Source: Butyrivibrio sp. (GTDB lineage Bacteria; Bacillota; Clostridia; Lachnospirales; Lachnospiraceae). Taken from it: a stretch of 64,000 nt of DNA. The translations under genes and the position numbers were made by a program. Positions 1 through 64,000 of this stretch are shown one piece after another (the first letter of the stretch is position 1; every line of letters starts with the position of its first letter). The stretch lies in contig JAILPB010000021.1 of the NCBI GenBank assembly GCA_024690485.1, positions 1 to 64,000 of the forward strand. The letters are read 5' to 3'. The notes under the pieces are model-generated. The model saw nothing but the letters and a program-made list of their open reading frames with translations, did not search any database and was not told where the DNA came from.

Positions 1-534
1 GTTAAGGAAGCTATTGAGAGCATAAAAGAGTCAGGAATTTCCAAGGTTGTCATGCTTACAGGCGACAGAAAAGAAGCTGCTGATGCAGTTGCAAAGGAAA
101 TTGGAATCGATAATGTGTACTCAGAGCTTTTGCCTGCTGACAAGGTTGAAAAGGTAGAGGAACTTCTAAATGGCACTTCTATGGGAAAGGTTGCATTTGC
201 CGGAGATGGTATAAATGATGCTCCTGTTCTGATGCGTGCAGATGTCGGAATCGCCATGGGAAGCCTTGGATCGGATGCGGCTATCGAGGCGGCTGATATC
301 GTCCTTATGGATGACAATATCAAGGGTATTGCCAGTGTAATGAAGATTGCCAAAAAGACTGTCCGCATTGTAAAGCAAAACATCTTTTTCGCCCTTGCAG
401 TAAAACTAATCATACTTGTTATGGGTGCTCTGGGACTTGCTTCCATGTGGCTTGCAGTTTTTGGAGATGTAGGCGTTGCTGTAATTGCTATTTTGAATTC
501 CATGAGAACCCTTAATGAGGGAAAGAAGGATTAA
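1..534 (+). CDS. Heavy-metal translocating P-type ATPase, C-terminal part (5' truncated by window)
   Basis: Frame is open from base 1 (VKEAIESIKESGISKVVMLTGDRKEAADAVAKEIG...); MLTGDR and AGDGINDAPVLMRADVGIAMG motifs are typical of P1B ATPases. Confidence 0.9.
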   Translation, partial: VKEAIESIKESGISKVVMLTGDRKEAADAVAKEIGIDNVYSELLPADKVEKVEELLNGTSMGKVAFAGDGINDAPVLMRADVGIAMGSLGSDAAIEAADIVLMDDNIKGIASVMKIAKKTVRIVKQNIFFALAVKLIILVMGALGLASMWLAVFGDVGVAVIAILNSMRTLNEGKKD

Positions 535-2571
535 ATGGCAAAATCCGAAATGGAACTTATTCAGCTGCTTCTTAAGCTGATAGGACACAAGACGGGCGAT
601 GATATCAGTAAATTAGAATTTTATCCTCAGAAGGTGAGCTTTCCCGAAAGTACTGAAGGAGAAAGCCGCCTTCCAAGATCTACACCTGAGCAAATGGGTG
701 TGGACAGTATGTTTTTATATGAACTTTTTTCAAACCTTTTTGAGCAGAACAATTGCCATATGCATAAGGTAATGGCTGTAAGAAAAGGGCATGTTATAGG
801 AGAGTGTGCCTTTTATCCCTTTGATATGGATACCTGGCACATTACTCATTCCATGTGCAAATCTGTAACAGGAATGGCCATCGGATTTTTGGTCTCTGAG
901 GGAAAACTTTCGGTAAATGACAAAATATCCGATATCTTTGGCTCATCCAAATCACCACTAAAAATATTGTTTTCAAATAATATGACTGTAGAGCATCTGC
1001 TTACTATGACTAGCTCTTCTCCTTTTAATGAAGCCGGAACCATAACCGGAAATGACTGGAAGAAGCTTTTTCTTGATGCCCAGCCAAAGGGAACTCCGGG
1101 AGCTGAATTTGAGTATAACTCAATGAATTCATATATGCTCTCTGCAATAGTGACTGAGATAACAGGGGAGAACATGCTTGATTACCTAAGGCCCAGGCTT
1201 TTTGACCCCCTTGGGATAAAGAGAGTTTATTGGGAAAACTGCCCTCAGAAGATCGCCAAGGGCGGATGGGGCATGTACCTTAGGATGGAAGATATGGCAA
1301 AGCTTGGACAGCTGTATCTTAACCTCGGTGAATATAACGGAAAGCAGATTCTTCCAAAGGAATGGGTTAAAGAGTCAACAAGAGCTCACATAGAAACAGG
1401 TCAGGATGCATCTCCGGGTTACGGATATCAGATGTGGACCAACTCCGCAAGAGAGGGGGCCTATACCTTTAACGGAATGCTTGGGCAGAACGTGTATGTA
1501 TTTCCTGATGTAGATATGATGATCATTACAAATGCCGCAAATGAAGACCTTTTCCAGGAAGGAAATATGTCCAAGATCATTCATTCTCACATGTCAAAGA
1601 TTGAGACTCATGATGAACCTATCCCTGAGGGAGAAGATGTAATTAAAAACCAGAAGCGCCTTTGGGCTTTCATAAAATATGCAGAAGGCGACTTAGACGC
1701 AATAAACACAGTACCATCAGGTGGCTGGGGACTTAGGAAAAACAGGATGAGCGTTGGAAAATCCAGAACACGAACTGTTACAAGCCCAATCAGGAAAGAG
1801 AAATCACTTTATGATGCCTATAACTGTAATGGTGCAATGAATCCGCAGCTTCGCCGTATTTTGATGAAAAATTTAAATGGCGTAAGTTACGATATGGACG
1901 ATCAGGGAGTTGGCATTATGCCTCTTCTAATGCAGATAATGCACAATAATTACACGGATGGAATAAGGAATATAGGCTTTAAATATGATGACAGATCAGG
2001 CGCCTTTTATCTTGTAATAAAGGAAGGCGAAAAACAACATGAGATAAAATGCGGATTCGATAAGAGCCGTGCAATCACTGACCTGGATGAGCATGGTGAG
2101 ATAAATAGAGTGGCCACCGTTTCCGAGTTTTCAACGGATGAATATGGACGAGCAGTTCTTAGGAATGAGTTCTACTTCCTTGAGGATTCAACCACCAGAG
2201 TAATGAATATTTACTTTGGAAAAAGAGAACCCTTAGAGCATGCTGGCGGTTTTAATGCAGGAGATTTTGCTCCGCCTGTTAATATCGGCGTAAGATTTGA
2301 TGAAGTTCCGGGATCCGGAATGCTATTTGGAGTCCTTGATATGTACGGAACAGGAGCTGAATTTAAGGGAATTAACGGCATAGTTTACAATAAGCTTAAC
2401 GATTTTGGAGCCATGGACGCTCTGTATCTTGCAATCAAAGATACTGTAAGACCTAAGCTTCACGGTAGTATTCATTTTGAAAATAATGATGCTCCCGGTG
2501 TGGGAAAATCCACCGATTTAGGGTATGATATTCATAATGATGAAAATGATGTAATAACGGAGGAATACTAA
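535..2571 (+). CDS. Serine hydrolase, beta-lactamase/class C family, with long C-terminal extension
   Basis: 678 aa; SMCK (SxxK) and YNS motifs, LLTMTSS; start directly abuts the previous stop. Confidence 0.85.
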   Translation: MAKSEMELIQLLLKLIGHKTGDDISKLEFYPQKVSFPESTEGESRLPRSTPEQMGVDSMFLYELFSNLFEQNNCHMHKVMAVRKGHVIGECAFYPFDMDTWHITHSMCKSVTGMAIGFLVSEGKLSVNDKISDIFGSSKSPLKILFSNNMTVEHLLTMTSSSPFNEAGTITGNDWKKLFLDAQPKGTPGAEFEYNSMNSYMLSAIVTEITGENMLDYLRPRLFDPLGIKRVYWENCPQKIAKGGWGMYLRMEDMAKLGQLYLNLGEYNGKQILPKEWVKESTRAHIETGQDASPGYGYQMWTNSAREGAYTFNGMLGQNVYVFPDVDMMIITNAANEDLFQEGNMSKIIHSHMSKIETHDEPIPEGEDVIKNQKRLWAFIKYAEGDLDAINTVPSGGWGLRKNRMSVGKSRTRTVTSPIRKEKSLYDAYNCNGAMNPQLRRILMKNLNGVSYDMDDQGVGIMPLLMQIMHNNYTDGIRNIGFKYDDRSGAFYLVIKEGEKQHEIKCGFDKSRAITDLDEHGEINRVATVSEFSTDEYGRAVLRNEFYFLEDSTTRVMNIYFGKREPLEHAGGFNAGDFAPPVNIGVRFDEVPGSGMLFGVLDMYGTGAEFKGINGIVYNKLNDFGAMDALYLAIKDTVRPKLHGSIHFENNDAPGVGKSTDLGYDIHNDENDVITEEY

Positions 2572-3399
2572 ATGTCAGAAAATCAGGTTTATGAAAAAGT
2601 AATGAACTGCGTAAATACAATAAGGTTAAAGACCGATTTTAAGCCAAGGGTAGCTATTACACTTGGTTCCGGTCTTGGAGACTATGCAGATCAGATAGAG
2701 ATAAAGTGCGAGGTACCTTACTCAGAGATCCCGGGATTTCCGGTTTCAACAGTTCCGGGACATGACGGAAGATTTATTTTCGGATATGTGGGAGATGTAC
2801 CGGTAGTGTGTATGAAAGGAAGAGTTCACTACTATGAAGGTTATGACATCAGTGATGTAGTACTTCCTGCAAGAGTTATGAAAATGCTTGGAGCAGAGAT
2901 TTTGTTCCTTACAAATGCTGCCGGTGGTATCAATTACAACTTTGCTGCAGGCGATCTTATGCTCATCAATGATCATATCTCAGTATTTGCACCTAATCCT
3001 CTTATCGGACCCAATATCACAGAGTTTGGTGAGAGATTTACAGATATGACTACTGTATACAACAAGGACCTTAGAAAGATCATCAAGGAAACAGCCCTTG
3101 AGAACAAGATTCCATTAAAGGAAGGCGTATACTGCCAGCTTACAGGACCATCCTTTGAGTCACCTGCTGAGATCAAGATGCTCAGAACACTGGGCGTTGA
3201 CGCAGTTGGTATGAGTACTGTAGTTGAAGCTATCGTAGCTAATCACATGGGAATGAAGATCTGTGGTATTTCATGCATCAGTAATCTTGCAGCAGGAATG
3301 CAGGCTGAACCCCTTTCACACGAGGATGTACAGAAGGCAGCCGATACTACAGGACCTATGTTTAAGAAGCTTGTTACAGAGTGTATTAAAAAGTTTTGA
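2572..3399 (+). CDS. punA: Purine-nucleoside phosphorylase
   Basis: 275 aa; ITLGSGLGDYAD, NAAGGIN, LTGPSFESPAEIKMLRTLGVDAVGMSTV motifs. Confidence 0.93.
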   Translation: MSENQVYEKVMNCVNTIRLKTDFKPRVAITLGSGLGDYADQIEIKCEVPYSEIPGFPVSTVPGHDGRFIFGYVGDVPVVCMKGRVHYYEGYDISDVVLPARVMKMLGAEILFLTNAAGGINYNFAAGDLMLINDHISVFAPNPLIGPNITEFGERFTDMTTVYNKDLRKIIKETALENKIPLKEGVYCQLTGPSFESPAEIKMLRTLGVDAVGMSTVVEAIVANHMGMKICGISCISNLAAGMQAEPLSHEDVQKAADTTGPMFKKLVTECIKKF

Positions 3400-3438
3400 T
3401 AGAAAACCAGATAAAAGAATAATACTCGGGGGAATGCT

Positions 3439-4746
3439 ATGAGAATAAGGTTTTTTAATGCAAAAATCCTTTCCATGAAGGAAGGATGCGACATCTTTGA
3501 GGGGGAACTTTGGACAAGTAATGACAAGATAATCTATTGCGACAAGACAGATAAGATTGAGGATTATTATAGGGATAATCCTGAATCTATGCTGGTTTTT
3601 GATAGAGAGATCGACTGCCACGGTAATCTTCTTATGCCCGGATTTAAGAATGCCCATACTCATTCTGCCATGACACTTCTTCGCTCAAGAGCAGATGATA
3701 TGCCGCTTTCTGATTGGTTGAACAAGCAGATTTTCCCGGTTGAAGCAAAGCTATCTGCAGAGGATATTTATTATCTTACACAGCTTGCTATTTTAGAATA
3801 TCTTGACGGCGGTGTTACATCCATTTTCGATATGTATTTAACACCTATGTCTATTGCTGATGCATGCAGAGATGCCGGTATGAGATGCGTTCAGGTTGGC
3901 GCTGTAAATAATTTCAGTCAGTCTGTAGAACTTGTGGAAGAGTGCTACAACACTCTTAATCACAGAGATAAGTTTAATTCTTATATTCTTGGCTTCCATG
4001 CAGAATATACATGCTCTAAGGAGCTTTTGGAAAGCGTGGCAGGTCTTGCTAATAAGTACAAGGCTCCTGTATTTACCCATATTTCTGAGACGGCAGGAGA
4101 AGTTGCAGGCTGCAGAGAACGCTATGGAATGAGCCCTGTGGAATTCCTTGACAGCCTTGGAATGTTTAACTATGGCGGCGGAGGATATCACCTTGTTCAC
4201 ACTGATGAGAAGGACTGGGATATCCTTAAAAAGCGTGGCATGTATGTTGTTACAAACCCCGGCTCTAACACTAAGCTTGCAAGCGGTATAGCTCCCATAA
4301 ATGAGTACTTAAAGAGAGATATCCCTGTAGCTATAGGAACCGACGGACCTGCAAGCAACAACTGCCTCAATATGTTCAGGGAGATGTTCCTTGTGACAGG
4401 CCTTGCAAAGCTACGCGAAAATGATGCAGCAAGCGTTGATGCTACAGAAGTTCTTAAGATGGCTACAGTTAATGGCGCAAGGGCTATGGGACTTAATGAC
4501 TGCGACGTCCTTGAAGAAGGAAAACAGGCAGATCTTATTCTTATTGATTTAGGTCAGCCTAATATGCAGCCCATTAATAATATTCAGAAAAACCTTGTTT
4601 ATAGCGGAAGCAATTCTAACGTAAAGCTTACTATGATCGCAGGTGAGATCCGATATGAGGATGGAAAATACAATATCGGAATAAGCCCTGAGGAACTTTT
4701 TGCAAAGGCTAATGAAATAAAGGCTCGCATAGATAAGGAGTTATAA
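3439..4746 (+). CDS. Amidohydrolase, S-adenosylhomocysteine/5'-methylthioadenosine deaminase-like
   Basis: 435 aa; LMPGFKNAHTHSAMTLLRSRADDMPLSDWL, HISET, GTDGPASNNCLNMF motifs. Confidence 0.88.
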   Translation: MRIRFFNAKILSMKEGCDIFEGELWTSNDKIIYCDKTDKIEDYYRDNPESMLVFDREIDCHGNLLMPGFKNAHTHSAMTLLRSRADDMPLSDWLNKQIFPVEAKLSAEDIYYLTQLAILEYLDGGVTSIFDMYLTPMSIADACRDAGMRCVQVGAVNNFSQSVELVEECYNTLNHRDKFNSYILGFHAEYTCSKELLESVAGLANKYKAPVFTHISETAGEVAGCRERYGMSPVEFLDSLGMFNYGGGGYHLVHTDEKDWDILKKRGMYVVTNPGSNTKLASGIAPINEYLKRDIPVAIGTDGPASNNCLNMFREMFLVTGLAKLRENDAASVDATEVLKMATVNGARAMGLNDCDVLEEGKQADLILIDLGQPNMQPINNIQKNLVYSGSNSNVKLTMIAGEIRYEDGKYNIGISPEELFAKANEIKARIDKEL

Positions 4747-4756
4747 TTTCTTTTAC

Positions 4757-6454
4757 ATGAATATCATAATTACGTTGTGCGTATTTGCAGTCATTATTTT
4801 TATTGTATTTCTTCTTGGACTTCGCAATGAAAAAAATGAGGAGCGCACATTTAAAAACACCATAATAAGCGAGTATTCAAAGGCTCCTGCCGATAGACTA
4901 AAGTCTAACAGGCGGGGGCTTTTAGGGTACTTTAATAAGCATAAAAAGGACTACTATGTAGACGACATCACCTGGAACGATCTGTCCATGGATGATATTT
5001 TCGACAGGATAAATTACTGCGAATCCTCATCCGGTGAGGAGTATCTGTATTATCTTATAAGAAATCCCAAAATAAGCTCAAAGTCTCTATCTGAACTTGA
5101 GGACTTTGAGCGAAAGGTAAAAGCCTTTGAAGAAAACGAAGACTTAAGGCTTACATACAAAAGGCTTTTTAATAAAATCGGCAAGAATCTTAAGTATTCT
5201 ATCTATGAGTATCTTGAATTTCTTGATAAATGCCAGGCAAAAAGCAATGCAGGGCATTTTGCTGCGCTAGTAATTATGGTAGCGGCAATCCTTTCAATGA
5301 TTTTTGTTAATTTCAATATCGGATTCCTTGTTTTTATACTTATCATCGCTTTTAACGTGGTCAGTTATTTCAAGGAAAAAGCCAAGATAGACCCATATCT
5401 TGCGACTTTTTCTTATGTATGCAGACTTGAGAAAAATGCGCTGGTAATAGCTGATGAGAGTAGTGAATTCTTTTCTTTAGAAAAAGAGAGCCTAAAGAAA
5501 TCATCAGGTAACTTAAATAAATTCGTTAAGGGTTCATGGATTCTTATGTCTCCCTCACGAATGAGCGGAAGCGGAAATCCCATTGATATTCTTATGGACT
5601 ACGTAAGAATGGTAACGCATGCTGACCTTATTAAATTTAACAGCATGATTGACGCATTAAAGGAAAATATAGGTAGCGTTGATGAGCTTATTACCGTTAT
5701 GGGATCTATTGATGCTGCTCTTTCCATTGCATATTTCAGGGCATCTCTTCAAAATGGTTACTGCAAGCCAGATCTTACAGATAATGATGATAAATTCTCT
5801 GTATCAGGAGCATATCATCCCCTTATTGAGGCGCCTGTTCCAAACAACATAGAGACCAAAAGAGGCGTGCTTATTACAGGTTCAAATGCATCAGGTAAGT
5901 CAACGTTCCTTAAGACGATTGCCATAAATGCTATATTTGCACAGTCTATATATACGAGCCTTAGCGAAAGCTACAGATCTCATATGTATCGCATCTACTC
6001 ATCCATGGCCCTTAGAGACGATTTAAATTACGGTGACAGTTACTATATGGTTGAGATAAAGTCTCTTAAGAGAATCCTTGATGCAGGGGATGAGAAGGAT
6101 AATGCTCCTGTTTTGTGCTTTATCGATGAGGTCCTTAGGGGAACTAACACAACAGAGAGAATAGCTGCTTCTGCCAAGGTTTTAGAGCACTTTGCAAGTT
6201 CTGATGTTTGCTGCTTTGCTGCAACTCATGACTTAGAGCTTTCTAAGGTTCTTGATAAAAACTATGACATATATCACTTTGAAGGCGTAATGGAAAATGA
6301 TGACGTTGTCTTTGATTATAAGATCAAGGAAGGTGGCGCCGGGGCAAGAAATGCCATAAAGCTTTTAAAGACTATAGGCTATGATGAGAGCATAGTCGAA
6401 GAAGCTGAAAAAATGGCAGTGAAATTTGACGAAACAGGAGAGTGGACTTTATGA
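4757..6454 (+). CDS. MutS-family ATPase (MutS domain V-like) with predicted membrane segments
   Basis: 565 aa; Walker A GSNASGKST, Walker B-like CFIDEVLRGTNTTER, ATHDLEL; hydrophobic stretches near the N-terminus and around residues 165-205. Confidence 0.85.
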   Translation: MNIIITLCVFAVIIFIVFLLGLRNEKNEERTFKNTIISEYSKAPADRLKSNRRGLLGYFNKHKKDYYVDDITWNDLSMDDIFDRINYCESSSGEEYLYYLIRNPKISSKSLSELEDFERKVKAFEENEDLRLTYKRLFNKIGKNLKYSIYEYLEFLDKCQAKSNAGHFAALVIMVAAILSMIFVNFNIGFLVFILIIAFNVVSYFKEKAKIDPYLATFSYVCRLEKNALVIADESSEFFSLEKESLKKSSGNLNKFVKGSWILMSPSRMSGSGNPIDILMDYVRMVTHADLIKFNSMIDALKENIGSVDELITVMGSIDAALSIAYFRASLQNGYCKPDLTDNDDKFSVSGAYHPLIEAPVPNNIETKRGVLITGSNASGKSTFLKTIAINAIFAQSIYTSLSESYRSHMYRIYSSMALRDDLNYGDSYYMVEIKSLKRILDAGDEKDNAPVLCFIDEVLRGTNTTERIAASAKVLEHFASSDVCCFAATHDLELSKVLDKNYDIYHFEGVMENDDVVFDYKIKEGGAGARNAIKLLKTIGYDESIVEEAEKMAVKFDETGEWTL

Positions 6455-6939
6455 AGGTAATGCTGTTTTCAGATGGATCCGCAAGGGGTAACCCGGAGGG
6501 ACCGGGCGGCTTTGGCACAGTACTTCAGGTTATAGATTCAAAGGGAGAGCTTCATGAAAAGGAGCTTTCTGCCGGTTACGATAAAACCACCAATAACAGA
6601 ATGGAACTTATGGGCGTGATCAGAGGCCTTGAGGAGTTAAACAGACCCTGCCAGGTGGAGGTCGTGTCGGATTCTAAGTATGTCATAAGTGCTTTCAATG
6701 AAAAATGGATCGACAGCTGGATCAAGAAGGGCTGGAAAAAATCAGACGGAAAGCCCGTTAAGAATGTTGAACTCTGGAAGAGACTTCTTGAGGCTGCAGG
6801 GGTTCATGATATAACCTGGACCTGGGTTAAGGGCCATGACGGTCACCCGGAAAATGAAAGATGTGATATTCTTGCCACAACTGCAGCCGATGGACCTTCA
6901 GATGAGCTTTTGCATGATGACGGCGGAGACTTAAGATAA
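6451..6939 (+). CDS. rnhA: Ribonuclease HI
   Basis: FSDGSARGNPEGPGGFG, NRMELMGVI, SDSKYV, VKGHDGHPENERCD motifs; ATGA overlap with the upstream stop favours start 6451 over the ORF-track 6442. Confidence 0.9.
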   Translation: MKVMLFSDGSARGNPEGPGGFGTVLQVIDSKGELHEKELSAGYDKTTNNRMELMGVIRGLEELNRPCQVEVVSDSKYVISAFNEKWIDSWIKKGWKKSDGKPVKNVELWKRLLEAAGVHDITWTWVKGHDGHPENERCDILATTAADGPSDELLHDDGGDLR

Positions 6940-7077
6940 CTTTTTTGATTAAAATGAGCAATTATTGCAAATGATAGCAAGTATTTACGATTGAAAAAAT
7001 ATCTGTATGTGGTATCGTTTTTTATGGTTTAGAAAATAAAAGTATGCATGGGGAGTCCATAGCGGAACGGAGGTATT

Positions 7078-7731
7078 ATGAAATTCTTTCTTGATACAGC
7101 TAACGTAGATGATATCAGAAAAGCAAATGACATGGGTGTTATTTGTGGTGTTACAACAAACCCTTCACTTATTGCGAAGGAAGGCAGAGATTTCAAGCAG
7201 GTTGTTGCAGAGATCGCATCAATCGTTGATGGTCCTATAAGTGGTGAAGTTAAGGCTACTACAGTTGATGCTGAGGGTATGATCGCTGAAGGCCGTGAGA
7301 TCGCCAAGATCCATAAGAACATGGTTGTTAAGATTCCTATGACTGAGGAAGGTCTTAAGGCTTGCCACACACTTTCAAAGGAAGGCATCAAGATCAATAT
7401 GACTCTGATCTTCACAGCTAACCAGGCACTTCTTGCTGCAAGAGCAGGTGCTGCATTCGTTAGTCCTTTCCTTGGAAGACTTGATGATATCAGCACAAGA
7501 GGTACTGATCTTATTGCTGAGGTTGCTCAGATCTTTGATGTACATGGCATCGATACAGAGATCATCGCTGCATCAGTTCGTCATCCTATGCACGTAACTG
7601 ACTGCGCACTTGCAGGTGCTCACATCGCAACTGTTCCTTACGGCGTAATCTCACAGATGGTTAACCATCCTCTTACAACTGCCGGAATCGACAAGTTCCA
7701 GAAGGATTACAAGGCTGTATTTGGTGAGTAA
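7078..7731 (+). CDS. Transaldolase / fructose-6-phosphate aldolase family
   Basis: 217 aa; [40 protein letters not shown] motifs; good RBS (ggaggt). Confidence 0.93.
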
Positions 7732-7762
7732 TTAGTAAGATTTATGACACAAGTCAATTTAG

Positions 7763-7799
7763 CCCCGGATTTACATAATCTGTAGATCCGGGGTTTATT
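7763..7799 (+). terminator. Rho-independent terminator after transaldolase
   Basis: ccccggatttaca / tgtagatccgggg stem (13 bp, one G-U) with 5-nt loop, then short T-rich tract. Confidence 0.8.
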
Positions 7800-7956
7800 A
7801 TTTATCTGATCAGGATAAAAAATTAATAGAATTTTACAAAGGATTAATAGTTTTACCTACGCTATTTTGATAACATTTATTTATAGTATTTTGGTATTTT
7901 GGGTAGTTTTTTTGCCTGTAAACCCTTAGTTTAAAGAGTCATTTAAGGTTTGATAC

Positions 7957-10900
7957 ATGGGAAGAACAGCAAAAAAAGAAGGCCTTGAGAACTATTATCC
8001 CAAGGAATCATTTTTAAAGAAAATGAATAAAAAAGCGGAAAGTCACGAGCTTACTGCTTCTTTTTGCTGTGTATATTTCTATATTACGGGCTTTAGAGCG
8101 TACTATATGAGCCATGGCTTCGATAATGGCTACAGCGTTCTGGTAAAAACCGCACGGCTCATTGATGAAAACAAGGGAGATGGCGATATCTGTCATATCA
8201 TTGATAATGAATTTGCCATTATTGCCGGCAAGGATGATATCACCAACGTGATAGATACGATCCAGAAGGCCTTTGATGAAGAGTTTGTACATACAAACTT
8301 AAAGCTCATTGCAGGTATTTACTATTTTGATGAGAATGCAGACAGCCTTCATCAGGCCATACTGTATGCAAGGACAGCTTGTTTCCAGGGAGAGAATTCT
8401 CAGGCAACAGTGTATGTCTATGATAAAATTCATATTGATGAAACTACAGAGAAACGAAACTATGTAGTTGCAAGGCTCGATAAAGCCATTGAAGAAGGCG
8501 ATATTTTAGTCTACTATCAGCCTATTTTCCACACATTATCAGGAAGAATATGCGGGTTTGAAGCCCTTGCCAGATGGCATGATGAAAAATACGGAATGAT
8601 CATGCCAAAGGACTTTGTCTATGCCCTTGAGAGAGCAAGGAAGATCCACCTATTAGATATTCATGTAATAAAGCAGGTTTGCAGAGATCTTCAGTCTGTG
8701 ACTAAAAGTGAGAATGTACCGCCTGTTCCGATTTCTGTAAATCTCACAAGGATGGATTTTGCCCTTACAGATATGCTACAGGTCATTGAAAGGGAGCTTA
8801 AGAATGCTCTTATTCCAAGAGCCCTTCTCCAGATAGAGATAAGTGAATCCGAGATAGACATGGACAGAGAGGGCATAAAGAAGGAGCTTATCAGATTCCA
8901 TGAGCATGGATTCAGGATAGTATTTGATGATTTTGGAAGTCAGTACTCGTCACTTCAGATATTAAACGAGCTTCCCTTTGATGCAATAAAGATAAACAGC
9001 AGTTTCCTGTCAGGATATGATAATAGCTCCAAGTCTAAGATCATGATGAAGAATGTCCTCAACATGGCAAAAGAACTTGGAATAAATACTATGATGGGAT
9101 CTGTTGAGGATCAGGAAACTCTTGATTTCTTAAAGCGGGCAGGCTGCGAAAAAACACAGGGCCATTTGTACAGCGAAGCAGCGCCCTTTGGTCAGGTTGT
9201 AAATCCTGCATATGCGCCTGAAAACATTATAGAGAGAGCTTATTACGACTCTATCGCAAATATAAATACATTGTCTCAGAATCCACTGGATATAGGAGGA
9301 TTGTACCTCGAGGATGAGGATACATATCTAAACCAGATGCCTCTTGCACTTATTGATTATTGCAAGGGAAAGTTTAATTTCCTTATGGTAAGCGACAGCT
9401 TTGGTAAGATGTTTGAGCCGCTGTTCCATAATGAAGTAGCCAGCGTATCTGAAGTTTTTAATTCCGAGAAGGGCATTTTTGCCAAGCAGATAAGGGCCCT
9501 GGCTGAAGTATGCGTTGATGATGATGTTCATCCCATGGAGTTTGTCACCAGCGAAGGCTTCCACAGGATTGTTCTTAAGAGAATTGCCACAGATATGGAT
9601 CATGGTAAGGTCGCATTTATTGCAACAGCAGAGACTATTACCGAAAATGATCCCGGAAAGAGAGCAGTAAAGCTTAATTCAGCTCTTAGATTCCTGTATA
9701 TGCTGTATAACAGGGTTGATCTTGTTATGGTTGAAAAGAACAGCTATGAGACTGTCTTTGAAAACCATACAAAATATGCTGTTCGAATGAAAAAAGGCAG
9801 CTTTTCAAATGCTATAGAGGATTTTGCAAAGGAAGCTATCTATAACGAAGACAGAGAAAAATTTATAAACTTCTACAGTCTGGAAACTCTGGAAGAGAGA
9901 CTTCGTGAGTACAACGTAGATCACCTTACAGACTACTTTAGAACAAAGGATACAAAGGGCAAGTACGACTGGCTGATGTATATGATAATTCCTATCGTAT
10001 CTGAAGGCAGTAAGATGTTCCTTTTGTGCTCACGTGGAATAGACTCAGAGAGAATGAGAAAGCTTCCGGAGATATCTCAGAGCGGCTCAGTTTATTATGA
10101 TATGCCAAGTGATCCTGCATTCCTCCTTCTTGCAAGTGATGCGTTTACGGATACTTTAGGCTATGGTTCATTTGAGCAGTTCATCAGGAATTCCTTCTAC
10201 CTTGAGGCATCACTTTCTGATAACAAGACAGTTTATATGCATCTTGGTCAGAGCGGCCTTATCAGTGATTTTGGTGAGACGGGAAATATTGAACTTCCCT
10301 TTGATGAAGTTACGAAATCCATGGTCTTTTCTCAGGTTATCGAGGATGACAGAGAGAAGATGTATGAGTTTTACAATAGAGAAAGACTTCTTGCAGAGTA
10401 TGAAAATGGAAAGCTATCCGGAAACACAGTATATCTTCAGAGAACCGGTTCTAATGTTGAGCCAAGATATCAGATAGCCTGTTATCAGATAAGAAAAGCA
10501 AGGGATAATGACAGTATTAAGATATACATCCTGACCTATGATGTAGATGAGTTTAAGAGAACAAATGAAAAGATCAAGAGACTTGCAGAGAGAGATAACC
10601 TGACAGGTCTTTATAACAGAGCAACCATCGGTAATTTCGTAGATAGTCTTATGTCAAACGAAGATACCGTAAACTTTGCTGTTGTGCTTCTTGATCTTGA
10701 TTACTTCAAGCATATAAATGACAGATTCGGTCATGACTGCGGCGATGCTGTTTTGAAGGATGCTGCAAATAAGCTTAGAACTTGTATGGGTGACCATTCA
10801 ATTCCGGCAAGAATAGGCGGAGATGAGTTCCTTACCATAATTGTTGATCAGGGACGTGAGGAGATAGAGGCTATACTATCCAAATTCTCTGCTATGGAGA

Positions 10901-11517
10901 AGAAGGTTGTTTATCACGATCAGGAAGTGGTCTATACCATGTCCATCGGTTATTCCATGTATCCAGATCATGGTAAGAAATATAAGCATCTTTACCAGAA
11001 TGCAGACCTTGCCCTTTATCAGGTCAAGATGAATGGCAGAAACAGCTATGGCGGATATGTTGAAGGAATAGCTGTTGAAGAGAGGGCTGAACTTGGATTT
11101 AATCCTGCATCCATAAGCGAGGGAATTCCCGGAGGCTTCCTCGTATATAAGGCAGATAAGTCGGAGGAGATTCTTTTTGCAAATAAAAAGCTCCTTGAAA
11201 TCTATGAATGTGAGAGCTTTGAGGAATTTATGGAGTTTACAAAGGGTTCCTTTAAGGGCTGCGTTCATGAGGGTGACTATAAGCTTATTGAAAAGATAAT
11301 TGCCAAGGAAATAAAGCGGGATGACGGTTATGATTATGTTCAGTACAGGGCTATAACCAGGAATGGTACAGTAAAGGTTCTTGAAGATTATGGCAGACTT
11401 CTTCATTCAACTACTGAAGGTGACTTGTTTTATGTATTTTTACTGGATTATAATCAAAAGAGAAAGCTTTATAAATCAGTAGTAGACGACATACATAAAC
11501 ATTGGGAAGATGAATAG
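7957..11517 (+). CDS. Multi-domain c-di-GMP signalling protein: degenerate GGDEF, EAL-type, sensor/PAS-like regions, canonical GGDEF, C-terminal PAS-like
   Basis: 1186 aa; GFEALARWH (EAL), DDFGSQYSSL, and RDNLTGLYNRATI...LDLDYFKHINDRFGHDCGD...RIGGDEF. Confidence 0.92.
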   Translation: MGRTAKKEGLENYYPKESFLKKMNKKAESHELTASFCCVYFYITGFRAYYMSHGFDNGYSVLVKTARLIDENKGDGDICHIIDNEFAIIAGKDDITNVIDTIQKAFDEEFVHTNLKLIAGIYYFDENADSLHQAILYARTACFQGENSQATVYVYDKIHIDETTEKRNYVVARLDKAIEEGDILVYYQPIFHTLSGRICGFEALARWHDEKYGMIMPKDFVYALERARKIHLLDIHVIKQVCRDLQSVTKSENVPPVPISVNLTRMDFALTDMLQVIERELKNALIPRALLQIEISESEIDMDREGIKKELIRFHEHGFRIVFDDFGSQYSSLQILNELPFDAIKINSSFLSGYDNSSKSKIMMKNVLNMAKELGINTMMGSVEDQETLDFLKRAGCEKTQGHLYSEAAPFGQVVNPAYAPENIIERAYYDSIANINTLSQNPLDIGGLYLEDEDTYLNQMPLALIDYCKGKFNFLMVSDSFGKMFEPLFHNEVASVSEVFNSEKGIFAKQIRALAEVCVDDDVHPMEFVTSEGFHRIVLKRIATDMDHGKVAFIATAETITENDPGKRAVKLNSALRFLYMLYNRVDLVMVEKNSYETVFENHTKYAVRMKKGSFSNAIEDFAKEAIYNEDREKFINFYSLETLEERLREYNVDHLTDYFRTKDTKGKYDWLMYMIIPIVSEGSKMFLLCSRGIDSERMRKLPEISQSGSVYYDMPSDPAFLLLASDAFTDTLGYGSFEQFIRNSFYLEASLSDNKTVYMHLGQSGLISDFGETGNIELPFDEVTKSMVFSQVIEDDREKMYEFYNRERLLAEYENGKLSGNTVYLQRTGSNVEPRYQIACYQIRKARDNDSIKIYILTYDVDEFKRTNEKIKRLAERDNLTGLYNRATIGNFVDSLMSNEDTVNFAVVLLDLDYFKHINDRFGHDCGDAVLKDAANKLRTCMGDHSIPARIGGDEFLTIIVDQGREEIEAILSKFSAMEKKVVYHDQEVVYTMSIGYSMYPDHGKKYKHLYQNADLALYQVKMNGRNSYGGYVEGIAVEERAELGFNPASISEGIPGGFLVYKADKSEEILFANKKLLEIYECESFEEFMEFTKGSFKGCVHEGDYKLIEKIIAKEIKRDDGYDYVQYRAITRNGTVKVLEDYGRLLHSTTEGDLFYVFLLDYNQKRKLYKSVVDDIHKHWEDE

Positions 11518-11531
11518 ACGGGAGGTTTACT

Positions 11532-12491
11532 ATGGCTGGTTCTTACAATATTTGTCTGGACATTGGCGGAACAAAGATTTTAGGCGCTATTTTTAATGAG
11601 AAAAAGGAAATAGTTTATCGCCTTAAGAGAAAGACTAAAGAGGCCGGAGATGACGCTCAGAATGTTGAGAAGGTAATTATAAGCGTCGTTGAAGATATGA
11701 TAAAAGAGTCTGATATCAAGAAGAAGGAGATTAAGGCAATAGCTGCGGGAGCCCCCGGAGTTATTGATCAGGATGCGGGAATTATCCTGTTTTCACCTAA
11801 TCTTCCCTGGGAAAATTATGACATAAAATCATCTATTGAGAAAAAGTTTGGAGTTCCTTTCTACATCGGTAACGACGTTAATGTAGGTGTTCTTGGTGAG
11901 TATAAATACGGTGTAGCCAAGGGCTATAAAAATGTTGTTGGTTTCTTTGTTGGAACAGGAATGGGCGGCGGACTTATTCTTGACGGCAAGCTTTTTACAG
12001 GAAATAAGCATAAGGCAGCTGAGTATGGGCATATGATTCTTGATCCTGAGGGACCTTTGTGCGGATGCGGACAGAGGGGGTGCCTCGAAGCATTTTCCAG
12101 TAAAAAGGGAATGAGTGCATATATCATTCAGCAGACTAACCGCGGAAGAAAGAACATGCTCTATGATACAATTGAAAACGGTGTATTTAAGAGTAAGAAC
12201 TTAAAGAAGGCCATTGCTGCAGGAGACCCCGTAACAATGGAAGCCGTTGACAGAGCCTGCCATTATCTTGCGATTGCAACCGGTAACATGATCAATACCA
12301 TAAGTCCTGATATGGTTGTTTACGGCGGCGGTGTTATGGAAGCTGTTGGCGACGTATTTATGGAGAAGATTCTCTCTGAAGTAGACAGATATTGCATGCC
12401 TTCCATCAGAAATACGGTTAAGCTTAAGAAGGCAGCCCTTGGGGATGATTCCAATATTTACGGCGCTCTTGCCATGATCGAAGATAAGTAA
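11532..12491 (+). CDS. glcK: ROK-family glucokinase
   Basis: DIGGTKILGAIF, GVGLG-type GTGMGGG, zinc motif CGCGQRGCLE. Confidence 0.9.
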   Translation: MAGSYNICLDIGGTKILGAIFNEKKEIVYRLKRKTKEAGDDAQNVEKVIISVVEDMIKESDIKKKEIKAIAAGAPGVIDQDAGIILFSPNLPWENYDIKSSIEKKFGVPFYIGNDVNVGVLGEYKYGVAKGYKNVVGFFVGTGMGGGLILDGKLFTGNKHKAAEYGHMILDPEGPLCGCGQRGCLEAFSSKKGMSAYIIQQTNRGRKNMLYDTIENGVFKSKNLKKAIAAGDPVTMEAVDRACHYLAIATGNMINTISPDMVVYGGGVMEAVGDVFMEKILSEVDRYCMPSIRNTVKLKKAALGDDSNIYGALAMIEDK

Positions 12492-12519
12492 AACGAATTT
12501 TGTTGGGGAGTAATATAAA

Positions 12520-13872
12520 ATGAAATCTTACAGTTCTCAGATTATGAGGCTTACGATACCAATCGTTCTTCAGAATCTGCTTAGCACTGCAGTGAACTCT
12601 GCCGATGTAATTATGCTTAATTATGTTGGGCAGAGTCATATTTCTGCGGTTTCGCTTGCAGCTAATTATGCAAGCGTTCTATTTATGGTGTTCTACGGAC
12701 TTGGAACCGGTGTCACCATGCTTTGTTCCCAGTATTATGGAAAAGGTGATATGAGAGCGATCGACGTGGTTGAGGGAATTGCCCTTAGGTTTTCCCTTAT
12801 TGTTGCCTGCATTTTTTCAGCAGCAGCCATGTTTGTGCCAAGGCTTATGATGAGAGCTTTTACTCCGGAAGCTGAGCTTATAAACATTGGTGCATCATAC
12901 CTTAGAAACATAAGCGTTGCTTATCTTTGCTGGGCTTTAATTGAAATTTATCTTGCGACTCTTCGTAGTATCGGAAGGGTTACGATCTGTACTGCATTAA
13001 ATACCTTTGCATTTAGCTTTAATATCCTTTTGAATGCGGTATTTATCTTTGGCTTATTCGGAGCACCAAAGCTGGGAGCTGCCGGTGTTGCCCTTGCTAC
13101 ATCTATTTCAAGAGTGACAGAGCTTATTTTGTGCATGATCGTTTCTGCAAAGAGTAAGGATGTTAAGCTTAAGCTCTCATATATGTTTATAAGAAATAAG
13201 TTTTTGTTCAAGGATTTCCTCAAGATGGCAATTCCTGCCATGCTTAACGATGTGTCCTGGGGCCTTGCTTTTTCCATGTATTCCGTGATCATGGGACAGT
13301 TCCTTGGAGCAGACGTTGTGGCGGCTTATTCCTTTACTTCCCTTGCAAGAAGCTTTGGAACGATCCTTTGCTTTGGCGTAGCAAGTGCAGGCGGAATCCT
13401 GCTTGGACAGATTATTGGTGAAAACAGGCTTGAGGATGCAGCAAAGGCAGCAAAGGTTTTGATGAGAATTACCGTGCTTTTTGGTGCAATAGGAGGTCTT
13501 ATTATCCTTGCGCTTATTCCTGCATTTTTGCATTTTGCAAACCTTACCGACGCGGCAAGAGGCTATCTAAAGATAATGCTTTTTATAAATACCTATTATG
13601 TTATGGGAGCTGCGGTTAATACGACTCTTATTGCGGGAGTATTCAGGGCAGGTGGAGACAGCAGATGGGGCTTTATCTGCGACACAATAGATATGTGGTG
13701 CTATGCGGTTCCTCTTGGCTTTATAGCTGCTGCTGTACTTAAGCTCCCGCCAATGGTTGTTTATTTCCTTCTTTGCACCGATGAATTTGTAAAATGGCCC
13801 TGGGTTATCGGGCATTACAGAAGTAAGAAGTGGCTTAAGAATATAACCAGGGATAATTTATTTGTGACATAA
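12520..13872 (+). CDS. MATE family efflux transporter
   Basis: 450 aa polytopic protein; IMRLTIPIVLQNLLSTAVNSADVIMLNYVGQ N-terminus typical of MATE. Confidence 0.9.
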   Translation: MKSYSSQIMRLTIPIVLQNLLSTAVNSADVIMLNYVGQSHISAVSLAANYASVLFMVFYGLGTGVTMLCSQYYGKGDMRAIDVVEGIALRFSLIVACIFSAAAMFVPRLMMRAFTPEAELINIGASYLRNISVAYLCWALIEIYLATLRSIGRVTICTALNTFAFSFNILLNAVFIFGLFGAPKLGAAGVALATSISRVTELILCMIVSAKSKDVKLKLSYMFIRNKFLFKDFLKMAIPAMLNDVSWGLAFSMYSVIMGQFLGADVVAAYSFTSLARSFGTILCFGVASAGGILLGQIIGENRLEDAAKAAKVLMRITVLFGAIGGLIILALIPAFLHFANLTDAARGYLKIMLFINTYYVMGAAVNTTLIAGVFRAGGDSRWGFICDTIDMWCYAVPLGFIAAAVLKLPPMVVYFLLCTDEFVKWPWVIGHYRSKKWLKNITRDNLFVT

Positions 13873-13921
13873 TCTGCAGCATGATTGTTTTAGCAGGAAA
13901 CACATGATAAGGAGGGGTATT

Positions 13922-15229
13922 ATGTGGTTTTATGAAAATGGTATCTATCAGATTTATCCGCTTGGATTTTGCGGAGCGCCTTTTGAGAATGACGGTAAGG
14001 CAGAACACAGGATTCTAAAAGTCATAGACTGGATTCCACATCTTCAAAAGCTTGGTGTGGGAGCGGTTTTGTTTAATCCGATATTTGAATCCGACACCCA
14101 TGGTTATAACACTAGGGATTATAGGAAAATCGATGTGCGCCTTGGAACAAATGCTGATTTTAAAAAGGTCTGCAAGGCTCTTCACAAGGCAGGAATCAGG
14201 GTAATCCTTGATGGTGTTTTTAACCATGTGGGAAGAGGCTTTACTTATTTTCAGGATGTAATAGAGAAAAAATGGGACAGCCCATATAAGGACTGGTTTC
14301 ATATAAACTTCGACGGAAATTCCAATTATAATGACGGCCTTTGGTATGAAGGCTGGGAGGGTCATTACGACTTGGTAAAGCTGAATCTTTGGAACGACGA
14401 AGTTGTAAACTATCTTATTGATGCGGCAGGAAGCTGGATCGATGAATTTGATATCGATGGACTTCGTCTGGATGTTGCTTACTGCCTTGAGCAGAATTTT
14501 ATAAGAAGACTTCGTTCTGCTATGCTTGAGAAAAAAGAAGATTTTTTCCTTGTGGGAGAGATGATAGGCGGAGATTATAGGAAAGTAATGGGGGCTGATC
14601 TTTGCCACAGCGCAACTAACTATGAGTGCTACAAGGGCCTGTATTCAAGCTTTAACAGCCTTAATATGTTTGAGATAGTGCATTCACTTCTTAGGCAGTT
14701 TGGACCTGAGGACTGGTGCCTTTACAGGGGAGAGCATCTCTTATCCTTTGTTGATAACCACGATGTAAGCCGCATTGCAAGTACTCTTACAAATGAGAGA
14801 CATCTGCCGCTTATATATGCTATGATGTTTGGGATGCCCGGTATCCCTACAGTCTATTATGGATCGGAGTGGGGAGCAAAGGCTCACAAATCTGAAGGAG
14901 ATCCCGCTCTTAGAGCATGCTTTGACAGTCCTAAGTGGAACGAACTTACGGATACTATCGCAGCCCTGTATAAAGCCAAAAAGGAGAGCAAAGCCTTGCA
15001 GTACGGCGATATAAAGCAGCTTGTACTTCAAAATAAGTATTGCCTTCTTGAGAGAAACTGCGATGGCGACAGGATAATGATTGCTATAAATGCTGATGAT
15101 AATCAGGTTCATATTGACTGTGATTTCAGAGTAGGAAGAGCTAAGGATCTTATTACAGGCGAAATGATAGATTTTGGAGGCGGGCTTGATATTCCGCCTT
15201 GCAGGGCGTATATTTTACAGCCCTGTTAA
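13922..15229 (+). CDS. GH13 alpha-amylase family glycosidase (cytoplasmic)
   Basis: VILDGVFNHVG, DGLRLDVAY, FLVGEM, FVDNHDVSR catalytic regions; strong SD aaggagggg before ATG 13922 (ORF track starts at 13904). Confidence 0.9.
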   Translation: MWFYENGIYQIYPLGFCGAPFENDGKAEHRILKVIDWIPHLQKLGVGAVLFNPIFESDTHGYNTRDYRKIDVRLGTNADFKKVCKALHKAGIRVILDGVFNHVGRGFTYFQDVIEKKWDSPYKDWFHINFDGNSNYNDGLWYEGWEGHYDLVKLNLWNDEVVNYLIDAAGSWIDEFDIDGLRLDVAYCLEQNFIRRLRSAMLEKKEDFFLVGEMIGGDYRKVMGADLCHSATNYECYKGLYSSFNSLNMFEIVHSLLRQFGPEDWCLYRGEHLLSFVDNHDVSRIASTLTNERHLPLIYAMMFGMPGIPTVYYGSEWGAKAHKSEGDPALRACFDSPKWNELTDTIAALYKAKKESKALQYGDIKQLVLQNKYCLLERNCDGDRIMIAINADDNQVHIDCDFRVGRAKDLITGEMIDFGGGLDIPPCRAYILQPC

Positions 15230-15311
15230 CAATGTAAGAAAGCGCATTTTAAATGAATTATGTTGCTATTTGTGGCACTATATGCGCAGAATAAAATAAT
15301 ATGGAGAGTGT

Positions 15312-15752
15312 ATGATGAAAGTAAATGTTAAGAAATTAAGCGACAAGGCTACAATGCCTACAAGAGGAAGCCTTGCTGCTGCAGGATATGATCTGTATGC
15401 AAATCTTGATGAGGATTTAAGGATTGCTCCTCACACAACTGCAAAGGTTGGAACAGGTCTTGCAATGGAGATTCCGGATGGCTATTTTGGCGGAATCTAT
15501 GCAAGAAGCGGAATTGCAACAAAAGAGGGACTTCGTCCTGCTAACTGCGTAGGCGTGGTTGATTCAGATTACAGAGGAGAGATAATCGTTGCTGTTCATA
15601 ACGACTCTGACGTAGAGAGAGTTGTGACTCCCGCTGAGAGAATTGCCCAGATCATCATTCAGCCTTATCTGTCTGTAGAATTTGAGGAAGCAGACGAACT
15701 TGCTGAGAGTGAAAGAGGCGCAGGCGGCTTTGGCTCTACAGGTAAGGTATAA
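15312..15752 (+). CDS. dut: dUTP diphosphatase
   Basis: ARSGIATKEG, VGVVDSDYRGEI, AERIAQIIIQP, ERGAGGFGSTG motifs. Confidence 0.95.
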   Translation: MMKVNVKKLSDKATMPTRGSLAAAGYDLYANLDEDLRIAPHTTAKVGTGLAMEIPDGYFGGIYARSGIATKEGLRPANCVGVVDSDYRGEIIVAVHNDSDVERVVTPAERIAQIIIQPYLSVEFEEADELAESERGAGGFGSTGKV

Positions 15753-15822
15753 ATAAAATCACAATTTTTTCACATTTTTTTGAAATATGCGTCACAAAAA
15801 CTGAAAAACAAAAGAGTAAACT

Positions 15823-15862
15823 AAAGGTTGTGCCGGTAGATAAGACCGGCATGGCCTTTTTT
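15823..15862 (+). terminator. Rho-independent terminator after dut
   Basis: aaaggttgtgccggt / accggcatggccttt stem (15 bp with three G-U pairs), 7-nt loop, T6 tract. Confidence 0.75.
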
Positions 15863-15900
15863 GTATTATGGCAAAAATCAAATTTTGGGAGGAAGAAGTT

Positions 15901-16992
15901 TTGATCGAAGTTAAAGACATAGTGAAGAACTATGGTAATCACAAGGCTGTTGATCACTTGTCCTTTAGGCTTGAAAAGGGCAGAATATACGGCTTTCTTG
16001 GCCCAAACGGTGCGGGCAAATCAACCACAATGAATATTATGACAGGATATATCGCCGCAAATGAAGGAACAGTTACAATTGACGGGCACGACATCCTAAA
16101 GGAGCCAGAGGAGGCAAAGAAAAAGATAGGGTATCTCCCTGAAATTCCGCCTCTTTACAGCGACATGACTGTAGACGAATTCCTTAATTTCGTCGCAGAT
16201 CTTAAGAAGGTACCAAAGAAGGAAAAGAGAGATCAAATCGAGAAAATCCTTAAGATGACCATGCTTGGGGACTACGGTAAGAGAATGATTAGAAATCTCT
16301 CCAAGGGTTATAAGCAGAGAGTTGGCCTTGCTCAGGCGCTTGTGGGATTCCCGGAGGTTATCATTCTTGATGAGCCAACCGTTGGTCTTGATCCTCAGCA
16401 GATAATCGAAATAAGAAATCTTATAAAGGAGCTTAAGGACGACCACGTAGTTATCTTAAGCTCACATATCCTTTCGGAAGTAAATGCAGTCTGCGACCAT
16501 GTGCTTATTATTTCCCATGGAAAGCTTGCAGCAGAAGGAACTCCGGAGGAACTTGAGATGAGATTTCAGGGTCAGGAACATATTAAGATGTCTATTCTTG
16601 GTACGGAAGCAAAGATTAAAGGAGCTCTTGCGGGAATTGACGGCATTTCCAATGTGACCTTTGGGGAAGATACGGATTCTCAGGGCGGAGTCCGGGTAGA
16701 TGTAATAAATGACGGAAAAGAAGATATCAGAGCAGATATCGCAAGAGCTCTTGCAGGTCTTGGCCTTCCTGTTCTGTCTATGGAGCTTGAAAAGAAGACC
16801 CTTGAAGATATCTTCCTTGAAGTAACGACAAGTACTCCCGGAAGCGATGAAAAGCCAAAGAGAATGATGAGACTTGCTAAGGATGTTGAGAAAGAAGCAA
16901 TGGAGGAATCCGTGGAAGAAGCAGAAAGAGCAGGCTTTGAAGAAAATACAGAAGATCAAGTTCTGGAGAATCCGGAGGATGATGAGAAATGA
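15901..16992 (+). CDS. ABC transporter ATP-binding protein (GldA-like exporter)
   Basis: GPNGAGKSTTMNIMTGY, LSKGYKQRVGLAQAL, VIILDEPTVGLDP; gggaggaag SD precedes TTG 15901 (ORF track uses 15868). Confidence 0.85.
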   Translation: MIEVKDIVKNYGNHKAVDHLSFRLEKGRIYGFLGPNGAGKSTTMNIMTGYIAANEGTVTIDGHDILKEPEEAKKKIGYLPEIPPLYSDMTVDEFLNFVADLKKVPKKEKRDQIEKILKMTMLGDYGKRMIRNLSKGYKQRVGLAQALVGFPEVIILDEPTVGLDPQQIIEIRNLIKELKDDHVVILSSHILSEVNAVCDHVLIISHGKLAAEGTPEELEMRFQGQEHIKMSILGTEAKIKGALAGIDGISNVTFGEDTDSQGGVRVDVINDGKEDIRADIARALAGLGLPVLSMELEKKTLEDIFLEVTTSTPGSDEKPKRMMRLAKDVEKEAMEESVEEAERAGFEENTEDQVLENPEDDEK

Positions 16993-19154
16993 TAGCGATT
17001 TTTAAAAGGGAATTTAAGTCCTATATGCAGTCATTTATAGGTCCTTTATTTATAGCGGCTTTGATTGGCCTCTTTACCCTGTTTTTTATTTTGTTTAATG
17101 TAGTTAGCCGCAGTAATAATATAAATGGCACTCTTTATAACCTTGGATACTGGGGACTTATGTTTTTGGTTCCGATTTTGTCCATGAGAGCTTTTTCAGA
17201 GGAGAGAAGAAATAAGACAGATCAGCTTATTCTTACAGCCCCTGTTTCAGTAGGAAGCATTGTGCTTGGAAAGTTCCTTGCTATGGTAGCGGTCCTTTCA
17301 ATTCCTACAGCACTTTTTTGCGTTATTCCGCCTGTTCTTTCAATATTCGGAACAGTGCCGTTTGCCTGGAACTATGTAGATATCCTTGGATTTTTCCTGT
17401 ATGGAGTTATGCTTATTTTAATTTGCATCTTTGTATCAAACCTATCGGATAATCCAATTATCTGCGCAGTTATTTCAATTATTGTTATTCTGATTGGCAA
17501 TCTTAGTGCAAACTTTTACGGGAATATTGGGAATGAGACCATAAAGAGTGTATTGGCGCAAACAATTGATTTTTCATCAAGACTTGCAAATACAATGACA
17601 GGAAACCTTGATCTTACTTCAATAATTTACTTTGTTTCGGTGTCAGCGCTGTTTTTGTTTTTATCAACCCAGATTATTCAGAAGAGAAGATATTCAGTAT
17701 CAAAGAAGAACTTTTCAATAAGCGCTTACAGCACTGCATCTGTTGTGATCATGGTGGCTGTAGCAGTTGCTGCTAACCTTGTTGCTGCAAAAATTCCGGA
17801 TCAGTACAGGGAAGTTGATGTTACTGCTCAGAATATCTATTCCGTATCCGATGATACAAAGAAGGTTGTTGCGGACTTAAACGATGATATTAAGCTCTAC
17901 TTTTTTGCAGATGAAGATGATGATTCAGGAAAGACAAAGGATGCGGGAATCGAGAAGGTATTAAAGAAATATGATTCTTTAAGCGACCATATTTCCCTCG
18001 AGTATATCGATCCTGTTATCAATCCTCAATTTGCAAAGAAGTATACGGATGCAACCCTTAACTACTCAAGCGTCGTCGTTGTAGATGAAGCTACAGGAAG
18101 AAGTAAGGTAGTTAATTACAATGATATGTATGAGACATCAGTTGATTACACAACCTATCAGCAGTCGGTAACAGGCTATGACACTGAGGGCGAGATCACC
18201 TATGCTCTTCAGTACGTAACTCTTTCTGAGGATCAGCTTTTAAAAGCTTATGCAGTAACAGGTCACAACGAAGTGTCTTTCACAGAGTCGTTTGCTGATG
18301 TTTTAACTAAGAATAATGTAAACGTAAGTGATTTATCACTTCTTACAACAGAGAGTATTCCTGATGACTGTAATCTCCTTATCTTAAATACACCTATGTC
18401 AGACTACAACGATTCTGAGACTCAGCAGATAATTGACTACTTAAATAAAGGCGGAGATGTCCTGATTCTTACTTACTATCAGACGAACGGAAGTCTTACC
18501 AATTTTAATAAGATACTTGAATACTACGGAGTAAAGAACGGAGAGGGTGTTCTGGTTGAAAACGACGCATCAAGATATTTCAATGCCCAGTCACCATATT
18601 ATCTTCTTCCTATTCTTGGCAGTGATTCAATCACTGAAGGCATAGATGAGAGTAAGAACCAGTATGTATTTGCACCTCTTGCATCACCTCTTACCTATGA
18701 AGCTGAGGATAAGGTAACTGTAACAGAGCTTCTTAAGACATCAGATACAGCCTACGTTCAGAAATTCAGTGAACCTACAGCATCAGCTGAAGGCGGAGAA
18801 GCTCCGGCAGAGGATACTGCTGAAGATACAACGGGCACATATTTTATAGGCCTTAAGGCTGTAAAGGAGCTTGACTTGGGTGAATCAACAGCAGTTATTT
18901 ATTCATCGGGAGACATTTTTACAGATGCAGCAAATGAGGTTGTTGGCGGAAATAACCTTAAGCTTTTTGGAAATACACTGGGAGCCCTTGTTACATTTAA
19001 CGCAGACCTTGTGACTATCCCTGTTAAGTCTGCAGATGCATCCCTTTTAATTAGCGGCAAGGCTGCTCTTACAATGATGACTGTTATGATCGTAACTGTG
19101 GTTACAATCCTTATAGCAGGCCTTGTAGTATGGATTTCAAGAAGGAAGAGATAA
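16989..19154 (+). CDS. ABC-2 permease fused to GldG-like substrate-binding/ABC-type uncharacterised domain
   Basis: 721 aa; N-terminal six-TM region (MIAIFKREFKSYMQSFIGPLF, FSEERRNKTDQLILTAPVS), then a large extracytoplasmic domain and C-terminal TM. Confidence 0.82.
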   Translation: MIAIFKREFKSYMQSFIGPLFIAALIGLFTLFFILFNVVSRSNNINGTLYNLGYWGLMFLVPILSMRAFSEERRNKTDQLILTAPVSVGSIVLGKFLAMVAVLSIPTALFCVIPPVLSIFGTVPFAWNYVDILGFFLYGVMLILICIFVSNLSDNPIICAVISIIVILIGNLSANFYGNIGNETIKSVLAQTIDFSSRLANTMTGNLDLTSIIYFVSVSALFLFLSTQIIQKRRYSVSKKNFSISAYSTASVVIMVAVAVAANLVAAKIPDQYREVDVTAQNIYSVSDDTKKVVADLNDDIKLYFFADEDDDSGKTKDAGIEKVLKKYDSLSDHISLEYIDPVINPQFAKKYTDATLNYSSVVVVDEATGRSKVVNYNDMYETSVDYTTYQQSVTGYDTEGEITYALQYVTLSEDQLLKAYAVTGHNEVSFTESFADVLTKNNVNVSDLSLLTTESIPDDCNLLILNTPMSDYNDSETQQIIDYLNKGGDVLILTYYQTNGSLTNFNKILEYYGVKNGEGVLVENDASRYFNAQSPYYLLPILGSDSITEGIDESKNQYVFAPLASPLTYEAEDKVTVTELLKTSDTAYVQKFSEPTASAEGGEAPAEDTAEDTTGTYFIGLKAVKELDLGESTAVIYSSGDIFTDAANEVVGGNNLKLFGNTLGALVTFNADLVTIPVKSADASLLISGKAALTMMTVMIVTVVTILIAGLVVWISRRKR

Positions 19155-19792
19155 TGAAGAAACAGAAAATACAGCTTATTGTTACCTCGCTTATTCTCAT
19201 TGCTCTTGTGGGATCATGGTTTGCATTAAAAAAGCATGATGAAAGGGTGAAGGCAAGTGAAAGTGAGCCAAAGTATTATGCGCTAAACCTTGAAAATAAG
19301 GACGATATAACGGGCCTTAGTGTATCAAGTGAAAGCGGAAGCTACGAACTAAATAAAAACGGTGATAAATGGGAGATGACATCGGATCTTTCCATAGACG
19401 TTGATGATGAAAAGGTGGATAGCCTCATGTCTGCAGTTTCCGTGATATCAGCAGAGGATGCTATTGAAAACGCTGATGATCTTTCAGTTTACGGTCTTTC
19501 CAAGCCGGTCTTGACAGCAAAGATAACTATGGCAGACGGTACAAGCCATGAGCTTAAGATTGGCGACTATAATACCACAGCATCTAAGTATTATTTATGC
19601 ACAGATGATGGCAGCACTGTTTATACAGTGGAAAGTGCAATTAAGATAAAGCTTGATGTTACGGCAGATAGCTTTGCCAAGGTAGAGGAAGAGCCAACTG
19701 AAGACAGCAGTACTGAAGAAGTATCAACAGAAGACACTGAGGAGACGGAAGAAGTAACAGAAGAAACAGAAGATTCTGCCTCTGAAAATTAA
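19154..19792 (+). CDS. DUF4340-like membrane-anchored protein with Thr/Glu-rich tail
   Basis: N-terminal TM then repeat-like ELNKNGDKWEMTSDLSIDVDDEKVDSLMSAVS; ATG overlaps the upstream TAA. Confidence 0.7.
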   Translation: MKKQKIQLIVTSLILIALVGSWFALKKHDERVKASESEPKYYALNLENKDDITGLSVSSESGSYELNKNGDKWEMTSDLSIDVDDEKVDSLMSAVSVISAEDAIENADDLSVYGLSKPVLTAKITMADGTSHELKIGDYNTTASKYYLCTDDGSTVYTVESAIKIKLDVTADSFAKVEEEPTEDSSTEEVSTEDTEETEEVTEETEDSASEN

Positions 19793-19803
19793 TTTCAAAA
19801 ATT

Positions 19804-19853
19804 AGCTCGGATTATGAAAAAAAAATTCAGGAAATAATCCGGGCTATTTTTTT
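19804..19853 (+). terminator. Rho-independent terminator after the DUF4340 gene
   Basis: agctcggattat / ataatccgggct stem (one G-U) followed by T-rich run. Confidence 0.8.
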
Positions 19854-19949
19854 ACGATTTTATATAGATAAAATCCGAATAAATAATTCATAAATTTTAA
19901 ATGTAGAGAGAGCAATTTATAAAAATAACGCAGATAATCAAAAAAAGAT

Positions 19950-19977
19950 TTAAACTTACAACGATATGTTGTATAAT
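19950..19977 (+). promoter_or_regulatory. Candidate sigma-A promoter for the flagellar cluster, with dyad TACAAC-GATAT-GTTGTA in the spacer
   Basis: TTAAAC (19950-19955), 16-bp spacer, TATAAT (19972-19977); dyad at 19957-19973. Confidence 0.5.
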
Positions 19978-20172
19978 GAATGTAACAGTATACACAAGAT
20001 GTGGCTTGGAAATAAATTTCAAAAAAATCGCCACATTTTGAAATAATATTTCATAAACTGATATTTCGAACATTTTTTTGCGTACAAATGGACTTTTACC
20101 ATGTTAAAATATCTTTAATACATTATATATTGACAATTTGTTTCGGTTTTACTTCTTGACGGAGGAACGAAT

Positions 20173-20337
20173 GTGATTGAACTTACCAGAATGGATGGGC
20201 GGACAATTCTAGTTAATGAAAATCAGATTGAAACGGTGCAAGCCAATCCGGATACGGTTGTGATCATGACTAACGGTCGCAAGATCATTATCCAGGAATC
20301 CATGATAGAAGTAATGAAGAAATGCAATGGTGTTTGA
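20173..20337 (+). CDS. flbD: Flagellar FlbD family protein (54 aa, GTG start; absent from ORF track)
   Basis: VIELTRMDGRTILVNENQIETVQANPDTVVIMTNGRKIIIQESMIEVMKKCNGV; SD ggagg; located just before motA. Confidence 0.92.
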   Translation: MIELTRMDGRTILVNENQIETVQANPDTVVIMTNGRKIIIQESMIEVMKKCNGV

Positions 20338-20400
20338 TCATTTTACTACTTAGTTTTTTGATGCTTTGAGTCTGGATATCAATTTGAGGGGGATAACTTA

Positions 20401-21204
20401 GTGGATATAGCGTCATTACTTGGTGTAGGTCTTTGTTTCGTATTCATGATCTTGAGTATCGTATTTAGTGCCGGAATCACCGGTGTTAAGTACTTCCTTG
20501 ATGCGCCTTCAGCGATGATTACCTTCGGTGGAGCTTTCATGGCGGTTTTGGCTTCCAGAAGCATGCCGAGTTTCATGAGCGGTCTTAAAGCGTATACTCT
20601 TATTTTCAAAGCTGCTGATTTTGACTCGAAAACAGTCATAAAACAGATCATTGATCTTTCCAATACAGCCAGAAAAGAAGGACTTCTTGCTTTGGAAGAA
20701 GCTGCAAGTAACATTGAAGATCCCTTTATGAAAAAGGGGGTAATGCTTATAGTCGATGGTACTGAGCCTGAGCTTGTTAAAGCAATACTTGAGGCGGAAA
20801 TAGATGCCATGTCAGAGAGGCATAAAGAAAACTATTCCTTCTACGGAGATGTTGCAGGTATGGGACCTTCCTGGGGTATGATCGGTACCCTTCTTGGTCT
20901 GGTTCTTATGCTACAGAACATGTCAGATCCTTCCTCAATCGGACCGTCTATGGCCGTTGCCTTGATCACAACCTTCTATGGTTCAGTTCTTGCTAACTGG
21001 TATTGTTATCCTGCTGAGAATAAGCTCAAAGCAAGGGATAATGCCGAGTACACAATGAAGAGTATTGTCATTGAGGGACTTCTTTCCATTCAGGCTGGAG
21101 AGAACCCACGTGTTACAGAAGAGAAGCTTAAATCATTCATGTCACCTGCTAACAGAGCTGCTTATGAAGCTGAGAACGGTACCGGTGATGGAGGTGGTGA
21201 GTAA
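20401..21204 (+). CDS. motA: Flagellar motor stator protein MotA
   Basis: 267 aa, GTG start; GMGPSWGMIGTLLGLVLMLQNM...GPSMAVALITTFYGSVLANW. Confidence 0.93.
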   Translation: MDIASLLGVGLCFVFMILSIVFSAGITGVKYFLDAPSAMITFGGAFMAVLASRSMPSFMSGLKAYTLIFKAADFDSKTVIKQIIDLSNTARKEGLLALEEAASNIEDPFMKKGVMLIVDGTEPELVKAILEAEIDAMSERHKENYSFYGDVAGMGPSWGMIGTLLGLVLMLQNMSDPSSIGPSMAVALITTFYGSVLANWYCYPAENKLKARDNAEYTMKSIVIEGLLSIQAGENPRVTEEKLKSFMSPANRAAYEAENGTGDGGGE

Positions 21205-22202
21205 TGGCAAAGAAACCTGAAGAAATAAAACCGGGTTTGCCGGCCTGGCAGGGTACCTTCGGTGACTTGATGAACCTGCTGCTTTGCTTTTTCGTTTTGC
21301 TTTTCTCTATGGCTAACATGGATGCGGCAAAGTTTGAAGAGGTCGCAGCGTCATTTAGTTCGGCTTTCGGTATTTTTACAGGCGGTGAAGCGGCCTTTGG
21401 CCAGGGAGCCCTTGTTGGTGATGGTATATCTCAGCTTAATGAGTTATCAAACTATATCATTTCGATGGGTTTATCCCAGTCCGGATCTCAGGAAGAGGAC
21501 ACAACCAATAAAGAGGGTGAAAACGCCAGCGAATCCGGAGGTCAGGGAGTTAACGAAGAGGGAGACAGCGCCGGAGTGATGGAAGGACAGGGCTCTCAGG
21601 GAGAAGGCGCCGAAGGAGAAACAGAAGGCGATAAGACACAGTCCGGACAGGAGTCGGAAGAACAGTCAGAAGAACAAAAGGAAATTACTGCTGCAGAAGC
21701 TCAGGAAAAAGCTGAGGCAGAGCAGCTTAAGGCATCAGAGAAGCTTGCAAACGAAGTAGAGGGCGCTCTTGATGAAATGGACCTTGTAAATCAGGTAGAT
21801 GTCAATTTTACCAGCCAGTATGTGCAGCTTACATTACAGGGATCAATCCTTTTTGATTCCGGTGATGCAACTTTAAAAGAAGCGGCAGGTCCAATACTGG
21901 ATAAGGTTGGAACCGTCCTCGAAAGATATGCAGGAGGAACAATTGAGATAGAAGGTCACACGGATAATGTTCCCATGCACAGAAGCGGCGGAAAATATAC
22001 CAACAACGACGAACTTAGTGATGGCCGTGCACTTTCAGTTTTTTATTACTTTGTAGAAAATACTACTCTTGAACCTGATAACATAAAGCACTCAGGCCGC
22101 GGAGAGTATGAGCCCGTAGCCGACAATTCAACACCGGAGGGCCGGGCAAAGAACAGGCGAGTAGAAATAAGGATTTATAATCCACTTAGTCCTATGTACT
22201 AA
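21204..22202 (+). CDS. motB: Flagellar motor stator protein MotB (OmpA domain)
   Basis: PAWQGTFGDLMNLLLCFFVLLFSMANMD; OmpA-like IEGHTDNVP...NRRVEIRI; long acidic linker. Confidence 0.93.
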   Translation: MAKKPEEIKPGLPAWQGTFGDLMNLLLCFFVLLFSMANMDAAKFEEVAASFSSAFGIFTGGEAAFGQGALVGDGISQLNELSNYIISMGLSQSGSQEEDTTNKEGENASESGGQGVNEEGDSAGVMEGQGSQGEGAEGETEGDKTQSGQESEEQSEEQKEITAAEAQEKAEAEQLKASEKLANEVEGALDEMDLVNQVDVNFTSQYVQLTLQGSILFDSGDATLKEAAGPILDKVGTVLERYAGGTIEIEGHTDNVPMHRSGGKYTNNDELSDGRALSVFYYFVENTTLEPDNIKHSGRGEYEPVADNSTPEGRAKNRRVEIRIYNPLSPMY

Positions 22203-22231
22203 TAAACAAGCAGCCTAACGAGGGGGCAAAT

Positions 22232-22765
22232 ATGAAGAAAAACCTGCTTTCAATACTTATTCTGGCACTTCTTTTAGTAAATACGGTCATGACCGGATTT
22301 ATGATGCTGACAGTGATGACTACCAACAATCAGGCGGTTGCTCTTATTGGGGATATAGCAGCCGCACTTCAGATTGAAGCAAACGGTGGAAGCAACGGTC
22401 AGGGATTTTCCGGATCAGCAAGCGGTAATGTTTCCATTGAAAATGTTGTTCCTTACACAATAGCTGATATGACAATTACTCTTAAGGAAGATGACAGCGG
22501 AAAACCTCACTACATGCTGGCAACCATCGTATTATCCATGGATAGTTCCAATGAGGATTATACAAAATATGGTACAGCAGAGGCTATGGCCAGCTATGAG
22601 GATATGATAAAGTCCAAGATCACATCGGTTATAGGTTCCTATACTCTTGATGAGATCAGACAATATGAAGATGATGCCAAGGCAACTCTTCTTGAGCAGA
22701 TTCAGGAACTGTTTGGATCAAACTTCATATATGATGTAAGTTTTTCAAGTAAAGTTTATCAGTAA
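22232..22765 (+). CDS. fliL: Flagellar basal body-associated protein FliL
   Basis: 177 aa, N-terminal TM, position between motB and fliM. Confidence 0.8.
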   Translation: MKKNLLSILILALLLVNTVMTGFMMLTVMTTNNQAVALIGDIAAALQIEANGGSNGQGFSGSASGNVSIENVVPYTIADMTITLKEDDSGKPHYMLATIVLSMDSSNEDYTKYGTAEAMASYEDMIKSKITSVIGSYTLDEIRQYEDDAKATLLEQIQELFGSNFIYDVSFSSKVYQ

Positions 22766-22830
22766 TTCAGGTAACATCAGAGGGAAAAGAGTTTTGTTAT
22801 GTTTATGGGTAAAAGAGAGGTGATCTACGC

Positions 22831-23814
22831 TTGAGTGAAGTATTATCACAAAATGAGATAGATAATCTCCTGGCGGCGCTTAATACAGGTGAACTTGACG
22901 TAGATCAAATGTCTGCTGCGGACGAGAAAAAAGTTAAGGATTATGACTTCAAACGTCCTGCAAAGTTCTCAAAAGAGCATCTTCGAACGCTGGAGATGAT
23001 TTATGAGCATTATGGAAGATTGTTATCGACAACGCTTCCTCTATATCTGAGAAAGAATGTACAGGTTACTGTGGCAAACTCTGAGACCGTTACATATTCC
23101 GAGTTTAGTAACGCTCTGAGTAACCCTGTTATCTTGGGAATCATCAATTTCCTGCCACTACAGGGAACCATAATACTTGAGCTTCAGGCTAACATTGGTT
23201 TTTCTTTTATAGACAGAATGCTCGGGGGAGAGGGAAACGGTATTGATAAGCCAAGACCCTTCACGGATATCGAAATGCCCCTTATTGAAAAGTTAATAAC
23301 CATATGTATGCAGCTTATGGTGGAGCCTTGGGAAAACGTACTTGCCATAAATCCTATCATGGAGCGAATTGAGACGAATCCTCAGTTTGCGCAGGTTATT
23401 TCCCCGACAGATATGATTGCCATTGTCACTTTGAATATAAAGATCGGTGACACGGAAGGTCTTATGAATATATGTCTTCCGTACTTCACCCTAGAGAGTG
23501 TAATGGATAAGCTCAATACCAAGTTCTGGTTTTCGACTATGCAGAAGCATGACGACGATACCTACGGAGACCATCTGGAATCTCTGGTACGACACGTAGA
23601 TGTTCCTGTAAAAGCAATTCTTGGAAAATGTAATGTATCTGTAAGCGATTTTGTTTCCCTCCAGAGAGGAGACATTATAAGGCTGGATAATCAGGTAAAC
23701 AGTGAGCTTCAGGTTTATGTGGGTGATATATACAAATTCACGGCACTACCCGGAACCACAAAAGATAAGTACGCCGTCAGAATTACGTCGGTAGTAAGAG
23801 AGGAGGAAGAGTAG
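22831..23814 (+). CDS. fliM: Flagellar motor switch protein FliM
   Basis: TTG start; SEVLSQNEIDNLLAAL N-terminal CheY-binding motif, YDFKRPAKFSKEHLRTLEMIYEHYGR. Confidence 0.95.
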   Translation: MSEVLSQNEIDNLLAALNTGELDVDQMSAADEKKVKDYDFKRPAKFSKEHLRTLEMIYEHYGRLLSTTLPLYLRKNVQVTVANSETVTYSEFSNALSNPVILGIINFLPLQGTIILELQANIGFSFIDRMLGGEGNGIDKPRPFTDIEMPLIEKLITICMQLMVEPWENVLAINPIMERIETNPQFAQVISPTDMIAIVTLNIKIGDTEGLMNICLPYFTLESVMDKLNTKFWFSTMQKHDDDTYGDHLESLVRHVDVPVKAILGKCNVSVSDFVSLQRGDIIRLDNQVNSELQVYVGDIYKFTALPGTTKDKYAVRITSVVREEEE

Positions 23815-23818
23815 CAGC

Positions 23819-25081
23819 ATGGATGGAATGCTTTCACAAGACGAAATTAATGCCCTGCTCGCCGGAATGGATACATCAGGAGGTGGGGACGCCGGTGGCG
23901 GTGACGCTCCCGCTGCGGACGCACCTGCTGCAGATGCTTCCACTGCATCTGGTGGTGGTTCGGGCTTTGTCCCGGGGGAAATCGATGAGAGTCTTCTGAC
24001 GGATGATGAGAAGGACGCGATCGGTGAGGTTGCCAATATCAGCATGGGTTCCTCAGCGACAACTCTGTACTCATTGGTTAATCAGAAGGTTAATATCACT
24101 ACGCCTCAGGTTGAGCTTGCAAACTGGAATACAGTTCTTAACAATTATGAAAAGCCCTGCGTATTTATTCAGATCAAATACACAGTAGGTCTTGAGGGTA
24201 CCAACATCCTTATCCTTAAGGAGAGGGACGTTATGGTCATCACAGACCTTATGATGGGCGGAGATGGCACGAACACAGAGGGTGAAGTGGGTGAGCTTCA
24301 GCTTTCAGCTATTTCGGAAGCTATGAACCAGATGATGGGTGCGGCTGCAACATCACTTTCTACGATGACCGGTCAGAAGGTCGATATCAGCCCACCGATT
24401 GCCACACTTCTTGATATGATCGATGACGATCCAAGTGAGATTTCCGATTTCCTCACAGGTACTTTCTGCCGCGTAACATTCAAGCTCCAGATCGGCGATC
24501 TCGTTGATTCAACTCTGATGCAATTATATCCCATTGACTTTGCAAAGAGTTTGAAAGATACTATAACTACAGATGGTGCAGAAGAGGAAGCTGCTTCCGC
24601 TCCCGCACCAGCGCCTGAAGCACCGGCACCTTCAGCAGCTGCTGAGATGGGCATGCCTATGCCTGATATGTCGATGCAACAAGGGCAGATGGGAATGCCT
24701 CAGATGGGTATGCCTCAGATGGGCATGGGGATGCCTCAGATGGGTATGATGCAACCCATGGGTATGATGCCGCAGATGATGGGAGGCATGAATGTTCAGC
24801 CCGCTCAGTTCCAAAGTTTTGCACCGGGAAACGGAGCTATGGCTGCTGGGGAAAACATTGGTCTTATCAAGGACGTGCCTCTTGAGGTTACTGTTGAGCT
24901 TGGACGAACAGCTAAAGCAATTTCAGACATTCTTGATTTTGCACCCGGTACTATCATAGAGCTTGAAAAAGTTGCCGGTGAGCCCGTAGACGTTCTTGTA
25001 AACGGTAAGTTTGTTGCAAAAGGCGAAGTTGTGGTAATTGAAGAAAGTTTTGGCGTGAGAGTAACTGAAATAATACAATAG
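23819..25081 (+). CDS. fliY: Flagellar motor switch phosphatase FliY (FliN domain at C-terminus)
   Basis: MLSQDEINALLAG; two CheC-type sites (DAIGEVANISMGSSAT, SAISEAMNQMMGAAAT); C-terminal FliN-like VPLEVTVELGRT... Confidence 0.93.
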   Translation: MDGMLSQDEINALLAGMDTSGGGDAGGGDAPAADAPAADASTASGGGSGFVPGEIDESLLTDDEKDAIGEVANISMGSSATTLYSLVNQKVNITTPQVELANWNTVLNNYEKPCVFIQIKYTVGLEGTNILILKERDVMVITDLMMGGDGTNTEGEVGELQLSAISEAMNQMMGAAATSLSTMTGQKVDISPPIATLLDMIDDDPSEISDFLTGTFCRVTFKLQIGDLVDSTLMQLYPIDFAKSLKDTITTDGAEEEAASAPAPAPEAPAPSAAAEMGMPMPDMSMQQGQMGMPQMGMPQMGMGMPQMGMMQPMGMMPQMMGGMNVQPAQFQSFAPGNGAMAAGENIGLIKDVPLEVTVELGRTAKAISDILDFAPGTIIELEKVAGEPVDVLVNGKFVAKGEVVVIEESFGVRVTEIIQ

Positions 25082-25099
25082 ATTAAGTGAGGAAAATGT

Positions 25100-25462
25100 A
25101 TGGCCAGAAATGTTTTGGTATGTGACGACGCTGCTTTCATGAGAATGATGATCAAGGATATTCTCAGCAAAAACGGATACAATGTAGTTGGTGAAGCAGA
25201 GAATGGAAAGATCGCTGTAGAGAAATATAAGGAGCTTAAGCCTGATTTAGCACTCATGGATATTACAATGCCTGAGATGGATGGTATTGAGGCACTTAAG
25301 GCAATCAAGGGAGAATTCCCTGATGCATGCATCATTATGTGTTCAGCTATGGGTCAGCAGGCAATGGTTATAGAATCAATTCAGGCAGGTGCGAAGGACT
25401 TTATTGTAAAGCCTTTCCAGGCTGACCGTGTTCTTGAGGCAGTTAAGAAGGTTATCGGATGA
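25100..25462 (+). CDS. cheY: Chemotaxis response regulator CheY
   Basis: 120 aa receiver; VCDDAAFMR, LALMDITMPEMDGIEAL, CSAMGQQ, KDFIVKPF. Confidence 0.95.
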   Translation: MARNVLVCDDAAFMRMMIKDILSKNGYNVVGEAENGKIAVEKYKELKPDLALMDITMPEMDGIEALKAIKGEFPDACIIMCSAMGQQAMVIESIQAGAKDFIVKPFQADRVLEAVKKVIG

Positions 25463-25806
25463 TGGATGCTTCTTCAGTTGCTCAGATGATAACTGTGTTG
25501 ATCATATTTGTGGCTGTTTTGGCACTCACCTATTATGTGACAAAATGGATTGCAAAGTATCAGCAGGTAAGTAATTCAGGAAACAACATGGAAATAATGG
25601 AGACCATGAGGATATCTGCAAACAAGTATTTGCAGATAGTCCGGGTTTCCGATAAGTATTTGGTTTTATGTGTCTGCAAGGACACAGTAACTCTTTTGTG
25701 TGAACTAGACGAGGGGAAATATATACCGCCTGTTAAGGAAAATGCCAAGGCACCTGATTTTAGCAAGGAGCTTGAGAAGTTTTCTAAGCGGTTTATGAAA
25801 AAGTAG
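25459..25806 (+). CDS. fliO: Flagellar biosynthesis protein FliO/FliZ
   Basis: 115 aa, N-terminal TM, position between cheY and fliP, LQIVRVSDKYLVLCVCKDTVTLL. Confidence 0.8.
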   Translation: MMDASSVAQMITVLIIFVAVLALTYYVTKWIAKYQQVSNSGNNMEIMETMRISANKYLQIVRVSDKYLVLCVCKDTVTLLCELDEGKYIPPVKENAKAPDFSKELEKFSKRFMKK

Positions 25807-25808
25807 GT

Positions 25809-26741
25809 ATGAAAAAACAAAGGGGAGTAAAAGACATTAAGCCGTTACTTAGGAAAGGCATATTATATGCGTGCCTTTCTTTGGTTATGGGCTTTTTTCT
25901 TTTTACGGTTTCACCACATTTAGTACAGGCTTCAACATCATATGTAGATGATACTCATACTACAGATCCCACAAGAGACAGGGAGACTCATCTTACGGGA
26001 ACAAACGGGGAGAGGACTAATATAACAGATCCCGGTTCCTCCGATTCCGCAGATGATCTAAAGGAACTTAATATTGCAAATACTGTTACCGTAACCTATG
26101 ACAACGGTAATGGTACTATAAATGGCGCTCTTAGGATTCTTATTACTTTGACGCTTATTGCTCTTGCGCCTACAATTCTTATGATGATGACGTGTTTTAC
26201 ACGAATCATCGTCGTTCTGCATTTCACGAGATCTGCGCTGTCTACGCAGACTTCGCCTCCAAACCAGGTTTTGATAGGTCTTGCACTTTTCCTGACTATT
26301 TTCATAATGCAGCCAACAGCAAAAGAGGTATATGATACTGCAATCGTGCCCTTTGAAAATGGCGAGATAGAGCAGAAAGTTCTCTTTGAGACAGGTATGA
26401 AGCCTATCAGAGAGTTTATGTACGGACAGACTCAGACCAAGGACGTAAGGCTTTTTATGGAAATCGACGGCATTGACTGGGACGGAGAATTGGACAGTAT
26501 TCCAAATGCAGTACTTGTTCCAAGTTTTATAGTAAGTGAACTTAGGACAGCTTTTGTCATAGGCTTTTTGATCTATATTCCATTTATAGTAATCGACATG
26601 GTTGTGGCGTCGGTGCTTATGAGTATGGGTATGATGATGCTTCCGCCGACGACGATTTCGCTACCCTTTAAGATATTATTGTTTATTCTGGCGGATGGAT
26701 GGAATCTGATCATCGGCAGTCTTGTTAAGACGTTCTATTAG
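25809..26741 (+). CDS. fliP: Flagellar export protein FliP
   Basis: MMMTCFTRIIVVLHFTRSALSTQTSPPNQVLIGLALFLT, MVVASVLMSMGMMMLPPTTISLPFKILLFILADGW. Confidence 0.95.
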   Translation: MKKQRGVKDIKPLLRKGILYACLSLVMGFFLFTVSPHLVQASTSYVDDTHTTDPTRDRETHLTGTNGERTNITDPGSSDSADDLKELNIANTVTVTYDNGNGTINGALRILITLTLIALAPTILMMMTCFTRIIVVLHFTRSALSTQTSPPNQVLIGLALFLTIFIMQPTAKEVYDTAIVPFENGEIEQKVLFETGMKPIREFMYGQTQTKDVRLFMEIDGIDWDGELDSIPNAVLVPSFIVSELRTAFVIGFLIYIPFIVIDMVVASVLMSMGMMMLPPTTISLPFKILLFILADGWNLIIGSLVKTFY

Positions 26742-26791
26742 TGGTTTCTTTAATTTGAGGATTTAGTTACGGAAGGGAGGTAGAGTAAATT

Positions 26792-27064
26792 ATGATGACA
26801 GTTGATGACGTTACTACGATCATGGGAAACGGCCTTTTTATGGTTATTAAGATAGCGGTTCCGATACTAATGGTTTCTTTGGTTGTTGGTCTTGCTGTTT
26901 CAATCTTCCAGACAGTTACTTCAATTCAGGACCAGACTCTTACCTTTGTACCAAAGATTATTTTGACTTTCCTTGCGCTGATGGTCCTTGGAAACTGGAT
27001 GCTCACGGAGCTTTCGAATTATGTAATTAAAGTTTGGTCTGATTTTAGTTTGTATATTCATTAG
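26792..27064 (+). CDS. fliQ: Flagellar export protein FliQ
   Basis: 90 aa, two TM; VSIFQTVTSIQDQTLTFVPKI. Confidence 0.95.
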   Translation: MMTVDDVTTIMGNGLFMVIKIAVPILMVSLVVGLAVSIFQTVTSIQDQTLTFVPKIILTFLALMVLGNWMLTELSNYVIKVWSDFSLYIH

Positions 27065-27075
27065 AGGAGCCTGTT

Positions 27076-27855
27076 TTGATCGATTACACCTTTACTTATG
27101 GTGATCTTGAAGTATTTTTGCTGATATTGGTGCGTGTAACCATGTTTGTTTACACTGCGCCTTTTTTCAGTATGAGTAATACTCCTCAGAGAGTTAAGGT
27201 CGGCTTTTCGGTTTTGCTTACGATACTTTTATATGGACTTGTTCCTGTAAAAACTTTGAACTATACGACCATTCTTGGATTTACGGCAATCGTAATAAAG
27301 GAGTTTGCTACAGGTGCCATAATAGGCTTTGGAGCACAGCTTTGTACTTTTATAACCAATATGGCAGGTAATATCATAGACATGCAGGTTGGTCTGTCCA
27401 TGGTGCAGGTAATGAGTCCGGGTTCAAGGGAACAGGTGCCTGTTTCCGCAGGTTTATATCAGTATGCTTTTATGGGAATGATGCTGGTCAGCGGTCTCTA
27501 CAGGTATTTTATATCGGCTCTTGTGGAATCATTCAGGCTTATTCCTTTAAACGGAGCTGTTTTCCATACGGATATGCTGGTTGCATCTGTGATCAAATTC
27601 ATGGGAGCCTATATGGGAATTGCCTTTAGAATCGCCCTTCCCATATTTGTTGTTACTTTTGTTATGAACGTAATACTTGGAGTTCTTGCGAGAGTTGCAC
27701 CTCAGATGAACATGTTCGCAGTAGGTATGCAGCTTAAGCTTATTACCGGACTTATGCTTATGTATATTACAAGCAGCATGCTTTATGGAGTTTCGGATTT
27801 TATTTTTACCAGAATGAAGATTCTTATGACGGAGTTTATTAATGATCTTATTTGA
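27076..27855 (+). CDS. fliR: Flagellar export protein FliR
   Basis: TTG start; polytopic; VRVTMFVYTAPFFSMSNTPQRVKVGFSVLLT, GNIIDMQVGLSM. Confidence 0.93.
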   Translation: MIDYTFTYGDLEVFLLILVRVTMFVYTAPFFSMSNTPQRVKVGFSVLLTILLYGLVPVKTLNYTTILGFTAIVIKEFATGAIIGFGAQLCTFITNMAGNIIDMQVGLSMVQVMSPGSREQVPVSAGLYQYAFMGMMLVSGLYRYFISALVESFRLIPLNGAVFHTDMLVASVIKFMGAYMGIAFRIALPIFVVTFVMNVILGVLARVAPQMNMFAVGMQLKLITGLMLMYITSSMLYGVSDFIFTRMKILMTEFINDLI

Positions 27856-28990
27856 AAATCATGATGAACTTAATATTGTCATGGGACTTTCCTATGATCT
27901 TCAGTTTTTTGCTGATGGACCCGGCGGTGAAAAGACCGAGGAGCCTACAGCCAAGAAATTGCAGGATGCCAGAAATGAAGGTCAGGTTGCAAACAGCCGT
28001 GAGGTTGGTAATGCAGCAGGACTTCTTGCTCTTTTTGTGCTTATAAAATTACTGTATGGATGGATGGCAGAAAATTTTACGGGCATGTTTAACTATGTCT
28101 ACACTCAGATTCCTGAGACCATTACCATGTATGACGGGTATATGCCTTTTCAGAATATAAAAACTTTGATGAATTTGACACTTATAAGGATTATGCTTCT
28201 TTCGCTTCCTTTTTTTGCGGCGGCAGTTCTTATCGGACTTGTGGCAAATATTGCTCAGGTAGGGTGGAAAATAACTTCAAAGCCCCTTCAGCCCAAGCTT
28301 AGCAAGATAAATCCCATAAGCGGATTTAAGAAGATTTTTTCAACCAGATCTATTTTTGAGCTTATTAAATCTATTGCCAAGATTATCATAATAAGCACTG
28401 TGGTTTTCATATATTTCAAGGATATGGATGCATCTATTTTCCTTCTCTATGATATGCCACTGGCTCAGGCAATAGGTCTTATGGGAAAAACAGTAATTGA
28501 TATCGGCATAAGAATTGCAGCTATTTACGTTATCGTTGCAACTTCGGATGTTGTTTTCCAGCGCCGTAAATTCAAAAAAGATATGATGATGACCAAGCAG
28601 GAAGTAAAAGATGAGTACAAGAATACTGAAGGAGATCCTCAGATCAAGGCTCAGCAGAGGCGCAGAATGCAGCAGGCTTCCCAGCGCCGTATGATGCAGG
28701 AACTTCCTAAGGCTGATGTTGTTATCACAAACCCGACCCATTATGCTGTGGCTATCCGCTATGACGCTGATGAGATGGAGGCACCTCAGGTAATTGCCAA
28801 GGGTGAAGACTATCTTGCACAGAGAATTAAGGATATTGCTAAAGAAAATGGCATAGAGATTGTGGAGAATAAGCCCCTTGCAAGAATGCTCTATGCCAAC
28901 GTGGATGTGGGAGAATTCGTACCACCCGAGCTCTATCAGGCTGTAGCAGAGGTTCTTGCCTTTGTATATCACCTTCAGGGCAGAGTTTAA
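27842..28990 (+). CDS. flhB: Flagellar export protein FlhB
   Basis: GEKTEEPTAKKLQDARNEGQVANSREV; autocleavage motif NPTHYAVAIRYD. Confidence 0.95.
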   Translation: MILFENHDELNIVMGLSYDLQFFADGPGGEKTEEPTAKKLQDARNEGQVANSREVGNAAGLLALFVLIKLLYGWMAENFTGMFNYVYTQIPETITMYDGYMPFQNIKTLMNLTLIRIMLLSLPFFAAAVLIGLVANIAQVGWKITSKPLQPKLSKINPISGFKKIFSTRSIFELIKSIAKIIIISTVVFIYFKDMDASIFLLYDMPLAQAIGLMGKTVIDIGIRIAAIYVIVATSDVVFQRRKFKKDMMMTKQEVKDEYKNTEGDPQIKAQQRRRMQQASQRRMMQELPKADVVITNPTHYAVAIRYDADEMEAPQVIAKGEDYLAQRIKDIAKENGIEIVENKPLARMLYANVDVGEFVPPELYQAVAEVLAFVYHLQGRV

Positions 28991-29064
28991 GCGACTTTTC
29001 TGTGGCTTGTTCACGCAAAGATACATATAGGCTACAACGCATTTTCTTGTGTTCTATTTTCCTC

Positions 29065-29100
29065 TTGAATACTATATCTAGTATGCGTTATACTAGATAT
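29065..29100 (+). promoter_or_regulatory. Candidate internal promoter/operator between flhB and flhA
   Basis: TTGAAT (29065-29070), 18-bp spacer, TATACT (29089-29094); perfect 11-bp inverted repeat atatctagtat-gcgtt-atactagatat (29074-29100). Confidence 0.45.
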
Positions 29101-29141
29101 GTATAGTTATGTACACCTTATGGGGAAAGGGGGATAAGTTA

Positions 29142-31208
29142 ATGAATAGCAATTTGCTTAATACTATTCGTAAGCGCGCATTCGACTACGGCGTAGCTAT
29201 GTACTTCGTTGCTGCTATCGGAATGCTTATTATCCCAATTCCTACCTGGCTTATGGATTTCCTTTTGGCCTTTGATATGTCACTTTCCTTTGTGATCCTG
29301 TTCACGGCCATGTTTTCCAAGGAAGTATTGGATATGTCATTCTTCCCGACTATCCTTTTGTTCACCACAATTTTTAGAATAGCACTAAACGTTTCTTCAA
29401 CGAGACTTATTCTTACCGGCGGAGATGCAGGTAAGGTTATTGAGGTATTCGGATCCTTCGTTGGAGCAGGCGATCTTATTATCGGTGCTATCGTTTACGG
29501 AATGCTCATTCTCGTTCAGTTCATGGTTATCAACAAAGGTTCTGAGCGTGTCGCTGAAGTATCAGCAAGATTTACCCTGGATGCTATGCCCGGTAAACAG
29601 ATGGCTATCGATGCCGATCTTAATACCGGCGCCATCACAGATCAGGAAGCTAAAGAAAGACGTGAAAAGATTCAGAACGAAGCAAGCTTCTTCGGTGCCA
29701 TGGACGGTGCTACGAAGTATGTTAAGGGAGATTCAATTGCCGGTCTTATTATTACCGTCGTAAATATCGTCGGTGGTATTTTGATGGGTGTTTTGAGGCA
29801 ACAGCTCCCGGTTAATGAAGCTCTTGATAAATATGCAATCCTTACCATGGGTGATGGACTTGTTAGTTCAATTCCTTCACTTCTGGTATCACTTAGTACT
29901 GGTATTTTGGTAACTAAGGGCGGAAAAGAGGCAGACTTTGGGCCTGCTCTTATCGGCCAGCTCTTTAATATGCCAAAAACTTTGTATCTTGTTGGCGGAG
30001 TCATTGCAGGTCTCGGTATTTTTACGCCTCTTCCGATTTACCTGTATGTGCCTCTTGGCGGCGCCATTGCAGGCCTTGGATATTTGATGCAAAGAGAGCA
30101 GATAATTGCTCATACGGAAGAAGAGGTAATGGCTGAAGAAGAACAGCAGGCTGAGGAGATAAGGCAGCCTGAGAATGTTACAAGCCTTCTTCAGGTTGAT
30201 CCTATAGAGCTTGAGTTTGGCTACGGTATTATTCCTCTTGCGGATGTTAATCAGGGCGGTGACCTTCTGGATCGAGTTGTAATGATACGAAGGCAGATAG
30301 CCCTTGAACTTGGTACCGTGGTTCCTATCATCCGACTAAGAGATAATATTCAGCTAAATCCTAATCAGTACATCATCAAGATAAAGGGAATTCAGGTAAG
30401 TGACGGCGAGATTTTGTTTGATCACTATATGGCCATGAATCCCGGAAATGTAGAAGAAGAGATAACCGGTATTCCTACCTTTGAGCCTTCGTTCCATCTG
30501 CCTGCAACCTGGATTACAGAAAGTCAGAGAGAAAGAGCGGAGTCCCTCGGATATACCGTTGTTGATCCTCCGTCCATTATCGCAACACATCTTACGGAGG
30601 TAATCAGAAACCATATTGCTGAACTTCTTACAAGACAGGATGTTCAGAATCTTGTTAATAACCTTAAGGAGAATAATCCTGCACTTGTTGAGGAACTAAC
30701 TCCCAAGCTTATGTCTCTTGGTGAGATTGAGAAGGTATTGCAGAATTTACTAAGCGAGGGTATTTCAATTAGAGATCTTGTTACGATTTTTGAAACTCTT
30801 GCAGACTATGCTGCATCAACAAGAGACAGCGATATCCTTACAGAGTATGTAAGACAGAGTCTTAGAAGAGCTATTTCCAGTAAGTATTTTTATCCGGGAG
30901 AGACTACCAGCGTAATAACTCTTGATCCTAAGATTGAACAGGAAATAATGTCATCTGTTAAGCAAACTGAGACAGGAGCTTATCTGACACTTGATCCCGC
31001 AAGGACCAAGGCAATCCTTAAGTCAGTTGGAGAACAGGCTAAGAAGCTTGAAGATGCAGGAAGAGTTCCTATAGTAATGACTTCACCCATAGTCAGAATG
31101 TACTTTAAGAAAATGACTGAAGATTACTATAAGGATCTGATAGTTATTTCATACAACGAAGTGGAACCTAATGTTGAGATGCAATCAGTGGGGATGGTAG
31201 CAGCATAA
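29142..31208 (+). CDS. flhA: Flagellar export protein FlhA
   Basis: MNSNLLNTIRKRAFDYGVAMYFVAAIG; FLLAFDMSLSFVILFT, FPTILLFTTIFRIALNVSSTRLIL, DAMPGKQMAIDADLNTGAI; SD before ATG 29142 (ORF track 29109). Confidence 0.95.
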   Translation: MNSNLLNTIRKRAFDYGVAMYFVAAIGMLIIPIPTWLMDFLLAFDMSLSFVILFTAMFSKEVLDMSFFPTILLFTTIFRIALNVSSTRLILTGGDAGKVIEVFGSFVGAGDLIIGAIVYGMLILVQFMVINKGSERVAEVSARFTLDAMPGKQMAIDADLNTGAITDQEAKERREKIQNEASFFGAMDGATKYVKGDSIAGLIITVVNIVGGILMGVLRQQLPVNEALDKYAILTMGDGLVSSIPSLLVSLSTGILVTKGGKEADFGPALIGQLFNMPKTLYLVGGVIAGLGIFTPLPIYLYVPLGGAIAGLGYLMQREQIIAHTEEEVMAEEEQQAEEIRQPENVTSLLQVDPIELEFGYGIIPLADVNQGGDLLDRVVMIRRQIALELGTVVPIIRLRDNIQLNPNQYIIKIKGIQVSDGEILFDHYMAMNPGNVEEEITGIPTFEPSFHLPATWITESQRERAESLGYTVVDPPSIIATHLTEVIRNHIAELLTRQDVQNLVNNLKENNPALVEELTPKLMSLGEIEKVLQNLLSEGISIRDLVTIFETLADYAASTRDSDILTEYVRQSLRRAISSKYFYPGETTSVITLDPKIEQEIMSSVKQTETGAYLTLDPARTKAILKSVGEQAKKLEDAGRVPIVMTSPIVRMYFKKMTEDYYKDLIVISYNEVEPNVEMQSVGMVAA

Positions 31209-31209
31209 T

Positions 31210-32538
31210 ATGATTATTAAAAAGTACACCGGAAAAACTGAATCAGAAGCCACAGATATTGCTAAGAAGGAGCTGGGGGATAACATTGTAATAATGAATG
31301 TGAGGCCCGTGAAAAAGAGCGGATTTTTCGCTATTTTTGCACCGCCAAGGACTGAAGTGACTGTAGCCCTTGAGGATGAACCTGCAAAGACGCAGCGCAC
31401 TGTAAAGCCAGTGGTGGCGCCAAAAACTCCCAAGCACTCCGATGGCAGAAGCTCTATGGCTGAAAAATTATTAAAGGCGCAGGAAACGGGAGAGATTCCG
31501 CCTCTTAAGGTGGGACTTTCCGGCGATAAGCCTGCAGTAAAGGAAGAAAAGGATAAGATGCCTACTACGACTATGCCTTTGAAAAATAATCTTCAGAACG
31601 ATGAGAGCAGTGTTATCGAGGAGAAGCTTGATAGTCTTCATAATCTCTTGGAGCAGAACTTTAAGGGTGAGAAGGAAGATGTAAGGGATACCGGTGAAGT
31701 CCACAAGGAAGAAGTCAAAGATGAGATAGATGCTATCTCTGAAGAGACCATGTCCTTTATCAGAGTTATGTACAACACTCTTATTGAAAATGAAGTGGAT
31801 GAAATCTATGCAAATCAGCTGACGGATGAAGTTGAGAAGGTAAGTAAACCCAATATTCCTATGGAATATGTGCTTGCAAGCGTTTATCAGAAGATGGTTC
31901 TTAAGTTTGGTCCGGCAGATACTATCAAGATGGATAATGACGGACTTATTGCTGAGATTTTTATAGGTCCCACAGGAGTTGGTAAGACCACAACCATTGC
32001 TAAGCTGGCTTCAGAACTCAGAGTTAATCAGAAAAAGAAGGTTGCCCTTGTAACTGTTGACACTTACAGAATTGCTGCGGCAGAGCAACTTAGGACCTAT
32101 GCATCCATAATGGAGATTCCTTTCAGGGTTATATACTCTGTTGAGGAGATGAAGCAGGCTGCCGAGGATTTCAAGGAATACGATTACCTCATGGTAGATA
32201 CCGCAGGACATAGCCTCCACAACAAAGAACAAAAGGAAACAATGATAGGCTTTATCAAGGCTCTTGAGGAAAATGTAGATACCGAGAATTATCTGGTTCT
32301 TAGCGCTACTACTAAGTACAGAGATCTTATTGAGATCGCAGATGGATACTCTGAACTTGTAAAATACAAACTTATTTTTACCAAGATGGATGAGACAAAT
32401 TCAGCGGGTAATCTCTATAACATCCATATGCATACAGGTGCGCCTATGTCATATATTACAAACGGTCAGAATGTTCCAAGTGACATAGCAGTCTTTGATG
32501 CACAGCGCAGTGTTAAGGGATTGCTTGGTGGAAAATAA
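31210..32538 (+). CDS. flhF: Flagellar SRP-like GTPase FlhF
   Basis: GPTGVGKTTTIAKLA, VDTYRIAAAEQLRTYA, TKMDETNSAG. Confidence 0.93.
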   Translation: MIIKKYTGKTESEATDIAKKELGDNIVIMNVRPVKKSGFFAIFAPPRTEVTVALEDEPAKTQRTVKPVVAPKTPKHSDGRSSMAEKLLKAQETGEIPPLKVGLSGDKPAVKEEKDKMPTTTMPLKNNLQNDESSVIEEKLDSLHNLLEQNFKGEKEDVRDTGEVHKEEVKDEIDAISEETMSFIRVMYNTLIENEVDEIYANQLTDEVEKVSKPNIPMEYVLASVYQKMVLKFGPADTIKMDNDGLIAEIFIGPTGVGKTTTIAKLASELRVNQKKKVALVTVDTYRIAAAEQLRTYASIMEIPFRVIYSVEEMKQAAEDFKEYDYLMVDTAGHSLHNKEQKETMIGFIKALEENVDTENYLVLSATTKYRDLIEIADGYSELVKYKLIFTKMDETNSAGNLYNIHMHTGAPMSYITNGQNVPSDIAVFDAQRSVKGLLGGK

Positions 32539-32619
32539 AGGCTCATCTTGGGGTAAGCCTTGTTAACAAAAGGTCGACTTTTTTTCAGATTTTGATAAAA
32601 TAGAAGCAGGAATATTTTT

Positions 32620-33540
32620 ATGGATCAGGCTGAACAGCTTAGAAGAATTATAAAAGCAGAAAATGCTCCCCAAAGACCTCTGGCAAGGGTTATTACGGTT
32701 ACCAGCGGTAAGGGAGGAGTTGGTAAGTCAAATGTCGCCATAAATCTGGCAATTCAGTTTAGACGAATGGGGCAGAGAGTCATCATTCTTGATGCCGACT
32801 TTGGACTTGCCAATATTGAGATCATGTTTGGCACTGTGCCTAAGCATAATCTCAGCGATCTGATATATCAGGGCAAAAATATAAAAGATATCATTACCTG
32901 GGGACCTGAAGGCGTTGGTTTTATATCCGGTGGTTCAGGAATATCGGGAATGTATAATCTTAGCAGAGAGTACCTGGTATATATAATAGTTAATCTGGCT
33001 GAGCTTGATGCAATTGCTGATACCATCATTATTGATACGGGAGCAGGAATTTCCAGTGCAGTCATGGAGTTTCTTGTTGCAAGCGGAGAGATTATTCTTG
33101 TTACAACTCCGGAACCTACATCAATAACTGATTCGTATTCACTACTAAAAGCTTTAAACCAGCAACCAAGATTTTCTAAGGAAAATACAATTATCAAGGT
33201 TGCATCAAACAGAGTAGCTTCAGATGAGGAGGGACAGCAGCTTTTTAATAAACTAAATGCTGTTGTGGCAAGATATTTAAAGCTTCCTTTAAATTACATC
33301 GGAGCTATACCACAGGATCAGATGCTCGCACGAGGTGTTATGCAACAGACACCGGTTTCGATTCAGTATCCGAATTCGAAATCTGCAAGAGCTTTTGAAA
33401 ATATCGCTACAAGACTCACCAGCAGCAATGATCTTGTAGTAGCTAAACCAAGAGGAATGGCTGCATTTTTCTCACATATTATTACCGGAAGAAAGTTGAA
33501 TTCAGATAGGATGTCCGGAGAACAGAGCTTTGGGCAGTAA
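32620..33540 (+). CDS. flhG: MinD-like ATPase FlhG/YlxH
   Basis: N-terminal DQAEQLR; TSGKGGVGKSNVAINLA; directly follows flhF. Confidence 0.93.
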   Translation: MDQAEQLRRIIKAENAPQRPLARVITVTSGKGGVGKSNVAINLAIQFRRMGQRVIILDADFGLANIEIMFGTVPKHNLSDLIYQGKNIKDIITWGPEGVGFISGGSGISGMYNLSREYLVYIIVNLAELDAIADTIIIDTGAGISSAVMEFLVASGEIILVTTPEPTSITDSYSLLKALNQQPRFSKENTIIKVASNRVASDEEGQQLFNKLNAVVARYLKLPLNYIGAIPQDQMLARGVMQQTPVSIQYPNSKSARAFENIATRLTSSNDLVVAKPRGMAAFFSHIITGRKLNSDRMSGEQSFGQ

Positions 33541-33572
33541 CATAAATTTTAAGGTAAGAGGGGTACCTGAAA

Positions 33573-34295
33573 ATGCTTGCTGATTATATTGCACCTGGCA
33601 ATAAAATCGAACTGAAGGCAGTCGGCAAGGTCTGGATGGATAATGACAGCAGAACCAAGAAAATTCACCAGAGCAAGATTACTGATATTTTGTCCGAGGA
33701 CAGAATAGAAGTGCTGATGCCAATGGACAAGGGAAAGCTTGTCCTTCTTCCTGTCGATGGAGAGTACAGCTTGTGTTTCTACAGCACTAGGGGATTATTT
33801 CAGTGCTACGGGCGTATTGTTGATCGATATCGAAGTAATAATATCTATATTCTGGTTATTGATCTCCTTAGCAATTTGCAACGACTACAAAGGCGAGAAT
33901 ACTACAGATTCAGTTGTGCTTTGGAGTTGAGATCAAGAATCTTTTCTGAGGAAGAGGTTGAAGCAATAAAACGGAACTGGGGGTTACTGCTTGGAACCAA
34001 TAAACCGCTTCAAAGAAGTGTGATTGTTGATATAAGCGGTGGCGGTTTACGTTTTGTCGCTAACTTCCAATACGAAGAGGGAAGTTCAATTTATTGTTCG
34101 TATAGGTTACCCGGAAATATTAATAACATTGAGTACGAAATGGTGTGTAACGTACTTAGAGTTCAGGAACTGGAAAACAGGCCAGGACTGTATGAGCACC
34201 GCATACAGTACACCTACATTGATGAGACTTCCAGAGAAGATATCATTCATTTTATCTTTGAGGAAGAACGAAAAATCAGAAAGAAGCAAACCTAA
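33573..34295 (+). CDS. PilZ-domain c-di-GMP-binding flagellar brake-type protein (YcgR-like)
   Basis: 240 aa; QRREYYRF (RxxxR) and DISGGGLRF (DxSxxG) PilZ motifs. Confidence 0.9.
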   Translation: MLADYIAPGNKIELKAVGKVWMDNDSRTKKIHQSKITDILSEDRIEVLMPMDKGKLVLLPVDGEYSLCFYSTRGLFQCYGRIVDRYRSNNIYILVIDLLSNLQRLQRREYYRFSCALELRSRIFSEEEVEAIKRNWGLLLGTNKPLQRSVIVDISGGGLRFVANFQYEEGSSIYCSYRLPGNINNIEYEMVCNVLRVQELENRPGLYEHRIQYTYIDETSREDIIHFIFEEERKIRKKQT

Positions 34296-35369
34296 ATGTC
34301 GAAAAAAATTTTGTTAGTTGATGATTCTGCACTTATGAGAACCGTCCTTAGTGATATTATAAACTCAGATTCAAGATTTCAGGTTGTAGAAAAGGCTAAA
34401 GACGGCGTTGAGGCACTTGAGTTATTGAAAAAGAATACATATGATGCTGTTATTTTGGATGTTAACATGCCTCGTATGGACGGAATTACGTTACTCAAGG
34501 AAATCAACAATAATAAGATCAGAGCAAAGGTAATGATGTGTAGTACCGATACCAAGGAAGGAGCAAAGGTTACACTGGATGCCCTTGAACTTGGAGCTCT
34601 GGATTTTATTCATAAACCGGATCGTGCCTCGGATTGCCGCGGCGATGATTTTTCCACTACTCTGACTAGAACGCTTGCAGCTGTATGCGAATCTAAAGCT
34701 CCTGCAAGTATAAAGACTCCTTCAATCGATGAGATTAAAGCCTCTCGTAAGATAGTGGATGTTGTCGCTAAGCATGCTGACAAGGTTACAGGTAATCGTA
34801 TTGTTGCGATTGCTTCATCTACGGGTGGGCCTCGTGCGCTTCAGGCGGTAATTCCAAAACTTCCCAAAAATCTTAAAACACCGGTTGTACTGGTGCAGCA
34901 TATGCCGGAAGGCTTCACAGCTTCTCTTGCAGAAAGACTCGATTCTCTCTCTGAGATAAGCGTAAAGGAAGCAGCTGAGGGAGACGTCCTTCAAGCCGGA
35001 TGTGTTTATATAGCCAAAGGCGGAAAGCATATGCATGTAATAACTTCCGGTGGAAAGCACACTATTCACTACGTAGACGGACCAACTAGAGAAGGAGTTC
35101 GTCCTTGTGCGAACTTCATGTACGAATCCCTAATTGATTCCGACTATGACTCAATCTGTTGCGTGGTTTTAACAGGTATGGGTGCGGATGGTACGGAAGG
35201 TATAAAAAATCTGAAATCTAAAAAGAAGGTACATGTCATAGGACAGGATGCAGACAGCTGCACCGTTTATGGCATGCCTAAGGCATTGGCAACAGCTGGT
35301 CTGGTTGATCAAGTCGTTACACTTGATGACGTGGCCCAGGAAATAATAATGAACGTTGGCGTTAAGTAA
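34296..35369 (+). CDS. cheB: Chemotaxis methylesterase CheB
   Basis: Receiver (VDDSALMR, VILDVNMPRMDG) plus CheB catalytic domain (AIASSTGGPRALQ, VQHMPEGFT, LTGMGADG). Confidence 0.95.
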   Translation: MSKKILLVDDSALMRTVLSDIINSDSRFQVVEKAKDGVEALELLKKNTYDAVILDVNMPRMDGITLLKEINNNKIRAKVMMCSTDTKEGAKVTLDALELGALDFIHKPDRASDCRGDDFSTTLTRTLAAVCESKAPASIKTPSIDEIKASRKIVDVVAKHADKVTGNRIVAIASSTGGPRALQAVIPKLPKNLKTPVVLVQHMPEGFTASLAERLDSLSEISVKEAAEGDVLQAGCVYIAKGGKHMHVITSGGKHTIHYVDGPTREGVRPCANFMYESLIDSDYDSICCVVLTGMGADGTEGIKNLKSKKKVHVIGQDADSCTVYGMPKALATAGLVDQVVTLDDVAQEIIMNVGVK

Positions 35370-35450
35370 TACCCTCTGACTTAGATTTCATACATAATAA
35401 CCCTTTACTTAACCCGAAGCGTTCGGTTTTCTTATGGAGGTAAAGGGATT

Positions 35451-37622
35451 ATGGATGTTTCTCAGTATCTAGGCGTCTTTCTCGACGAAGCAAAGGAGCA
35501 TCTGCAAACACTGAATGATAGTATCATGCAGCTTGAGCAGGATCCGGAGAACGAGGATTGTATCAACGAGATATTTCGTTCAGCTCATTCTATGAAAGGT
35601 ATGGCTGGTACCATGGGATACAAGAACATGCAGAACTTGACCCATGATATGGAAGATGTCTTCTCTGACGTGCGTAACGGCACATTGAAGATCGACTCCA
35701 GTATGATCGATACTCTGTTCCAGTGTTTGGATGCAATTCAGGCTTATGTAGACAACATTACTGAGTCTCAGGATGAAGGAACAGAAGAAAATGCAAATTT
35801 GATTAAAGCTCTGGCTGATATCCGTGCGGGAGCAGGCGGTGGTGGCGCAGCAGCTGCACCGGCAGCACCTGCAGCAGAAGCAGCACCGGCTCCGGAAGCA
35901 GCGCCCGCAGAAGCAGCACCTGCACCTGCGGCAGCACCTGCAGCAGCGCCGGCGCCTGATGCTGATGCAACCAAAGACTTTAAGGCTATTAAGCTCGACC
36001 CTGAAGAGAAGAGCAGTCTTGAAGATGCTAAGGCAGGCGGCAAGAAACTGTACGGATTAAATGTTAAGATACAGGATTCCTGTATTCTTAAAGCAGCGAG
36101 AGCATTTCTTGTATTTAAGGGTATTGAAGAGATCGGTGAGATCGTCAAATCTGAGCCTTCAACCCAGGATATTGAGGATGAAAAATTCGAGTTAAACTTT
36201 AGCCTTATCATTTCTACAGATGAAGAGGATAAGGAAAAGGTTAAAGAGATAGTTAAGAGTGTTTCTGAAATTGAAGACTGTGAGATCGGTGACTACGATC
36301 CTGCAGCAGCAAGAAGCACAGAGGAAGAAGTTGCACCTGCAGCAGCTCCTGCACCAGCACCCGCAGCAGCACCTGCAGCTACTACAGCACCTGCAGCAGC
36401 TCCGGCAGCTAAACCTGCACCAGCACCTGCAAAGGATGCAGGCGGCAAGAAGCCTGTTGGTAAGCCTGTTGTTAACAGAACAGTTCGTGTAGATATTGAG
36501 AAGCTGGATGTCTTAATGAACCTGGTAAGTGAGCTTATCATTGCTAAGAACTCCCTTATTTCAGCAGCTAATTCTGCAGGAATTGTTAGCGGATCAGTAA
36601 ATGAGCAGATTGAATACCTTGAGAGTGTAACTACCAACCTTCATGAATCAGTCATGAAAGTTCGAATGGTTCCTATTGAAAGTGTATTACAGAAGTTCCC
36701 GAGAATGATCCGTGACCTTAATAAACAGCTCGGCAAGACCATGGAACTGACCATGACCGGTGAAGATACTGAAATGGATAGAACTGTTGTAGACGAGATC
36801 GGTGATCCTTTGATGCACCTATTACGTAACAGTGCTGACCATGGTATCGAATCAGCTGAGATTCGTGCAGAGAGAGGAAAGACAGAGGAAGGACACATTT
36901 TCCTGCATGCATTCCAGGACGGTAACAGCGTTGTTATCGAGGTTGGTGATGATGGTAATGGTATTGATGCTGAGATCGTTAAGAACAAGGCTATTGAGAA
37001 GGGTATCGTAACAGCTGATGAAGCTGAGACACTTACAGAACAGCAGTGTGTAGATTTCCTTTTCCATCCCGGATTCTCTACTGCTAAGAAGGTAACTGAA
37101 GTATCAGGTCGAGGCGTTGGTCTTGACGTTGTTAAGTCCAAGATCGAATCACTGTCCGGTGAAGTTAGTGTTAAGACCAAGCTTGGTGAAGGAAGTACAT
37201 GGCAGATCAGACTTCCTCTTACACTGGCTATTATCCAGGCACTTATGGTTGTAGTAGGAAATGAAAAATACGCAATTCCGCTTGATTCTATTCAGAGTAT
37301 CGAGGATGTAGCACCTACTGATATTAAGACAGTCGAAAATAAGGAGGTTATTAATCTTAGAGGAAGTGTAACTCCTATCATTCGCGTTAGCAGAGCCCTT
37401 GATGCAGAGAGTTCAAAGAAAGAAGACGAAGATCTTGTTGTAGTTATAACTCGTAAGGGAGATCAGCAGTTTGGTCTTGTTATTGACGAGCTTATGGGTC
37501 AGCAGGAAATCGTTATCAAGCCTCTGGGAAGATATATGAGTAAGTGCCGCATGATTAGTGGCGCAACAATTCTCGGTGATGGCGAAATAGCTCTGATTCT
37601 TGATACAAATCAATTGGCATGA
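35451..37622 (+). CDS. cheA: Chemotaxis histidine kinase CheA
   Basis: HPt IFRSAHSMKGMAGTMG; HLLRNSADHGIE, GDDGNGID, GRGVGLDVV; C-terminal CheW-like domain; two Ala/Pro linkers. Confidence 0.95.
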   Translation: MDVSQYLGVFLDEAKEHLQTLNDSIMQLEQDPENEDCINEIFRSAHSMKGMAGTMGYKNMQNLTHDMEDVFSDVRNGTLKIDSSMIDTLFQCLDAIQAYVDNITESQDEGTEENANLIKALADIRAGAGGGGAAAAPAAPAAEAAPAPEAAPAEAAPAPAAAPAAAPAPDADATKDFKAIKLDPEEKSSLEDAKAGGKKLYGLNVKIQDSCILKAARAFLVFKGIEEIGEIVKSEPSTQDIEDEKFELNFSLIISTDEEDKEKVKEIVKSVSEIEDCEIGDYDPAAARSTEEEVAPAAAPAPAPAAAPAATTAPAAAPAAKPAPAPAKDAGGKKPVGKPVVNRTVRVDIEKLDVLMNLVSELIIAKNSLISAANSAGIVSGSVNEQIEYLESVTTNLHESVMKVRMVPIESVLQKFPRMIRDLNKQLGKTMELTMTGEDTEMDRTVVDEIGDPLMHLLRNSADHGIESAEIRAERGKTEEGHIFLHAFQDGNSVVIEVGDDGNGIDAEIVKNKAIEKGIVTADEAETLTEQQCVDFLFHPGFSTAKKVTEVSGRGVGLDVVKSKIESLSGEVSVKTKLGEGSTWQIRLPLTLAIIQALMVVVGNEKYAIPLDSIQSIEDVAPTDIKTVENKEVINLRGSVTPIIRVSRALDAESSKKEDEDLVVVITRKGDQQFGLVIDELMGQQEIVIKPLGRYMSKCRMISGATILGDGEIALILDTNQLA

Positions 37623-37646
37623 TTGAAGAAAGGATGAGACGACGTT

Positions 37647-38129
37647 ATGAATGAATTAAGAGATACACAAGATCTCGGCGAACTGGTCCAGTATATCATC
37701 ATCAGACTTGGCGACGAGCAGTATGGAATAGATATTAAGTACATTGATAACATTGTACGTATGCAGCAGATCACAAGAGTTCCTCAGGTAGCTCATTATC
37801 TGAAGGGCGTTATCAACATCCGTGGTGTCATTGTTCCTGTTATGAGTCTTAGACTTAAGATGGAAATGGATGCTGATGAGATCACAGATAAGAGTAGAAT
37901 CATCATCTTAAAGGCTGAGGAAGATACACTTATCGGTATCATCGTTGATCAGGTAAATCAGGTACTTACTCTTGGAAGTAAGAGTATTGAAAAAGTTACT
38001 TATTCAGCTGATAAGGGCGGAAAGAAGCTCAACAGCTACATAAGTGGAGTAGGTAAGTATGAAGGAGGCCTTGTATCTATTCTTGATCTTGGCATGGTAG
38101 AGATGGAAGAAGATAAGGCGAAGGCATAA
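37647..38129 (+). CDS. cheW: Chemotaxis coupling protein CheW
   Basis: IIIRLGDEQYGIDIKYIDNIVRMQQITRVPQVAHYLKGVINIRGVIVPV. Confidence 0.95.
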   Translation: MNELRDTQDLGELVQYIIIRLGDEQYGIDIKYIDNIVRMQQITRVPQVAHYLKGVINIRGVIVPVMSLRLKMEMDADEITDKSRIIILKAEEDTLIGIIVDQVNQVLTLGSKSIEKVTYSADKGGKKLNSYISGVGKYEGGLVSILDLGMVEMEEDKAKA

Positions 38130-38141
38130 GGAGGTATTTAT

Positions 38142-38777
38142 TTGGGCGAGATGAGTTTGGACAATCTGTCCAGTCAATATTTTGACGTATTAAAAGAATT
38201 AGGAAATATTGGTGCAGGTAATGCGACTACAGCTCTTGCACAAATGCTTAATAAGAAGGTAGATATGTCTGTTCCCCAGGTAAAACTCCTTGATTTTAAG
38301 GATGTTGGAGACCTTATGGGCGGCGCTGAGCAGATAATGACAGGTATTTATCTGAGCGTTGAGGGTGATATCAACGGAAGTATCATGTTCCTTCTACCCA
38401 TGAAATCAGCAAGACACATTGTTGACCTTCTAATGGGACAGACCGGAAAAAGTGAAGAAGAGGGCTTTGATGAGACTGAGTTATCAGCCATTAAGGAAGT
38501 AGGTAATATTATTACCGGTTCATATCTGAACTCCCTTTCAATGATAACCAATCTGAAACTCCTTCCGTCAGTACCTTTTATTGCTATCGATATGGCAGGT
38601 GCAATCCTTTCTGTTCCTGCAATCGAGTTCGGCATGATGGGTGATAAGATCCTTCTTATCGAGACAAGCTTTTTTGATACGGAAACCCTGAGTGGATACT
38701 TTATTCTTTTACCTGATGTGGAAGGTTACGGTAAGATTCTGTCATCGCTTGGAATGGGCGATATGACCACGAGCTAA
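38142..38777 (+). CDS. cheC: CheY-P phosphatase CheC
   Basis: TTG start; FDVLKELGNIGAGNATTALAQML and LSAIKEVGNIITGSYLNSLS motifs. Confidence 0.93.
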   Translation: MGEMSLDNLSSQYFDVLKELGNIGAGNATTALAQMLNKKVDMSVPQVKLLDFKDVGDLMGGAEQIMTGIYLSVEGDINGSIMFLLPMKSARHIVDLLMGQTGKSEEEGFDETELSAIKEVGNIITGSYLNSLSMITNLKLLPSVPFIAIDMAGAILSVPAIEFGMMGDKILLIETSFFDTETLSGYFILLPDVEGYGKILSSLGMGDMTTS

Positions 38778-38790
38778 AGGAGCACAGTGA

Positions 38791-39276
38791 ATGAGCCAGA
38801 TAATCAAGGTTGGTATGGCCGATTTGAATATTTGCGTCAGCCCTGATGGCATCACGACACTGGGCCTTGGTTCCTGTGTCGGAATTGCACTCAGAGACCC
38901 GGTTACAAAAATCGGTGGCTTGGCGCATGTCATGCTTCCGGATTCCAAGGAGATAAAGAATAATTCCAACATTCCAAAGTTTGCTGATACCGGAATTGAA
39001 GAGCTCGTTAAGCAGGTTGTGGCGAAGGGAGCAAATAGGAGCAGGCTTGTGGCAAAGATTGCAGGTGGTGCTCAGATGTTTGCTTTCAGTTCAGGAAACG
39101 CAACCATGCGTGTTGGCGAGAGAAATGTCGCTGCGTCGCTTAAAAAACTAAAGGAGCTCAATATACCGGTTTTAGCTCAGGATACGGGCGATTCGTATGG
39201 ACGAACAGTTATTTTCTATCCGGAGAATGGTGATTTCGTTATAAGGGCTGTAGGTAGACCGGAAAAAACAATATGA
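38791..39276 (+). CDS. cheD: Chemoreceptor glutamine deamidase CheD
   Basis: GLGSCVGIALRDPVTKIGGLAHVMLP, KIAGGAQMF, GRTVIFYPENG. Confidence 0.95.
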   Translation: MSQIIKVGMADLNICVSPDGITTLGLGSCVGIALRDPVTKIGGLAHVMLPDSKEIKNNSNIPKFADTGIEELVKQVVAKGANRSRLVAKIAGGAQMFAFSSGNATMRVGERNVAASLKKLKELNIPVLAQDTGDSYGRTVIFYPENGDFVIRAVGRPEKTI

Positions 39277-39767
39277 GTAAAGAAGACGAAGAAATCGTTG
39301 AAGAAAATTTAGAAGAAGAAAAAAAGAGCAAAAAGAAAAAGAAGGAAGTAAAGAAGAACTACGAGATCATAGTAGAGGCTCCAAAGACCAAGCTGATAGC
39401 AGCTATCGTTATGCTCTCAGGAGGATTGATTGTTGCAGTAATTACAGCAATTCAGGGGTATGAAACCACTCTGTGGCTCAAGACTCTTATCTTTGCTTTG
39501 GTGATTTTTCTTATTGCCGGACTTTTGCTTGAGTGGATGGTAACGCATTTTGTCAACATGAATCAGGCAAGGGACGATGCGATTGCCGCTCAAGAAGAGG
39601 CTATTGCTGCCAGAGAGGCAGATGAACTTGCTGCACAGGAAGCTGCGGCAGCTGCTGCAGAAGCGGAGGCTGCACTTCTTGCTGAGCAGGAGAGTGAAGA
39701 TAACGACAATGTACTGCAAGGGGAATATGACCCCTTCGGGGAAAGCGACGAATTTGATGATCTTTGA
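39273..39767 (+). CDS. Hypothetical membrane protein (two TM, charged N-terminus, Ala/Glu coiled-coil-like tail)
   Basis: 164 aa ORF overlapping the cheD stop; KLIAAIVMLSGGLIVAVITAIQG and LKTLIFALVIFLIAGLLLEWMV hydrophobic stretches. Confidence 0.75.
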   Translation: MSKEDEEIVEENLEEEKKSKKKKKEVKKNYEIIVEAPKTKLIAAIVMLSGGLIVAVITAIQGYETTLWLKTLIFALVIFLIAGLLLEWMVTHFVNMNQARDDAIAAQEEAIAAREADELAAQEAAAAAAEAEAALLAEQESEDNDNVLQGEYDPFGESDEFDDL

Positions 39768-39795
39768 TCATAATTCGTGACAGGGACTTATTAGC

Positions 39796-40569
39796 ATGGA
39801 TGAAGCGGGAAAGAATAAGCTTTGGAGCGAATACCAAAAGTGTAAAACACCTGAGCTTAGAGAAAAACTTATTTTAGAGTATGCCCCGCTGGTTAAGCTT
39901 GTGGCGGGCAGACTCTCCATGTATTTAGGTTTTAATGTGGAATACGATGATCTGGTAGGGTATGGCATTTTTGGACTCATTGATGCCATTGATAAGTTTG
40001 ACCTTATGAAGGATGTCAAGTTTGAAACCTATGCCAGTGTCAGAATCAGAGGCGCGATCCTTGATCAGATAAGGAAGATGGACTGGATTCCCAGGACTAT
40101 CAGACAAAAGCAAAAGAAGATCGAGTCTGCTATTCATGACATTGAGAGGGAAAGCGGACATCCTGCAAGTGATTCTGAGATTGCCACAAAACTGGGTATT
40201 ACTGAAGATGAATACCTTAACTGGCAAAATCAGATGAAGGTCACAGGCGTCGTATCCTTAAACGAGTTTATGGAGCAGGGAAGCGATGTACCTGAGGATA
40301 CCAATAATCTGGCATCCAGCTTTGAAAAGCCCGAGGAGGCTATTGAAAAAGAAGAGCTTAAGAAGATGCTTGCAGAGAGTCTTGAGCTTTTAACAGACAA
40401 AGAGAAGAAGGTTATTCTTTTGTATTATTATGAGGAGCTAACACTTAAAGAAATCAGTAATGTTCTTGAGGTATCAGAATCAAGAGTCTCTCAGCTCCAC
40501 ACCAGAGCCCTTCAGAAAATGAGAGAAAAGCTCGGAAAATATATGGGAATACTTACTGATTTGCATTAA
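39796..40569 (+). CDS. fliA: Flagellar sigma factor FliA/SigD (sigma-28 family)
   Basis: 257 aa; YDDLVGYGIFGLIDAIDKFD, ASVRIRGAILDQIRKMDWIPRTIRQKQKKI, LTLKEISNVLEVSESRVSQLHTRAL. Confidence 0.95.
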   Translation: MDEAGKNKLWSEYQKCKTPELREKLILEYAPLVKLVAGRLSMYLGFNVEYDDLVGYGIFGLIDAIDKFDLMKDVKFETYASVRIRGAILDQIRKMDWIPRTIRQKQKKIESAIHDIERESGHPASDSEIATKLGITEDEYLNWQNQMKVTGVVSLNEFMEQGSDVPEDTNNLASSFEKPEEAIEKEELKKMLAESLELLTDKEKKVILLYYYEELTLKEISNVLEVSESRVSQLHTRALQKMREKLGKYMGILTDLH

Positions 40570-40594
40570 GACAAAACTAAAAGGGGATGACAAT

Positions 40595-42178
40595 ATGAAT
40601 GGTTATTTCCAACTTGTTATTTCGCCTAATTCGACCGGTATTAAGGTTTTTGCGCCTACGGATGGCGGAGATAAACTTAAGTATGATGATGTAAAAGAGT
40701 ATCTGGACGATCGCTCCATAAGATTTACACCTGCTGTTTTGAACGACGCATTAACAGAAGGCTCTGGAAAGCTGGTAATTTTAAATGACGATACGGCTTT
40801 TCCTGAAAGAGAAAGCTATAGGCTTACAATAACCAGAGACAAAATGGAGGCTATCGCTTATTTCTATGCTCCTTCTGAAGGTGCAGAGCTTATGACTGCG
40901 AAGGAATTTATTGAAGATCTGGCATACAGAAATATTACTTCAGGAATAAATACGGAAGCCATACAGAATTTCTTTACTCACAGGGATTATTGCAAAGACA
41001 TAACAATTGCAAAGGGAAGAAAAGTCAGAGAAGGATGCGATGCCAAGATTGAGTATTCCTTCAAGACTAACCTTAGAGCAAAGCCAACCATGCGTGAAGA
41101 TGGAAGTGTGGACTATTTTAACTTAAATATTATTAACCATGTAAAAAAAGGTGATCAGCTGGCGGTTCTTATTCCGGAGGATCCCGGAGACCCCGGTGAA
41201 AATATCTATGGTGATATTTTAAAACCCCATGGAGTAAAGACAAAGAAACTGGTGGCCGGAAAGAATACAAAGCTCTCCGAGGATGGGCTTGTTCTTTCTG
41301 CTGAGGCAGACGGACATGTCACATTAAAAGACGGAAAAGTTACTGTTAGTAACGTTATACAGTTTGAAAATGTTGATGTTTCAACAGGAAACATTGATTA
41401 TGACGGAAGCGTTGAAGTTAAGGGAACTGTTGCTTCAGGCTTTTCCATTAAAGCCGGTGCCAATATTATCGTAAAAGGAATAGTAGAAGGTGCTTCTCTT
41501 ACAGCAGGAAGTGATATTATCCTTGAAAAAGGCATAAACGGCATGACCAAGGGCGATGTAAAGGCCGGTGGAAATATCATTACCAAATTTATCGAAAATG
41601 CAAAAGTAACTGCCAAGGGAAGTATCAACGCAGACTGCATCATGCATTCTACAGTTGCTGCCGGAACTGAGATCACCGTTAGTGGTAAGAAGGGATTTAT
41701 TGTCGGCGGGAAAGTTACAGCTACAGATAAGATAACTGCCAAGATTCTTGGAAGTGAGATGGGTGCCAATACTGTAGTAGAAGTTGGCGCTGATCCCAAT
41801 ATGAAGGTAAGGATAAAAGAGCTTGTTAAGGCAAAGGACGAGGCTGAAAAGAAGCTTGAAAATATAAAGCCTACAGTTGAAGCCATAACAAAGCGCTTAA
41901 AGAGCGGAGCAAAGCTTACACCTGATCAGACAAGGCAGGCTCAGCAGCTTATTACTATGAATAAGGTCCTTACTTCCCAGATAGAGAAGAACACCTCTGA
42001 GCTTGAGGAACTTCAGCAAAAACTTGCTGATTCAAAGGATTCTTATGTTGTTGTTGAGGGTACGGCATATCCGGGCCTTACGATTCAGATTGGTGATCAG
42101 GTTACTACACTTAAATCTGCGTCTCAGTATTGCAGATTTGAGCTTAGGGATGGCTATGTAAAGAGTGGACCGATTTGA
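40595..42178 (+). CDS. DUF342 / FapA-like protein
   Basis: 527 aa; MNGYFQLVISPNSTGIKVF, beta-helix-like repeats (IKAGANIIVKGIVEGASLTAGSDIILEKGINGM), C-terminal coiled coil. Confidence 0.85.
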   Translation: MNGYFQLVISPNSTGIKVFAPTDGGDKLKYDDVKEYLDDRSIRFTPAVLNDALTEGSGKLVILNDDTAFPERESYRLTITRDKMEAIAYFYAPSEGAELMTAKEFIEDLAYRNITSGINTEAIQNFFTHRDYCKDITIAKGRKVREGCDAKIEYSFKTNLRAKPTMREDGSVDYFNLNIINHVKKGDQLAVLIPEDPGDPGENIYGDILKPHGVKTKKLVAGKNTKLSEDGLVLSAEADGHVTLKDGKVTVSNVIQFENVDVSTGNIDYDGSVEVKGTVASGFSIKAGANIIVKGIVEGASLTAGSDIILEKGINGMTKGDVKAGGNIITKFIENAKVTAKGSINADCIMHSTVAAGTEITVSGKKGFIVGGKVTATDKITAKILGSEMGANTVVEVGADPNMKVRIKELVKAKDEAEKKLENIKPTVEAITKRLKSGAKLTPDQTRQAQQLITMNKVLTSQIEKNTSELEELQQKLADSKDSYVVVEGTAYPGLTIQIGDQVTTLKSASQYCRFELRDGYVKSGPI

Positions 42179-42191
42179 TTTGAAACAGTGG

Positions 42192-42222
42192 TATACAATT
42201 TATTTGTTTTAGCCGATATAAT
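42192..42222 (+). promoter_or_regulatory. Candidate sigma-28 type promoter (-10 GCCGATAT), overlapping a TATAAT
   Basis: GCCGATAT at 42212-42219; weak -35 (tata/taca around 42192-42197); TATAAT at 42217-42222; about 50 bp before the 42272 start. Confidence 0.4.
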
Positions 42223-42271
42223 GATATGAAAAGGGGGATAGCAGGAAAGCAGGTTCAGAAGGGAGCGAGCT

Positions 42272-42628
42272 ATGTCAATAAACAGGATAGATTTTCAAGG
42301 GGCACTTGCAAGGACAAATGACTTCTCGCAAATTAAACAGAATGAAGATAACAAGGTTGTAACAGACCAGAATGCCTTCCAGACCGAGTTCAAAAAAGAA
42401 GTCGATCAGAAGGCTAATTCTGTTAACCAAAAAGAGAACGTTAACCAGAACCAGGAAAAGTTTGATGCCAAGGATAAGGGCAAAAATGAGTACCAGGGTA
42501 ATGGTGGCAAGAACAGGGGACAGCAGCATACAAAAGAAAGCATGGAAAAGCTTGCAGAAAGCATCATCGGTTCTGACGGGCGCCCTTTAGATATGCATAT
42601 TTCCTCAGGGTTTGACTTCAAAATCTGA
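42272..42628 (+). CDS. Small hypothetical hydrophilic protein of the flagellar cluster
   Basis: 118 aa, SD gggagcgag; Gln/Asn/Lys-rich, collinear with the flagellar genes. Confidence 0.7.
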   Translation: MSINRIDFQGALARTNDFSQIKQNEDNKVVTDQNAFQTEFKKEVDQKANSVNQKENVNQNQEKFDAKDKGKNEYQGNGGKNRGQQHTKESMEKLAESIIGSDGRPLDMHISSGFDFKI

Positions 42629-42696
42629 ACAATTTATAATTACTATATAGTGTATTTCCATTGGGAGGAAGACACAAACTAGCGAGTGGGGAAATT

Positions 42697-43845
42697 ATGA
42701 TTAGTGTAACGGAAATTATTTTGATCGCCGTCGGGATCCTGGCGGTTATATTAGGCTATCTTATTCCGGCAGGTTCAGAGAAAATGAACGATGCCGACCT
42801 TAGTATGAACGAACAGAAGGTTTCGGAAATGGTTCGTCGTGCTATCCAAAATTCTCAAGGTCAGATTGATGACATGCTTGATGATTGTATGGAAGATGCA
42901 ATCAACAAGGCAGAGCGCGCTATGGACAGAGTTACCAATGAAAAAATGTCTGCCATCAGCGAATATTCTGATACTGTCATGAATGATATCCACAGAAATC
43001 ATGATGAAGTAATGTTTATGTATGACATGCTTAATGATAAGCATAAGAACCTCAAAAACACTGTTTCTGAGGTAGATCGTGCTGCAAAAGAAGTTAAGCA
43101 GACGGCCAAAGAAGTAGTAGAAACTGTGGAACAGGCTGAGAGCGCAGCAAAGGAACTTTCTGCAAGAGAATTATCTGCAAGGAGCGAAGTTCAGGCTGTA
43201 TATCGTCCTGAGAGGGAAGTGGTTTATACAGAACCTAAAAAAACATACGAACCTTCATATGAAAATACTTATGAAAAAACCTATGAAGATACCTATGAAG
43301 ATCCTCATAAGGATGGGCCAGCTGCCGAGGAGTTTTCATCTCTTACGGATATCCTTGACAGAGCTGATGCAGCTGCTGCAGCCAAAACTCAGAATAAGGT
43401 TATCGGAAGCGTAGATGATGAGGACTATCTTGACGATGAGACCCAGGAAGAAATTCCTGTAGAAGCTTCTGAACTTGATGATGAGGACGGATTTGACGGT
43501 TTTAAAGAAGAAAACAGAATTGCCAGAGAGGAAGAAGAAAATGCAGCTAATGAAGTTGCTGATCTCTCTGAAGATATTGAAGAAGAGTCTGTATCTGCCA
43601 AGGTTGTTTCTATAGAAGAGGCATCGAGGAAGAAGGCTCCCCGCAGAGAGGAAGCTGTACCTGAAAAGACAGAAACAAACGGAAATGATCCTATTACAAG
43701 AAATCAGAGAATTCTTGATATGCATAAAGCCGGAAAGTCAGCAGTTGTTATAGCAAGGGAGCTGAGACTTGGAATAGGTGAAGTTAAGCTTGTTATTGAT
43801 CTTGCGGGAAAACATAACAAGAAAAACAGAAGTTCAATTATTTAA
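42697..43845 (+). CDS. Membrane-anchored protein with coiled coil and C-terminal HTH-like segment (DUF6115/SwrB-like candidate)
   Basis: N-terminal TM ITEIILIAVGILAVILGYLI; C-terminal ITRNQRILDMHKAGKSAVVIARELRLGIGEVKLVIDLAGKH; ATG 42697 preferred over ORF-track TTG 42661. Confidence 0.7.
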   Translation: MISVTEIILIAVGILAVILGYLIPAGSEKMNDADLSMNEQKVSEMVRRAIQNSQGQIDDMLDDCMEDAINKAERAMDRVTNEKMSAISEYSDTVMNDIHRNHDEVMFMYDMLNDKHKNLKNTVSEVDRAAKEVKQTAKEVVETVEQAESAAKELSARELSARSEVQAVYRPEREVVYTEPKKTYEPSYENTYEKTYEDTYEDPHKDGPAAEEFSSLTDILDRADAAAAAKTQNKVIGSVDDEDYLDDETQEEIPVEASELDDEDGFDGFKEENRIAREEEENAANEVADLSEDIEEESVSAKVVSIEEASRKKAPRREEAVPEKTETNGNDPITRNQRILDMHKAGKSAVVIARELRLGIGEVKLVIDLAGKHNKKNRSSII

Positions 43846-43886
43846 TAAAGAATACCAAATTTGCTTAATATTTCTTACATGAGGGT

Positions 43887-44783
43887 GTGAAAAAAGCTAT
43901 GAAACTAAAATATTACTTACGCGGAATGGGACTAGGCGTGTTACTTACCGCGATCATTATGGGAGTTGCCCTTGGCGGCTCCGGTAAAAAGGTAAGCGAT
44001 GCGGAAGTCAGACAAAGAGCAAAGCAGCTTGGGATGGTAGAGGCAGAGAGCACTTTGTCCGAGTATTCCGAAGCGGCTAAAAGCTCTGAGGAGGAGGCAA
44101 ATGCTAACGCTACATCCGATCAGGCGATGGATAAAAAGGGAGAAGAAGAGACTGAAAAAGTCGACGAAGGGATCTCTACGTCAGGTGAATCAGTTTCGGA
44201 AGTGGCTTCGAAGGAGAAAGAGAATGCGTCCCTTGGAAAAAGCAGCGAGAGCGTTGAAGCCGAAGCGGATATTGCAATGGCTGAAAAAAGCTCCGAAAAT
44301 GCTGCCAGCACAGATAGTATCTTTTCTGAAAAGCCTGCAGAAGTAAGTAATGAAGTAAAAGAAGAAAAAACAGAAGAAAAGCCGGAGGAAACATTAGAGG
44401 CTGCAGATAATAATAAAGTTGAAGCAACTGTTGCTGAAAAGACCGAAGAAAAACAGGAAGAGAAGCAGGAAGAAATTAAGGAAGAAAAACCTGTAGAAAA
44501 CCAGGAGGCGCAGGCGGTAGAAGGTGAGGCGCCTGTCCGGGAACAGACAGAGGTAGCTTCAAGCGAGACTCCGGAACTTAGCTATACGGTTGTGGTTCTT
44601 CCATCCGGAAGCGGCTCTGACAGATGTGCAGTAGTTTTAAGAGATGCTGGAATTGTTGATGATGCTTTAGCTTTTAATAAGTATCTGGTTGACAGAGGCA
44701 TAGACAGGAAGATAAGATCAGGTACGAAGCAGATTCCCAAGGGATCTTCTTACGAAGAGATTGCTGCTATAATTACCAGATAA
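43887..44783 (+). CDS. TM-anchored protein with Glu-rich linker and C-terminal MltG N-domain-like (LysM-like) segment
   Basis: LRDAGIVDDALAFNKYLVDRGIDRKIRSGTKQIPKGSSYEEIAAIIT; GTG 43887 or ATG 43899 start. Confidence 0.7.
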   Translation: MKKAMKLKYYLRGMGLGVLLTAIIMGVALGGSGKKVSDAEVRQRAKQLGMVEAESTLSEYSEAAKSSEEEANANATSDQAMDKKGEEETEKVDEGISTSGESVSEVASKEKENASLGKSSESVEAEADIAMAEKSSENAASTDSIFSEKPAEVSNEVKEEKTEEKPEETLEAADNNKVEATVAEKTEEKQEEKQEEIKEEKPVENQEAQAVEGEAPVREQTEVASSETPELSYTVVVLPSGSGSDRCAVVLRDAGIVDDALAFNKYLVDRGIDRKIRSGTKQIPKGSSYEEIAAIITR

Positions 44784-44826
44784 AAAAGAATATTTACTAA
44801 TATAATGTGGTATTAAGAATTTAGTG

Positions 44827-44855
44827 TTGTCAAAAGCCCGAAAACATGGTATTCT
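44827..44855 (+). promoter_or_regulatory. Candidate promoter for rpsB-tsf
   Basis: TTGTCA (44827-44832), 17-bp spacer, TG-extended TATTCT (44850-44855). Confidence 0.6.
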
Positions 44856-44864
44856 AATGAAGCT

Positions 44865-45046
44865 GTGAGTTTTTCGGGCTTTAACTATGCCCAAAAACAG
44901 GCAGTGTAACAAATAAACACGCATATCCTTATTTTATCCGGTGTTTCGACCAGGTCGGAATAGGATGAATGCCTATTGCAGGAATTACGCGACTGCAGAT
45001 CCATGGGTAAAGATGTGCGGAAGATTAACCAAACGGAGGTAATAAA
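44865..45046 (+). promoter_or_regulatory. Structured 5' leader of rpsB (candidate ribosomal-protein S2 autoregulatory leader)
   Basis: About 180-nt untranslated leader; consecutive hairpins aatagg-atgaatg-cctatt (44959-44977) and tgcag/ctgca (44977-44997). Confidence 0.4.
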
Positions 45047-45790
45047 ATGAGCGTTGTATCAATGAAACAGTTACTTGAAGCAGGTGTACATTTTGGTCAC
45101 CAGACAAGAAGATGGAACCCTAAGATGGCTCCTTACATCTTCACAGAGAGAAATGGTATCCACATCATCGATCTTCAGAAGTCAGTTGTAAAGGTTGACG
45201 AGGCTTACAAGGCAGTATTCGAGATCGCATCACAGGGTGGTACAATCCTTTTCGTTGGAACAAAGAAGCAGGCACAGGACGCTGTTAAGACAGAGGCTGA
45301 GCGTTGCGGTATGTACTATGTAAACGAGAGATGGCTTGGCGGTATGCTTACAAACTTCCGCACAATCCAGAGCAGAATCGATCGTCTCAAGAAGCTTGAG
45401 AAGATGCAGGAAGACGGAACATTCGATGTTCTTCCCAAGAAGGAAGTTGCTCAGCTCAAGAAAGAGTACGAGAAGCTTGATAAGGTTCTTGGCGGAATCC
45501 GCGACATGAAGAGAATTCCTGATGCTATTTTCGTAGTAGATCCTAAGAAGGAAAGAATCTGCATCCAGGAGGCTGAGGCACTTGGAATCACACTTATCGG
45601 TATCGGTGATACAAACTGTGATCCTGAAGAGCTTGATTTCATCATCCCTGGTAACGACGATGCTATTCGTGCAGTTAAGCTTCTTGTTGGCAAGATGGCA
45701 GATGCTGTTATCGAGGCTAATCAGGGTGCTGAGAATCTCACATCTGATGAGCAGGTTGCAGAGGAAGAGGTTGCTGAGACAGAGGAGTAA
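45047..45790 (+). CDS. rpsB: 30S ribosomal protein S2
   Basis: [42 protein letters not shown]. Confidence 0.98.
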
Positions 45791-45834
45791 TTCCTACTAT
45801 CCGGTAAAAAATAATATCTTGGAGGATTAAATAG

Positions 45835-46785
45835 ATGGCTATCACAGCAGCAATGGTTAAAGAGTTACGTGAGTCTACCGGCGCAGGTATGATGGAGTGC
45901 AAGAAGGCTCTTACTGAGACTAACGGAGATATGGACGCAGCAGTTGAGTTCCTTAGAAAGAACGGTCAGGCTAAGGCTGAGAAGAAGGCTAGCAGAATCG
46001 CAGCTGAAGGTCTTACAAGAATCGCAGTTAAGGATGACAAGACAGCAGCAGTTGTAGAAGTAAACTCAGAGACAGACTTCGTTGCTAAGAATGAGCAGTT
46101 CCAGAATTTCGTTGAGGCAGTTGCAAAGCAGGCTGTTGAGTCTGATTCTAAGGATATGGACAGCTTCATGGCTGAGAAGTGGAACGCAGATGCTTCTAAG
46201 ACAGTTCAGGAAGCACTTATCGACATTACAGCAGTTATTTCTGAGAAACTTAGCATCCGTCGTTTTGAGAAGGTTGTAGCTGAGAACGGAATCGTTGTTC
46301 CTTACGTTCACGGCGGCGGAAGAATTTCAGTTCTTGTAGAGGCTGATACAGATGTTGTTAACGATAACATCAAGGAAGCTGTAAAGAACGTAGCAATGCA
46401 GATTGCAGCTCTTTATCCTAAGTATGTAGATATGAACGATGTTTCTGAAGAGTTCAGAAACCACGAGAAGGAGATCCTTCTTGCTCAGGCATTAAAGGAG
46501 AACGAAGAGCTTCCTGAAGGAAAGAGAAAGCCTCAGAACATCATCGAGAAGATGCTTGACGGACGTCTCCAGAAGGAGCTTAAGGAAATCTGCCTTAACC
46601 AGCAGCCTTATGTTAAGGCTGAAGATGGAAAGCAGACTGTTGCTCAGTATATAGCTCAGGTTGCTAAGGATAACGGTGCAAACCTTTCAATCAAGCGTTT
46701 TATCCGTTTCGAGACTGGCGAAGGTATCGAGAAGAGAGAAGAGAACTTTGCAGAAGAAGTTGCAAAGCAGGCAGGAATGCAGTAA
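45835..46785 (+). CDS. tsf: Elongation factor Ts
   Basis: ITAAMVKELRESTGAGMMECKKALTETNGDMDAAVEFLRKNG. Confidence 0.98.
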   Translation: MAITAAMVKELRESTGAGMMECKKALTETNGDMDAAVEFLRKNGQAKAEKKASRIAAEGLTRIAVKDDKTAAVVEVNSETDFVAKNEQFQNFVEAVAKQAVESDSKDMDSFMAEKWNADASKTVQEALIDITAVISEKLSIRRFEKVVAENGIVVPYVHGGGRISVLVEADTDVVNDNIKEAVKNVAMQIAALYPKYVDMNDVSEEFRNHEKEILLAQALKENEELPEGKRKPQNIIEKMLDGRLQKELKEICLNQQPYVKAEDGKQTVAQYIAQVAKDNGANLSIKRFIRFETGEGIEKREENFAEEVAKQAGMQ

Positions 46786-46815
46786 TCTCTTGGATTCTAA
46801 ATGGTAATTTATATG

Positions 46816-46844
46816 TGCCCTTGCTGTAATTTACGGCAAGGGCA
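46816..46844 (+). terminator. Strong hairpin after tsf (probable terminator, weak U-tract)
   Basis: tgcccttgc / gcaagggca perfect 9-bp stem with extendable inner pairs; short T stretch after. Confidence 0.5.
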
Positions 46845-46871
46845 TTTACTAAAGTTGGGGAGATTATCACA

Positions 46872-47651
46872 TTGGTAAATTCAGTAAATTTAAAGGGAAC
46901 TAGTTCCGGAATGATATTGGAGCTGGATCCTGAGATTTCTTTTGATGAGCTGAAAGGTGATATTGCCAATAAATTTAAGGAGAATAAAAACTTTCTGGGG
47001 AGTTCTATGATGGGCCTTCTTATAAAGGGAAGGACTATTGATGACAGCGAGGAAGAGGAGATTCTTAAACTGATAAGTGATAATTGCAATATCAAGATAA
47101 GCTGCGTGTTAAAAGAAGATCCCGATTTAGACAAAATTTTTCTTGGTTACGTAAGTAACACTGAGAATAAAGAAATTCCAAACAAAGAATTAGATAGTGA
47201 AAACAAAGTGGAATTGGCAACAGAGGCAGACTCTGAGGTGGGCGATTTATTACCGAATTCAGCATTTATCTATTCCGGAAATTTAAGGAGCGGCCAATCC
47301 ATTTCTGATAGAAGAAGTGTGGTTGTCATGGGTGATGTAAAGCCCGGCGCAACTGTTACATCAGATGGTTCCATATTTGTTTTGGGAGCACTTAGAGGAA
47401 GCGCCTTTGCAGGTGCCAGCGGTGATGAAAAGGCATTTGTTTTTGCTTTGGATCTTGATCCTCTGCAGATTAGAATTTCAAATGCAATTGCCATATCTCC
47501 CGATTCTGAAAAGGGACCGAAATTAAAAGTTAGAAGATTTAGAAAAAAGCCTGATGAGAAAGCTTCTGAGGTAGCCTATATTCTTGACGGACATGTGGTT
47601 AAGGATAGCTATGGATTATCTTTTTTGCGTAATCATTTAGGTGCAAAATAA
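46872..47651 (+). CDS. minC: Septum site-determining protein MinC
   Basis: TTG start; C-terminal SGQSISDRRSVVVMGDVKPGATVTSDGSIFVLGALRGSAFAG; followed by minD and minE. Confidence 0.9.
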   Translation: MVNSVNLKGTSSGMILELDPEISFDELKGDIANKFKENKNFLGSSMMGLLIKGRTIDDSEEEEILKLISDNCNIKISCVLKEDPDLDKIFLGYVSNTENKEIPNKELDSENKVELATEADSEVGDLLPNSAFIYSGNLRSGQSISDRRSVVVMGDVKPGATVTSDGSIFVLGALRGSAFAGASGDEKAFVFALDLDPLQIRISNAIAISPDSEKGPKLKVRRFRKKPDEKASEVAYILDGHVVKDSYGLSFLRNHLGAK

Positions 47652-47701
47652 TATAAAAATAGTATAAAATAGTAATTACAAATACTTTTGGGAGGACTTG
47701 T

Positions 47702-48493
47702 ATGGGCGAAGTTATAGTTGTTACTTCCGGTAAGGGCGGTGTTGGTAAGACAACCACTACTGCAAATATTGGTACCGGTCTTGCAAAACTAAATAAAAAG
47801 GTTGTACTTATTGATACAGATATAGGTCTTAGAAATCTTGACGTGGTTATGGGACTTGAGAACCGTATAGTCTATAACCTTGTTGATGTTGTTGAAGGAA
47901 GCTGCAAAGTCAAGCAGGCTATGATCCGAGATAAGAGATTTGATAATCTTTTCCTTCTTCCTGCAGCACAGACTAAGGATAAGACAAGCGTTACTCCTGA
48001 TCAGATGAAGAAGCTTGCAGAGGAACTCAAGGCAGAATTTGATTATGTAATCATGGATTGTCCTGCAGGTATTGAGCAGGGATTCAAGAATGCCATTGCA
48101 GGAGCAGAGAGAGCTATTGTTGTTACTACTCCTGAAGTTTCTGCTGTAAGAGATGCTGATAGAATCATCGGCCTTCTCGAGGCAAATGAGATTGGAAAGA
48201 CTCAGCTTATTGTTAACAGATTAAGACCTGACATGGTTAAGCGTGGCGATATGATGAGCGCTGAGGATGTTATTGATATCCTTGCTGTTGACCTTGTTGG
48301 CGTGGTACCGGATGATGAGAGCATTGTAGTTGCTACAAATAACGGTGAGCCTCTTGCAGGTGACAGTTCACTTGCCGGACAGGCATATATGAATATCTGC
48401 AGACGTATTCTTGGAGAGTCTGTGCCTCTTCTTAGTCTTGATGATAAGAAAGGGCTTTTTAAAGCACTTGCAGGTGTTTTTCGTAAATCATAA
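47702..48493 (+). CDS. minD: Septum site-determining ATPase MinD
   Basis: GEVIVVTSGKGGVGKTTTTANIGTGLAKL; amphipathic C-terminus KKGLFKALAGVFRKS. Confidence 0.96.
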   Translation: MGEVIVVTSGKGGVGKTTTTANIGTGLAKLNKKVVLIDTDIGLRNLDVVMGLENRIVYNLVDVVEGSCKVKQAMIRDKRFDNLFLLPAAQTKDKTSVTPDQMKKLAEELKAEFDYVIMDCPAGIEQGFKNAIAGAERAIVVTTPEVSAVRDADRIIGLLEANEIGKTQLIVNRLRPDMVKRGDMMSAEDVIDILAVDLVGVVPDDESIVVATNNGEPLAGDSSLAGQAYMNICRRILGESVPLLSLDDKKGLFKALAGVFRKS

Positions 48494-48505
48494 GGGGGAC
48501 AAGAT

Positions 48506-48790
48506 ATGAAGCTGACGGATATTTTTAAGAAAAAGACTTCAAGCGAAATGGCAAAGGACAGACTTAAGCTCGTTCTTGTTTCTGACCGTTCAAGCTGTTC
48601 TCCTGAAATCATGGACAGGATTAAGAATGACATTTTAGAAGTTCTTTCTAAATATGTTGAAGTTGATCAGGCGGGTCTTGATATAAAGCTTACCCAGATG
48701 GATACTGAGGGGGCTGACAGCGATAACAAGAGCGTACCTGCACTTTATGCAAATATTCCGATCAAGAATATGAAGCATACAAGCAATTAA
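48506..48790 (+). CDS. minE: Cell division topological specificity factor MinE
   Basis: 94 aa; SSEMAKDRLKLVLVSDRSSCSPEIMDRIKNDILEVLSKYVEVD. Confidence 0.95.
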   Translation: MKLTDIFKKKTSSEMAKDRLKLVLVSDRSSCSPEIMDRIKNDILEVLSKYVEVDQAGLDIKLTQMDTEGADSDNKSVPALYANIPIKNMKHTSN

Positions 48791-48802
48791 GTTTTTAAGA
48801 GA

Positions 48803-48833
48803 GCGATAATCAAAAAAAGATTATCGCTTTTTC
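48803..48833 (+). terminator. Rho-independent terminator after minE
   Basis: agcgataatc-aaaaaaa-gattatcgct perfect 10-bp stem and T5 tract. Confidence 0.85.
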
Positions 48834-48924
48834 ACTTATTCCAAGCGGGTTTTGAGTATATATTAAATCGTACCACTTACAAGAAGGCATATTTAAGCCT
48901 AAATTAGAAAATGTAATATCACCA

Positions 48925-48980
48925 TTGTACAAATATCATATATGGGTTATTATAAAGAAGTACAGATAATTTGTGTACAA
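48925..48980 (+). promoter_or_regulatory. Candidate marR promoter with flanking operator-like half-sites
   Basis: TTGTAC (48925), 17-bp spacer, TATTAT (48948-48953); TTGTACAAAT (48925-48934) and ATTTGTGTACAA (48969-48980). Confidence 0.5.
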
Positions 48981-49005
48981 TTTTATTTTAAAAGAGGGTA
49001 AAAAT

Positions 49006-49458
49006 ATGGCAAAAACAGAACAGAAAGACAAGGAATATGAAGGACTAAAGCTGGAGAATCAGATTTGCTTTCCACTATATGCATGCTCAAAGGAGATTAT
49101 CAGAGCATATAAACCATTTCTTGATGAAATAGATCTTACATATACCCAGTACATTACAATGATGGTTCTTTGGGAGAAGAAGGAGATGAATGTTAAGACT
49201 CTTGGCGAGAATCTGTTTCTTGATTCCGGAACCCTTACTCCTGTGCTTAAAAAGCTTGAATCTAAGGGCTTCTTAAAGAGAACACGCTCAAAGTCTGATG
49301 AAAGAAATCTTCTGGTATCCATTACTAAAGAGGGAGAGGCTCTTAAGGAGAAAGCAAAAGACGTTCCGGAGAAGATTGGAAAGTGCGTTTGCTTAGACAG
49401 TGATGACGCTAAAGAACTGTATCGACTCCTGTATAAAGTTATCGAGAATATCCGCTAA
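49006..49458 (+). CDS. MarR family transcriptional regulator
   Basis: LGENLFLDSGTLTPVLKKLESKGFLKRTRSKSDERNLLVSITKEGEAL winged-helix motif; SD aaaagaggg before ATG 49006. Confidence 0.92.
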   Translation: MAKTEQKDKEYEGLKLENQICFPLYACSKEIIRAYKPFLDEIDLTYTQYITMMVLWEKKEMNVKTLGENLFLDSGTLTPVLKKLESKGFLKRTRSKSDERNLLVSITKEGEALKEKAKDVPEKIGKCVCLDSDDAKELYRLLYKVIENIR

Positions 49459-49472
49459 AAAAAAATACATAT

Positions 49473-49498
49473 AAATTTGTGTTTTTTATAACAAATTT
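49473..49498. promoter_or_regulatory. Inverted repeat AAATTTGT-N10-ACAAATTT upstream of ech (candidate MarR operator)
   Basis: Perfect 8-bp arms in the marR-echA intergenic region. Confidence 0.45.
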
Positions 49499-49581
49499 TT
49501 TATCAAAAACCGCGTATTTTGTGATAGTATAGTAAAGGCGAAAATTCGTTAAAATTTTATCCTGAAAGGGGTGGAGATTCC

Positions 49582-51519
49582 TTGACAATATCTATTTTAA
49601 GTGCAGTGAAGTTTTTGATACTGTTTCCGTTCGTCATGGCGGTACTCATGTTCCTTGTAAAAAAGGCTTCATTGTTACGCAATCTTATCGCTGTAGTAGG
49701 AGGCTTTTCTATTATGGCAACAGCCATCATGGTTGGTATCAGAGTTTTAAGTATGAAGGGTGTAACCCATAATACATATCTCACCAATACAGAGGCTATT
49801 GATCACGTTATCATGGGTGGAGAGATTCTCCTTATGTGTATCGTGTTCTTCCTTAGCATCAAGTACAAAAAGTACTATGCTATCTTACTTTCACTTATCG
49901 GAACGGTTCCGGTTCTTTGGATGGATCTTTCCGGTAATGCTGTAGAAGGCTTCGCGCATCTTCGTGTGGACTTCCTTTCTGCAGTAATGATTCTTATTGT
50001 TGGTATCGTAGGTATCCTTATATGCATCTATGCATGCGGATACATGAAAGATTACCATCACCATCACACAGAGGTTGCAGACAGATCCAACTATTTCCTG
50101 GCTCTTCTTTTTGTATTCGTAGGAGCTATGTTTGGTCTTATTGTTTCAGATAACCTCGGATGGATCTATTTCTTCTGGGAAATCACCAGCGTATGTTCAT
50201 TCCTTCTTATCGGTTATACAAGAACAGAAGAAGCTGTTAACAACAGCTTTAGAGCTCTGTGGATGAACCTTCTTGGTGGTTGCGGATTTGGATTTGCACT
50301 TATGGTTGCAAACATGCACTTTGGCATTGCAAATTTAAGTCAGCTTACATCAATCGTTCCCAGACAGAACATGTTTGTAATGGTTCCTGTAACACTTATG
50401 GCATTTGCAGCTCTTACAAAGAGTGCTCAGTTCCCGTTCTCAAGATGGCTTCTTGGAGCGATGGTTGCACCTACTCCCAGTAGTGCACTTTTGCACTCAG
50501 CTACAATGGTAAAGATCGGTGTGTATATGCTTATCCGTCTTTCTCCTATGCTTAAGGGCACATTTACAGGCGTTATGATCACTGTAATCGGTGGATTCAC
50601 ATTCTTTGCAGCATCACTTCTTGCAATTACTGTTAGCGATGGTAAGAAGGTTCTTGCATACTCAACAATTTCAAACCTTGGTCTTATTACAGCCTGCGCA
50701 GGTACAGGTACAACGGAAGGTGTTTGGGCAGCTACAATGCTTATTCTCTTCCATGCTGTATCTAAGTCACTTCTGTTCCAGACTGTTGGTGATATCGAGA
50801 ACTGCATGCATAGCCGTGACGTAGAAGATATGCATGGTCTTATCATCAAGCTTCCTAAGCTTGCATTTATCATGATCATCGGTATCTGCGGAATGTTCAT
50901 GGCTCCCTTCGGAATGCTTGTTTCAAAGTGGGCAGCTCTTAAGTCGTTCGTAGATTCAAATTCAGTTTGGCTTGTTCTTTTCCTTGTATTTGGTTCAGGT
51001 TCTACACTTTTCTACTGGGCAAAATGGCTTGGAAAGATTTGTACAGTTATCCATCAGTCATATGAGCTTGAGGATATTACACCCAGAAGTGAGATGATCT
51101 CACTTGTTCCTCTTACATCTATGATTGTAGTTATGTGTTTTGCATTCCCCTGGATGTCTGATCACATGATTCAGCCTGTACTTAATGAGGCATATCATAA
51201 GAATATTCCGAATGTAATCGGCGGCTCAGATGTAGTTATCATGATGATCATGGTTGCTATGATCTTTATCATTCCTATTGGAAGCCGTTTCCTTGCAATC
51301 GGTAAGAAGAGTAAGATGACCATGTCATATGTAGCAGGTGTAAATGCAGGTGACGACCGTCACTATATCGACTCCTTTGGTAAGGAGAGACCGCTTTACA
51401 TGTCTAACTGGTATATGACAGATTATTTCGGTGAGGACAAGCTCCTTGCACCCAGCATTGTAATTTCTGCAATAATCGTAATTGTAATGCTGATTATCGT
51501 TGTCGGAGGTGCTTTCTGA
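49582..51519 (+). CDS. echA: Ech-type hydrogenase membrane subunit EchA (NuoL-like)
   Basis: TTG start; 645 aa polytopic; FFWEITSVCSFLLIGYTRTEEAVNNSFRALWMNLLGG, KSAQFPFSRWLLGAMVAPTPSSALLHSATMVKIGVYMLIR. Confidence 0.92.
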   Translation: MTISILSAVKFLILFPFVMAVLMFLVKKASLLRNLIAVVGGFSIMATAIMVGIRVLSMKGVTHNTYLTNTEAIDHVIMGGEILLMCIVFFLSIKYKKYYAILLSLIGTVPVLWMDLSGNAVEGFAHLRVDFLSAVMILIVGIVGILICIYACGYMKDYHHHHTEVADRSNYFLALLFVFVGAMFGLIVSDNLGWIYFFWEITSVCSFLLIGYTRTEEAVNNSFRALWMNLLGGCGFGFALMVANMHFGIANLSQLTSIVPRQNMFVMVPVTLMAFAALTKSAQFPFSRWLLGAMVAPTPSSALLHSATMVKIGVYMLIRLSPMLKGTFTGVMITVIGGFTFFAASLLAITVSDGKKVLAYSTISNLGLITACAGTGTTEGVWAATMLILFHAVSKSLLFQTVGDIENCMHSRDVEDMHGLIIKLPKLAFIMIIGICGMFMAPFGMLVSKWAALKSFVDSNSVWLVLFLVFGSGSTLFYWAKWLGKICTVIHQSYELEDITPRSEMISLVPLTSMIVVMCFAFPWMSDHMIQPVLNEAYHKNIPNVIGGSDVVIMMIMVAMIFIIPIGSRFLAIGKKSKMTMSYVAGVNAGDDRHYIDSFGKERPLYMSNWYMTDYFGEDKLLAPSIVISAIIVIVMLIIVVGGAF

Positions 51520-52385
51520 TGGCTATGACAGTACTTAAAGTTGCTTTATATATTTTACTTGCTCCTATTTTAGGAGGACTTATGGAAGGTCTGGACAGAG
51601 TAGTATCTGCCAGAATGCAGGGCAGACAGGGTCCGCCCCTCCTTCAGCCTTTTTATGATGTTTATAAGCTTCTTGCAAAGCAGACAACTGTTGTTAACAG
51701 TATTCAGATTCTCTTTGTAATTGCTTATCTTATCTTTACAATTTTCACAGGTTCACTGTTCTTTGGCGGTGGAGATATGCTTCTTGTATTCTTCGCTTTA
51801 TCTATGTCAGAGGTTATGATGGTCCTTGCTGCTTATTCAACAAACGGACCTTACAGTGCACTTGGTGCTAACCGTGAGCTTTTACAGATGATGTGCTACG
51901 AGCCCATGATTCTTCTTGTAGCTATCGGCTTCTATGAAGTAAGCGGAAGCTTCATGGTAAATGACCTTATAAAGGTAGACAGCCCTGCAGTGTTTAAGAT
52001 TCCCGGAATGCTTATCGGTTTCTTATTCATACTTACAATTAAGTTTAGAAAGTCTCCTTTTGATATGAGTACATCTCATCATGCACATCAGGAGATGGTT
52101 AAAGGTCTTACATCTGATATCTCAGGTAACAACCTTGCATTCTATGAGATAGCAGAGTGGTATGATCAGGTACTTATGATGGGTATTGTTGCTATGTTCT
52201 TTATCTGCAAGAACCCTGTAAGTATCATCGTTGCAATCGTTGCATGCGTGATTTTCTATTTGATGGAAACACTCATTGATAATGTGTTCCCTCGTGTAAA
52301 ATACATGGCAATGCTTATTTCAAGCTGGGTAGTGATCCTTGTTGCAGCGGGAACAAATTTGTTAATCTTAAGTGTATTAGACTAA
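51519..52385 (+). CDS. echB: Ech-type hydrogenase membrane subunit EchB (NuoH-like)
   Basis: GGLMEGLDRVVSARMQGRQGPPLLQPFYDVYKLLAKQ; KFRKSPFDMSTSHHAHQEMVKGLTSDISG. Confidence 0.94.
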   Translation: MAMTVLKVALYILLAPILGGLMEGLDRVVSARMQGRQGPPLLQPFYDVYKLLAKQTTVVNSIQILFVIAYLIFTIFTGSLFFGGGDMLLVFFALSMSEVMMVLAAYSTNGPYSALGANRELLQMMCYEPMILLVAIGFYEVSGSFMVNDLIKVDSPAVFKIPGMLIGFLFILTIKFRKSPFDMSTSHHAHQEMVKGLTSDISGNNLAFYEIAEWYDQVLMMGIVAMFFICKNPVSIIVAIVACVIFYLMETLIDNVFPRVKYMAMLISSWVVILVAAGTNLLILSVLD

Positions 52386-52395
52386 AGGAGATATT

Positions 52396-53061
52396 ATGAA
52401 AATTTCGAAATCACCTTGGGTGTTACATTATGATGGATCAAGTTGCAACGGCTGCGATATCGAAGTACTTGCAACAATGACTCCTCTTTATGACGTAGAG
52501 AGATTTGGAATTATAAATACAGGTAATCCCAAGCATGCTGATATCCTTCTTTTGACAGGTGGTATAAATGCTCAGACAGCTCCTGTTGTCAGACAGCTTT
52601 ATAATCAGATGCCTGATCCTAAGGTAGTTATTGCTTGTGGTATCTGTTCATGTGACGGAGGTATCTTTAAGGATTGTTACAACATCCTTGGAGGTTCTGA
52701 TAAAGTCGTTCCGGTTGATGTATATGTTCCGGGATGCGCTGTTCGCCCTGAGGCTCTTATTGATGGTGTTGTTAAGGCACTGGCAATCCTCGAGGAGAAG
52801 AGAGTTAAGGTTAAGGAATCTATGAAGCAGGGTTACTGTACAGTAGATTACAGCAAGATTGCAGTTCGTATGAAGGCTGAGGATTATGATCCTGCGACTC
52901 AGTACGATGCAGTTCTTACTGAGGAAGCTCTTCGCGAGCAGGCAGAGCAGAAGATTGCTCAGACAGCTAAGCCTGCACCTAAGCCGGCAACTCCTGCAGC
53001 AGCACCTGCAGCAAAGCCCGCAGCTGATGCGGCAGCAACTAAAGAAGGAGGAAACGCCTGA
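52396..53061 (+). CDS. echC: Ech-type hydrogenase small subunit EchC (NuoB-like)
   Basis: SSCNGCDIEVLATMTPLYDVERFGI, ACGICSCDGGIF, VPGCAVRPEALIDGV; Ala/Pro tail. Confidence 0.94.
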   Translation: MKISKSPWVLHYDGSSCNGCDIEVLATMTPLYDVERFGIINTGNPKHADILLLTGGINAQTAPVVRQLYNQMPDPKVVIACGICSCDGGIFKDCYNILGGSDKVVPVDVYVPGCAVRPEALIDGVVKALAILEEKRVKVKESMKQGYCTVDYSKIAVRMKAEDYDPATQYDAVLTEEALREQAEQKIAQTAKPAPKPATPAAAPAAKPAADAAATKEGGNA

Positions 53062-53393
53062 TGAATTGTGAATTTAAAATGGTAAGGGCGGAAGAGATCA
53101 TAGACGAAGCACAGAGACTTCATTATGATGGTTATCATCTTATGCAGCAGTGTGCAACAAGAACAGAGACAGGCTATGAACTCGTTTATACCTTCGGAAA
53201 AGCTCTTGATGTATTACAGGTTAAGATAATACTCGATACAGATCAGCCCATTAACAGTATAAGCCATGTATTCCCTTGTGCTTTCCTGTATGAGAATGAA
53301 ATGCATGATCTGTTTGGCGTAGATATCAAGATGATCAGTCTTGACTATAAGGGTTCATTCTATAGAACAGCTATAGAGACACCATTTAAGTAA
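53061..53393 (+). CDS. echD: Ech-type hydrogenase subunit EchD (NuoC-like)
   Basis: 110 aa; INSISHVFPCAFLYENEMHDLFGVDIKMISLDYKG. Confidence 0.88.
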   Translation: MNCEFKMVRAEEIIDEAQRLHYDGYHLMQQCATRTETGYELVYTFGKALDVLQVKIILDTDQPINSISHVFPCAFLYENEMHDLFGVDIKMISLDYKGSFYRTAIETPFK

Positions 53394-53420
53394 TTTGAAT
53401 TTAAAGAATAAGGAGAAATT

Positions 53421-54509
53421 ATGTCAACAAGAAGTGTGATTCCTTTTGGACCTCAACATCCTGTTCTTCCGGAACCCATTCATCTTGATCTGGTTTTAGA
53501 GGACGAGAAGGTTGTTCAGGCAATACCTTCAATAGGTTTTATACACCGTGGATTGGAAAAGCTTGTAGATAAAAAGGATTTCCATGAAATGGTTTATGTA
53601 GCAGAGCGTATCTGCGGTATCTGTTCTATGGGACACGGCCTTGGATACTGTGATGCTGTAGAGCATATTATGGATCTTGAGATCCCTGACAGAGCAAAGT
53701 TCCTTAGAACTATGCTTTCAGAGCTTTCACGTATTCATTCACATATGCTTTGGCTTGGTCTTTTAGCTGATGCTTTTGGATTTGAGTCACTTTATATGGA
53801 ATGCTGGAGAATCCGTGAAGAGGTTCTCGATATGTTTGAGATCGCTACAGGCGGTCGTGTAATCTTCTCAATCATGAAGATTGGTGGATTAAGACGTGAC
53901 CTTCCTGATGACATGCTTGCAGATTTCAGACAGAGACTTGATAAAATCGAGGAGCAGCTCAAGGTTGTGGCTAAACCTTTCTATGATGATGTAGCTGTTA
54001 AGAATCGTCTTGTAGGTGTTGGTATCCTTACACCTGAGAAGGCTGACCTTCTTGGAACAGCAGGACCTTTCCTTCGTGCAAGTGGTATCGCAAGAGATAT
54101 CAGATCTACTGAAGGATACTGTGCATATGATCAGATTGAGTTTGAGCCTATCATCAGCACAGGCTGCGATTCTTACGCAAGAACTGAAGTAAGAATCAAG
54201 GAAATCTTCCAGGCTATCGATATTGTCCGTCAGTGTATTGATAAGATGCCTGCAGGTGCAGTTGATGTTCCTGTTAAGCCTAATCAGTTCCCTAACGGTG
54301 AATACATGACCAGAATAGAGCAGCCCAGAGGTGAAGCTCTGTATTATGTAAAGGCAAATGGAAGTAAGTTCATCGACAGAATGAGAGTTAGAACTCCCAC
54401 ATTTGCAAATATCCCTGCACTTGTTGAGGTTATGGCAGGTTGTGACCTTGCAGATGTTCCGATTCTGGTGCTTACAATTGATCCTTGTATCAGTTGTACA
54501 GAGAGATAA
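53421..54509 (+). CDS. echE: Ech-type hydrogenase large [NiFe] subunit EchE (NuoD-like)
   Basis: L1 motif RICGICSMGHGLGYCDA, L2 motif DPCISCTER at the C-terminus. Confidence 0.95.
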   Translation: MSTRSVIPFGPQHPVLPEPIHLDLVLEDEKVVQAIPSIGFIHRGLEKLVDKKDFHEMVYVAERICGICSMGHGLGYCDAVEHIMDLEIPDRAKFLRTMLSELSRIHSHMLWLGLLADAFGFESLYMECWRIREEVLDMFEIATGGRVIFSIMKIGGLRRDLPDDMLADFRQRLDKIEEQLKVVAKPFYDDVAVKNRLVGVGILTPEKADLLGTAGPFLRASGIARDIRSTEGYCAYDQIEFEPIISTGCDSYARTEVRIKEIFQAIDIVRQCIDKMPAGAVDVPVKPNQFPNGEYMTRIEQPRGEALYYVKANGSKFIDRMRVRTPTFANIPALVEVMAGCDLADVPILVLTIDPCISCTER

Positions 54510-54565
54510 TTTATATTCAAATTGGATTTTGCCATGAATATATGTAAGAAAGAAGGTAGGAAGAT

Positions 54566-55078
54566 TTGAGTCTTGTTAATTTTAATAAAACAGTAATTAA
54601 AAACTTATTCTCCAAGCCGGCCACCAGAAAATATCCCTTTGAACCAAAGGTATATCCGGAGCGTACACGTGGACATGTGGTAAATGACATGGATGTTTGT
54701 GTACTTTGTGGACTTTGCTCCATTAAGTGCCCTACACATGCAATCACTGTTGATAAAGCAGCAAAGACCTGGTCAATCAGACCTATGAGCTGTATCCAGT
54801 GCAGAAGCTGTGTAGACAACTGCCCTAAGAAGTGCCTGTCTATGGATACTCAGTTCACTGAGCCCGGCTCTGAGAAGCTTACAAAGACCTTCCCTCAGTC
54901 AGAGAAGGCTATTGCAGCTCAGGAAGCTCTTATGAAGGCCGCTAAGGAACGTGCCGCCGCAGCAGCCGCTGCAAAGGCAGCTCAGGCAGGTAATGCAGCT
55001 AATGCTAATCCTGTAGCAAACGCAGCTCCTGCAGCTCAGGCACCTGCTCAGCCCGCAGCAGAGAAAAAGGACGAATAA
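54566..55078 (+). CDS. echF: Ech-type hydrogenase ferredoxin-like subunit EchF (2x[4Fe4S])
   Basis: TTG start; CVLCGLCSIKCP and CIQCRSCVDNCPKKC; Ala-rich tail. Confidence 0.93.
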   Translation: MSLVNFNKTVIKNLFSKPATRKYPFEPKVYPERTRGHVVNDMDVCVLCGLCSIKCPTHAITVDKAAKTWSIRPMSCIQCRSCVDNCPKKCLSMDTQFTEPGSEKLTKTFPQSEKAIAAQEALMKAAKERAAAAAAAKAAQAGNAANANPVANAAPAAQAPAQPAAEKKDE

Positions 55079-55081
55079 TAA

Positions 55082-57505
55082 ATGAAAGCTCTTATCCGTG
55101 TTACCGGTGCTGTACAGGGAGTTGGGTACAGGCCTTTTGTAGCAAAGCTAAGTTATGAATACAAGCTTAAGGGTGAGGTTAAAAACGTAGGAGGTATAGT
55201 TGAGATCCTTGCTGAGGCAGATAGGGATGTTATTTATTCCTTTGCCGATAGACTAAGGACAGACTGCCCTCCGGGAAGTATCATTCTTGATATTTCAGTT
55301 TATGAGCTTAATGAAAATGGAAAGCCGGAAGGTCCTTGTGACCATTCCGGTTTTCATGCTGTAAAAGAGAAGTATTCTGACTTTAGAATTGTTAAAAGTG
55401 GTAAAGAAAACAGAATAAACGGTTTGTATGTTTTTCCGCCGGATATAGGTATCTGCGCCGAATGCTCCAGGGAACTTTTGGATGAAGATGACAGGAGATA
55501 TAGGTATCCGCTTATTAGTTGTGCCTCCTGCGGGCCAAGGTACAGCATTTTAAATTCTATTCCCTATGATAGAGAAACAACTACCATGGAATCTTTTAAA
55601 ATGTGCCCTAAATGCGAAGCTGAGTATGCAGCGGGAAGAAGAATGCATGCACAGACTATATCTTGTCATGACTGCGGACCTCAGGTTTCATTTTCTTTTT
55701 GCAATGCTTCTAATAATTCTAAGGAAGCAGAAGACTATTTAAAATGCGCCTCTGACATAATAAAAAATGGCGGTATTATCGGAATAAAAGGCGTAGGCGG
55801 CTACCAGCTTGCAGCTGATCCTTATAATGAAAAGGCAGTTGAAAGGCTTAGACTTATAAAGGGCAGGGAACAAAAGCCCTTTGCTGTTATGTTTGAATCT
55901 GCAGAGCAGATAGAGAACTATTGCCATGTGTCTAAGACAGAGAGAGAATATTTACAGTCTCTTGCAAGACCTATTGTTTTACTTGATAAGAAGTCTGATA
56001 TAAAGAATGATTTTGCCTATAATGTATCAATGGACTCAAGGCAGATTGGTGCCTTCTTACCATCAAGCGGTATACATGAGCTTTTGATAAGAGAGACCGG
56101 AGCGCTGATTGTTACTAGTGGTAATTATTCATCACAGCCTATGATCATAGATGATAATGAATATGCAGAAGTTTTTGCAGGTAAAATAGATGGTATTATT
56201 ACCTATGACAGGCAGATACTTCGCCCCCTGGATGATTCTGTAATGCAGGTTATAAGACTTTCTGATGGCAGGGAAGTTCCCAGGTTTATAAGAAGATCCA
56301 GAGGATATGTTCCGCTTCCCCTTTTACTTAGTAAGGATATGGCTGATAATACACTGTATTATGCCTTCGGAGCGGATCTGAAAAATACATTTTCAATTGG
56401 ATATAGGGATAAGATAATAAGCAGCCAGTACCTTGGTGATATGGAGTCCTTGGAAATATTAATGCTTCAAAAGAAGGAACTGGATCATTCTTCTGAGCTT
56501 TTTGATATAAGTAAGATTGTGAGCGATAACAGCTTGGGCGTTGAAGTTATCTCAGATATGCATCCGGCATACCATTCAGCGGATTTGGCAAAGTCCTATT
56601 TTGAGCATTTGCCATATGAAAAGAAGACAATTTCTAAAATCCAGCACCATCATGCTCATATCGGTTCCGTAATGGCTGAAAACGGCCTTACAGAATGCAT
56701 TGGTGTAGCTTTCGATGGCACAGGATATGGAACGGATAATACCATATGGGGAGCTGAATTCCTTGTTTGCAGGGGGGCAGATTTTGAGAGAGCAGCTCAT
56801 TTTAAAGCCATAAAAATGGTGGGACAGGATGAATCCATGAAAGATGCTGCGATAGGAGCAGTATGTTTCTTAAAGGACGCTGGCCTTGATATACCGGACC
56901 ACATCCTTGATGTAAAGAATAAAAAGCTTATTCTTGCAGCAATAGATAACAATATTTCAGTCCATAGAAACTCCGGAATGGGAAGGCTTTTTGATGCGGT
57001 TTCATGTATCCTTGGATTTTCTTCATATAACAATTATGAGGGCGAATGCGCAGTAAAGCTTCAAAATGCTGCCGAGAGTTATCTGGAGAGATGTATTGAA
57101 AAGGGAGAAAGTCCCGATGATACTGTTATAGATTCTGTTATAGAAAAAGATGAGAATAATAGCTATGTTATTTCGCAGGCAGATATTGTAAGTTTTCTTT
57201 TCAGGAATGGAATAAATGCAGATATAGAAACGAAGGAAAAACTTGCCTATGTCTTTCATAACAGTTTATCAAAGATTATTCTTGATGTATGCTGCAAGAT
57301 TCGAAGTGAAACAGGTCTAAATTCTGTATCCTTATCAGGAGGCGTGTTTACAAACAGATTATTATTTGCAAAAACAGTAGCCTGTCTTGAAGAAAATGGT
57401 TTTGTGGTATACTATAACAGAATTTATCCCACTAATGACGGCGGAATAAGTCCGGGACAGATATATCTTAGAAGCCTTACGAAAAAGGACCAGAGCCGTT
57501 TATAA
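55082..57505 (+). CDS. hypF: Hydrogenase maturation carbamoyltransferase HypF
   Basis: Acylphosphatase-like N-terminus (RVTGAVQGVGYRPFV), zinc motifs CAECSRELLDEDDRRYRYPLISCASCGPRYSI, YrdC-like and Kae1-like (HHHAHIGSVMAE) domains. Confidence 0.96.
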   Translation: MKALIRVTGAVQGVGYRPFVAKLSYEYKLKGEVKNVGGIVEILAEADRDVIYSFADRLRTDCPPGSIILDISVYELNENGKPEGPCDHSGFHAVKEKYSDFRIVKSGKENRINGLYVFPPDIGICAECSRELLDEDDRRYRYPLISCASCGPRYSILNSIPYDRETTTMESFKMCPKCEAEYAAGRRMHAQTISCHDCGPQVSFSFCNASNNSKEAEDYLKCASDIIKNGGIIGIKGVGGYQLAADPYNEKAVERLRLIKGREQKPFAVMFESAEQIENYCHVSKTEREYLQSLARPIVLLDKKSDIKNDFAYNVSMDSRQIGAFLPSSGIHELLIRETGALIVTSGNYSSQPMIIDDNEYAEVFAGKIDGIITYDRQILRPLDDSVMQVIRLSDGREVPRFIRRSRGYVPLPLLLSKDMADNTLYYAFGADLKNTFSIGYRDKIISSQYLGDMESLEILMLQKKELDHSSELFDISKIVSDNSLGVEVISDMHPAYHSADLAKSYFEHLPYEKKTISKIQHHHAHIGSVMAENGLTECIGVAFDGTGYGTDNTIWGAEFLVCRGADFERAAHFKAIKMVGQDESMKDAAIGAVCFLKDAGLDIPDHILDVKNKKLILAAIDNNISVHRNSGMGRLFDAVSCILGFSSYNNYEGECAVKLQNAAESYLERCIEKGESPDDTVIDSVIEKDENNSYVISQADIVSFLFRNGINADIETKEKLAYVFHNSLSKIILDVCCKIRSETGLNSVSLSGGVFTNRLLFAKTVACLEENGFVVYYNRIYPTNDGGISPGQIYLRSLTKKDQSRL

Positions 57506-57526
57506 AAGAAGTAATGAGGAAATAAT

Positions 57527-57745
57527 ATGTGCGTTGCATTACCCGGAAGGGTTACAAAATTAGAAGGAACAAAAGCAACTGTTGATTTTTCAGGAAACAT
57601 TGTTGTTGCTGAAGCCGGTCTCGTAAATGTAAAAATTGGAGACAGGGTTTTGGTTCATGCAGGCTGTATCATCCAGACCATGAGTGATGACGAGGCTGAT
57701 GAACTTGAGCAGCTTTTTTCTGAGATTGAAGATATTACGCTTTGA
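57527..57745 (+). CDS. hypC: Hydrogenase maturation factor HypC
   Basis: MCVALPGRVTKLEGTKATVDFSG, VHAGCIIQ. Confidence 0.95.
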   Translation: MCVALPGRVTKLEGTKATVDFSGNIVVAEAGLVNVKIGDRVLVHAGCIIQTMSDDEADELEQLFSEIEDITL

Positions 57746-57750
57746 TAAAT

Positions 57751-58797
57751 ATGAGTAAACTTGATGAAATAAAAGATATTTTAAAAAATTATGACGGCAA
57801 AGAAGTAAGATTTATGGAGGTTTGCGGAACACATACTGCAGCTATTTCCGAAAACGGAATACCCAGTATGCTTTCTCACAAGATCCATCTTATTTCAGGC
57901 CCCGGTTGCCCCGTATGTGTTACCGTTACTGCGGTAATAGATAAGCTTTGTGAGCTTGCCTGCACTGAGAATACTACGGTTTTAACATTTGGCGACCTTA
58001 TAAGAGTTAAGGGAAGTAGTCAGAGCCTTGCTGATGCAAGAGCAAACGGCGGAAGCGTTCAGATGCTGTATTCTCCCATGGATGCAGTAAAAATGGCAAA
58101 GGAACAAAAGGACAGGAATTTTGTTTTTGCTGCCATAGGTTTTGAGACAACAGCTCCTGTATATGCCATGGTGCTTGAAGAAGCCATAAGGCAGGAGGTT
58201 AAGAATCTAAAACTCCTTACTTCCCTTAAGACAATGCCTCAGGTTATCAGATGGGTTTGCGGTAACACTAATAATATAGACGGCTTTATTGCACCCGGTC
58301 ATGTTGCTGTAATAAGCGGATCTGATGAGTATGAGAAGCTATCAAATGAGACAGGCCTTCCTTTTGCAGTATCCGGCTTTGAGGGGACGCAGCTCCTTGC
58401 AGCTATATACGCTCTTACAGGAATGCAGGGAAAACCAGGCCTTAAGAACCTATATAAGGGCGTTGTAACTAAGGAAGGTAACGAGAAAGCAAGAAGCGAA
58501 GTTAACAAGTTCTTTGAGCCCTGCGATGCTGCATGGAGAGGAATGGGAGTTATCCCGGGATCCGGAATGATACTTAGAGAAGAGTATAAGGACTACGACG
58601 CAGGAAGCTACGGACTTGATGAAGATATCATGCCCAAGGGATGCAGCTGTGCAAGAGTTCTTACAGGAGAGATTTCTCCGGATGAGTGCCCTTTATTTGG
58701 AAAGGCCTGCACTCCGGAAAATGCTCATGGAGCATGCATGGTTTCTACTGAAGGAAGCTGCTATAACTATTATATTTCAGGAAGAAGAAAGAAATGA
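57751..58797 (+). CDS. hypD: Hydrogenase maturation factor HypD
   Basis: MEVCGTHT, GPGCPVCVT, GFETTAPVYA, CSCARVLTGEISPDECPLFGKACTPENAHGACMVSTEGSC; ATG 57751 (ORF track TTG 57742). Confidence 0.95.
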   Translation: MSKLDEIKDILKNYDGKEVRFMEVCGTHTAAISENGIPSMLSHKIHLISGPGCPVCVTVTAVIDKLCELACTENTTVLTFGDLIRVKGSSQSLADARANGGSVQMLYSPMDAVKMAKEQKDRNFVFAAIGFETTAPVYAMVLEEAIRQEVKNLKLLTSLKTMPQVIRWVCGNTNNIDGFIAPGHVAVISGSDEYEKLSNETGLPFAVSGFEGTQLLAAIYALTGMQGKPGLKNLYKGVVTKEGNEKARSEVNKFFEPCDAAWRGMGVIPGSGMILREEYKDYDAGSYGLDEDIMPKGCSCARVLTGEISPDECPLFGKACTPENAHGACMVSTEGSCYNYYISGRRKK

Positions 58798-59789
58798 AAA
58801 TTACAATGGCTCACGGAAGCGGCGGAGCTTCCACATCTGAACTTATAGATGGCGTTTTTGCCAAGCATTTTAAAAATGATGTACTTGATAAAATGGAGGA
58901 TTCTGCTGTTGTTCCCGGAAATAACCGTATTGCCGTAACAACAGACAGCTTTGTCGTAACTCCATATTTTTTCCCGGGCGGAGATATCGGCAGATTATCT
59001 GTTTGCGGAACTGTAAATGATCTACTTATGAGCGGCTCAAGACCTCAGTATTTAACCTGTGGTTGCATCCTTGAAGAAGGAATGGATATGGATGATCTTG
59101 ATAAGATCACCACGTCCATGGCAGAGACTGCAAAGGAAGCCGGAGTAAAGATAATAACAGGAGATACCAAGGTCGTTGAAAAACATGGAGATTTTGGCGG
59201 GATCATGATCAATACTTCAGGTATTGGTTTTGTGTCTGATGATATTGATTTATCTCCTAAAAACTGCAAGGATTCTGATGTGATAATCGTATCCGGTAAT
59301 CTCGGCGATCATCATGCGGCTATTCTTTCAGGCCGTATGAATATTACGAATGAGATAAAGTCTGACAATGCTCCTTTGGTGGAGATGGTATCTGCTCTTA
59401 TAGATAATAATATTGAAGTAAGAGCTATGAGAGATGTAACAAGAGGCGGTCTTGGAACTGTTCTTTCTGAGTTTGCACATGCGTCTTCCTGTGACATGCA
59501 TCTTTACAAGGAAAAGCTTCCTGTTAGTCCCGAGGTTTCTGATTTTTGCAGAATGCTTGGACTTGATCCTGTTTATATGGGCAATGAAGGAAAGATGATC
59601 GCTATTGTCAGCAAGAAAGATGCAGAAAAAGCAGTTGCTCTTATCAGAAATTCTAAGTACGGAGAAAATGCCTGCATTATAGGTGAAGTAAAGGCATCTA
59701 TAGACAGCAAAGTAATCTTGCATACAGAAATAGGCGGAGAGAGGATAATCGGACCTCTTTACGGAGAGGGACTTCCCAGAATCTGCTAA
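58794..59789 (+). CDS. hypE: Hydrogenase maturation factor HypE
   Basis: MAHGSGGASTSELIDGVF, TTDSFVVTPYFFPGGDIGRLSVCGTVNDLLMSG; C-terminal PRIC. Confidence 0.95.
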   Translation: MKITMAHGSGGASTSELIDGVFAKHFKNDVLDKMEDSAVVPGNNRIAVTTDSFVVTPYFFPGGDIGRLSVCGTVNDLLMSGSRPQYLTCGCILEEGMDMDDLDKITTSMAETAKEAGVKIITGDTKVVEKHGDFGGIMINTSGIGFVSDDIDLSPKNCKDSDVIIVSGNLGDHHAAILSGRMNITNEIKSDNAPLVEMVSALIDNNIEVRAMRDVTRGGLGTVLSEFAHASSCDMHLYKEKLPVSPEVSDFCRMLGLDPVYMGNEGKMIAIVSKKDAEKAVALIRNSKYGENACIIGEVKASIDSKVILHTEIGGERIIGPLYGEGLPRIC

Positions 59790-59844
59790 GATATGGCAGC
59801 GGCTATAGGGGTTAAATCCAGTGTTTATGCGGAATAATAAAATG

Positions 59845-59872
59845 TGTTCATAATTATTATTTGTGGTATAAT
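59845..59872 (+). promoter_or_regulatory. Candidate extended -10 promoter for the mecA-like gene
   Basis: TGTTCA, 16-bp spacer, TG-G-TATAAT. Confidence 0.5.
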
Positions 59873-59919
59873 AGCACTGTTATGTTTTTGGATTGACGCT
59901 TTTATAGCGAGGATTTTTT

Positions 59920-60750
59920 ATGAAGTTTACCAGAGTTAATAAGGATACTATAAATTGTATAATAACTGAGGATGATATGGACGAGCAGGGACTTAAGCTT
60001 GAGGACCTGTTTGAGAAGAGTCAGGAAGCTATGGATTTTCTCCACGGAGTTATGGAGAGAGCGGCACAGGAGGTTGATTACAAGCCCACAGGTGCATACA
60101 CACCTATGCAGATAACAGTTTTACCTGATCATTCCATTTCACTCACATTGTCGGAAAACACTGATGAAGCATTTGCTGAAATGCTTAAGAATCTAACTGA
60201 TAAAGCAGGACTTCGCTTTCCTAAGAATTTCCTTGAGGAGCTTGGAGATTCACCTGAAGAGGATAGGATTCCTAAGCTTAGCGAGTATCTGCAGAATCTT
60301 AAGGACTTTACAAATTCCGTGAAGGATATGGTAGAGAAGACCAGAAATGCAGCAAAGCCCACCGAAAAGCCTGCGAATGACCCTTCGGCGAAGAAGAGTG
60401 ACAAGAGAAAATCTAAGGCTTTGCAGAAAAATAATAATGAGCTTGATGAACTTGGATTTGATAAATTTGTTTTCCGTTTTGACAGTATGCGAACAGTAAT
60501 CAGTCTTTGCAGACAGATTCCTAAGAAAGTGAAAATCGCCGGAAGTCTTTATAAGGATTCTTCAAACGGCGACTACTATATGGTATTTAGCAGAATTGAT
60601 GAGAAGACAAAGCAGTTTGCTGCTGTATTCTCTGTATGTTATGAGTTCGGTAAATATGTAACTACAAGAGATTATGCTATCTATCACATGGATGAGACTT
60701 TTGATTGTATCTTAAGAAACAATGCAATTGAGAAACTCAGAAAACTGTAA
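59920..60750 (+). CDS. MecA/YpbH-like adaptor protein
   Basis: MKFTRVNKDTINCIITEDDMDEQGLKLEDLFEKSQEAMDFLHGVMERA N-domain and FVFRFDSMRTVISLCRQIP C-domain resemble MecA. Confidence 0.72.
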   Translation: MKFTRVNKDTINCIITEDDMDEQGLKLEDLFEKSQEAMDFLHGVMERAAQEVDYKPTGAYTPMQITVLPDHSISLTLSENTDEAFAEMLKNLTDKAGLRFPKNFLEELGDSPEEDRIPKLSEYLQNLKDFTNSVKDMVEKTRNAAKPTEKPANDPSAKKSDKRKSKALQKNNNELDELGFDKFVFRFDSMRTVISLCRQIPKKVKIAGSLYKDSSNGDYYMVFSRIDEKTKQFAAVFSVCYEFGKYVTTRDYAIYHMDETFDCILRNNAIEKLRKL

Positions 60751-60781
60751 AGATTTGTATTTAATTAATTGAACTGATAAG

Positions 60782-60808
60782 CGGCTTCTATTTTTGAGGC
60801 CGTTTTTT
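60782..60808 (+). terminator. Rho-independent terminator after the mecA-like gene
   Basis: cggcttc-tattttt-gaggccg stem and T6 tract. Confidence 0.8.
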
Positions 60809-60829
60809 CATATAATCATGGGATAAAAA

Positions 60830-61546
60830 ATGGACAGTGAGAAGATTAGATTAAACAAATACATAGCTCTTTGCGGTGTGTGTTCAAGAAGGGATGCCGA
60901 CGTGCTTATTGAACAGGGGAAGGTCACAGTCAACGGAGCTATTGCAGAAAATGGTGTAAAAATCGGAGATGGAGACCTTGTTTTGCTTGAAGGAAAAGCT
61001 TTAAGTTTGCCTAAAGAGCACGTGGTTCTTGCTTATAATAAACCTGTCGGAGTTACATGCACTGAGAAGGATGAGCATGCAGAGCGCACCATCATCGAGG
61101 ACTTAAACTATGACAGAAGAGTTACCTATGCCGGAAGGCTTGATAAAGACTCAGAAGGACTAATGATCCTTACAGATGACGGTGATCTTATTCAGGCTAT
61201 GATGAAGGGTATAAATGCTCACGAGAAGGAATATGTTGTTCAGGTAAATAAGAAGCTCACTGACAAGTTTTTAAAGCAGCTTGAAGGCGGAGTATATTTA
61301 TCTGATTTGCAGCAGACAACCAGGCCCTGTAAGACAAAGAGGGTTTCTGATGACTGCTTTAGAATAATTCTAACGCAAGGGTTAAACAGACAGATAAGGC
61401 GAATGTGCTCGACTTTTGGATATGAAGTCGTAAAGCTTAAGAGAGTAAGAATCATGAATATAGAGCTTAAGGGGCTTGAGCTTTCAGAGTACAGGGAGCT
61501 TCGTGGAGAGGAACTTGCTGAGCTATATAAGCTTGCAGGATTATAA
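60830..61546 (+). CDS. RsuA/RluB-family rRNA pseudouridine synthase
   Basis: S4-like RLNKYIALCGVCSRRDADVLIEQGKVTVNG; GRLDKDSEGLMILTDDGDL; QGLNRQIRRMCSTFGYEV. Confidence 0.93.
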   Translation: MDSEKIRLNKYIALCGVCSRRDADVLIEQGKVTVNGAIAENGVKIGDGDLVLLEGKALSLPKEHVVLAYNKPVGVTCTEKDEHAERTIIEDLNYDRRVTYAGRLDKDSEGLMILTDDGDLIQAMMKGINAHEKEYVVQVNKKLTDKFLKQLEGGVYLSDLQQTTRPCKTKRVSDDCFRIILTQGLNRQIRRMCSTFGYEVVKLKRVRIMNIELKGLELSEYRELRGEELAELYKLAGL

Positions 61547-61583
61547 TATACAGTTTGGAAAAAGGTTTTGAAAAGGGGATTTT

Positions 61584-63608
61584 ATGGCTGACGAGTTAAC
61601 TATTAAAAGATATAAAGAATTAACTGATACTATAAAGTATCATATGGATAGATATTACAATCAGGATGCACCTGAGATTTCTGACTTTGAGTATGACAAA
61701 CTCATGTCAGAACTTAAAGGTATTGAAAAGCAGCATCCCGAACTTGTAACTGCTGATTCTCCCACCCAGATAATAGGTGGTACTGCAAAAAGAGAAGCAG
61801 GAATTAAAGTAGAGCATAATGTTCCAATGCTTTCCATCGAGGATGTTTTCAATAAGGAAGATGTAACAGCATGGATAAATAAGGTTCATGAAAGACACCC
61901 TGAAGCGAAGTTTTCTGCCGAGCAGAAAATCGACGGACTTAGCATGACTCTTAGATATTCAAGGAGTACCAAAAAGCCCGGATTTATGGAACTTACTCTT
62001 GCAGAGACAAGAGGTGATGGAAGAATCGGCGAAGATGTTACCGTGAATGCTCTGGTCATCCCTGATGTTAAAAAAGAAATCGAATATGACGCAGATTACC
62101 TTGAACTTCGAGGTGAAGTATATATGTCCCATGAGGACTTTGACAGATTTAATGAGGAACAGGAAAAGGCAGGAAAGAAGCTCGCTGCTAATCCCAGAAA
62201 CCTTGCCGCAGGAACATTAAGACAGCTTGATAGTGCAATTACAAAGCAGCGCGGACTTCGAATGTTTGTGTTTAATATTCAGGAGGGCCCCTCTGAACTT
62301 ATGGAGAGTCATTGTAAGGGACTTGATACTCTTGAAAAACTGGGTATACCCGTAGTTTTCCATAAGATGTGCGAAAATGCACAGGATGTACTTGATACAA
62401 TAGATGAAATCGGCGAGGAAAGAGGTAATCTTACCTTTGATCTTGATGGCGCTGTAATTAAAGTGGATCATACAGCCTGGAGAGATGATTTCCCGGCAGG
62501 AAGTAAGTATTCCAGTGGTCATATAGCTTACAAGTATCCTCCGGAAGAGAGAATCGTTGTTATGGATGAAATTCTGGTGGATGTGGGAAGAACAGGAAAG
62601 CTCACATTTACAGGAAGTTTCCATGATAAAGAAACAGGAAAACCTGCAAGACTTTGCGGTACATCGGTATCAAGGGCAACTCTTCATAACCAGGATTATA
62701 TAAGAGATATGCATATCGGAATCGGAGGTGCATATAAGCTCTTTAAGTCAGGAGAGATCATTCCGAAGCTTAACGGCTGTGTTGAAGAACCACAGGAAGT
62801 TTTTGTAGCTCCCGACCACTGTCCTGTATGCGGTCATCTCCTTGAGAGGGAAGAAGATACAGCTGATATTAGATGCGTTAATCCTTCATGTCCTGCACAG
62901 GTTACAAGAACCATTGCATATTTTGTCTCAAGAGATGCAATGAACATCATGGGACTTGGAGATACACTTATTGAAGCACTTACTTCTGATGGTTATTTGA
63001 AGAGCTATGCCGATATCTATGATCTCTATAAATACAAAGATGAGATGATAGAAAAAGGCATAGTCGGTAAAGAGAAGAATACCGAAAAGCTTCTTTCTGA
63101 GATAGAAAAGTCAAAGGCAAATAACCCGGTACTGCTTCTTACGGGACTTGCTATCAGAAACGTTGGAAAAGCAACTGCAAGAGAAATCATGAAGCATTTT
63201 ACAGATCTTACGGAGCTGTTTAATGTAACAAGAGACGGATTTTTACAGATACCTGATATCGGAGAAACTACTGCAGGTGATCTCTATGAATTTTTCCACG
63301 ATGAGGAGAACAGGAGCCTTATCATGCGAATGAAGGAAGCCGGAGTTAATATGCAGGTTGAAGATGAAGAAGGAACTTCCGATAAGCTCTCAGGAATGAC
63401 TATAGTTGTTACAGGAACGCTTCCCAGCCTCGGAAGGAAGGAAGCTGAGGAGCTCATCGTTAAAAACGGCGGAAAAGCAGCTGGAAGCGTATCTAAAAAG
63501 ACCAGCATGGTTCTTGCAGGAGAAGCTGCAGGAAGTAAGCTCACAAAGGCTCAGGATCTTGGAATAAAGATCATAAATGAAGATGAGTTCTTGGAAATGT
63601 TAAAGTAA
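61584..63608 (+). CDS. ligA: NAD-dependent DNA ligase LigA
   Basis: AEQKIDGLSMTLRYS (KxDG), zinc finger CPVCGHLLEREEDTADIRCVNPSCPAQ, HhH and BRCT regions. Confidence 0.97.
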   Translation: MADELTIKRYKELTDTIKYHMDRYYNQDAPEISDFEYDKLMSELKGIEKQHPELVTADSPTQIIGGTAKREAGIKVEHNVPMLSIEDVFNKEDVTAWINKVHERHPEAKFSAEQKIDGLSMTLRYSRSTKKPGFMELTLAETRGDGRIGEDVTVNALVIPDVKKEIEYDADYLELRGEVYMSHEDFDRFNEEQEKAGKKLAANPRNLAAGTLRQLDSAITKQRGLRMFVFNIQEGPSELMESHCKGLDTLEKLGIPVVFHKMCENAQDVLDTIDEIGEERGNLTFDLDGAVIKVDHTAWRDDFPAGSKYSSGHIAYKYPPEERIVVMDEILVDVGRTGKLTFTGSFHDKETGKPARLCGTSVSRATLHNQDYIRDMHIGIGGAYKLFKSGEIIPKLNGCVEEPQEVFVAPDHCPVCGHLLEREEDTADIRCVNPSCPAQVTRTIAYFVSRDAMNIMGLGDTLIEALTSDGYLKSYADIYDLYKYKDEMIEKGIVGKEKNTEKLLSEIEKSKANNPVLLLTGLAIRNVGKATAREIMKHFTDLTELFNVTRDGFLQIPDIGETTAGDLYEFFHDEENRSLIMRMKEAGVNMQVEDEEGTSDKLSGMTIVVTGTLPSLGRKEAEELIVKNGGKAAGSVSKKTSMVLAGEAAGSKLTKAQDLGIKIINEDEFLEMLK

Positions 63609-63612
63609 AAAC

Positions 63613-63640
63613 TTGAACATGGCTGCTGTCATGGTACAAT
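63613..63640 (+). promoter_or_regulatory. Candidate promoter for metA
   Basis: TTGAAC, 16-bp spacer, TACAAT. Confidence 0.5.
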
Positions 63641-63681
63641 TTATTATTAAATAAAACCTAAACTTAAGGAGCATCATAGTT

Positions 63682-64000
63682 ATGCCTATTAAAATTTTAA
63701 ATGACCTGCCTGTCAGGGAAATACTTGAAAAAGAAAACATTTTTGTAGTTGATGAGAACAGGGCTATGCATCAGGATATCCGTTCTCTTAATATCTGTAT
63801 ATTAAACTTAATGCCACTTAAAGAGGACACAGAGCTTCAGCTTTTGAGGTCACTTTCAAATACACCTCTTCAGATTGACGTATCCTTTATGCGTGTATCA
63901 AGCCACAAATCACTTAATACATCGCCCAATCACCTTAACAGATTTTATCACACCTTTGATGAGCTTAAGGATAATACCTATGACGGACTTATCATTACTG
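63682..64000 (+). CDS. metA: Homoserine O-acyltransferase MetA, N-terminal part (truncated by window end)
   Basis: [65 protein letters not shown]. Confidence 0.93.

Follow-up and report, generated by a model that had tools for sequence, protein, structure and literature searches.

The MarR-type gene upstream of the energy-conserving hydrogenase (ech) very likely encodes an OhrR/OspR-type repressor that binds a TTGYNNRCAA palindrome, represses its own gene and controls an antioxidant gene set, with ech itself carrying no such operator. The window, i.e., the whole 64-kb stretch analysed, belongs to a Butyrivibrio genome that is 73% complete, and its gene order is minC, minD, minE, the MarR gene (ohrR from here on), ech and hyp. 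The initial annotation had proposed that the MarR protein controls both its own promoter and ech through similar half-sites; a limited open-access literature search returned no link between MarR and Ech. The present results remove this proposed regulator of Ech, regarded as an ion pump and as the principal hydrogenase in rumen butyrivibrios, and offer a concrete putative peroxide regulon (ohrR, gpx, trxB-like genes and nitroreductases) for anaerobic rumen bacteria.

The ohrR gene (49006-49458, forward strand) encodes a product of 150 amino acids, with Cys21 as the predicted sensor. This product contains a winged-helix MarR domain (60.1 bits against the Pfam model, cut-off 24.6), and its top NCBIfam model is OhrR with 180.4 bits, which is below the equivalog cut-off of 200, a threshold of the model and not a biological feature. 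Among solved structures, B. subtilis OhrR is the closest relative (E = 1.3e-40). Cys21, Tyr25, Tyr35, Tyr46 and the recognition-helix core are invariant among 81 aligned sequences, in which a few genomes are present more than once. Given the translation, the family models and the B. subtilis match, the product is classified as an OhrR-type thiol peroxide sensor. The gene is found in 74 of the 79 genomes of the genus, as a single copy in nearly all of them.

The three strings on which the initial annotation relied are indeed present where it placed them, yet they represent three different things (a -35 element, an operator and a dyad upstream of ech) rather than one set of shared half-sites. 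The first, TTGTACAAAT (48925-48934), overlaps the ohrR -35, and the promoter proposed there is a reasonable one: its -35 TTGTAC (48925-48930) and -10 TATTAT (48948-48953), on the forward strand, are conserved in position in relatives, where CATTGAA (in most) and TATNATA are found instead. The second, ATTTGTGTACAA (48969-48980), begins 16 bp past the -10, in the leader, and contains the conserved operator. The full candidate OhrR operator, TAATTTGTGTACAATTTT, spans 48967-48984 on the forward strand, with its core TTGTGTACAA at 48971-48980.

Phylogenetic footprinting, which had been suggested for both sites, favours only one of them. The palindrome TTGYNNRCAA is kept downstream of the ohrR -10 in 12/12 aligned short-gap Butyrivibrio loci (these species, like the 17 genomes considered below, are related, and are thus not independent trials), whereas TTGTACAAAT is not kept at the -35 of relatives. 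An operator made of two half-sites across the ohrR promoter was therefore dropped, and conservation indicates that TTGTACAAAT is the -35 element and not an operator. The proposed autoregulation is nevertheless well supported by the sequence, through a single operator. The same core also lies within 140 bp before ohrR in ten loci outside the genus, with no ech nearby. Loci of the long-gap clade show no more than a degenerate version before ohrR (10.9 being the highest score among those listed), although gpx in this clade retains the operator.

The training set of the operator matrix comprised gpx and trxB-like sites (score range 14.8-24.4) and no ohrR site. Across the 64-kb window, 48967-48984 ranks first with a score of 15.0, the next score being 9.8, and the ohrR promoters of the 12 species score between 14.0 and 18.2. 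In Markov sequence, scores of 15 or more arise at a rate of 3-7 per Mb. The -35 string TTGTACAAAT ranks 288th in the window, with a score of -5.6. Regarding chance levels, perfect 8-bp arms such as those of the ech dyad appear in 20% of dinucleotide shuffles of the 123-bp gap (74% A+T), and 7% of shuffles place one or more copies of the hexamer ATTTGT/ACAAAT in each of the two intergenic regions. A combined count of four is rare, at 0.05% of shuffles, a value that must be read considering that the hexamer was chosen post hoc and that the palindrome gives two of the four. Among the strings, only the second is above chance, as an operator.

The operator recurs at antioxidant genes. The pattern ATTGYNNRCAATT is about twice as frequent as its reversed control in 11 genomes (175 vs 84, summed), and its intergenic copies precede glutathione peroxidase (gpx), thioredoxin-reductase-like (trxB-like), nitroreductase, thioredoxin and aldo/keto-reductase-like genes; gpx and trxB-like identities were checked with Pfam and NCBIfam, and the other target genes were named by reading the sequence. 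In a directed retrieval covering both clades, the core is upstream of the main gpx in 17/17 genomes, usually overlapping the -10, and 13 of 15 genomes have it before the trxB-like gene. The window's own incomplete genome has a trxB-like gene with the core upstream of it (L349, TTGCGCACAA) and yielded no gpx match. AATTGY half-sites are seen at ohrR, gpx and trxB-like genes alike, in an order that differs from the published B. subtilis OhrR box. Ownership of the operator by OhrR is suggested by its presence at ohrR in several lineages and by the target set, yet given the differing half-site order, the site could belong to a different MarR protein. In many other Clostridia (L023, L029, L044, L065, L089 and others), ohrR by reading directly follows the end of a gpx-like ORF, where IKWNFTKFLIDR..VERFEPT matches glutathione peroxidase; this arrangement fits a gpx regulon.

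In the mechanism we propose, reduced OhrR would bind the dyad at 48967-48984, shortly downstream of the ohrR -10, and once bound would repress ohrR transcription. The same operator would serve the gpx, trxB-like and nitroreductase promoters elsewhere in these genomes. Organic peroxide would oxidise Cys21, releasing the repressor and switching the gene set on. Transcription of the hydrogenase would start at an extended -10 promoter of its own that lacks an OhrR operator, and the dyad upstream of that promoter would be a separate element.

The ech operon (49582-55078, forward strand, from Pfam and translations) consists of echA (49582-51519), echB (51519-52385), echC (52396-53061), echD (53061-53393), echE (53421-54509) and echF (54566-55078), all on the forward strand. 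It shows the features of a group 4 [NiFe] hydrogenase: Complex-I-like subunits according to Pfam and, in the translation of echE (the large subunit), two CxxC metal-ligand motifs, CGIC and CISC. Its predicted extended -10 promoter is TGTGATAGTAT (49520-49530, forward strand), with TGTGNTARTAT conserved in 12 species. Folding and conservation predict two hairpins in the mRNA leader (49535-49581, forward strand), one near its 5' end (~49537-49550) and one over the Shine-Dalgarno (~49556-49575). The sequence of the 5' hairpin varies between species, and an invariant 20-nt stretch, TATCCTGAAAGGGGTGGAGA, is predicted to place the Shine-Dalgarno within a hairpin with a GAAA loop, ahead of the TTG start codon. 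The Rfam scan of three loci gave no hit above a family's gathering score; a sub-threshold match to Clostridiales-1 RNA occurs in L024 (338-458), with 32.3 bits vs a gathering score of 48.

The third string, the dyad AAATTTGT-N10-ACAAATTT (49473-49498, forward strand), lies in the ohrR-echA gap, upstream of the ech promoter. When intact, it is found 37-39 bp before the extended -10; its right half is better kept than its left, which is altered in L020, L021 and L105. Since related species keep this region, at a constant distance from the ech -10, the dyad is probably a real element, but a different site from the ohrR operator: its half-sites are spaced as TTG-N12-CAA vs TTG-N4-CAA in the operator.

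This bears directly on the claim that ech is controlled by the MarR protein through binding to the ATTTGT/ACAAAT half-sites of the dyad, which we now consider highly improbable. The claim draws on the exact 8-bp dyad with its shared hexamer and on the adjacency of the genes, ohrR being directly upstream of ech or csoR-ech in 53 of the 68 genomes inspected (our own count). However, the dyad scores -9.4 and ranks 927th in the window, its spacing is off by 8 bp, and the matrix scan found no normal-strength operator before ech in the 12 short-gap species. Before csoR-ech, none of 45 long-gap loci, in nearly all of which a csoR-like gene separates ohrR from ech, reaches a score of 12. The sequence evidence does not support OhrR binding at ech. 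The ech gap scores below 0 in 10 of the 12 species; the other two have weak matches 57 bp before the echA start, TGTATTTTACGCAATTAT with 10.8 in L104 and TGTATTTTATACAATTAG with 8.3 in L019, both falling inside the predicted 5' hairpin of the ech leader, in these two loci only.

OhrR might instead act on ech indirectly, through readthrough from the ohrR promoter that it controls. Both genes are on one strand with a gap of 123 bp, in which a simple consensus scan, of a kind that can miss A+T-rich terminators, finds no terminator-like site. Nevertheless, a conserved promoter and leader belong to ech itself, and we regard readthrough as rather unlikely.

Two further readings concern the dyad itself. 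It could be bound by a redox regulator, either the NADH sensor Rex or another one, as TTGT-N10-ACAA has the Rex spacing, Rex is present in 66 of the 79 genomes of the genus, and C. thermocellum Rex targets hydrogenase genes (PMC8457756). In comparison with TTGTTAANNNNTTAACAA, however, TTGTGTTTTTTATAACAA agrees at 10 of 14 positions, matching in spacing but not at the inner positions. Neither the canonical nor the ech-type pattern is enriched, the genome-wide search with the ech-type dyad giving no excess over control; Rex was not found in the window's incomplete genome, and rex promoters bear a different-looking element. These points make a Rex site doubtful. It is similarly improbable that a redox regulator, Rex or other, acts at the dyad in replacement of metal-responsive hydrogenase control in the clade without the intervening csoR-like gene. 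Defining a Rex regulon by TTGTTA-N6-TAACAA was abandoned, with few matches, no more than in the control, and those inspected mostly inside reading frames.

The simplest reading takes the ech dyad as an upstream promoter element rich in A+T, its palindrome being incidental, and we lean towards it. Its position at about -60 to -43, its T and A tracts, its better-kept right half, the lack of a good ech -35, and the occurrence of such a palindrome in one fifth of the shuffles are consistent with this. Yet the single G and C within the two halves are for the most part conserved between species, and a plain UP element would need neither.

Taken as proof of regulation, adjacency is weakened because at least ten genomes have ech and ohrR in separate places, and because in G054 the csoR-like gene stays beside echA (L353) with ohrR elsewhere. 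In L354-L357 (G057, G059, G037 and G056), the gene directly before echA reads by eye as MinC; hence, a min-ech neighbourhood exists without ohrR. Synteny is probably an adequate explanation of the ohrR-ech adjacency, rather than co-regulation. Diverged ech copies away from ohrR (large subunit 61-62% identical) occur in G001:C2, G002:C2, G021:C11, G030:C62 and G077:C104, the G077 copy having one TAG within its large-subunit frame.

The csoR-like gene (Pfam Trns_repr_metal) that separates ohrR from ech in the long-gap clade has its own promoter; it is found there in most relatives and is absent there in the window's clade. In most Butyrivibrio, the gene preceding echA codes for a CsoR/FrmR-like metal sensor whose N-terminus is rich in His, e.g., between ohrR and echA in L024, L027, L110-L116, L118-L125 and others, and at 1489-1743 of L353. 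Its leader (e.g., the L024 and L037 gaps) has the potential for a long stem, AATGTGCGTTTT/AAAACGCACATT, in which the arms co-vary in L037, L131, L110 and L113 and the loop is very variable in length; these features suggest a structured RNA leader and not a DNA operator. As candidates for control of Ech, this CsoR-like metal repressor and the structured leaders appear better than OhrR.

Regarding known systems, the ech genes of the window are of the kind catalogued for rumen butyrivibrios (PMC4478896), a study that covers Ech energetics and whose text lacks the terms MarR and repressor; the difference here is the csoR-like gene, which separates ohrR from ech in most relatives, though not in the window's clade. 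B. subtilis OhrR (PDB 1z91, 1z9c), the closest solved relative over residues 9-149, has in common with the Butyrivibrio protein the sensor Cys, the Tyr residues and the recognition-helix core DSGTLTP. In contrast, the Butyrivibrio AATTG half-sites are ordered AATTGYNNRCAATT and not TACAATTNAATTGTA, the published B. subtilis box (PMC6034001), and the recurrent target is gpx and not ohrA. A GCAATT/AATTGC-type box was first proposed for Pseudomonas aeruginosa OspR and found insufficient for binding (PMC4999210). Although the half-site order differs, and gpx and ohrR are usually apart in Butyrivibrio, OspR resembles the system proposed here in being an OhrR homologue that controls glutathione peroxidase.
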